Shown here piece by piece: positions 1-43,535 of a DNA stretch of 43,535 nt. The stretch is from positions 1 to 43,535 of the forward strand of contig QIGT01000494.1 of the NCBI GenBank assembly GCA_003230835.1, read 5' to 3'. Each line of letters opens with the position of its first letter. Positions within the stretch are counted from its first letter, which is position 1. The DNA is from Gammaproteobacteria bacterium. GTDB taxonomy: Bacteria > Pseudomonadota > Gammaproteobacteria > Pseudomonadales > Azotimanducaceae. The position numbers and the translations under genes are program-made. Below the pieces are notes generated by a model. The model saw only the letters and a list, made by a program, of their open reading frames with translations. It was not told where the DNA came from and made no database searches.

Positions 1-2526
1 GTCAATCTTGCGCGCCGACTTCATCATGCGCGCTTTGATTGTGGCTGGATTAAGTGTTGGATCCTGCGACAACATCAGAACAGCAGCGCCGGTTGCAACA
101 GCCGCTGACATACTGGTACCAGACAGCTCCATGTACTTGGCTTTGCAGTTAGCGCTCATGCAGTTCACTGCACGTTCTGGCTGAGCCGTTGTAATCATGT
201 TCTCGTAAGAACTGGCTGCAACCACACGGTTACCAGGCGCCAGCAAGTCGGGCTTCAGGTAGTGATCGTAAAGTGTCGGTCCTTTTGAGGAGTAACTCGA
301 TACGTAGTCATCTGCAAAGTTATCGCCAGTACTGTTATCAGTTACGGAACCTACAGTAATAACGTTAGGCGAAATACCAGGGCTTGTGATGTAGAAATTA
401 CCCAGTTTGCCGTGGTTGCCTGCAGAAGCAATTACAGTGATGCCTTGCTCAACCAGCTTATCAACCGCGATAACCAGCGGATCTTCAGCAGCAGGACCAT
501 CTACTGATTTACCCATGGAGATGTTAACCACTTTAATACCAGCGTCTACGCCGTAGCTAATTAACCAGTCAAGAGCGGCCAACAAGCGTGACGTTGAACC
601 TTTACCTTCGTGATCAAGTACTCGAAGGTCAAACACACTGATACCAGGAGCGACGCCCACGATGTTTCCACCGGAGTCGGCTCCGCTACCGCTGATGATG
701 CCGGCAACGTGGGTACCGTGACCTTTAGGATCCCGGTTAGATTTAACAGCGTCCGCACCTTCGTTGAACTTGGTTTGGACTTCACTATCACTAAGTTCGT
801 CACAGTAGATGTTCAGGGCATGAATGTTACCACCCCAAGCTGCTGTTGATTCGCGACCAAAAGCAAAGGTGAATGGAGCATTACGGTCCCAGTTCTTAAT
901 GGTGTCACCCATGTAGACAGTAGCCGCTTCCTGACCGTTGAGGTACAAAGTAACGTTTCTATAGTTGACCGCAGCAACCAGATGCATTTTGGTTCCCTGA
1001 GGTAAAGTAGTGTTAACAACGGCTTCGTAACTTTGACCACTACCGTCGCTAACTACAAAGACGTAACCAGTACCAGTTTCGCGTAGCTCAAAGTTAGTGT
1101 TGTTTACACTCGATGAGGCGAAGATCACCTGGTCAGCTGAAGGATCGCGAAGCGCCTGGTAGTAACCAGCGACCGAACTACTGCTACCGTACGTGTGCAA
1201 GTAAGGCTGAGTGTTTTGGAACCCGGGACTGTCAACCCAGGCTTCCAGGCTGAACCTCTTGATTAAAGCACATTGGTTAATCACTTCACCGTAACCGGCT
1301 GCCGACATGAAACCACCACCGCGTACAGACATGCTTTGATTGTCCCAGTCGATCAAAGGACCGTTGACCTGCACCGGTACTTCAGCATTCTGGTCGGAAA
1401 TAACAGCAAGCTCGGTCAAACCAGAGTTGTCAGTAATCGAGTATTTGTAGCTCCTTTTCGATGGGAATTTCCAGCGAGTTTTACGCAGGATCTTCTTGAG
1501 TCGAACACGCTTACCTTTTTCATTGATAAGGTGAATTACAACGTCTTGAGACCAGTTGTTCTGAAGGTCAAGTTCCGTGACGATGCCGTCTTCGGTAGAT
1601 CGCATGATTGAAGAAGGAATACTCTCAGGGTGCTTACCAGCGGTACTGTGCAGGTACGTCATGTGAACAGAAGCGGTAGGCTTAATCGCTCGATCGAAAA
1701 CAGTGGTACCACCGTCTTCATCAAAGATGTAGCTCAACGTCATTTTGCGGTCAACCTTGCTACCGCTCCAGTCCGTGTAAGGAACTGTAAAGTTCACGTG
1801 GCGATCGACTGCAAGATCGGAGTGATCATCAACACCTGAGTCGAGCACTGCGACACCGAAGTTTCCGCTCACAGGCATGGCTACACCGTAAGTTTCTGAA
1901 GGGTGGCCCATGGTGCCTTTAGAAGAATCAGATGCAAACACAATTTCTTCGTCAGCTTTAGCAAGCTTGGCGCCTACGATGCCAGCGATTTGGTCCACTA
2001 CGTGCTCAGGTACGCGAACTGTGCTAAATGGCATGTGGTGATACTGATGTACTAGCTGGCCGCCAACGGCGTCGAGTTTCGCAGACAGGTTCTTGCGAGC
2101 TTCAACGTTGTCAAACTCCAGAATGACGCTCTTGTAGCCAGCAGGCAGTGGAGTTGTCCAGGCTAAAGACTGAGCGCCACCGTCGGCAGCTGAATCAGGC
2201 GTTGAATCTTCCAACGCATCACTAACGTCGTCTTCGCGCCAAAGGCGGTCAGCTATCGCAGGTAACGGCAAGAACTCGGGCGTGTAGCTGTTTGTGTCTA
2301 GCGGAATCACGTTCGATTCCGTCTCAACATAATCAAGCTCCACTGCTTCGCTTACCAATTGCTCAATGTGAGCCTCGCTAAAAGGCACAGTGACCGCATC
2401 TACTGAAACATCAGCAGAGGCAACGAAAGCCGGTGGATTTAAGGTCTCGCTGGTTTGGAAGTGCATGAGTGCTAAAGCACCCAATGCCACCAATACCAAA
2501 GACGTAATTTTTTTCGATACAACCAT
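1..2526 (-). CDS. Subtilisin-like (S8) secreted serine protease with LamG/ConA-like insert, C-terminus truncated by window edge
   Basis: Manual minus-strand translation from ATG at 2524-2526 gives MVVSKKITSLVLVALGALALMHFQ (signal peptide), ...GVAVLDSGVDDHSDL (Asp), ...GHGTHVAGIISG (His), ...VNISMG, ...ASAGNHG, ...GTSMSAAVATGAAVL (Ser). Frame stays open to position 1. Confidence 0.92.
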   Translation of the reverse strand, partial: MVVSKKITSLVLVALGALALMHFQTSETLNPPAFVASADVSVDAVTVPFSEAHIEQLVSEAVELDYVETESNVIPLDTNSYTPEFLPLPAIADRLWREDDVSDALEDSTPDSAADGGAQSLAWTTPLPAGYKSVILEFDNVEARKNLSAKLDAVGGQLVHQYHHMPFSTVRVPEHVVDQIAGIVGAKLAKADEEIVFASDSSKGTMGHPSETYGVAMPVSGNFGVAVLDSGVDDHSDLAVDRHVNFTVPYTDWSGSKVDRKMTLSYIFDEDGGTTVFDRAIKPTASVHMTYLHSTAGKHPESIPSSIMRSTEDGIVTELDLQNNWSQDVVIHLINEKGKRVRLKKILRKTRWKFPSKRSYKYSITDNSGLTELAVISDQNAEVPVQVNGPLIDWDNQSMSVRGGGFMSAAGYGEVINQCALIKRFSLEAWVDSPGFQNTQPYLHTYGSSSSVAGYYQALRDPSADQVIFASSSVNNTNFELRETGTGYVFVVSDGSGQSYEAVVNTTLPQGTKMHLVAAVNYRNVTLYLNGQEAATVYMGDTIKNWDRNAPFTFAFGRESTAAWGGNIHALNIYCDELSDSEVQTKFNEGADAVKSNRDPKGHGTHVAGIISGSGADSGGNIVGVAPGISVFDLRVLDHEGKGSTSRLLAALDWLISYGVDAGIKVVNISMGKSVDGPAAEDPLVIAVDKLVEQGITVIASAGNHGKLGNFYITSPGISPNVITVGSVTDNSTGDNFADDYVSSYSSKGPTLYDHYLKPDLLAPGNRVVAASSYENMITTAQPERAVNCMSANCKAKYMELSGTSMSAAVATGAAVLMLSQDPTLNPATIKARMMKSARKID

Positions 2527-2857
2527 GTGAGCGATTTCCATATGTGTTTGCATTAAAAATAGTTGCGCCCTTCTATGGGCACGTAGCAATACTGCGCAAA
2601 ACCACTGAAAAATGTAGTGTCCATTTTCACAGAAACGTAACCGCCTTCCTGTTTAGTACTATTTAATAAGGGGTTTGCGTTCGCTTATGTGAAAACACGG
2701 GCGTATTAAGTTAGCTCGGCGCTACTTATGTTTATTCGTTGGTACAAAATGGGCATCCAACAGACGTTTTCAATCGGGCGTTGAATCAGGCTAAAGGGGT
2801 GCAGCAAGGCTTTATCGCGTATAATCACGCCTTCACTTACAGGGACGAACCAGACCT

Positions 2858-3385
2858 ATGAACATCGATAAAGTCGAAATTGGCTACAATCCGCCCGAAG
2901 ACGTCAACGTAATCATAGAAGTGCCTCTTGGCGGCGAGCCCATTAAATACGAGATGGACAAAGACAGCGGCGCACTCATGGTAGATCGCTTCTTATATAC
3001 AGCTACTCAATATCCCTGTAACTACGGTTTCGTTCCACACACGTTGTCGGACGACGGTGACCCAATCGATGTCATGTGCATAGGCAACCGTCCGCTGGTT
3101 CCTGGCTGCATAGTTAACGCTCGCCCGGTTGGTGTACTTGTTATGGAAGATGAAGCTGGCATGGACGAAAAGATCATCGCCGTGCCGAGTCATAGACTCA
3201 CCAAGTACTACGACACCGTGCACAGCTGTGACGACCTACCCGAAATTATGTTGCACCGAATCGCTCACTTCTTTGAACAGTACAAAGCACTCGAACCCAA
3301 TAAATGGGTGAAGGTTGTGGAATGGGGCGATAGAGACACGGCGGTTAAATATATTGAACAAGCAATAGCCAATTACGAGGACTAA
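2858..3385 (+). CDS. ppa: Inorganic pyrophosphatase (family I)
   Basis: 175 aa; [54 protein letters not shown] is typical of soluble family I PPase. Confidence 0.97.
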
Positions 3386-3539
3386 GCCCTTGGACCCTTA
3401 GCGGGGGCTCCGGTTCTTGCTTTATTTTTCGACCTTCAAACCTCTACTCTTCAGCAGCAATACTCCGGGCTAGAGTACGTCTCCTATATCACCATGATGA
3501 GTGCGGCAACCAGAATATCCAACGAAGGCGGGGCCTGCT

Positions 3540-3566
3540 GGCGGTGGTGGACGCGTCACCACCGCC
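3540..3566. terminator. Perfect 10-bp inverted repeat between convergent genes; possible terminator without T-tract
   Basis: GGCGGTGGTG-GACGCGT-CACCACCGCC between ppa (+) and the lipoprotein gene (-). Confidence 0.35.
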
Positions 3567-3595
3567 CATCGGATGTAGCAACTAATTGATTTTCA

Positions 3596-3955
3596 CTACT
3601 GTCGTTTGATTGTCCGTGCTTCAAAAAACGGATTGAGTACCCGCACCGGCACACCACTTACGAGTGCGGGTGACTTCAATTGCACGGTCTTTTGGTGGGG
3701 CATCTTTCGACAAACATCAGCTTTACTACGTGAAATTGCCAGGGTTTGAATACCATTATTGCGGCTCATGTGTACATCGAAGTCTTCCGGTTTGGTACAG
3801 CCGTTGCTGGTAACGTTAAGTTCAATCATTCCTTTTTCAAATTTAAGGCCGTGCAGCACCTCAAGGGGTTTTTCGTCACTGGCAGAGCCTGTTACAGAGC
3901 AGGCGATCAGTGTCATTGTCATCAGTAGCGCAAGTGCGTATTTTAAGTTATTCAT
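3596..3955 (-). CDS. Small putative lipoprotein
   Basis: MNNLKYALALLMTMTLIACSVTGSASDEK... has a lipobox (LIAC). GGAGG Shine-Dalgarno lies directly upstream of the ATG at 3955. Confidence 0.7.
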   Translation of the reverse strand: MNNLKYALALLMTMTLIACSVTGSASDEKPLEVLHGLKFEKGMIELNVTSNGCTKPEDFDVHMSRNNGIQTLAISRSKADVCRKMPHQKTVQLKSPALVSGVPVRVLNPFFEARTIKRQ

Positions 3956-3964
3956 AGTGCCTCC

Positions 3965-4001
3965 AAAGAGCGTTGCCCGGTATAACCGGGCAACGCTCTT
4001 T
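3965..4001 (-). terminator. Perfect 16-bp stem / 5-nt loop hairpin, likely terminator or attenuator
   Basis: AAAGAGCGTTGCCCGG-TATAA-CCGGGCAACGCTCTTT between the trypsin gene stop and the lipoprotein SD. Confidence 0.65.
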
Positions 4002-4039
4002 ACTTTATAGTGGATTTCGTTTTGCATTAGGAAAAAAAC

Positions 4040-5716
4040 CTAGCGCTTTCTTCGGCGTAGTCCGGCAACTGCCAGCAGACCGAGAAATTCCAACCCGGTA
4101 GCACCGCCGCCACCGCCGCCGCCAGTGGCTGCCGACGGCTGAACCGGAGTTGGTGTTGATCTTGGAGTTGGCGCTGGAGTAGGAGTGGGTGCCGGTGTCT
4201 GGGCATTGAACCGGACATTATCCAGGTAGGCCGTATCCGAACCTTCACTTACCATGCCATTCTTGGCATAGCGCCAGTAAACCGCGTGGGAGCCTGCTGG
4301 AATTGCGATGGTGCGCTCGATCCAGTCGCTAATCTCACCCGACAGGCTGTCGACGCGGGTGTCTCCCAGGAACACATCAACAACGTCTTGTGCTTCGGAA
4401 GAAGTGCGCCAGTTAAAAGTTAGTGTGCCGGGACCTTGTACTGTAGTCATGATAACGGATGATTGCCCATCGGTGATTTGGCCTGCGCGCGCAGAAGAGC
4501 CACCCGCTTGGCTTGAGCCGTTTTCAGTAGCCCATGCCGCGTTACCGCCGGTATAAAAAGTCAAAGCAGTGTTGTCCAGTTCAGTGGCGAAGTTAGCGGT
4601 AGCAAGACTCTCTCCACTTAGGGCGCTGTTTAGTGTGCCGGTGGTCGTACTCGATGTTGTTGTCGCTGACAGTTGCGCAGTGCGTGTTCCAGCTGCGGTT
4701 GCGGTCAGGTTTACGGTCACTGTGCACTGGGCCGATGGGGCCAGGGTGTTTGCATCACAGGTGTTGGTGCCGACGGCGTAATCTCCTGCGTTCGTTCCGT
4801 TCACGGCAAAATTACTCAAGCTAACGGCTTCCTGTGAATGGTTGGTGACGACAAGAGTTTTCGATGTCATGCGACCTTGAATCGCCGGACCAAAGTTTGT
4901 TGAGTCATCCATTGATACCGATGAAATGTGCTGAGTGACCCAGTTATTGAAAACAGGAACGCTGGCGTAAACACCGTAAAAGTTAGGAGCGGCGCAACCG
5001 GCAGCTGCACCGAAGCTAACTACACCAAATTGTGTCCACTCGCCAGCGACTTGAGCAACCAATGGGCCACCGCTATCACCCTGGCAAGAATCTCGAAGTC
5101 CCTCAACAGCTCCGGCACAAATCATTTCTGACGTGATTTCATTGTTTTCAACCTGAAAGGCGGCGTGACAAACAGCATGATCGACCAAAGGTACTTCAAC
5201 GTGGTTAAGAGTGTTTGAGGCGTTACCACCGTCTGTGGTCAATCCCCACCCGGCAACCGTCAAAGTTGTGCCCACGCCGATTTGAGTCATCGCAGCAGGG
5301 TCACCCAGTTTCACCGGAGTAGCCGTCGCATCTTCGGCAAGTTCCAACAGAGCGATATCTGAAAAGTTTGATACCCAGGTAGGATGCAAAATAATACGTT
5401 TAACGGCAATGCGTTGACCACTTGGGTTGTTGAGGTCGTGAATACCGACATAGGCAAATACGTCTGACGCGGTCGCCTCATCGACACAATGAGATGCGGT
5501 AAGTACCCAGCGCTTCGCAATCAGGCTAGCACCGCAAAATTGCGCATCGGCAGTGGTGCCCGCAAGGGCAACAATCCAGGGATAGGCCGCAGTCGGTGCA
5601 GTTGTGCCACCAACAATGCGGGTGTTACGAGCACTCGGGTCGTCGGCAATAGCGGGGCTGGTGGTGCCAAGCACCACCGCGCAAGTCAGAAGCAGACTGG
5701 CTAATTTAGTTTTCAT
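4040..5716 (-). CDS. Trypsin-like (S1) secreted serine protease with ASPM/SPD-2/Hydin-like region and GlyGly-CTERM sorting signal
   Basis: IVGGTTAPTAAYPWIVAL, LTASHCV, DIALLEL, GDSGGPL; Pro/Thr linker; C-terminus GGGGGGGATGLEFLGLLAVAGLRRRKR. Confidence 0.93.
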   Translation of the reverse strand: MKTKLASLLLTCAVVLGTTSPAIADDPSARNTRIVGGTTAPTAAYPWIVALAGTTADAQFCGASLIAKRWVLTASHCVDEATASDVFAYVGIHDLNNPSGQRIAVKRIILHPTWVSNFSDIALLELAEDATATPVKLGDPAAMTQIGVGTTLTVAGWGLTTDGGNASNTLNHVEVPLVDHAVCHAAFQVENNEITSEMICAGAVEGLRDSCQGDSGGPLVAQVAGEWTQFGVVSFGAAAGCAAPNFYGVYASVPVFNNWVTQHISSVSMDDSTNFGPAIQGRMTSKTLVVTNHSQEAVSLSNFAVNGTNAGDYAVGTNTCDANTLAPSAQCTVTVNLTATAAGTRTAQLSATTTSSTTTGTLNSALSGESLATANFATELDNTALTFYTGGNAAWATENGSSQAGGSSARAGQITDGQSSVIMTTVQGPGTLTFNWRTSSEAQDVVDVFLGDTRVDSLSGEISDWIERTIAIPAGSHAVYWRYAKNGMVSEGSDTAYLDNVRFNAQTPAPTPTPAPTPRSTPTPVQPSAATGGGGGGGATGLEFLGLLAVAGLRRRKR

Positions 5717-6033
5717 GATCGTGTCCTTTGCAAGTACTTGAAAAAAATGAGTAGCAAATTTTTCTATGGATGGACGAAGTCATTTCGTCCGTTCTTGTTA
5801 AGTACTGCGCAAAAGGAATACAAATACGTTCATCGATAATAATAAAATTATAAGCCGATGAAAAAAATAGAATTAATGCCTAGTTGGTGCCAGACCGGAA
5901 CTCTCGGTAGGTCAAAAAAACATCTCAGGATATAGCAACATCACCCGACCGCATCTCCTAAGGAGAAGCGCAGGCCGAAACATCCAACTTACGAAAAGTA
6001 AGAGACAAAGAGACGAAAAAATTACGGAGGGAG

Positions 6034-6086
6034 GTGTGGGAGGCGAAGCCACCCGTTAGGGAGGTTTGGGGGCTTAGCCCCCCTAA
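6034..6086. repeat. GC-rich palindromic intergenic element, possible terminator of the downstream minus-strand gene
   Basis: GGGAGGCGAAGCCACCC and GGGGGCTTAGCCCCCC direct neighbours just 3' of the 6091-6786 gene. Confidence 0.45.
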
Positions 6087-6090
6087 AAAC

Positions 6091-6786
6091 CTATCTTTTC
6101 CACATCAACATATAGTGATGCTCAACAACCACATCATCCACCACGCCTTTAATCTCGTGAATGAATACGCCGCGGTTACTTTCATCAAGTTCACCAATGA
6201 CATAGACGATGGACAGTTGGCCCTTGTCGTCTTTACGCTCGGTGGCCCACAAGCGACCTTCCCAACCTGTAGAATGGTCGCCGCCAAGTTCGCCTTTAGC
6301 CGAAATACTCCCGGTGAGGGTGCCGAAACTGGTTAATAGCGAATCAGACACGCCCTCATAAAGGAGAGAATCAAACGGTGCTTCGTCCGGTAGGCCGGAA
6401 ATAGTAAGCACATCATCAGCGCGCCAATCGAACGAAAGACGGGTGCCGCCGGTCGGCGTTAGCCGTTTTCGCTCTTCGCCACCCAGAAGTTGCTGGTACT
6501 GAGACTCGGTCAAACCCATGTTCGGGTGGTAGGGAATACGCTCGCCTGGTGTAAGCTGGCTGGAGTATTGCTTAAACCAATCGGAGTTTTTTTGCAGATT
6601 TTCGGTCAATTTATCCGTCAATGAACGAATTTCGGGCGTAAATTCAATTTTCTGAATTTGTGCGTCAACCACTAGCGGCGCGTTCACGTACTCGGACAAT
6701 TTACCGAGATAGGGTTCGGCGGCCGCAAGCTTGGTCACACAAAGACCAACCAGGACCCCGGCAAGCTTAACAGAAGTGTTCAACAT
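6091..6786 (-). CDS. Hypothetical secreted protein
   Basis: 231 aa; N-terminal signal-like MLNTSVKLAGVLVGLCVTKLAAAEP; no family recognised. Confidence 0.65.
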   Translation of the reverse strand: MLNTSVKLAGVLVGLCVTKLAAAEPYLGKLSEYVNAPLVVDAQIQKIEFTPEIRSLTDKLTENLQKNSDWFKQYSSQLTPGERIPYHPNMGLTESQYQQLLGGEERKRLTPTGGTRLSFDWRADDVLTISGLPDEAPFDSLLYEGVSDSLLTSFGTLTGSISAKGELGGDHSTGWEGRLWATERKDDKGQLSIVYVIGELDESNRGVFIHEIKGVVDDVVVEHHYMLMWKR

Positions 6787-6856
6787 CGTACCCCGTCACT
6801 AAAATCGCATGTACCTCCGGTTTGAACCCCGGCGGATGGATTGGTTCCGGTCATAA

Positions 6857-7186
6857 CTATGGCTCTTTTTCTCCACCTTCAGGCCCATAAAATACCACCC
6901 ACGTGGCGAAATCGTCACTAAAATCTTCAAATCGGTGGGTGTCTCCGGCCGGAACAAACAAAACCTCCCCGGTTTCGACCGGGTGACGCACACGTTCGTG
7001 GACGAAAAACCCATTCCCGGAAGCAATGATGTACAGCTCGTCCCGGGTATGGGGAGTTTGATGGTCCTCACCCTTAGGCGCGTAAATTTCAACTTCCAGA
7101 CTACCGTGCGCGAAAACGCGATCAAACGGCGTCTCCGCCGCGGCCAGTCTCTCCATGGCTTGAGGGATTGTCAGTCTGGGTTTCAT
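6857..7186 (-). CDS. Cupin domain protein
   Basis: HTRDELYIIASGNGFFVHE...GEVLFVPAGDTHRFEDF cupin motifs. Confidence 0.85.
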   Translation of the reverse strand: MKPRLTIPQAMERLAAAETPFDRVFAHGSLEVEIYAPKGEDHQTPHTRDELYIIASGNGFFVHERVRHPVETGEVLFVPAGDTHRFEDFSDDFATWVVFYGPEGGEKEP

Positions 7187-7233
7187 CGCTATATTCTTTC
7201 CTCTACAGGCTCAAGTAATGATCTAACAACCCA

Positions 7234-7656
7234 TTAGTTTAGCGCAAGCGCTGCTCGCACCAACATTATCCATAGCGCCAGACACGACAGTACGTAAACG
7301 ACGAACCGAGCCATCACTACATTGACGGTGCAATGAATTGCGCTGTGGGTTGCGCGTAGCAAAAAAAACAACCAGGCACACACAACGTGGATCTGATCTA
7401 CCTGGCCCGCCCACAACAAATACAGCACGATAACGTAAAAGAGCACAGGCACTTCGAACAGGTGATTAAAGTTGTTCGCCGGATTTTGGATGTGTTCAGG
7501 CAACACAGCCTTCATTTTCTGCGGTGTCGATCCCGCCCGCGCCGGAATATTGTTTTTCACCATATAGCCGATTCGGCGAATATACATGTACACCCACACC
7601 AGCACTGTAAGCATCAACATGCCAAAGAAAGGAATTAGCAGTCGGGTTTCTTCCAT
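7234..7656 (-). CDS. MAPEG family membrane protein
   Basis: NPANNFNHLFEVPVLFYVIVLYL...RATHSAIHCT is typical of MAPEG family; ~140 aa, multi-TM. Confidence 0.85.
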   Translation of the reverse strand: MEETRLLIPFFGMLMLTVLVWVYMYIRRIGYMVKNNIPARAGSTPQKMKAVLPEHIQNPANNFNHLFEVPVLFYVIVLYLLWAGQVDQIHVVCAWLFFLLRATHSAIHCTVNVVMARFVVYVLSCLALWIMLVRAALALN

Positions 7657-7786
7657 CAATCACTCCAAAAACATTCATGTTCGCAATAACATTCAGTACG
7701 CTAGCTGATTCCTCAGAATACGTCCTGTCACATCACTTAACAAAAAGCGCGAGACAGTCGAGTCAATCTCAACATTTTCCCGCCAC

Positions 7787-8464
7787 CTAATTCCCATTCC
7801 TGTTTGCCGGATCAAAGTTCTGCACGTGATCGGGCTGACTAACGCCCTCATTAAGTCTTGAGTCGTCTTCCACCTTACTTGCGACTGTAGACAGCGGCAT
7901 AACGCCGGCCCAGATAGGTAATACGTAGTCTTCTTCGTCATCAGACACAGGACCCGTACGCACTTTCGCTGCTACGTCATCCATAGAAATAGCCACAATA
8001 CTGGTGGCTTTAATTTCTTTGTCGGTTACAGGGCGCAGGTAGTCCCAACGATCTGGCGTTAGATGGTCGACAAAGCGTTTCATCGCGGCCATTTTTGCGT
8101 CGGGCTCAGTAATTTCGTGTCCCTTGCCGTACAACACAACCGAACGATAGTTCATCGAATGATGAAATGCCGATCGAGCCAGCACCAAACCGTCGAGCAA
8201 CGTTACGGCAATACAAACGTCGTGGCCCGCTTCCAAATGTTTGAGCATGCGTCCACCTTTAAGACCGTGCAGCAATACGTGGTCACCATCGCGCGCATGA
8301 ATAGTAGGAATCATGAAAGGCTGGCCATCAACCACAAAACTCACGTGACAAATCATGCCTTCGTCAAGAATCGCGTTAATGGTTTCGCGGTCGTACTCGG
8401 CGCGTTTGGGCAGTCGTTTTACTATGTGTCGTCCTTCTGGGGACCGACCTTCGGGCTTGGCCAT
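7787..8464 (-). CDS. Pyridoxamine 5'-phosphate oxidase-like FMN-binding protein
   Basis: GMICHVSFVVDGQPFMIPTIHARDGDHVLLHGLKGGRMLKHLEAGHDVCIAVTLLDGLVLARSAFHHSMNYRSVVLYG. Confidence 0.88.
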   Translation of the reverse strand: MAKPEGRSPEGRHIVKRLPKRAEYDRETINAILDEGMICHVSFVVDGQPFMIPTIHARDGDHVLLHGLKGGRMLKHLEAGHDVCIAVTLLDGLVLARSAFHHSMNYRSVVLYGKGHEITEPDAKMAAMKRFVDHLTPDRWDYLRPVTDKEIKATSIVAISMDDVAAKVRTGPVSDDEEDYVLPIWAGVMPLSTVASKVEDDSRLNEGVSQPDHVQNFDPANRNGN

Positions 8465-8821
8465 AGGAATTTCTCTTTCAATTCAGCAATCACAAACAGC
8501 AGTGTCGGTACTGCACCGACGTAGCAACTCTTGCGGTAAAGACACCATTGTCTACCGCACACACAAGCTGTTCGCAGTCGTAACACTACCCGAACAGGTC
8601 TGCGTTTATTTATGCAAACAGGCACGACGCTCTACGAACTCGGTGCGAAAATACGCCAAATACGCTATGGCGCCACCGAATGAGGTAAGCCCCACAACCA
8701 GAAAAGCTCCGAAAACTTCGCTGGCTCGAGTGAAAGAAAATATCGGATTCGGCAACATGGCGCTACATTAGCCCAATAGCGCCACCGGGTTTAATCAATT
8801 TCACTGATAGATTGACCGTTT

Positions 8822-10468
8822 TTAAGCGCCTCGTTCAACCACCTTGTTGATGCGCCACTGCTGTGCCACGGACAAGACTGTGTTCACAACCCAATACAGC
8901 ACGAGGCCAGCCGGGAAGAACATGAAGAACACCGACATGATTATGGGCATGAAAGTCATAACCTTCTGCATGGTCGGATCGGGCGAAACCGGGTTGAGCT
9001 TGGTCTGCAAAAACATCGCTCCCGCCATAATCAGTGGCAAAATAAACCACGGATCGCGCGAGGACAAATCGGTTATCCAGCCAAAGAAGGGCGCCTGGCG
9101 CAGCTCGACACTTTCAATAAGTACCCAGTACAACGCCAGAAAGACGGGCATTTGAATCACCAACGGCAAGCAACCTGCAGCCGGATTAATCTTTTCTTTC
9201 TTATACAGCTCCATCATGGCTTTGCTTTGCGCCGGCTTGTCGTCTTTGTAGCGCTCCTGAATTTGCTTCAGACGCGGGGCCACCGTGCGCATTTTAGCCG
9301 TTGAGCGGCCTGCTTTTTCGGCAAGCGGATAAAACAAAAGTTTAATTAGAACTGTTAGCAAAATAATGGCCAGGCCCCAGTTGCCAACGAAACCGTGAAT
9401 GGTTCTTAGCAACCAGAACATAGGCTGCGAAATAATGGTTAGAAAACCGTAGTCGACCGACAATTCCAAACCTTCGGCTGTTTGTTCCATTTGGTCCTGA
9501 AGCTTGGGTCCAACAAATAGTTGCTGCGAATAGCTAACACTGGCACCGCTTGCAACTGTCAGCACTGGCGCTACAGCGCTAATCAACATGGTGGTATCGC
9601 TGGGTGTTCGCGAGGAATACTTTACGGCCTCACCACGCGGGGGAATGGCGGCTGACAAAAAGTGATGTTCAATATTGGCAATCCAGCCATTGGTAGCACT
9701 AAATGCCAGAGGTTCTTTGACCAAATCTTTCAGTGTGTATTTTTCGTAGCTCTCGCCGTCATACAAAATCGAACCAACAAACGAGTAGCTGTCGACGTCG
9801 ACCATCGAGCGCTTGGTACCCGCGGCGTTACCTTTCAACTGGGAATACTGAGCGCCCGACCAGTCCGTGTCACCGATGTTGGTGACGGTTTGCTTGAGTT
9901 CAATGTTGTAACGACCACGTGTAAACACATAGGTCTTGTCGACACTCACCCCGTCGCCTTGCCAGTTCATAGTAACTTCCAGGGTATCGGCACCAGGTTT
10001 TAGCTCGTAGCTTTGCGAAGCGGCGCTATACACAGAATCGTGTGTAGGGGCTTCTCGTCCGGCCGTCGCTAGAAGCCCGGTTTGCAACGCGGTAATACCA
10101 GGTTGTAGCAAAACCATTTTATCTTCTGGCTTGTCTTTACGTTTTGGGTAGTTAACCAGTGTCACTTCGCGAATAGACGCACCGGTAGTGTCTATGTAAA
10201 GGTCGTACACGTCGGTAACGACACGAACTTTTGGTGTGTTGGTATTGGGCTCTTCATCAAGCACCGGTTGAGCAATGCCACCACTTTGAGCGACTACATC
10301 ACCACCCAAAGCAGGTGGAGCAATGGAGTCGGAAACAGACGGTACTGCATTAGTGGGTTGCTCAATGGGAGCTGCCACGGCCTGTGGGCCGTAGTCACGT
10401 TGCCACGCCTGATAGGTGAGCAACCAAATCATGGCAACCGCCATCCAGATCAGAACGCGATTATCCAT
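8822..10468 (-). CDS. yidC: Membrane protein insertase YidC
   Basis: [22 protein letters not shown]...; 60KD_IMP C-terminal region [26 protein letters not shown]...[25 protein letters not shown]. Confidence 0.97.
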
Positions 10469-10739
10469 GGGTCTGCTCTCCTTTAACAAGAGTGTTGTTC
10501 TTTATAGTTATTTGGGTGTTTGGATCCGCTTGTGGCACTAGATCTACGCCGCCCGGGTTTAGTGGATGGCAACGGACAATTCTCTTAAAGCTCATCCAGC
10601 TGCCTTTCGTTGCACCGTGAACTTGTACAGCTTCTACAGCGTAATGAGAACACGCAGGATAAAACCGGCAACGAGGACCAAGCAGGGGGCTAATAATTAC
10701 CTGATACAGTCGAATAAAGCCGACGATTATTTTGCGCAT
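10461..10739 (-). CDS. yidD: Membrane protein insertion efficiency factor YidD
   Basis: [42 protein letters not shown]; sits between rnpA and yidC. Confidence 0.96.
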
Positions 10740-11107
10740 TGTTGTTGTATCCTAGCCCAGAGTTTGTCCAGACTCTTTAATAGTGTGTCGTTCCCGTGAG
10801 CCGCTGCGCCCTGTTTGGTCATTACGACGAAGTCGAGCCCGGGGTAGTCCGCAGGCAACGTGCGAAAACTTTCGCGAATGAGTCGTTTCAGGCGATTTCT
10901 CGGTACAGCGTCTCCCGCAGCCTTGCGAGATATCGCAAGCCCGAGGCGCGCATAGGGTAGTTGATTAGGAGTTGCGAGTACAATAAATAATTGGTCGCAA
11001 GATCGGTTGTTCTTACGAAAAACACGATCGAACTGCACACCGTTCAGCAATCGTTGCTGGCGGGTGTAGCTATTTGATGCGGTCACGGATTCGGCGGGGA
11101 GGGACAT
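10727..11107 (-). CDS. rnpA: Ribonuclease P protein component
   Basis: [29 protein letters not shown]; start set at MSLPAES (ATG 11107), though a longer ORF to 11149 exists. Confidence 0.94.
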
Positions 11108-11220
11108 GGGTGTTTGGGAGAGCCGCGTTATTTGGACGCGAATGGTCACAATTTAACGACGTTGTTCGACTGGTTTTGATCGACCATTCGACAAATAACT
11201 CTTCGCGGAACAAAGGCATT

Positions 11221-11268
11221 AGAGGTACCCTCGAACCTCTGCTCGTCCCGAAGTCGGGAAACCAGAGG
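11221..11268 (-). promoter_or_regulatory. Putative structured leader with mutually exclusive stems between rpmH and rnpA
   Basis: Transcript order CCTCTG-GTT-TCCCGA-CT-TCGGGA-CGAG-CAGAGGT-TCGAGGGT-ACCTCT: the middle AGAGG can pair with either flanking CCTCT. Confidence 0.45.
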
Positions 11269-11288
11269 CTTAAGGTCATGCGAGATTA

Positions 11289-11429
11289 CTAGTGAGAAGG
11301 AGTCAGGCGAACTCGACCGCGGGCGCGACGACGTTTAATCACGGCACGACCAGCTTTTGTGGACATCCGTGAACGGAAGCCGTGGGTGCGGGCTCGTTTG
11401 AGATTACTAGGTTGAAATGTACGTTTCAT
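11289..11429 (-). CDS. rpmH: 50S ribosomal protein L34
   Basis: Manual translation [46 protein letters not shown]; absent from ORF track because it is short. Confidence 0.97.
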
Positions 11430-11625
11430 AGGACTGCCAAATAGAAAATATTGCTTTGCGGCACCATCACCGCTTCGAGCCGAAGAAGATTACTCACACA
11501 CGTTACGGGTGTCAATAGGCCAATGGAATCATTTGCCTGTGGATAAACCCCCAAACAACGGTTAGACTCTCGATTCTCCCCCCTTGGTGGAAAAATAACC
11601 CGAAGATTTTAACCGGGAGACGCGG

Positions 11626-12954
11626 TTGTCGGCCTCACTCTGGAAACGTTGTGTAAAAGAACTCGAAACTGAGTTATCTGAGCAGCAGTTTAATACCTGG
11701 ATTCGTCCTTTACAGGCCGTCGAAGAAAACGGCGTGCTGCGCCTTTTTGCGCCCAACGACTACGTAGTTGATTGGCTCAACGACAATTTCAAAGGCCAAA
11801 TTGCAAAAACCGCTGCGGAACTGTCAGAAAACGCGCTTGACAAGGTCGTCATTCAAGTAGGGAGCCGCCAAGAAGCGGAACCTGTACCGACCAACACCCG
11901 ATCACTGAATCTAACCACCCTGGAGCCCCGTATTGGCTCCAAACTCAACGCTGGCTTCACATTCGACACGTTTGTTGAAGGTAAGAGCAATCAGTTTGCC
12001 AAGGCAGCCGCGTTGCAAGTTGGTGAAAATCCTGGAAAAACATACAATCCACTGTTCGTTTACGGTGGTGTGGGCCTTGGTAAAACCCATCTGATGCAAA
12101 GTGTTGGCAACATGATTGTGCGACGCAACAACTCAGCAAAGGTCGCTTATGTTCACTCAGAACGTTTCGTGGGCGACATGGTTCGTGCACTGCAACATAA
12201 CACCATTAATGAATTCAAACGATCGTACCGCTCTCTTGACGCCCTTCTTATCGACGATATTCAATTTTTCGCCGGTAAAGAACGCAGCCAGGAAGAGTTT
12301 TTTCACACGTTCAACGCGTTGCTTGAGGGTGACCAGCAAGTCATATTGACCTCCGATCGGTATCCCAAAGAAGTCAACGGTCTCGAAGAACGTTTGAAAT
12401 CTCGTTTTGGCTGGGGTCTGACGGTAGCTGTTGAACCACCAGAGCTTGAAACGTCTGTTGCAATTTTGTGCAGCAAAGCGGCACAAGTCGACGTTGAGCT
12501 ACCTGACGACGTAGCCTTTTTTATGGCTAAACTTATTCGTTCAAACGTACGAGAACTCGAAGGAGGTTTACGTCGCGTTATTGCTAACGCCCGTTTTACC
12601 GGTCGACCGATCACTGTTGAGTTTACTAAAGAAGTACTTCGCGACTTAATGGCTTTACAAGACAAACTGGTCACCATCGACAACATCAAACGTACGGTTG
12701 CTGAATACTACAAGATTCGCGTTGCTGACCTTTTGTCGAAGCGCCGCAGTCGTTCAATTACTCGTCCTCGACAAGTGGCCATGTCGTTATCGAAAGAATT
12801 AACTAATCACAGCTTGCCTGAAATTGGTGATGCATTTGGTGGCCGTGACCACACCACTGTGATTCACGCATGTCGTAAAGTAGCTGAACTTCGTGAGACT
12901 GACAGTCGTATTAGAGAAGATTATAAGATCCTGTTGAGAAAGCTAACAGGATGA
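11626..12954 (+). CDS. dnaA: Chromosomal replication initiator protein DnaA
   Basis: [66 protein letters not shown] start. Confidence 0.98.
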
Positions 12955-13158
12955 TGTGGATAACGTGTGTTTAAGATTTAATGAGTTTTTAAGCACTGGT
13001 TATCCCCAGGCAATACCGCGGTAATACTACGCTAAGAACAGCTAAAAACAGGTGTTAAATGCCTGATAGCAAAGTAGTAATCAGAGTTATTAAGGATTTA
13101 GAGCTTCCCTAATAATAGTAATAAAGTATATTAAAAATTAAACAGGAAAGGCACAAAC
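12955..13158. other. Candidate oriC/DnaA-box region in dnaA-dnaN intergenic
   Basis: TGTGGATAA (12955-12963, inverse of TTATCCACA), TTATCCCCA (13000-13008, one mismatch), then an AT-rich tract TAATAATAGTAATAAAGTATATTAAAAATTAAA. Confidence 0.45.
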
Positions 13159-14253
13159 ATGAAGTTCACTGTACCAAGAGAAGTTTTGTTAAAACCTTTA
13201 CAAACCGTTGTTGGGGTTGTTGAGCGTCGCCAAACGATGCCAGTACTTGCAAACTTTTTCTTATCAGTTACCAAAGACAAACTGTCAGTTGTAGCCTCTG
13301 ACCTTGAAGTAGAACTCATGGCTGAATGTGAAGTGACTGTTGACAAGGAAGGTGACATTACTGTTCCTGGTCGTAAGTTTTTGGATATCTGTAAGGCACT
13401 ACCCGACGGCGCCAAAATCACGGTAAGTCTGTCAGGTGAGCGAGTTATTGTTCGAAGCGGTAAAAGCCGTTTTACACTTTCAACATTGCCGGCCGATGAG
13501 TTTCCAATTGTTGAAGGCATTGGTGGACAGCAAACTATCGAGATTGCACAAAGCGATTTGCGCAAGCTGTTGGAGAAAACTCAATTCGCTATGGCTAATC
13601 AGGACGTGCGTTACTACCTGAATGGTTTGTTGCTTGAGTTAGGCGGTAAGCGAATTCGGGCTGTTGCTACTGATGGTCATCGTTTGGCAATGTGCGACGT
13701 CGATCTCGATCACGGAGGTAACGCAGACAAGCAAGTGATTGTCCCGCGTAAAGGTGTTTTGGAGTTATTCAGAATGTTGGCTGAAGGACCTATTCGTTTG
13801 ACCATTGGTGACAATCACATGCGCGCGGAGTTTGACAATACCCGTTTTACTTCGAAACTCATTGATGGTCGTTTTCCTGATTACAAACGTGTAATACCAA
13901 ATAAATCGGATTCTGTAATTAAAACAGAGCGCACAACATTATGTCAGTCGTTACAACGTACAGCTATTCTATCTAACGAGAAATACCGCGGTATTCGTCT
14001 TAATGTTAAAGAGAATGTCATTATAATTCAAGCACATAACCCAGAACAAGAAGAAGCTGAAGAAGAAGTGACGGTGGATTATATCGGGCCTGAAATGGAG
14101 ATTGGCTTTAACGTTAACTACTTGCTTGACGCTCTTGGTGCTATCGACAACGATGATGTCGAAATTCAGGTAACTGATGCTAACAGCAGTTGCATCGTTA
14201 AAGATCCGAAGAAAACAGAGTGCACCTACGTCGTCATGCCCATGCGGCTATAG
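13159..14253 (+). CDS. dnaN: DNA polymerase III subunit beta
   Basis: MKFTVPREVLLKPLQTVVGVVERRQTMPVLANFFL...; YVVMPMRL C-terminus. Confidence 0.98.
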   Translation: MKFTVPREVLLKPLQTVVGVVERRQTMPVLANFFLSVTKDKLSVVASDLEVELMAECEVTVDKEGDITVPGRKFLDICKALPDGAKITVSLSGERVIVRSGKSRFTLSTLPADEFPIVEGIGGQQTIEIAQSDLRKLLEKTQFAMANQDVRYYLNGLLLELGGKRIRAVATDGHRLAMCDVDLDHGGNADKQVIVPRKGVLELFRMLAEGPIRLTIGDNHMRAEFDNTRFTSKLIDGRFPDYKRVIPNKSDSVIKTERTTLCQSLQRTAILSNEKYRGIRLNVKENVIIIQAHNPEQEEAEEEVTVDYIGPEMEIGFNVNYLLDALGAIDNDDVEIQVTDANSSCIVKDPKKTECTYVVMPMRL

Positions 14254-14280
14254 ATACAGGCTTAGACAGGCACCCGTCTC

Positions 14281-15348
14281 ATGGCGGTTACTCAGCTTAA
14301 TATTGAGCGGTTCCGCTGCGTCGATTTGGCGCAGCTGAACTGCAGCCCCACAGAAAACCTCATTATCGGGCGTAATGCGTCTGGCAAAACCACCCTTCTC
14401 GAAACCCTGTTCTTTCTTGGTCACGGACGTTCTTTTCGTGGAACGCCAGCACGTGGCCTGGTTCAGGATAAGACAGACGATTTCATCCTGTTTGCCAAAC
14501 TAACTGAACCAGATGGCCAATTGGGTATACAGGTCGGTAAAGGTGGCGTTACTGTAAAGATCGACGGTTCACGAGCGCACAGTCGCTCCAGTCTTGTTTC
14601 AAGACTACCTGTTCAAGTTATTGAACCCGGGATTCATAAACTCATTGAAGAAGGGCCAGCACAAAGACGAAGCTACCTCGACTGGGGTGTGTTCCACGTG
14701 GAACAACTGTTTTACGCAACATGGCGCCGATATAAAAAAGCGCTAGATCAGCGCAATGCCGGGCTTAGAGATCAACTACCCGCCGATCAAATAGCGTTAT
14801 GGAACGATACGCTGATAGCGGCTGGAGAAGCAGTCAACGAACAACGGATTAGCTATTTGCAAAAACTGACGCCCTTTCTAAACACCGCCGGCCTCGCTTT
14901 GTTTGATGCATCTCTTGAATGTGTGTTCAATCGGGGCTGGCCTGAAGAAGTGTCGTTGGCTGAGGCCATGGCGGCCAATTATCAACGAGACCATAAACTG
15001 GCCCGTACGCATGCTGGGCCCCACCGGGCTGATATACGCGTACGGTTTGATGATCGTCTAGCAAAAGCCCGAGTTTCACGAGGTCAACAGAAGCTTATTG
15101 CGGCGGGGCTGATACTGGCTCAATTAGCTTTGTTCGAGCAAGAACGTGGGAAACCGGCTGTTTTGCTAATAGATGATCCGGCTGCAGAGCTGGACAGGCA
15201 CAGCCTGGCGCGACTGTTAGAGTACGCGCGGTCTATCCCCGCCCAACGGTTCATAACAGCGCTGGAACAGGAGGTAGTGGGCTCTCACGAGAATTCTGCA
15301 GTGTTTCACGTGGAACATGGCAAGGTTTCTCCTGAAGAAAGCGAATGA
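14281..15348 (+). CDS. recF: DNA replication/repair protein RecF
   Basis: IIGRNASGKTTLLETLFFLGHGRSFR; TGPHR-like AGPHRADIRVRF; SRGQQKLIAAGLILAQ. Confidence 0.96.
   Translation: MAVTQLNIERFRCVDLAQLNCSPTENLIIGRNASGKTTLLETLFFLGHGRSFRGTPARGLVQDKTDDFILFAKLTEPDGQLGIQVGKGGVTVKIDGSRAHSRSSLVSRLPVQVIEPGIHKLIEEGPAQRRSYLDWGVFHVEQLFYATWRRYKKALDQRNAGLRDQLPADQIALWNDTLIAAGEAVNEQRISYLQKLTPFLNTAGLALFDASLECVFNRGWPEEVSLAEAMAANYQRDHKLARTHAGPHRADIRVRFDDRLAKARVSRGQQKLIAAGLILAQLALFEQERGKPAVLLIDDPAAELDRHSLARLLEYARSIPAQRFITALEQEVVGSHENSAVFHVEHGKVSPEESE
14690..14705. promoter_or_regulatory. parS (ParB binding) site
   Basis: TGTTCCACGTGGAACA perfect 16-bp palindrome. Confidence 0.9.
15302..15317. promoter_or_regulatory. 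parS (ParB binding) site
   Basis: TGTTTCACGTGGAACA. Confidence 0.9.
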
Positions 15349-15366
15349 ATCAGTGGGTATCAGTGG

Positions 15367-15624
15367 GGTATCAGTGGACAGGCACTCTCGGGGTATCAGT
15401 TCGGTATCAGTGGACAGGCACTCTCGGGGTATCAGTGGACAGGCACTCTCGCGTATCAGGTATCAGTGGACAGGCACTCTCAAGCTTCAGTGGACAGGCA
15501 CTCTCAAAAGCTTATTTGAAACTTTTCCCAATTGAACTTTTTGAAGAGTGTTCCACGTGGAACATTAAAAACATAATGTACCGATGGAAAGGTATTAGAA
15601 GGTATTAGAGGACAGGCACTTTTT
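15367..15624. repeat. Cluster of short direct repeats, unit GGTATCAGTGGACAGGCACTCTC
   Basis: Copies at 15367-15390, 15403-15426, 15428-15451, 15459-15481, 15488-15505 (partial) and divergent 15601-15624 (GGTATTAGAGGACAGGCACTTTTT). Confidence 0.93.
15549..15564. promoter_or_regulatory. parS (ParB binding) site
   Basis: TGTTCCACGTGGAACA. Confidence 0.9.
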
Positions 15625-15702
15625 AATGGTTGGCCTGGACCTGGGACTTGCCATTTATTAGGCTTCAATACAAACCTTTCCCTCAAGTCAGCTTTAGTAG
15701 GG

Positions 15703-15718
15703 TGTTCCACGTGGAACA
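15703..15718. promoter_or_regulatory. parS (ParB binding) site
   Basis: TGTTCCACGTGGAACA. Confidence 0.9.
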
Positions 15719-15939
15719 TCGTCACATTATTGCTACCCGGTCTGAGAGAGCACCAGAGCCTGTTGTAGCCCAAATTGACCGTTAACCAATTGCTACTCAA
15801 GTGCATCAGAAGCAAATAAAAAGGGGCTATTTGTGGCTGCCTAAATCTCGGAATTAGCTTTAAATTCGTAGGCTTTACGTGTTTTAAGTGAAGCATGGCA
15901 AGGCTCAAAAAGTGGTATAATCTCAGGCTTACTTTATAG

Positions 15940-18366
<2,427 letters not shown>

Positions 18367-18540
18367 TTGTTTTTATTAAAGTTTTATAAATAAAAAACAC
18401 CGACCCAATCATGATCACATATGCCCAAATGTGGCCAATTATGGCACTTTTCAAAGGCGCATAAATTTTTGATTTTTGGGCGTATTTCTCGCACTGTAGC
18501 TGTCGCTGGGGATCTACACAGTTACAAAAGGATGCGGTAA

Positions 18541-19839
18541 ATGACGGCCGACAGACTGACGAATTCAAACATTAGGGTTGGAATAGACGCCATGGGCTTC
18601 AGCGGAGCCCAGTGCTATATCAACATGGTCGATTTGGCTACAGCTCGAGGAGTTGACCCTGCAAAATTCATAGTAGGCATTGGTCAAAAACAAATGTCGG
18701 TTGCTACGCCGTGTGAAGACACCGTTAGCATGGCGGCACTTGCCGGGCGTAAAGCACTTGAAGCTTTTGACATCGACCCTTCTGAAATTGGCACTCTGAT
18801 CATCGGTACTGAAACCGGCATTGACCACAGTAAGCCAGCCACCGCCTACGTTCACGAACTGTTAGGTCTTCCATCAAACTGTCGGCAGTTTGAAACCAAA
18901 CACGCGTGCTACGGCGCAACTGCTGCTCTTACCAGCGCAGCCGACTGGATTTCATCGGGTAGGGCGCGAGGTCGCAAAGCACTCATCATTGCATCCGATA
19001 TCGCACGTTACGGTATTAATACGCCAGGCGAACCAACGCAAGGCGCTGGCGCAGTGGCGATGGTTGTGAGTGAAAATCCACGACTCTTTGAACTCGACAT
19101 GCAGTGCGTCGGCGACTACTCGTCTCAGGTTATGGATTTTTGGCGACCACTGTATTCCAAATACGCGTTTGCCGATGGTCACTACTCTATCGAATGTTAC
19201 CTTGAAGCACTGGCGCACTCGTTAAAAGATGCGCAAAGCGTTAGTGAAGACCTGTCACTTTTTAAACCCGAAAATCTCGCGGCTTGTTTCTATCATGTGC
19301 CGTTTGTAAAAATGGCGCGTAAAGCGCACACCTGTTTTCTTGAACAACACATCGATCGAAAACTCGATTTGAAAGACATTACCGATAAAGAAATGTTCAC
19401 CAAGTCTTACGGTGAGCTCACAGCTCCCTGGCTGTCAATTAACGCGCAAGTCGGAAATATTTATACCGGATCTTTGTTTCTATCAATGATTGATTTTGTT
19501 TCACAAAACAATCGTGAACTGGAAAATCGCAACATTAGTATTTTTTCCTACGGAAGCGGCTGTGGGGCCTCTTTCATGTTGGCACGAGTAGTCGAAGGTG
19601 CAATGGATTACGCCCAGGCATTGGATCCTCGTGCTGATTTAGAAAAAAGACGAAAACTAACCATCGAAGAATATGAAAAAATAGTGGCGTTGGCCGAAGA
19701 CATCGACATGAACGATGGACTGGCTCCGGATCCGGCGCGCTGGAGCCTTAAAGGCAATATCTTTTATTTAGGTACTCACAACCACAGCAGACAATACGGA
19801 CCACAAAGCATGCGGGGCCAGCTTCAACGCGCTGGATAG
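18541..19839 (+). CDS. mvaS: Hydroxymethylglutaryl-CoA synthase
   Basis: 432 aa; IGTETGIDHSKPATAYVHELLGL...FETKHACYGATAAL (catalytic Cys), thiolase-fold HMGS pattern. Confidence 0.88.
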   Translation: MTADRLTNSNIRVGIDAMGFSGAQCYINMVDLATARGVDPAKFIVGIGQKQMSVATPCEDTVSMAALAGRKALEAFDIDPSEIGTLIIGTETGIDHSKPATAYVHELLGLPSNCRQFETKHACYGATAALTSAADWISSGRARGRKALIIASDIARYGINTPGEPTQGAGAVAMVVSENPRLFELDMQCVGDYSSQVMDFWRPLYSKYAFADGHYSIECYLEALAHSLKDAQSVSEDLSLFKPENLAACFYHVPFVKMARKAHTCFLEQHIDRKLDLKDITDKEMFTKSYGELTAPWLSINAQVGNIYTGSLFLSMIDFVSQNNRELENRNISIFSYGSGCGASFMLARVVEGAMDYAQALDPRADLEKRRKLTIEEYEKIVALAEDIDMNDGLAPDPARWSLKGNIFYLGTHNHSRQYGPQSMRGQLQRAG

Positions 19840-19925
19840 TAAAACCCGTAAAAACATCGATTATTTAACCTTACGCCACCGCGCAACTACTCTCGCATTT
19901 ACCCATACGCAATAAGTCCGAATAA

Positions 19926-20978
19926 ATGGCACGTCTAAATAAATGGATTGCAGGAGCCGGGAACTATGGCCGTACAGGCGCTACTCGTGTGAGCGCACTG
20001 GACGGCTGGCGCGGCATTGCTATCGCTATCGTCTTGCTGTCTCACTTTGGTATCTTGGCCAACTATTTTCCGTATGAGCGAGTACTGCTCGGTCGAATGG
20101 GTGTAGATTTTTTCTTTGTGCTCTCCGGATTGTTGATGTCGAACATTCTCTTTGTGAAGCGCACACCGTTAAAAACGTTTTACCAAAGACGAATAAGTCG
20201 TATTTTCCCCGTCTTCGTGACCTACGTCACCATTGTGTATGCTGCAGGTTGGGTACTCGCACGATCAGCAGAATCGAGCAACTACCTCTACACACTCTTC
20301 TTTCTCCGAAGCTATTTGCCTTCTACGCCAATAATTTGGCATACCGACTTACCGATATCTCACTTGTGGTCACTGAACGTCGAAGAGCACAGTTACATTA
20401 TACTAAGTCTGATTACGCTAATTGTCGCACTTCGTTCTCGAGAGTATTTTGTTCTTTTCGCATTGGCGTTTGCGTCGATGGTCATACGATACGTATTCGT
20501 TCGCTACCCCGAACTTTCGAGTGACGCACTTGCCTTGCGAACCGAGTCGGCGGCAGCACACATCATGTTGTCGGCCGGGTATTTCTTGATTAAAGAAAAA
20601 TTCGCACCGTATGTGAAATCCTGGATGCCGGCGCTTGCGTTGGCAGGCGGCATTTTTTGTTACAGCGAATATGCTTCCTGGCTTGCAAACTGGACGCTGG
20701 CCCCGGTGGCTTTTGCGTTTGCCGTAAACCACGTGGAACAAATGCCTTGTTGGTTAATTCGTTTCTTTTCGTTCAAGCCACTTTAACTCTTGGGAATCTG
20801 GTCGTATTCCATCTACCTTTGGCAACAACCGTTCTACCAAGTTTACAAATTAGACTGGCTAACTTTTTACGGTCATTCCGTGGTGTTATTGGCGGGCGCC
20901 CTTGCCTTGGGTTTAGTCTCATTCTATTTCCTGGAAAATCCGGTGCGTCGCTATCTCAACGACCGTTTAAGTTCCTAA
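19926..20978 (+). pseudogene. Acyltransferase family 3 (OafA/YrhL-like), interrupted by an in-frame TAA at 20784-20786
   Basis: VSALDGWRGIAIAIVLLSHFG...FFFVLSGLLMSNILF...SHLWSLNVEEHSYI. The same frame continues after TAA as LLGIWSYSIYLWQQPFYQVY...FYFLENPVRRYLNDRL, the expected family C-terminus. Confidence 0.75.
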
Positions 20979-21214
20979 TCTTAAATTTCGCTTCTCCAAG
21001 ATCGAAGGCCGGCTGCCGCTCAAACAAAAACCGGCAATTATGAGGTTGTGTAAAATCAAATACATCGGCTAATAAATAGTCGCAAATCATTGAATTTAAA
21101 TACTTTACTAAAATTAGGACAACAGTTGCCATGTCTGGTACGTTCGCGTTCAAAGCGTTTGGGCAGGAAATTCAGCCAGTACCAGTGCCTGGCGCACTTA
21201 TCCGAAACCGGATG

Positions 21215-21405
21215 GAGATTGCCACACCCGCTGCGCGGGTTCGCAATGACGGGGTAAGGGGTTGCGTCATGGCGAGCCCTAAAGAGCTACGTCATGGCGA
21301 GCCCGAAGGGCGCGGCAATCTCTTAACACTGCGGCCTAACTGATTGAATCTGTAGAAACCTGACGGAGATTGCCACACCCGCTTCGCGGGTTCGCAATGA
21401 CGGGG
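21215..21405. repeat. Dispersed palindromic repeat cluster (GAGATTGCCACACCCGCTTCGCGGGTTCGCAATGACGGGG)
   Basis: Copies at 21215-21254 and 21366-21405 (one substitution: CTGCGCG vs CTTCGCG), plus inverted related copies CGTCATGGCGAGCCC...GCGGCAATCTC at 21264-21322. Confidence 0.88.
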
Positions 21406-21439
21406 AGTTGTTCTTACACGAGCTTAAACTTAGCGACGT

Positions 21440-22501
21440 TTACGGGAATTCAGTACTATTCTCTGTACGTTCTAACCAAATTTCACGCCAATAGTGATGA
21501 ATGCTTCGAGGACAAAACAGTCGCCCGGCACTCACTTTTGAACGACAGTAAACATTGGCAAGTACTATGCTGGGATCTCCAAATTTTATCATTACGCCAC
21601 TTTTTTCGTTAATGATCTTACTTAATCTTTGCTGGACCCGGAACTCTTGACCGCAATATCTCACCATTTCCGCGTCAAAATACAACCCGCGATTCTTATT
21701 ACTTTTATCCAGAGTCTTTATTATCTCGTCGTAACTTTTTACCCGTACAGACTCCCCCGGTTGCAAATCTATAGTTACATTTGGTGTTTTATCCAAATTT
21801 CCTGACCGATTAGGAAACGGCGGACGCCCCCAAATTTTCTGCCAGTGATTAAACAAATATAGCTGAAACCTGTATGCACCCAGTTTTAAAGATTTTTGGA
21901 ATAACGAAAAACAACCGGCGCGGACCAGACTTCGCAATTTTACGTCATTGTAACGCCAGTCATTCCAGTACTGCGCCATATTGTTGCCACTGAGTGGCTT
22001 ACTATAGTTCAGTACTTCGGTGGCCTGACAGCGATAGACAGGTTCTTGCGAGTCTGACTGATTAACTACCGTGCCCCGGTTCACGAGGTCGAAAGCCGCC
22101 TCCAAGTCCAAGTCTTGTAATAAGACGGGTTGCTGTGACTTCGTTCTTCGCAGCCAACTTTCATGCCAAAACAAAAGACACCTTGCCTCACAGCCTCCAT
22201 AAACAAGACCGTTGCAACGCGTCCCTAGCAAATGAACTGTATTTTCGAGTTTGCGCCCGCCGTTGCCGTCAACGGTATCGCAACTTTTATCGGCACGTTT
22301 ATATATTTGTTGCTCAGAACCCGCCATTTCCAACATTTGAGGCATCAATGGCATACCACCGATGGTTCCTTGAGCATCCAGTGTCGCTAGCATTTCGTCA
22401 CGACTAACAATCGTTACCTTTTCACCGGGTAGAAATCTAGGTCCTTTGTCTTTCATTGCTGGCTCCAACCAGTGAACGAGACGAGATTTTCCATCAAACA
22501 T
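21440..22501 (-). CDS. Uncharacterised protein with two homologous halves (SH3-like PGExVxVxSxDEI start, Cys-rich FWxExWLxR end)
   Basis: Half 1 FLPGEKVTIVSRDEMLATLD...RCNGLVYGGCEARCLLFWHESWLRR; half 2 LQPGESVRVKSYDEIIKTLD...VYCRSKVSAGRLFCPRSIHHYWREIWLER. Confidence 0.8.
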   Translation of the reverse strand: MFDGKSRLVHWLEPAMKDKGPRFLPGEKVTIVSRDEMLATLDAQGTIGGMPLMPQMLEMAGSEQQIYKRADKSCDTVDGNGGRKLENTVHLLGTRCNGLVYGGCEARCLLFWHESWLRRTKSQQPVLLQDLDLEAAFDLVNRGTVVNQSDSQEPVYRCQATEVLNYSKPLSGNNMAQYWNDWRYNDVKLRSLVRAGCFSLFQKSLKLGAYRFQLYLFNHWQKIWGRPPFPNRSGNLDKTPNVTIDLQPGESVRVKSYDEIIKTLDKSNKNRGLYFDAEMVRYCGQEFRVQQRLSKIINEKSGVMIKFGDPSIVLANVYCRSKVSAGRLFCPRSIHHYWREIWLERTENSTEFP

Positions 22502-22641
22502 CAAAGGGTTTCAAGTCTTTGGTTAATTAGTTACTATAAACAGTACAAATAAATAGCAATTACCATATTTAAAATTATCCCTAAATATGGTATTCCACAG
22601 AATTCGATCGGCTGCTGGCAAAAACTGAAAGACGAGGAACA

Positions 22642-23538
22642 ATGCAGGACATCCCCTTAATTACAATTGGCATCCCGATCTATAACGGTGATCCATGGAT
22701 TGAGGAAACTATTGCATCAATTAAAATTCAAAGCGAGCAAAATTTTGAAGTTTTGATTTGCGACAATGCTTCAACGGATAACACTGAGAGCATTTGCCGT
22801 AAAATCGTAGCTGAAGACTCGCGCTTCAAATATATTCGTAATTCCAAGAACATTGGCGCCCCAAGAAATTACAACCTTGCCATTGAAGCTGCAACTGGAG
22901 AATATTTTAAGTGGAATTCCGCTTCCGATCTTTGTCTACCCGAACTTTTGGAAACCTGCATCAATGTTCTCGCAGAAAATAAAGAAGTCTCGCTATGCTA
23001 TTCAAGGACGGCCTATTTGAATGAGAATGGCGAGAAACAGTATATCGATAGGCAACTGGAACTTCTCCAGAGTTCGCCGAGTGAGAGATTTATCAGGTTT
23101 TGCGAAGAAATAAATCTGAATAACATGATGAATGGCGTTATGAGAACCAAGCAGCTTAGAGGCACCATGCTCAATCAGCAATACTTTGCTTCTGATATTT
23201 GTCTCATGGCAGAAATTGTATTGCTTGGCAAAGTTGTCCAACTGCCAGAATATTTATTTATTCGACGTATGAGTGAAGATACTTCTTCAAGCTTGGTATC
23301 CGAGACAGATCAGCAACGCTATATTGATCCTGAGTTAAAGAGCCGTATGTTGTTTCAGCATATGAAACAGTTTCGCGGATTTTTCAATGCCGTCATAAGA
23401 ACTAAAATCGAAAAACGAGAAAAAATGAAACTGTACCGCTACTTGTTCAAACGAATACGCTTTGCACGGCGCGAACTGTGGGGTGATATCACGCAAGCCG
23501 TTAAAAGTTTTTTTGTACAAAGAAACCCTGCTGCTTGA
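22642..23538 (+). CDS. Glycosyltransferase family 2
   Basis: PLITIGIPIYNGDPWIEETIASIKIQSEQNFEVLICDNASTDNTESIC GT-A fold. Confidence 0.93.
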   Translation: MQDIPLITIGIPIYNGDPWIEETIASIKIQSEQNFEVLICDNASTDNTESICRKIVAEDSRFKYIRNSKNIGAPRNYNLAIEAATGEYFKWNSASDLCLPELLETCINVLAENKEVSLCYSRTAYLNENGEKQYIDRQLELLQSSPSERFIRFCEEINLNNMMNGVMRTKQLRGTMLNQQYFASDICLMAEIVLLGKVVQLPEYLFIRRMSEDTSSSLVSETDQQRYIDPELKSRMLFQHMKQFRGFFNAVIRTKIEKREKMKLYRYLFKRIRFARRELWGDITQAVKSFFVQRNPAA

Positions 23539-23547
23539 GGACCATTT

Positions 23548-24816
23548 ATGGAACGCTACAATGCAAAAACTTTGGAAAAAGGACATACGTTTTCGTGCAG
23601 AGCCTGTGAGGCCGAAGTAAGTAGTAGCTTTGTTAATCTTGGCATGACTCCACCGTGCCAAAATCACGTTGAGCCTGAAAACGTGAACCTACATGAAGTT
23701 TATTATCCGTTGCATGCTTATTTATGCGACTCATGCATGTTAGTTCAATTAGATGAGTATGTTTCTCCGGATGAGATTTTTTCCGATTACGCTTACTTCT
23801 CTTCATATTCGACTAGCTGGGTAGAGCACGCAGGCCGTTACGTAGATATGGCAGTTGATCGATTTGGACTTGGCAGTGAAAGTCAGGTGTATGAGATCGC
23901 CAGCAATGACGGCTACTTGTTGCAACATTTCGTAAGCAAACATATTCCCTGCACAGGAGTCGAGCCTGCAGCGAACGTAGCAGAGGCCGCCATAGCCAAA
24001 AACATTCCAACCGAAGTTGTTTTTTTCGGGACCGAATCTGCAAATTTGCTGGCAAAGAAATACGGTCTGGCCGATTTGATTTTAGGAAACAATGTTTTGG
24101 CACACGTGCCAAAGTTAAACGATTTCATTGGAGGTATGAAACTTTTGTTGAAACCCGATGGCGTAATTACTATGGAGTTTCCTCATCTGCTGCAACTGAT
24201 GAAAAACAATCAGTATGACACTATTTATCACGAACATTTTTCTTACCTGGCATTTTTCGTCGTCGTTAACACGTTTGCAAAACATGGCCTGGATGTGTTC
24301 GACGTCGAGGTGCTTCCCACTCATGGGGGATCAATTAGAATTTTCGCACAACATCAGGATGGACCGAGGGAAATTTCAGCAAACGTCGGTGCCATGCTAG
24401 AACTTGAACAAGAATATGGCCTGTTTGAACCGGAGGTTTATCAACTCTTTGCGGCACAAGTAAGGAACAGCAAGAGACGATTACTGGAATTTCTTATAAA
24501 AGCTCATGACCAGGGAAAAAGTGTAGCCGCCTATGGCGCGCCAGGTAAGGGAAACACTTTGCTAAACTACTGCGGAATTGGCACAGATCTAATTGAGTAT
24601 ACGGTTGATTTATCGCCCCACAAGAATGGCCGATATACGCCCGGCAGCAGAATTCCAATTTTTCACCCTGATCGCATTAGAGAAACAAAGCCCGATTTTA
24701 TTCTGATTCTGCCCTGGAATCTTGAAAAAGAAATTACGCAGCAACTAGAATACATTCGAGAATGGGGTGGCCAGTGCGTTGTTCCAATTCCAGAAGTTCG
24801 ATTGTGTGCTCAATAA
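23548..24816 (+). CDS. Class I SAM-dependent C-methyltransferase with N-terminal zinc-binding domain (sugar C-methyltransferase type)
   Basis: CRACEAEVSSSFVNLGMTPPCQNHV...CDSCMLVQLDEYVSPDEIFSDYAYFSSYSTSWVEHA...VYEIASNDGYLL...YGAPGKGNTLLNYCGI. Confidence 0.92.
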   Translation: MERYNAKTLEKGHTFSCRACEAEVSSSFVNLGMTPPCQNHVEPENVNLHEVYYPLHAYLCDSCMLVQLDEYVSPDEIFSDYAYFSSYSTSWVEHAGRYVDMAVDRFGLGSESQVYEIASNDGYLLQHFVSKHIPCTGVEPAANVAEAAIAKNIPTEVVFFGTESANLLAKKYGLADLILGNNVLAHVPKLNDFIGGMKLLLKPDGVITMEFPHLLQLMKNNQYDTIYHEHFSYLAFFVVVNTFAKHGLDVFDVEVLPTHGGSIRIFAQHQDGPREISANVGAMLELEQEYGLFEPEVYQLFAAQVRNSKRRLLEFLIKAHDQGKSVAAYGAPGKGNTLLNYCGIGTDLIEYTVDLSPHKNGRYTPGSRIPIFHPDRIRETKPDFILILPWNLEKEITQQLEYIREWGGQCVVPIPEVRLCAQ

Positions 24817-24831
24817 GGCACGGGGCGCATT

Positions 24832-25365
24832 GTGAAATTTAGAGAAACATCACTTCCTGGAGCCTATATGATCGACGTGGAACCACACGTTGATCACAGA
24901 GGTTATTTTGCGCGCACTTGGTGCGCCCGCGAATTCGCTGAGCATGGTCTTAGCGAAAGAATGGTGCAGGGAAGTATTTCGTTTAACCATAAGGCGGGAA
25001 CATTGCGTGGTATGCATCTCCATAGTGAGAGTTTCCCCCAAACACGCCTCGTCAGGGCTATTCAGGGATCAACGTATTTTGTAATCCTGGACTTGAGGAA
25101 AGGTTCCAGTCATTTTAAGAAACATGAATCTTTTACCGTAGAAGCCGAAAGCCACCGCGCACTCTACGTCCCAGCAGGCGTAGCATTAGGCTACCAAACA
25201 CTTGAAGACAACACTCTTATTTACTACCTGATGCCAGAATTTTACACACCAGAATATGAAACGGGTGTTCGCTGGAACGACCCGGCCTTTAATATCAGCT
25301 GGCCAACTGCGCAAAGAATTATTGTAGATCGAGATGCAAATTATCCAGACTTTCGTGTTGACTAG
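24832..25365 (+). CDS. dTDP-4-dehydrorhamnose 3,5-epimerase family protein
   Basis: LPGAYMIDVEPHVDHRGYFARTWCAREFAEHGL...SFNHKAGTLRGMHLH...; GTG start. Confidence 0.92.
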   Translation: MKFRETSLPGAYMIDVEPHVDHRGYFARTWCAREFAEHGLSERMVQGSISFNHKAGTLRGMHLHSESFPQTRLVRAIQGSTYFVILDLRKGSSHFKKHESFTVEAESHRALYVPAGVALGYQTLEDNTLIYYLMPEFYTPEYETGVRWNDPAFNISWPTAQRIIVDRDANYPDFRVD

Positions 25366-25385
25366 TAATTGAATTATCTAGACTA

Positions 25386-26687
25386 GTGAAAAATCTCAAG
25401 CCACTACTTTGTGTTGCCGATATCGATCAACTTGCTGAGCGACTCTATCCAATCTGTCGCAGCATTACCGGTGAGGGTGTTAGAGAAACTCTAACGATTC
25501 TCTCCGAATACCTGGACCTGTCGATTTCCGAAATTCCCAGCGGTAAAGCAGTATTTGACTGGACTGTCCCGCAAGAATGGGTGGTACGAGATGCCTGGGT
25601 GAAAGATCCTGAAGGCCGAAAAATCATCGACTTTCAGCAACACAACCTTCATTTGGTTAATTACAGCGCACCGGCACACGGTCAATTCAGCTTGGAAGAA
25701 CTTGATCAGCACCTAAATTCAATTCCTGAACACCCGGATTGGATTCCTTACCGAACCAGCTATTACAAATCGGACTGGGGGTTTTGCCTAACGCACAAAC
25801 AAAGATCGGCGCTTAAAGAGGGTGTCTATGAAGTTTTTGTCGACACACAATTTAAAGATGGCAGCCTCAGTCTGGCTGAATATTTTGTCCAGGGTAAAAG
25901 TCAGTCGGAAATTGTTATCTATTCGCATTGTTGTCATCCTTCTTTGGCCAACGACAACCTTTCAGGGCTGATCTGTTGCACAGCCCTTGCTCAGGTACTC
26001 AGCAAGCAACAACCGAATTTCAGCTATCGCATTATATTTGGCCCTGGAACTATTGGTTCAATCTCGTGGTTGGCTGAGAATCAGGCTCACCTGAAGAATA
26101 TTACAATGGGACTAGTCCCGGTTCTATTAGGCGATTCGGGCGACTTCCGATACAAAAAAAGCCGCCACGGCGAAGCATTAATCGATCGCGCAGTTGAGCG
26201 AGTACTTCACGATCGAGGGTTAAATTGTCGATTGGAAGACTTTTCTCCTTATGGTTACGAAGAAAGGCAGTTCAACTCACCTGGCATAAATATTCCTACC
26301 GGTCGTCTATCCCGTTCTGCACATGGCCAATATGCCGAGTATCATAGTTCGGCCGATAATCTTGACTTCATATCAGCGAATCAGATTCTCGAGTCGATTA
26401 CAGTTTGCGAAGATATTGTCCACGTTCTCGATCGTAACGTGCGCTTACTCAATTTATTCCCACACGGTGAACCACAGTTGGGAAAACGCGGTCTGTATGG
26501 GGATAAAGGTGGTAGCAAGGTCGGAAATTGGGAGATGGCTATGCTCTGGGTTCTAAACCTGGCAGATGGCGAGCACGATCTACTGGCTATGGCCGATCGA
26601 AGTAAATTGAGTTTCGACGAAATCTATTCTGCTGCGATGGCGCTTGAAGACGCTGGTGTAGTGAAACGATTGAGTTCGCGTGGCTGA
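25386..26687 (+). CDS. DUF4910 domain protein (M28-like aminopeptidase fold) associated with polysaccharide loci
   Basis: RLYPICRSITGEGVRETL...VIYSHCCHPSLANDNLSGLICCTALA...GPGTIGSISWLAEN...EYHSSADNLDFI; GTG start. Confidence 0.85.
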   Translation: MKNLKPLLCVADIDQLAERLYPICRSITGEGVRETLTILSEYLDLSISEIPSGKAVFDWTVPQEWVVRDAWVKDPEGRKIIDFQQHNLHLVNYSAPAHGQFSLEELDQHLNSIPEHPDWIPYRTSYYKSDWGFCLTHKQRSALKEGVYEVFVDTQFKDGSLSLAEYFVQGKSQSEIVIYSHCCHPSLANDNLSGLICCTALAQVLSKQQPNFSYRIIFGPGTIGSISWLAENQAHLKNITMGLVPVLLGDSGDFRYKKSRHGEALIDRAVERVLHDRGLNCRLEDFSPYGYEERQFNSPGINIPTGRLSRSAHGQYAEYHSSADNLDFISANQILESITVCEDIVHVLDRNVRLLNLFPHGEPQLGKRGLYGDKGGSKVGNWEMAMLWVLNLADGEHDLLAMADRSKLSFDEIYSAAMALEDAGVVKRLSSRG

Positions 26688-28215
26688 CTCGAAAGAACAG
26701 ACGCGGGCTAGTGGTGGTGGCGAACTAGCTGGCAAAACTGCTCGCGGTATTGGCTGGATGATGTTGTTAAAGCTTGTCATGCAGAGTCTGGGCTTGATCA
26801 GTACGCTAATACTGGTGCGCCTTTTATCCCCTCAAGATTTTGGTCTGGTGGCGATGGCAATGGTATTCATTGCGATTATGGATATTTTTTCTTCCTTCAG
26901 TTTCGACGTTGTTCTCATCCAGAAGCAAACGGCCGAACGCAAACATTACGACACAGCTTGGTCGTTTACACTAATCTTTCATTTAATATCGGCACTCATA
27001 TTACTCGCTATTGCCTACCCAGCCTCTTTGTATTACGAAGAACCAAGGGTCACGAATTTGATCGTCATCCTGGCGGTTGGACTTGTGATTACCGGATTCG
27101 AAAACATCGGTGTGGTAGATTTTCGCAAGAACATGGAGTTCGATAAAGAGTTCCGTTTTAGGCTTATTAAGAAGGTGGCCGCATTTAGCGTCACTATTCC
27201 ATTGGCTTTTTATTGGCAAAATTACTGGGCACTTATTGTCGGCATGTTAACGGCCAAAATTACAGGCTTGGTGTTGAGCTACGTGATGTCTAGCTATCGT
27301 CCACGTTTCGATTTGAGCGCCCGATCGGAATTAATGCACTTTTCCAAGTGGCTGTTTTTCAGCAATATTTTCTACGCCTTTAGAATGCGTGGCGCCGATC
27401 TGATTATCGGTAAAGTTTCGGGTGCACGGGCATTAGGACTTTTCTCAATAAGTTACGAATTGTCAAATCTCCCTTCAACAGAATTAGTTGCTCCAATTAA
27501 TCGCGTTGTGTTTTCAGCCTATTCTAAATTAGCTGGCGACTTAGAGGCTATGCGCAGAGGCTACTTGAGTGTCATCGGATTGATCGCACTAGTGATCATT
27601 CCGGCGGGCGTAGGTATCGCAGCCTGCGCTCGATTGCTCGTTCCAATTTTGCTTGGTGATAAATGGGTAGATGCTACCCAATTAATTTCAATTCTGAGTT
27701 TCTATGGGGTGCTGGCTGCGCTGCAAACCAATGTCGCGTCAGTGTATATCGCTCTTGGTAAACCGAAAATACTGACATGGTTGCACTTGCTACATCTTGT
27801 TGTGTTACTCGCTGTTGCGGTACCTGCGATCTTATCTTATGGCGTATTGGGTGCAGCATGGAGTTATCTTGGTGTGGCACTGGTACTACTTCCAATTAAC
27901 TACGCGGTGATGTTCAAGACGATTTCACTTGCACCGACAAGATTCCTCTCCCAACTGTGGCGTCCGGTAATTTCTGCCGCACTGATGTATTTTTCTGTAA
28001 ATACCGTCAGCACCAGGTTCTTTGATACCAGTGGCGGTGAGCCTGGTTTTATCCAGCTCCTTGCCGTGATCGTATTGGGCGCAGCGGTTTACACCGTGCT
28101 GGTAGTCTCTTTATGGCTGCTGTCGAAAAAGCCGCCTGGCGCCGAATCATACGTCTTGAACGTAATCAAAGCGAAAATGGGTTCTAAATTTAAGGTGAAG
28201 AGCAGCACAGACTAG
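26680..28215 (+). CDS. Polysaccharide/oligosaccharide flippase (PST/MOP superfamily)
   Basis: GIGWMMLLKLVMQSLGLISTLILVRLLSPQDFGLVAMAMVFIAI...; many TM segments; 8-nt overlap with upstream gene; GTG start. Confidence 0.92.
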   Translation: MADSKEQTRASGGGELAGKTARGIGWMMLLKLVMQSLGLISTLILVRLLSPQDFGLVAMAMVFIAIMDIFSSFSFDVVLIQKQTAERKHYDTAWSFTLIFHLISALILLAIAYPASLYYEEPRVTNLIVILAVGLVITGFENIGVVDFRKNMEFDKEFRFRLIKKVAAFSVTIPLAFYWQNYWALIVGMLTAKITGLVLSYVMSSYRPRFDLSARSELMHFSKWLFFSNIFYAFRMRGADLIIGKVSGARALGLFSISYELSNLPSTELVAPINRVVFSAYSKLAGDLEAMRRGYLSVIGLIALVIIPAGVGIAACARLLVPILLGDKWVDATQLISILSFYGVLAALQTNVASVYIALGKPKILTWLHLLHLVVLLAVAVPAILSYGVLGAAWSYLGVALVLLPINYAVMFKTISLAPTRFLSQLWRPVISAALMYFSVNTVSTRFFDTSGGEPGFIQLLAVIVLGAAVYTVLVVSLWLLSKKPPGAESYVLNVIKAKMGSKFKVKSSTD

Positions 28216-28240
28216 GTCGGGTTCAGTTGTTAATTTGCGA

Positions 28241-28954
28241 CTAAAAATTTCTCGCGGGACGAATCCACAACTCTGTAACTTCTGCAGTTGCAGGCAGACG
28301 CAAATTACTAACAACAACTTCTGCGATATCCTTTGGTTGCAGCAACCGTTCCGGGCTGTACTCACGACCTTCTTTGGCAAAGATTTGCTGCTGCCGTGGT
28401 GTCGCTGTTCGGCCTGGAAATACACTCAGTACCCTGACTCCCAGTGGATTGACTTCTGCTCGAAGACTGTCGGTAATCGCTCGCAGTGCTTGAGCGGTAG
28501 CGGCAAACTGTCCGGTGAGAGGCCCAATGTTGTTTACTACGCTTGAGTTAATAAACACAATTTGACCGCGATTGGCGATGATGCCTGGTAACAGACATCG
28601 CGTGAGTTCATAAGGGCCCAGTACGTTACAGCGCATTAAATTTTCCAAACCGTCACGAGCCGCTGAACTCATGGTGCCAGAATCATATAGGCCACCACAG
28701 TTCACCAGAATATCCACCGGACCGATTTCACTCACTGCGTCTTCCATGCGATCAACTTTGTTCAGGTCCAACATTTGAGCTTTGGCTGATCCCAATTTTT
28801 TCCGATTAAGTTCTACTGCGAATTCTTCCAAAGCAGTAATACTGCGGCTGGCCAATGTTAGCTTGCAACCGGCATTGGCCAAGGCCGTGGCAATTCCACG
28901 CCCAATACCCATACTTGCACCGGTGACTAGTGCTTTTTTTCCTTCAAGTAAAAT
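28241..28954 (-). CDS. SDR family oxidoreductase, probable ATT start codon
   Basis: Frame upstream of annotated M (28912) reads (I/M)LLEGKKALVTGASMGIGRGIATALANAG with GGAGG 9 nt upstream of ATT (28952-28954). Confidence 0.8.
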   Translation of the reverse strand: MLLEGKKALVTGASMGIGRGIATALANAGCKLTLASRSITALEEFAVELNRKKLGSAKAQMLDLNKVDRMEDAVSEIGPVDILVNCGGLYDSGTMSSAARDGLENLMRCNVLGPYELTRCLLPGIIANRGQIVFINSSVVNNIGPLTGQFAATAQALRAITDSLRAEVNPLGVRVLSVFPGRTATPRQQQIFAKEGREYSPERLLQPKDIAEVVVSNLRLPATAEVTELWIRPARNF

Positions 28955-29012
28955 TTGACGAATCCTCCAGGCTATTTCGTTAACGGACAGTACAGCTGGC
29001 TTAAACGTTTAA

Positions 29013-29930
29013 TCACCCCGCGTTCGGGTCATAAACAAAATCACCGTCGCCCACACCGCTATCGTGGAGCGCCACCGTGGATTCAGGTAGTTTCGACAAA
29101 TCACCACCTTGCAGATAATCACGTAAAGTTGTGCCTGTACAGGCCGAATCGCTAGTTGGTGCCCCTAGTTTAGCGTCTGCATCTTTGGCATTCACCGTGC
29201 GAAAGTCAATACTAAAACGTGTTTTACCGGTTACATTCTCTACCGAAGAATGAAGATGTGCGCCTGAAAATAACATCACGCCACCCACTGGGGCCACAAT
29301 TCTCAGGTCGTCTTTACAATTGATCTCTACAGTTGCCCGCGGTTGTTCACGCGTATCTTTACCAATATGTTTGGCAGCATCTCGCCTGCTATCGCGATTC
29401 CATTGATAGTAATCATAATTGCTCGACGTATTGGGCACGACAGAATCAAAAAAAGCATTCTGAAATGCCATTACATTTCCTGCCTGCTGCGCCTTCACTG
29501 GCATCCACCAATTTATCTGACAGTTTGGTGCTGAATACCAGGTGTCACGGTGCGGATGAAACGCGTAGGCAATGCCACTAGTCAGATACCCGTCAGAAGT
29601 GGAAGTTCGCAGACGCGGCACGTCAAAATATGTTTGCTCTAGCTCACATTCAAATTGTTTGAATATTTTCCGTATCCATTCTTTGGCTTCCGGATCATGT
29701 ATGAACATCGGTTTCAGTTTGCTGAGTATATCCGCGTACTCTTCTACGGGAAAAAAATCCTGGGCAATTTCCGGTGAATGCGGTGCAAAAGCTTCTTCGC
29801 TGAGCCGATTTGCCAATGCGCACAAACCTAATGTCGCAGGTGTTGGAGAGTACACATAGATATCACCTCGATAGATACGCCCGCGGCGTTCTTCGTCGCT
29901 ATGAGGAGAATCAAAATAGACTGCTGTCAT
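29013..29930 (-). CDS. Fe(II)/2-oxoglutarate-dependent oxygenase-like protein
   Basis: AYAFHPHRDTWYSAPNCQINWWMPV (HxD: HRD), GGVMLFSGAHLHSSVENVTGKTRFSIDFRTV (distal His, Arg). Confidence 0.65.
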   Translation of the reverse strand: MTAVYFDSPHSDEERRGRIYRGDIYVYSPTPATLGLCALANRLSEEAFAPHSPEIAQDFFPVEEYADILSKLKPMFIHDPEAKEWIRKIFKQFECELEQTYFDVPRLRTSTSDGYLTSGIAYAFHPHRDTWYSAPNCQINWWMPVKAQQAGNVMAFQNAFFDSVVPNTSSNYDYYQWNRDSRRDAAKHIGKDTREQPRATVEINCKDDLRIVAPVGGVMLFSGAHLHSSVENVTGKTRFSIDFRTVNAKDADAKLGAPTSDSACTGTTLRDYLQGGDLSKLPESTVALHDSGVGDGDFVYDPNAG

Positions 29931-29955
29931 CCCTATCGCCTTTTCATAAGTTACA

Positions 29956-32085
29956 TCAATGCACTTGTTCGTCTTGCTTGGCAAGTTCGGTATTCGGGCG
30001 CTTCGATGAAAGTCCGATGGCAAATAAGGACCGCCCAGCTGCCATCATCAGTTGCTGCTCACCGTCGACCAAATAGGTTGTTGGCGACGAATTCACCTGG
30101 CCACCAACTTCTAATTCCCAGAGTACCTGACCATTCAGGTCGTCTAATACAAAAAGTCGCCTGTAGTCTCCGCCGAACACAATTCCTCCCGCTGTTGAAA
30201 GTACACCACCGGTCTTCCACCACCGCGTTCTCGGAGGGTTCTTCATTTCCCATATTAACTCCCCGGTTAAGGGATTTAGTGCTCGCACCGCTGAATAGAG
30301 TGTTTGATCGGTACTTACGAATTGTTGGCCACTGCCATAAAATTGTTTTCCCTTCTCATATTCAACAACGTCTTCTTGCTTGAACATTAAACTACCGAAC
30401 TCAACAACTGGTAGATATAAATACCCGGTGCTAGCACTCAAACTCGGGGACTGCCAGTTCATAGCGCCAGTTGAGCTGGGCCAGGTAATCACCCCTTCCA
30501 CGCTCACGCGGGTATCAGGTTCAAGAATTGGACGACCTTCCGGTGTTATTCCTTTGGCCCAGTTTTGTTTGGCAAAAGGAGTTGCGAGTAAGAACTCTCC
30601 AGTCTCGCGATCCAGAACATAATAGAATGCATTCCGGTTTGGCCATAGAATCAGTGATCGTTGTTGCCCTTTCCAATCGGCATCCATCAGTACCGGTATT
30701 TGATTTGAATCCCAGTCGCGTTCATCATTTGGGGTAAATTGAAAGTGCCAGGCAAGCTCTCCTGTCGCGACATCCAAAGCGATGACACTACAGGAATATA
30801 GATTGTCGCCCTCTCGAGCGTGCGATTGATACAAAGGACCAGGATTACCGACGCCCCAATACAGCAATTTCAATTCAGGGTCATATGAACCCGTAAGCCA
30901 GGTTGGAGCTCCACCCGTTTTCCACGACTCTCCTGCCCAGCTGTCATGTCCTGGCTCACCCGGACCTGGTACCGTATAGAAGCGCCACAGCCTTTCACCG
31001 GTCAGCGGGTCATAGGCGTCAAGATAGCCGCGGATACCGAATTCACCACCACCCACACCTATGATCAATTTATTGTCAGCAATTAGTGGTGCCGCCGTGA
31101 TAGATATTCCTTTCTTGTAATCGTCTACCTTGGTCTGCCATACCAACTTACCCGTTTTCGCATCCAGAGCAATCAGTTTTGCATCTACCGTACCCATAAA
31201 TACCAAATCGCCAATAACCGCGACCCCACGATTTACTTTACCGCAACAAACGATGACGTCATTTGGTAACTTGTGGCGATAAACCCAAATTGTACGTCCG
31301 GTTTCAGGGTCCAGGGCATGTACATTGTTTGGCGGCTCCGTGACGTACATGAGCCCGTCATTAACTATTGGTGTGGTTTCGACTATCAGCTCATCGCCTT
31401 CGAACTGACGAATCCACTTTATCCCCAAATCTTGTGCATTATCCCGGTTGATTTGCTCAAGAGGACTATGACGCGTTCCATCGTAGTGACCAGAATAATG
31501 CAGCCAGTTACCTGGTTCTTGCCTGGAGTTCAGCAATCGATCTGCTGTCACTGAAGAGTATTCGACTTCAGGCTGGGCCACATTGACTGCGTCGCTGTTA
31601 CTTAAATCGCGTATGTAGGCCACTGTCTGCCAGATTTCAATTTCGTTAAGTGCCGCTGGCGGCATATTGGTGCCTGCGATGCCGTTTCTGATATTTTGAT
31701 GCAGTGCCCAATCGCTTTGGCCATGTTTGAAATCGGCATCGAAGAGTGCCGGGCCTGAATTACCTTTGCCATCGACACCATGGCACGTCACACAATTAGA
31801 TCTGAAAATCTCGGTACCGGAGTCAATGTCTTCAGTGCTGTTACGAGGATTAAGCACCACACTATAAATATTTTTCGTTTCACCAAGAGGCTCCAGAAAG
31901 ACTTCACTACCCGGTTTCAACATGGAAATCAGCTGGGACCAGCTAACACCGTCGATATCGCCCATAGCCATATCGGCAACAACTTTCACGCGCCAGCGGG
32001 CCTCTGGAACCTGAGAAACTACAATACCCACAAGTACTATTCCCGCAAGGCTGAGCAGCAGAAATATTAACAACAATCTTTTCAT
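29956..32085 (-). CDS. PQQ-dependent dehydrogenase with N-terminal cytochrome c domain
   Basis: CVTCHGVDGKGNSGPALFD...NMPPAALNEIEIWQTVAYIRDL (c-type haem), then PQQ propeller LDPETGRTIWVYRHKLPNDVIVCCGKVNRGVAVIGDLVFMGTVDAKLIALDAKTGKLVWQ. Confidence 0.93.
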   Translation of the reverse strand: MKRLLLIFLLLSLAGIVLVGIVVSQVPEARWRVKVVADMAMGDIDGVSWSQLISMLKPGSEVFLEPLGETKNIYSVVLNPRNSTEDIDSGTEIFRSNCVTCHGVDGKGNSGPALFDADFKHGQSDWALHQNIRNGIAGTNMPPAALNEIEIWQTVAYIRDLSNSDAVNVAQPEVEYSSVTADRLLNSRQEPGNWLHYSGHYDGTRHSPLEQINRDNAQDLGIKWIRQFEGDELIVETTPIVNDGLMYVTEPPNNVHALDPETGRTIWVYRHKLPNDVIVCCGKVNRGVAVIGDLVFMGTVDAKLIALDAKTGKLVWQTKVDDYKKGISITAAPLIADNKLIIGVGGGEFGIRGYLDAYDPLTGERLWRFYTVPGPGEPGHDSWAGESWKTGGAPTWLTGSYDPELKLLYWGVGNPGPLYQSHAREGDNLYSCSVIALDVATGELAWHFQFTPNDERDWDSNQIPVLMDADWKGQQRSLILWPNRNAFYYVLDRETGEFLLATPFAKQNWAKGITPEGRPILEPDTRVSVEGVITWPSSTGAMNWQSPSLSASTGYLYLPVVEFGSLMFKQEDVVEYEKGKQFYGSGQQFVSTDQTLYSAVRALNPLTGELIWEMKNPPRTRWWKTGGVLSTAGGIVFGGDYRRLFVLDDLNGQVLWELEVGGQVNSSPTTYLVDGEQQLMMAAGRSLFAIGLSSKRPNTELAKQDEQVH

Positions 32086-32326
32086 CCGCTGAACCTCATA
32101 CGCCAATTTGTCTATTTTTCTAGCATAGCCTATTCTCTGCAGGAGCGAAATAGGCTACCAGAAGGCTGGGATTCGATCATACAAAGCTAAAATATACGTA
32201 ATAAAAGGCAATCAACGGGCTTATAATCCCGGTGTTCGCGTAAAATGTGACAATGACTGTATTTGTGCTGTGCTAAATGTAATATAAATAGAAAAATGCA
32301 ACCCCATAAAACGGAAACCAACCTCA

Positions 32327-33343
32327 GTGAGCCATCAAAAGAACGACCCAAAACCCTCATCATCTCAAACAGATCTGAATACCGAACCTCGTAACCGTAA
32401 ACCACTGGTTTATGCGTTGGCGTTGGTAGTTGTTGCTTTGATGGCCTATGGCTACAAACTCGTCAATCACGGAATTTTTGCCTGTTCAGCTAACGGCTAT
32501 CAGGACGGATGGTACTTTGCCTACTGTAATTCAACTGCCTACGGCGACTACGATCACGGTGCTCTGTGGTATCCGCTGGAACCAGAAACCGTAAGTTTTG
32601 CCAGCGACGCAGAAGTGCTAATGGTCGGTAGCAGTCGCATGCAGTACGGCTTTTCCACAGACACTGTAGACCAATGGTTCAGTCAACGTGGAATTTCTCA
32701 TTACCTTCTAGGATTCAGCCACACTGAAACAGTTAAGTTCATGCAGCCTCTGTTAGAAAAAGTCAATCCACAAGCAAAAGTCATAGTGATAAACCTGGAC
32801 GGTTTTTTCGAGAATCGCGTTACAGAACCCGTCGCCAAACTCTTCGCAGGCGGAGACAGTCGCAGTCGTTATGAAGCTAAACGGCGCTGGCAAAAACCTC
32901 ACCGCGTACTCTGCGGTGCGATTCCTGGTCTTTGCAAAAACTCTCCGGCTGTCTACCGTAATATTGAGACCGGCCGATGGATTCAATATGGTAAAAACCC
33001 GAACTGGCTCAAGGCACCAACTGCTCTTAAAAGCGAAGAGCAACAAATGGAATTTGATAAGGGCCTAATTCTCGCGCAGGATTTTATACGCTCAATCGAT
33101 CAAGACGGTCGCTGTATTTTTCTGACTATCGTGCCATCGCCATTTACACCAATGAAAGAGGTCGAATACCTGGCCAAAAAATTAGGTATACCGCTGCATG
33201 TTCCAACACCGCAGGGTTATCTTACACGCGACAATTCGCACTTGGATATCCCAAGTGCAGAGCGTTGGAGTCAAGCCTATTTACAACTTTCTGGTGATGA
33301 AATCGAACGATGTTTAACCCAGCCCACAGCTTCTACCCGATAG
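32327..33343 (+). CDS. Membrane-anchored SGNH-hydrolase-like protein (DltD/AlgJ-like role inferred)
   Basis: N-terminal TM PLVYALALVVVALMAYGYKL; block I-like VLMVGSSRMQYGFS; block V-like DNSHLDIPSAERW; GTG start. Confidence 0.68.
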   Translation: MSHQKNDPKPSSSQTDLNTEPRNRKPLVYALALVVVALMAYGYKLVNHGIFACSANGYQDGWYFAYCNSTAYGDYDHGALWYPLEPETVSFASDAEVLMVGSSRMQYGFSTDTVDQWFSQRGISHYLLGFSHTETVKFMQPLLEKVNPQAKVIVINLDGFFENRVTEPVAKLFAGGDSRSRYEAKRRWQKPHRVLCGAIPGLCKNSPAVYRNIETGRWIQYGKNPNWLKAPTALKSEEQQMEFDKGLILAQDFIRSIDQDGRCIFLTIVPSPFTPMKEVEYLAKKLGIPLHVPTPQGYLTRDNSHLDIPSAERWSQAYLQLSGDEIERCLTQPTASTR

Positions 33344-33355
33344 AGGGCAATAATA

Positions 33356-35212
33356 GTGAGCCTAAATACGTTAAGTCAGCAGCTGAACTCGTTAGATGTT
33401 GAATCTGATGACGCCTTCAGTAAATTGGCTAATTTGGCCAATCAAGCTGTCGATTACCTGGGCGCTATCCAGATTAATCGCACGATTGATCGTCTCGTAA
33501 ATAAGCCGAATGCGGTCAAGCTGGCCGTACTGTCGTCGGCCACCTGTGATCACCTTGTTCCCGGTATACGATTAGCCGCACTTCGAAGAGGCTTATTGAT
33601 TGAGATCTATTGCGGACAATATGGTCAGTATCGACACGAGATCATGCAACCACCCAGTTCCCTGCGAGCCTTTGCACCCGAGTATATTCTGTTGTCGCTA
33701 CATGCAGACTCATTGCTCGGCCAGATAAGCCCTGCTAGTAGCCCAGATGAGGTTGATGCAATCCTCAACCTGCAAGTCGAATCCTTGATCCAACTGTGGT
33801 CGCAAGCAAAGGCAAACTTTGGAGTAAGCGTAGTACAGCAGAGTTTTTTAGATACGGCGCCTCCGCTGTTTGGCAATCTCGATCGAATGCAATCGGCTAG
33901 TCCTTTTCAAAGGGTGCAAGTACTTAATCAGAAACTGGCAGAAGCTGCGCATCGTGAGCAAACAGGACTGTTGGACGTCTCCAAAGCATCCAGGCAAAAA
34001 GGGCTAACCCATTGGTTTGATCGTGCCCGTTGGCTGCAAGCGAAAATGGAAATTGCCCCTGCCGCAGCCCTGGATTTTGGCGAGCTAATGGCACAATATC
34101 TGAACGCCCAACTAGGCAAAGCACGAAAATGTCTGGTGTTGGATTTGGACAATACTCTATGGGGTGGCGTGATTGGCGACGATGGGCTCGATGGAATTAT
34201 ACTCGGGCAGGGAACGGCTGTAGGCGAAGCGCATTTGTTCATTCAAAGTTACGCTAAATCTTTGAAAGAGCGCGGCATCGTATTGGCGGTTTGTTCGAAA
34301 AATGAAGAGAAAATTGCCCGTGCGGCTTTCACCGATCACCCGGACATGGTGCTGTCTCTGGATGATATAGCTGTTTTTATTGCAAACTGGCAGGACAAAG
34401 CTGTCAATCTACAGACTATCGCAACCACACTTAATATTGGTTTGGCCAGTTTGGTGTTTCTGGATGACAATCCCGCCGAGCGAGAGCGCATTCGAACAGC
34501 ACTGCCAATGGTGGCTGTTCCTGAAGTTGGTGACGATCCGACCTATTTCGTAGACGTTCTTGCTGGCCAGGGGTATTTTGAAGCGGCAACTTTCACTCAG
34601 GAAGACATGCAGCGCGCAGCGCATTATTCGGCGAACTCCAAACGCCAGATGAGCATGGAAACAGCAGTGACAATTGATGACTACCTTGCCGACTTGAGCA
34701 TGCAAATGATGCATGGACCTGTTAGTCAGCTTGAATTGCCACGCGCAACACAATTAATGGCGAAAACCAACCAATTTAATACCACCACGCGACGCTACTC
34801 ACAGGAAGAAATTGCCGCATTTGCGGACGACCTTTCTTGCATCAGTTTTCAAGCGCGCCTGCAAGACAAGTTCGGTGACAACGGCCTGGTTAGCGTAGCA
34901 TTGCTAGCCTCGTCTTCGGCGGACTCCAAGACTCTTGTAATTGAGAATTGGATAATGAGCTGTCGTGTATTTGGCCGAAATCTGGAAGGGGCAATTATGA
35001 ACTTGCTTGTTGCTCAGTCGCTCGAACTGGGTGCGGAACATCTGCGAGCGGAATTTATTCCAACAGCAAAAAATGGTGTGATAGAGAATCTCTTTGCTAC
35101 GCTTGGGTTTCATTTACAATCCACGTCGACTACTGAGACCCAAATTTGGGAAATTAGTTTGGCGGACTACCAATTAATTCCGACCTATATTTCAGTTAAG
35201 GAAAATACATGA
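33356..35212 (+). CDS. HAD-IIIC family phosphatase / FkbH-like protein
   Basis: KCLVLDLDNTLWGGVIGDDGLDGIILG...LAVCSKNEE...LVFLDDNPAERERIR; C-terminal GNAT-like region; 618 aa; GTG start. Confidence 0.95.
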   Translation: MSLNTLSQQLNSLDVESDDAFSKLANLANQAVDYLGAIQINRTIDRLVNKPNAVKLAVLSSATCDHLVPGIRLAALRRGLLIEIYCGQYGQYRHEIMQPPSSLRAFAPEYILLSLHADSLLGQISPASSPDEVDAILNLQVESLIQLWSQAKANFGVSVVQQSFLDTAPPLFGNLDRMQSASPFQRVQVLNQKLAEAAHREQTGLLDVSKASRQKGLTHWFDRARWLQAKMEIAPAAALDFGELMAQYLNAQLGKARKCLVLDLDNTLWGGVIGDDGLDGIILGQGTAVGEAHLFIQSYAKSLKERGIVLAVCSKNEEKIARAAFTDHPDMVLSLDDIAVFIANWQDKAVNLQTIATTLNIGLASLVFLDDNPAERERIRTALPMVAVPEVGDDPTYFVDVLAGQGYFEAATFTQEDMQRAAHYSANSKRQMSMETAVTIDDYLADLSMQMMHGPVSQLELPRATQLMAKTNQFNTTTRRYSQEEIAAFADDLSCISFQARLQDKFGDNGLVSVALLASSSADSKTLVIENWIMSCRVFGRNLEGAIMNLLVAQSLELGAEHLRAEFIPTAKNGVIENLFATLGFHLQSTSTTETQIWEISLADYQLIPTYISVKENT

Positions 35213-35451
35213 CCGATGAAGAGCTGCTGCGATCTTTTTCACAGACACTAGGTGACTTGTTAGGTACGACCGACCTTGAACTGACGCTGGAAACGCTGCG
35301 TAGCGAAGTTCCCGGTTGGGATTCGTTTAATTATATAAATTTTATTGTCGCAATCGAGATCGGCCATAACGTCAAGTTCAAAGTCGCTGACGTCGAGTCA
35401 TTTAGAAATGTCGGTCAAATTGTGTCCGAATTACAAGCCATGTTAGCTTGA
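35209..35451 (+). CDS. Acyl carrier protein
   Basis: 80 aa; VPGWDSFNYINFIVAIE with phosphopantetheine Ser codon 35323-35325; ATGA overlap with FkbH gene. Confidence 0.92.
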   Translation: MTDEELLRSFSQTLGDLLGTTDLELTLETLRSEVPGWDSFNYINFIVAIEIGHNVKFKVADVESFRNVGQIVSELQAMLA

Positions 35452-35461
35452 GACCCGGCCA

Positions 35462-37081
35462 ATGCTATTTAACTCATACGAATTCATTTTTATATTCCTG
35501 CCGTTGGTTTTGTTTGGCTTCCAGCTCGCCCGACGATTGGGTTACAACGCCGCCATAGTTTTTCTAATTTTCGTTTCGTTGATATTTTACGCCTGGTGGC
35601 GTCCAATCAATTTACTCATCATTGTGCCTTCGATTTTTGTCAATTATATATTGGCAAAAACCCTGCTGCGATACGCAGAGTACGAGGGAAAGGCCCGGGT
35701 GCGAAATTTCCTGTTAACCATTGGCATCATCAGCAACCTGCTATTCCTTGGGTACTTCAAGTATCTGACTTTTTTCCAGGGCACCAGTAACGATTTATTC
35801 GGCACTGATTTTGTGCTGACATACATCATTTTACCGCTGGGTATTTCGTTTATTACTTTCCAAAAGATTGCGTTTCTGGTTGATGTGCATGGTGGTGGAA
35901 TAAAAGCGTTCAAATTTCGTGAGTTCGCCCTGTTCGTTTTGTTTTTCCCACAGTTGATTGCCGGGCCTATCGTACATTTTAGGGAAATGGTGCCGCAGTA
36001 TCGTCAACTAGGTATACGCATAGATCGAAATATGCTGGCCCTTGGCATTAGCTTGTTCTGCATCGGTTTGTTCAAAAAGGCTGTGTTGGCCGACGGAATC
36101 GCCATCCACGTCACACCTGTTTTCGATGCCGCGGCGGCCGGTCAAGTTATTACTTTGACGTACGCCTGGATCGCAGCGATAGGTTTCACCTTACAAATCT
36201 ATTTTGATTTTGCAGGATACTCCGATATGGCTGCTGGCCTGGCGCTCGCAATAGGCTTACGTTTACCAGTTAATTTTGACAGTCCGCTTAAGTCTTGCAA
36301 TATCATCGATTTTTGGGCGCGTTGGCATATCACGTTGACGCGTTTTCTAACTGCCTATGTCTATAACCCAATTGCATTGTATGGGACTCGACGACGACTG
36401 GGAAAGGGGCTCGGCGGGTTCAACCCGAACAACCCCAAATTCACGGCATTCCTGACACTTTTGGCCGCCCCTACATTTCTCACCATGCTGTTGTCTGGAC
36501 TTTGGCATGGAGCAGGCTATACGTTTATCGTGTGGGGCGCTTTACATGGCGCATATTTATGTATTAATCACGGCTGGCGTCTGATTGCACCCAAGAGGTT
36601 TTCCAGTAGAGAAACGTACGAAAAATGGATGAGACCGGTCGGTTTTGTAATTACTTTTCTGTCAGTAACTTTCGCCATGGTTTGGTTTCGCGCTGAAAGC
36701 GTAGGTTCCGCCCTGGAATTGTCAAAGGCTATGGCAGGCACTAATGGTATTGGCATACCGGAAAAAATTGTCGGCATGATTGGGCTTGAAAACATGTCAT
36801 TTATTATTCCAGAAGCTGTTAGCTTGCTTGAGTTCTTCACCACTGTAGCATGGGTTATTGCGCTTCTGGTAGTAGCACTACTGCTTCCCAATGGGTTTCA
36901 ATTTCTAGCTGCCTATGAGCCTGTACTGGGCTATAAGTTAAAAGATAACCCCAGTTCACGGGTCGCTGCCAAACTTTCGTGGCAACCGTCGTTACCATGG
37001 TTTTTGATTATTTCAGTGCTGCTGATATCAGCTGTTTTACGAGTCGGTGGTCAAAGTGAATTTTTATACTGGCAATTCTAA
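35462..37081 (+). CDS. MBOAT family O-acyltransferase
   Basis: MLFNSYEFIFIFLPLVLFGF...FPQLIAGPIVHFREMVPQ...DFWARWHITLTRFLTAYVYNPI...LLSGLWHGAGYTFIVWGALHGAYL. Confidence 0.96.
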   Translation: MLFNSYEFIFIFLPLVLFGFQLARRLGYNAAIVFLIFVSLIFYAWWRPINLLIIVPSIFVNYILAKTLLRYAEYEGKARVRNFLLTIGIISNLLFLGYFKYLTFFQGTSNDLFGTDFVLTYIILPLGISFITFQKIAFLVDVHGGGIKAFKFREFALFVLFFPQLIAGPIVHFREMVPQYRQLGIRIDRNMLALGISLFCIGLFKKAVLADGIAIHVTPVFDAAAAGQVITLTYAWIAAIGFTLQIYFDFAGYSDMAAGLALAIGLRLPVNFDSPLKSCNIIDFWARWHITLTRFLTAYVYNPIALYGTRRRLGKGLGGFNPNNPKFTAFLTLLAAPTFLTMLLSGLWHGAGYTFIVWGALHGAYLCINHGWRLIAPKRFSSRETYEKWMRPVGFVITFLSVTFAMVWFRAESVGSALELSKAMAGTNGIGIPEKIVGMIGLENMSFIIPEAVSLLEFFTTVAWVIALLVVALLLPNGFQFLAAYEPVLGYKLKDNPSSRVAAKLSWQPSLPWFLIISVLLISAVLRVGGQSEFLYWQF

Positions 37082-37372
37082 ATATTGATTTCGATCTATA
37101 GGTGTCGACACCCATGTTTTCGCTAATATTCTTTGTAATAGCGTGGCAAGGTCTCCAGGCGTTTAAAGGACGAATAGCCAGTCCCCGGATGTGGAGGCGC
37201 TGTTGCCGTCCAGGCTAAAACCGGCGTATGATGAAGTTATTTGAAAGTAGATTGACTGCCGCTCAAATACGTAAATGCTATTTGATGACGCGTAAAAACA
37301 CGACAGGTTCGATCACTGCAAGCCAATTGCGCTTACGTTACTCAAGTTCGCTAAGAAATCAGGAAAAAAGCA

Positions 37373-38065
37373 ATGCATAAACATATCTCCACGTTTGAAC
37401 CAGAGCTGGTTTTGAAGGTTCTACTTTTATGTATCTTTGGCCTGCTAGGACTGCAACTGATTGGCATGGTGCTGTGGCACGGTCTTGGTTACGACTTTGC
37501 GCTGGGATATATTCCAATGACTCGAATGGATGGTGAACGGAATTTCCCGACGCTATTCTCAACTCTTCAGCTTGCGGTGTGCGCTGGATTAATATTTGTA
37601 GTTGCTCAATCTCGAGAAACTAAACGATTCCACTGGTATCTGTTGGGTTTTACGTTTTTATTCTTGACAGCCGATGAATATATTGGCTTTCACGAGATGG
37701 TTGCAGTTTCACGGGCTGCTTCAAACCCTGGACTAACTGCCCAGTTTGCGTGGTTAATACCCTACTTGTTGGGCGTGACGGTTTTCTTGATAATTTTCGT
37801 TCCATTCCTGATTAGCTTGCCTCGTCGTACGGCATTTTTGTTTTGTCTGGCAGGTGGCCTGTTTGTTGGAGCCGCAGTCGGTCTTGAGGCGGTAACCGGT
37901 GTTATGGAGGAATTGGGATATTCGGTTAACGATATCCGCCAGAGACTTGTTGCGACTTTGGAAGAGCTAATCGAAATGATTTCCATAGCGCTATTTATTT
38001 ATAGTTTGCTAGATATGCTAAGAGCGCAGAATCTGAGAATTAAGCTATTAACAACAAGCGACTAG
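37373..38065 (+). CDS. Uncharacterised multi-pass membrane protein
   Basis: 230 aa with several hydrophobic segments and charged motifs ADEYIGFHEM and EELIEMISIALFIYSLL. Confidence 0.7.
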   Translation: MHKHISTFEPELVLKVLLLCIFGLLGLQLIGMVLWHGLGYDFALGYIPMTRMDGERNFPTLFSTLQLAVCAGLIFVVAQSRETKRFHWYLLGFTFLFLTADEYIGFHEMVAVSRAASNPGLTAQFAWLIPYLLGVTVFLIIFVPFLISLPRRTAFLFCLAGGLFVGAAVGLEAVTGVMEELGYSVNDIRQRLVATLEELIEMISIALFIYSLLDMLRAQNLRIKLLTTSD

Positions 38066-38068
38066 CAT

Positions 38069-38215
38069 AGCCGCGATTGAATGCCAATGCGAGCTTCAAT
38101 ATTAACTGTGGGAGCGGCTTCAGCCGCGATTGTACCTTGCAATGGCATTCAATCGCCGCTAAAGCCGCTCCTTCAGTATCAATTTGACGTCCGAACTGAC
38201 GTTGAGCTCCCACAG
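38069..38215. repeat. REPIN-like element (GTGGGAGCGGCTTCAGCCGCGATTG and inverted partner)
   Basis: CTGTGGGAGCGGCTTCAGCCGCGATTG (38106-38132), inverted CAATCGCCGCTAAAGCCGCTCC (38150-38171) and GAGCTCCCACAG; outer AGCCGCGATTGAATGCCA / TGGCATTCAATCGCCGCT. Confidence 0.85.
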
Positions 38216-38423
38216 TTACGCTCTAGATCGTACAAATTTCATAGTTTGAGACCCAGGTCGCAGGCGCAAATGACAGAAAAAGCCAAAGTACGCAACTGTT
38301 TCAGAACAATCCGCATAGGTTAGTTATCAACGACAATACGTCTACCGACCGCACGGGCAAATTTGCCAGGATTATGCGATTCAAGATCCATACGACATTT
38401 AAGAAGCTCATAAGGGAATACAC

Positions 38424-39452
38424 ATGAAAGTTTTGGTTACCGGACATTGCGGATTTATAGGCACGAACCTAGTACCCATTCTTACGAAGGCAGGCTACGA
38501 CGTCGTTGGTCTTGATACAGACCTGTACAGATACTGCACCTATGGTGATACGCCTGAGTCAGTACCCACCATTAACAAAGACGTGCGCGACGTAGAGCCT
38601 GAAGACCTTAAAGGCTTCGAGGCGGTCGTTCACCTTGCAGCACTGTCGAACGATCCACTGGGTAACATTAACCCCGACCTTACGTACGACATTAATCACA
38701 GAGCGTCCGTACGCATTGCACAGATCGCCCGTGACGTTGGCGTTAAGCGTTTTCTGTTTGCGTCGAGCTGCAGCATGTACGGTAAAGCGGGTGATGAAGA
38801 TGTGCTTGATGAAACGGCCAACTTTAATCCTGTAACGGCTTACGCCAAATCGAAAGTCTACACAGAGCGAGATGTTGCGCCTATGGCGACAGACAGCTTT
38901 AGCCCTGTGTTTTTGCGTAACGCTACGGCGTACGGCGTGTCTCCCCGCATTCGTTTCGACCTTGTCGTTAACAATCTGACAGCATGGGCCTATACAACAG
39001 GCAAAATTTATATGAAAAGCGACGGCACACCGTGGCGCCCTCTCGTTCACATTGACGACATATGTCAGGCAATTGTGTGTGCTCTTAAAGAGCCTCGCGA
39101 AGTGGTTCACGGACTTGCGGTTAACGTAGGTTCCGGTAACGAAAACTATCAAATGCGTGACCTCGCTAATTACGTAAAAGAAATTGTACCGAACTGCGAA
39201 ATTGAAATTGCCGACGGCGCAGGTCCTGACACACGTAGCTATCGCGTCAACTTTGATAAAATTGGCCAAGTGTTTCCAACGTTTAAAACAACGTGGACTG
39301 CACGTAAAGGCGTTCAACAGTGCTACGACAGTTACGTGAAACATGGCCTGAACAAAGACGACTATGAAGGCATTCGCTACAAGCGCATTGCTCACATCAT
39401 GAATTTGATTGAAGAGAAAAAACTCGACACTAACCTGCGGTGGCAGATTTAG
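38424..39452 (+). CDS. NAD-dependent epimerase/dehydratase (extended SDR)
   Basis: MKVLVTGHCGFIGTNLVPIL...HLAALSNDP...SSCSMYGKAG...YAKSK; 342 aa. Confidence 0.94.
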   Translation: MKVLVTGHCGFIGTNLVPILTKAGYDVVGLDTDLYRYCTYGDTPESVPTINKDVRDVEPEDLKGFEAVVHLAALSNDPLGNINPDLTYDINHRASVRIAQIARDVGVKRFLFASSCSMYGKAGDEDVLDETANFNPVTAYAKSKVYTERDVAPMATDSFSPVFLRNATAYGVSPRIRFDLVVNNLTAWAYTTGKIYMKSDGTPWRPLVHIDDICQAIVCALKEPREVVHGLAVNVGSGNENYQMRDLANYVKEIVPNCEIEIADGAGPDTRSYRVNFDKIGQVFPTFKTTWTARKGVQQCYDSYVKHGLNKDDYEGIRYKRIAHIMNLIEEKKLDTNLRWQI

Positions 39453-39578
39453 TCGCGGAACAATCAGAAACACGCATCACTGTGACAAAGAACAGTATCC
39501 TTACGACGTCTTGCATAAACCGGCCTCTGGTGATATGTCGGTGGTTAAAAACTAAATCGAATATGTGTAAACCATTGG

Positions 39579-40337
39579 TTAAGTAGACTCAGCAGAAAGC
39601 GGCGTGCCGTCAGATAACGTAGCCTTGTGATTAGGGCTAAGTTCAAGCATCGTTTCGTCCATCCACTGGCGTGCTTCGAGGGCGACTGCTTCAAGAGTCT
39701 TTCCCGACGTTGAAATGGCCGGGCCAATTTTAAGCGTAATAGTGCCCGGTACTTTGAGTAGCTGACCGTTAGGCCAGTGATCGGTCGCGTTGTGTGCCAC
39801 GGGTATTACGGGTACACCGGCTTCAACCGCGAGCAGTGTGCCGCTGTGACCCCACTTACCCATGCGGCCCTTGGGTACACGAGTGCCTTCCGGAAAAATT
39901 ATTACCCACGTGCCTTCAGACAAGCGTTGTTTGCCTTGCTCCAGTACTTGTTTGACGGCGGAGCGACCAGTTTTGCGGTTAATTGAAATGCAGCGCATAG
40001 AAGCGAGTCCCCATCCCAAAATGGGGATCCACATTAGTTCGCGCTTGAGCACAATAACGTGTCTTGGAAATATCATAAGCTCAGCTAGAGTCTCCCACGG
40101 TGAAGAGTGTTTTATCAGTACAACGCAGGGTTCGTCGGGAAGATTTTCTTTTCCTTCAACTCGCATGTCAACATCGCACAGGATTTTCATTAACCACATT
40201 ACGGTGCGGGCGAAAGAAGGTACCAGCAAAAAACGATAACGATGCGGGAACGGCAGGGCAAGCGTAAGAGCAAGGCCCCACGGCAAGACAAGTAGTCCAC
40301 AAAGGACTAAGAATAGTAGGGAAGTAAAGTGTTTCAA
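39579..40337 (-). CDS. plsC: 1-acyl-sn-glycerol-3-phosphate acyltransferase family protein
   Basis: CVVLIKHSSPWETLAEL, FPEGTRVPKGRMG, VPVIPVAHNA. Confidence 0.92.
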   Translation of the reverse strand: MKHFTSLLFLVLCGLLVLPWGLALTLALPFPHRYRFLLVPSFARTVMWLMKILCDVDMRVEGKENLPDEPCVVLIKHSSPWETLAELMIFPRHVIVLKRELMWIPILGWGLASMRCISINRKTGRSAVKQVLEQGKQRLSEGTWVIIFPEGTRVPKGRMGKWGHSGTLLAVEAGVPVIPVAHNATDHWPNGQLLKVPGTITLKIGPAISTSGKTLEAVALEARQWMDETMLELSPNHKATLSDGTPLSAEST

Positions 40338-40406
40338 AGAGTTACTGCTTTCATTTCCAGAGTGTTATCACTATGCACGGCATTGCCTGACGTTTGAAGC
40401 CGGGTG

Positions 40407-40940
40407 TTATTTGACCAGTTCGTTTACTGCATCAAGGAGTGTATCGAATACGATTACGCCTGAATTTCCAACCAGCTTACTTTCGGTTTTGCTGCCGTTA
40501 CCGGTACGCACCAAAATGGGTCTGGCCCCTGCTGTGGTGGCGGCTTCAATGTCACGCATTGAATCGCCAATGGCTGGCACACCGTCGAGATCCATTTTAA
40601 AGCGATGTCTGATTTGTTCGAACAAGCCAGATTTTGGTTTGCGGCAGGTACATTGGTCATCCGGTGTGTGCGGACAATAGAACACCGCAGCAATTTCTCC
40701 GCCTTCAGCGTGAACGGCGTCATGCATTTTACGCATGATGGCCGCCAGCGTCTTGTGGTCGATCAGCCCACGACCTACGCCTGACTGGTTGGTAGCGACC
40801 ACCACTACAAAACCCGCCTGATGCAACCTGGCAATGGCCTCCAGGCTTCCAGGTAAGGGTTTCCATTCAGAGCATGACTTTATATACGCTTTGGAATCGC
40901 GGTTAATTACGCCGTCTCTGTCGAGTATCACAAGTTTCAT
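40407..40940 (-). CDS. gmhB: D-glycero-beta-D-manno-heptose 1,7-bisphosphate 7-phosphatase
   Basis: VILDRDGVINRDSKAYIKS...VATNQSGVGRG...CPHTPDDQCTCRKPKSGLFEQI; gmhB-plsC pair. Confidence 0.94.
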   Translation of the reverse strand: MKLVILDRDGVINRDSKAYIKSCSEWKPLPGSLEAIARLHQAGFVVVVATNQSGVGRGLIDHKTLAAIMRKMHDAVHAEGGEIAAVFYCPHTPDDQCTCRKPKSGLFEQIRHRFKMDLDGVPAIGDSMRDIEAATTAGARPILVRTGNGSKTESKLVGNSGVIVFDTLLDAVNELVK

Positions 40941-41185
40941 CGTCAGGCATTGTACCGGTAAAACCGCCCTTTCCGTAATTTCTAGTGTATGAGCCTACGC
41001 AGAGGATCGCCGAAGATTGACGTAGATCAGCGAATTTCGCATGATTTAGTTTAGTAGAATAAAGTATGAAAAAAAATGAGGGAATTTGCCCGTATACATC
41101 GCATATTAAGTAGGCATTGCAAGTACCCCGATGTCGAATCAACATGATAATACTCAGGTGTTATCGTCTTGCCTCCCTTAAGGCT

Positions 41186-41219
41186 TGCCCGGCACAACTT
41201 GTGTCGGGCATCTTTTTTT
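41186..41219 (+). terminator. Rho-independent terminator, orphan with respect to annotated genes
   Basis: TGCCCGGCAC-AACTT-GTGTCGGGCA (one G-U) followed by TCTTTTTTT. Confidence 0.85.
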
Positions 41220-41495
41220 GCCGCCTCATCTGTTCAATACTGCGAAGCGGGTGTGGTTACCGTAACCCCGTCATTGAGTACCCGCAGACCGCGGATGTGG
41301 CAATCTGTGTCCGGTTGCTATGGATTCAATCAGTTATACCCCGCAACGTTAAGAGGTTATAGCGAGCTTACCAATCACCGTGCGATGTGACTAACACACC
41401 AAATCCATCTTCCGGTTGCCACTTTTTATCCTGATTCGCCTCATCACAGGTCCTATTGCCTGCGTACTCTGCAACAAGCTTCAGGAGATCAGTAC

Positions 41496-42854
41496 ATGAA
41501 ATTCAGAGTGTATACAAAAGTGGGCATGATCATTTTAGTGGCCCTTCTTCTTATTGTTCCTTTAGGCATGATTTCCACAGTCGTGTACGAACGCAACGCA
41601 TACCGTAATCAGGTGATTAACGAAATTGAGCGTACGTGGACAGGCACTCAACGAATTGCGGGGCCGGTATTGTCGGTGCCCTACTGGGTGGAAGTTAACG
41701 AACAATTCGTAAGCAAAGCTACCGGACTTGAAGAGACCCGAACACGCCGGTTGATGCGTCACGTCTACTGGATTGCACAAACACTCTCTATTACAAGTAA
41801 CGCTGAAACTGAAACACGCTCCAGAGGCATATACAGCGTGCCGGTTTACTCAAGTTCACATAGATTAACCGGTGAATTTGACGTTACGAAATTACTTGAA
41901 CTAAAAACTGAAACACCCGGGTTTGTTTCTTTCGGTCAACCCGAATTGAGCCTTATTGTAAGTGATATACGCGGCATTGGTGGCAACCCTACTCTTTTGT
42001 GGAACGGCGTTGAGCATAGCTTTAAAGCAGGCAGTTCAGTGCCTCATTTAGGCGCTGGTGTTCACGCTGAAATAAACATTGCAAAAAACGCAAAACGCAT
42101 TCCAGTCGACATTACGCTTGAGCTTCGCGGTAGCCAGGAGTTGTCGTTCGCACCGCTTGCCAAAGAGCTCACCGCACAACTTAAATCGAGCTGGCCTCAT
42201 CCAAAATTTGACGGTCAGTTCTTGCCCGAAAAACGTGAAATTTCCGAACAGGGGTTTTCGTCGCGTTGGCGTATGTCTTCATTCGCCACCGATGCGCAAG
42301 GCAAGCTCAACGACTGTGCTAACGGTGGCGAGTGCCATTCGCTGCAGCAACTTTCTTTTGGCGTAAATTTTTTTGAACCGGTCGACATTTACGTAAAGGT
42401 GACCCGCGCCATTAAGTACGGTGCACTTTTTATTGTGCTCACGTTCGTCGCGTTTTTTCTAACCGAAACACTCACCCGCTCTCGCCTGCATCCACTGCAG
42501 TACGCGTTAGTTGGCCTGGCACTCGCCTTATTTTATTTGCTGCTCGTCTCGCTGTCTGAACACATCTCGTTCGGTGCCTCCTATGCTATAGCAACGCTTG
42601 CGTGCGCTGGCCTGATTGGCGTGTATTTAAAAGGAGCTCTGGGCCAAAGTCGGCTTGCCGCCGTATTTAGCGTGGGCATCGCACTTCTTTACGCCATGCT
42701 CTATTCCATCTTGCGCTCCGAGGATTTCGCGCTACTCATGGGCACATTCTTGTTGTTTGCCATGCTCGCGACTGTCATGCTGCTGACTCGTCGAATCGAT
42801 TGGTATGAGATGGGCGCAAGAAGTTCTTCAGTAGATAGTCATAAGCCTGAGTAA
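41496..42854 (+). CDS. creD: Inner membrane CreD-family protein
   Basis: RTWTGTQRIAGPVLSVPYWVE; GSQELSFAPLAKE; GVNFFEPVDIYVKVTRAIKYGALFIVLTFVAFFLTE; C-terminal TM bundle. Confidence 0.94.
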   Translation: MKFRVYTKVGMIILVALLLIVPLGMISTVVYERNAYRNQVINEIERTWTGTQRIAGPVLSVPYWVEVNEQFVSKATGLEETRTRRLMRHVYWIAQTLSITSNAETETRSRGIYSVPVYSSSHRLTGEFDVTKLLELKTETPGFVSFGQPELSLIVSDIRGIGGNPTLLWNGVEHSFKAGSSVPHLGAGVHAEINIAKNAKRIPVDITLELRGSQELSFAPLAKELTAQLKSSWPHPKFDGQFLPEKREISEQGFSSRWRMSSFATDAQGKLNDCANGGECHSLQQLSFGVNFFEPVDIYVKVTRAIKYGALFIVLTFVAFFLTETLTRSRLHPLQYALVGLALALFYLLLVSLSEHISFGASYAIATLACAGLIGVYLKGALGQSRLAAVFSVGIALLYAMLYSILRSEDFALLMGTFLLFAMLATVMLLTRRIDWYEMGARSSSVDSHKPE

Positions 42855-43157
42855 TATAGAGGGGTGAAAAATAAATGGTCTTTAGAGTGTCGAAACTGTT
42901 TACAGTTTCATTAGTTTCGCGCTATAACATAGTAAGCAACCGTTGTGTCAGCCTCCACGAGTAGAGGGGGGTTTCGTATTGATTTCAATGTTTTACGGTA
43001 GGTCGACATAACTTTAGACTCGTTATGTCAAGGGTTGGTGTAATTCTTGCTTACCAATATAGACGCTCCATAGGTGGTTGGGGCGGTATCCAACGCTTAA
43101 CAGCTTGGACAAAACATAAAATAATCACCATAAATCAATAAGTTATAAGGACCAAGG

Positions 43158-43535
43158 ATGAATATCACTTCCTCACGCAAAATTTTTACCGTACTCACAG
43201 CTTGCTTCGCCTTTGCCGCGTTTCAAGTGCCCACATCGGCAGCCTTTATAGAAGGTGCTATCGGATTTGGCGGCTTGTTTACGCCAACCGGCGGTTCAGG
43301 AGCCGATCTTGGCGACGCCACAGGCATAGACATCGGGCTTTCACAAGTCATTGATGCTAATGGCGATTTCACTCCTACTGTAGGCTCTTCTGCGGTTTTT
43401 AGTCATCTAGACTTCAACCCGGCCAATACGCCAATTGCATCCTTTTGGTCTGTAACTGCGGGCGCCACCACGTTCAGCTTTGATTTACTTGATATTGGTG
43501 TGGATTTCCAGGATGCTAATCAAATTAACCTGTCC
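43158..43535 (+). CDS. Secreted hypothetical protein, truncated by window edge (possible exosortase-sorted family)
   Basis: Manual translation MNITSSRKIFTVLTACFAFAAFQVPTSAAFIEGAIGFGGLFTPTGGSGADLGDATGIDIGLSQVIDANGDFTPTVG...; AAGGA RBS. Confidence 0.7.
   Translation, partial: MNITSSRKIFTVLTACFAFAAFQVPTSAAFIEGAIGFGGLFTPTGGSGADLGDATGIDIGLSQVIDANGDFTPTVGSSAVFSHLDFNPANTPIASFWSVTAGATTFSFDLLDIGVDFQDANQINLS

Follow-up and report, generated by a model that had tools for sequence, protein, structure and literature searches.

What would an FkbH-like enzyme and a free acyl carrier protein (ACP) contribute when their genes lie between those of an SGNH-like protein and an MBOAT? The question is raised by a locus in a 43,535-nucleotide stretch of a gammaproteobacterial genome (Azotimanducaceae, contig QIGT01000494.1), the whole of which is referred to here as the window. 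A check of the open reading frames of the window located four ORFs on the plus strand at 32327–37081. All were found as placed in the earlier note, which had described four consecutive genes on the same strand in the order SGNH, FkbH, ACP and MBOAT. The ATGA overlap claimed between FkbH and ACP was also confirmed, with FkbH ending at 35212 and ACP starting at 35209. The distances between the genes are 12 bases for SGNH/FkbH, −4 for FkbH/ACP and 10 for ACP/MBOAT. The features considered are as follows.

26680–28215, plus strand: Wzx/TuaB-like flippase of the neighbouring glycan genes (context gene)
32327–33343, plus strand: SGNH-like protein, putative acyl-transfer partner, 338 aa, one N-terminal TM helix (about 25–48)
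33356–35212, plus strand: FkbH-like HAD-IIIC enzyme with FkbH_N domain, 618 aa
35209–35451, plus strand: predicted free ACP, 80 aa, ATGA overlap with FkbH
35462–37081, plus strand: DltB-like MBOAT, 539 aa, extra C-terminal TM helices
37061–37078, plus strand: putative acyl-shuttle hexapeptide FLYWQF (FxYxxF) at the MBOAT C-terminus, motif function taken from PMC12148441

We consider that the four genes constitute one operon, whose products O-acylate a glycan outside the cytoplasm, with glycerate as the most likely acyl group, and estimate the probability of this reading at roughly two in three. The chemical steps, acyl group, acceptor and activities proposed below are inferred from gene content, motifs, family assignments and the conservation of the set.

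Concerning the loading enzyme, the FkbH protein scored 287 bits against TIGR01686, above the curated cut-off of 146.65, and 41.6 bits against Pfam FkbH_N (cut-off 27). The residues D263xD265, S314, K348, D370-D371 and C536 are kept in 99–100% of the aligned FkbH proteins of the module type, and the window protein is the only FkbH found in its own genome. The ACP gave a weak match to PP-binding (14.4 bits, below the Pfam cut-off of 20.8). The serine of its WDS motif is present, and both the motif and the position beside FkbH recur in homologues; Ser39 (35323–35325) in WDSF is the expected phosphopantetheine site. FkbH-like enzymes generate glyceryl-ACP from 1,3-bisphosphoglycerate in the proposed tetronate and methoxymalonate pathways (PMC7489565), and judging from this chemistry elsewhere, glycerate is the most likely acyl group here.

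The MBOAT was recognized by Pfam PF03062 (74.7 bits), and its nearest NCBIfam family was DltB, with a score of 181.6 bits that lies below the equivalog cut-off of 375. The protein ends in FLYWQF. An FxYxxF end was present in 45 of the 51 MBOATs of the survey described below, and one of the six without it, that of a Bryobacteraceae locus (L060), is cut by the contig end. F534, Y536, F539, H289 and H349 were invariant in an alignment of 39 module MBOATs. The structural comparison with Dlt suggested in the earlier note was carried out with the MBOAT alone; the predicted structure (pLDDT 92) matched DltB best, with a TM of 0.74–0.76 by target length, and displayed additional helices after the MBOAT core. 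In PatA, the tyrosine of FxYxxF has been shown to be auto-acylated (Anderson et al. 2025, PMC12148441). The motif is found at the MBOAT C-terminus in PatA and on the microprotein DltX in Dlt, a tyrosine shuttle having been demonstrated for both, and the acyl group in MBOAT-SGNH pathways passes from the MBOAT to the tyrosine, then to the SGNH serine and the polymer (PMC12148441). We propose that Tyr536 (37067–37069) is the acyl acceptor of the window MBOAT, and this putative shuttle at the MBOAT end is a key feature absent from the earlier note. As the MBOAT carries an acyl-tyrosine hexapeptide of its own, the acyl group is likely to travel from ACP to MBOAT Tyr536, to the SGNH serine and on to the glycan. 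It had previously been suggested that the MBOAT passes the acyl group across the membrane to the glycan. The carrier-fed MBOAT of that suggestion is retained here, but given its own FLYWQF the enzyme need not hand the acyl group to the glycan itself.

The SGNH-like protein had no family match in Pfam or NCBIfam, DltD included, and a PDB sequence search with the protein or its alignment gave no real match. Ser103 (32633–32635, in GSS or GDS), Asp302 and His305 (DxxH) were invariant in 17 of 17 partner proteins aligned, and are proposed to form the catalytic triad. When a structural model of low confidence (pLDDT 62) was used as a Foldseek query, the first three matches were PatB (probability 0.99–1.00, best E 0.03). 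A crude search by profile or motif found an SGNH candidate in 37 of the 51 loci with an MBOAT, a count in which some genes were surely missed due to the simple gene caller used.

In the mechanism that we propose, FkbH would take the 3-phosphoglyceryl group from 1,3-bisphosphoglycerate, remove the phosphate and load the glyceryl unit onto the phosphopantetheine arm of ACP. Glyceryl-ACP would dock at the cytoplasmic face of the MBOAT, which would transfer glycerate across the membrane onto Tyr536 in the FLYWQF of the same protein. The membrane-anchored SGNH protein would then accept the acyl group on Ser103 and esterify a hydroxyl group of a glycan at the surface or in the periplasm, which may be the product of the upstream glycosyltransferase and flippase genes.

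With regard to this acceptor, genes for a flippase, a glycosyltransferase, an rmlC-like epimerase and a C-methyltransferase are situated at 22642–28215, 4 kb upstream of the module, and the flippase may be part of the acceptor-making pathway. Three opposite-strand genes separate the flippase from the module, which makes a link between the module and the window glycan genes plausible but not tight; it is helped by L060, where genes for a glycosyltransferase and a Wzx-type flippase immediately precede the module. The glycan of the adjacent polysaccharide genes had been named earlier as the acceptor. Its genes are indeed near, as is the flippase in L060, but the intervening genes weaken the assignment, as does Stutzerimonas stutzeri V81 (L042, also L080), whose module sits among unrelated metabolic genes and without glycan genes. 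We also observed, within the run of sugar and flippase genes, a gene for a protein with DUF4910, DUF2172 and winged-helix regions (25386–26687, plus strand). On the minus strand, a 2OG-Fe(II) oxygenase-like gene (29013–30023), whose product weakly resembles TIGR04324 (sporadic carbohydrate cluster), adjoins a cytochrome c-PQQ dehydrogenase gene (29956–32106). Promoter and terminator scans performed no better than shuffles.

A search for conserved SGNH-FkbH-ACP-MBOAT adjacency, suggested as a check in the earlier note, revealed the arrangement of the window, with all four genes and their order unchanged, in the Bryobacteraceae locus L060, which belongs to another phylum (Acidobacteriota) and is the nearest relative by FkbH. 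Identities to the window proteins are 39% for SGNH, 48% for FkbH, 51% for ACP and 55% for MBOAT, the last over the first 346 residues only, where the contig ends. The order is MBOAT-FkbH-ACP-SGNH in S. stutzeri V81, with the same ATGA overlap between FkbH and ACP, and complete copies are present on a plasmid of Rhodobacteraceae SC52 (ACP-FkbH-MBOAT-SGNH) and on pSymB of Sinorhizobium meliloti 1021 and 2011 (MBOAT-SGNH-ACP-FkbH); in strain 1021 the module spans 631205–636239 of NC_003078.1 on the minus strand. Complete plasmid copies were found in 39 Sinorhizobium records, including these two strains, with at least 80% of the query covered. Further arrangements occur in Sphingomonadaceae, Acetobacteraceae, Burkholderiaceae, Rhizobiaceae, Nitrospinota, Gemmatimonadota and others. 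Judging from the several gene orders in Stutzerimonas, SC52 and S. meliloti, the linkage of the four genes survives rearrangement, and chance adjacency was rejected because the set recurs in this manner. The central idea of the earlier note, that FkbH replaces DltA and feeds a carrier serving the MBOAT and SGNH protein, is well supported by conservation in several orders and phyla; the route needs amendment, as it likely runs via MBOAT Tyr536.

The Sinorhizobium genes are annotated one by one, as MBOAT family protein, HAD family hydrolase, acyl carrier protein and TonB-dependent receptor. The last label, given to the SGNH-like partner in S. meliloti pSymB (L146, 6817–8046), looks wrong for a protein with an inner-membrane anchor and GGS and DPGH motifs. 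In Magnetococcales (L098, 1616–3217) and Nitrospina (L127, 3245–4879), a B12-binding radical SAM gene lies upstream of the module, the assignment having been checked with Pfam in the Nitrospina locus only. Related loci of one branch (L093, L103, L105, L120, L126, L127, L109, L129, L133 and others) encode a class I SAM methyltransferase beside FkbH and/or MBOAT; these proteins belong to a single family of about 310 aa with a motif like AVWPEHxxFLxKS. The methyltransferase may methylate the glyceryl unit, in which case some versions of the module may transfer O-methylated glycerate.

The extent of the coupling was surveyed with 80 FkbH loci of named genomes, with similarity to the FkbH proteins of the window and of S. 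stutzeri as the ranking criterion. ACP is directly adjacent to FkbH in 68 of the 80, and an MBOAT is present in 51, on the same strand within 3.5 kb in 46 and elsewhere in the locus in 5; 15 loci have full flanks and no MBOAT, and 14 are cut by contig ends. The distances of FkbH and MBOAT correlated (r = 0.73, 46 loci), with 0 of 999 permutations giving a value as high, a correlation that shared descent alone could produce. MBOAT genes were rare in the relatives searched, with 22 matches in 58 genomes, an estimate of about one per 9 Mb. No match was found in the viral contigs scanned with FkbH. Owing to its ranking, the survey overstates the association of FkbH with MBOAT, and samples at the levels of order and class provide a correction. 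FkbH occurred in 14 of 295 genomes of the window's order and, above a strict threshold, in 10 of 369 genomes of the class, and only the window and Stutzerimonas loci had an MBOAT. Those other FkbH loci in these samples whose neighbourhoods were read have other neighbours, and most have an ACP. Since most sampled FkbH-ACP pairs are without MBOAT, the coupling represents a sub-lineage. On a tree of 83 FkbH proteins, the MBOAT label changed 14 times, compared to 25 in shuffles, with at least nine changes on well-supported branches; MBOAT coupling has thus been gained or lost several times, and is clustered on the tree rather than of single origin there. Taking the tree and the pairs without MBOAT into account, we view FkbH-ACP as a reusable donor cassette, of which coupling to MBOAT-SGNH is one use. 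On a Niveispirillum plasmid (L145, 7688–8830), the gene after FkbH-ACP encodes a putative acetyltransferase of the WcbI family, which might also draw on the FkbH carrier on the glycan side. We also noted a locus with an SGNH-MBOAT pair and a convergent ACP gene, without FkbH nearby (L051 of genome G053, 5957–8968), and on another contig of the same genome an FkbH without adjacent ACP (L044).

The findings on FkbH-ACP pairs bear on the possibility that the MBOAT and the SGNH protein are an ordinary O-acetylation pair of the PatAB, AlgI/X or Wss type using acetyl-CoA, while FkbH and ACP make a separate cytoplasmic product such as an N-glyceroyl sugar, all being neighbours because they serve one glycan. 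Most sampled FkbH-ACP pairs do lack an MBOAT, the Niveispirillum pair has a putative acetyltransferase beside it, and the FxYxxF end is common to PatA, which uses acetyl-CoA. We nevertheless regard this as unlikely, as FkbH, ACP and MBOAT are linked across many gene orders and taxa, and the four genes of S. stutzeri stand without glycan genes, leaving no other user of the carrier at hand. In addition, the genome of the window harbours a second MBOAT (L002, contig 78, 5460–9659), whose C-terminus reads FIYFQF and whose gene directly precedes that of an SGNH-like protein (GSSMVQ). Within the stretch fetched there is no FkbH or ACP, as expected of a CoA-using pair, and we take this pair, by its gene content, to be a canonical acetyl-type pair that provides an internal contrast to the module.

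Even if the carrier-MBOAT-SGNH route is correct, the acyl group might be D-lactate, O-methylglycerate or a further modified three-carbon acid. The methyltransferase beside FkbH and/or MBOAT in the branch described above points in this direction, methoxymalonate pathways include oxidation or methylation of the FkbH product (PMC7489565), and lactyl groups on exopolysaccharides are known (PMC4432689). For the window itself this seems quite unlikely, as its four-gene unit includes no methyltransferase or FkbH-associated dehydrogenase, and the intact set of HAD catalytic residues is consistent with dephosphorylation of a phosphoglyceryl unit. We also considered a pathway for a secreted small molecule or glycolipid, with that product rather than a polymer as the acceptor. 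Polyketide and NRPS clusters are the best-known setting of FkbH, and in the suomilide cluster an FkbH domain occurs together with an MBOAT that has been proposed to acylate the suomilide sugar (PMC13122637). The annotated neighbours in the window include no PKS or NRPS genes; flippase, glycosyltransferase and sugar-nucleotide genes are close; and an SGNH partner with a shuttle motif typically belongs to the acylation of envelope polymers, all of which render this alternative highly improbable. Transfer of glycerate to a glycan remains our preferred reading.

A literature search on FkbH with MBOAT, SGNH, gellan or glycerate (subscription journals and patents excepted) found no description of the module as a system; FkbH and MBOAT appeared together in two papers, both on cyanobacterial NRPS of the aeruginosin/suomilide type. 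Bacterial polysaccharides bearing glycerate esters have been on record since 1986, with gellan as the example, according to work cited in PMC4432689, and within the same bounds of the search no paper was found that names a transferase for them. On balance, we think that the module represents a widespread and undescribed class of envelope acylation, in which a glycolytic intermediate would be passed via FkbH and a carrier to an MBOAT that carries a tyrosine shuttle of its own, and then to an SGNH protein, so that surface glycans gain glycerate, or O-methylglycerate in the methyltransferase branch. If so, a third donor logic would join D-alanyl-carrier/DltX and acetyl-CoA/PatA. It could provide the enzymes still missing for glycerate esters like those of gellan, and would tie central metabolism, through 1,3-bisphosphoglycerate, to cell-surface chemistry. 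The complete pSymB copy in S. meliloti 1021 and 2011 makes the module testable in standard strains.

How the module relates to known systems can be judged from its components. An activating enzyme, a predicted free carrier, an MBOAT, an SGNH-like protein and FxYxxF are common to the module and to the Dlt system for D-alanylation of teichoic acid (DltA, DltB, DltC, DltD and DltX). However, FkbH (HAD-IIIC) occupies the place of the adenylating DltA, with no AMP-binding (DltA-type) protein among the annotated neighbours in the window, and the shuttle motif carried by DltX in Dlt is fused to the MBOAT; the gap of only 10 bases between ACP and MBOAT leaves no space for a separate DltX gene inside the unit. 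With the MBOAT far below the DltB equivalog cut-off, the SGNH protein without a DltD match, and DltA and DltX absent, membership in Dlt was rejected. The FkbH/ACP pairs for tetronate and methoxymalonate also have an FkbH above the TIGR01686 cut-off beside a standalone ACP, but there the consumer is a ketosynthase-like enzyme or dehydrogenases rather than an MBOAT-SGNH pair, and the module FkbH, unlike theirs, is of the long FkbH_N type (about 620 residues). The module resembles the PatA/PatB, AlgI/X and WssH/I pairs in that its MBOAT carries a C-terminal FxYxxF and additional TM helices and goes with a separate, putative SGNH protein, for which PatB gave the best, though weak, fold match. The catalytic His (H349) of the PatAB type is likewise present. 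These pairs, on the other hand, use acetyl-CoA and no carrier, and MBOAT-SGNH pathways other than Dlt are stated to have no carrier protein (PMC12148441), whereas in the module, by gene content, ACP and FkbH are encoded in the operon and conserved with it. The module would break the 2025 statement that carrier use among MBOAT-SGNH pathways is of the Dlt type only. By the tests applied to these sequences, it appears to join the carrier protein of Dlt with the fused shuttle of PatA, and to be a member of neither.
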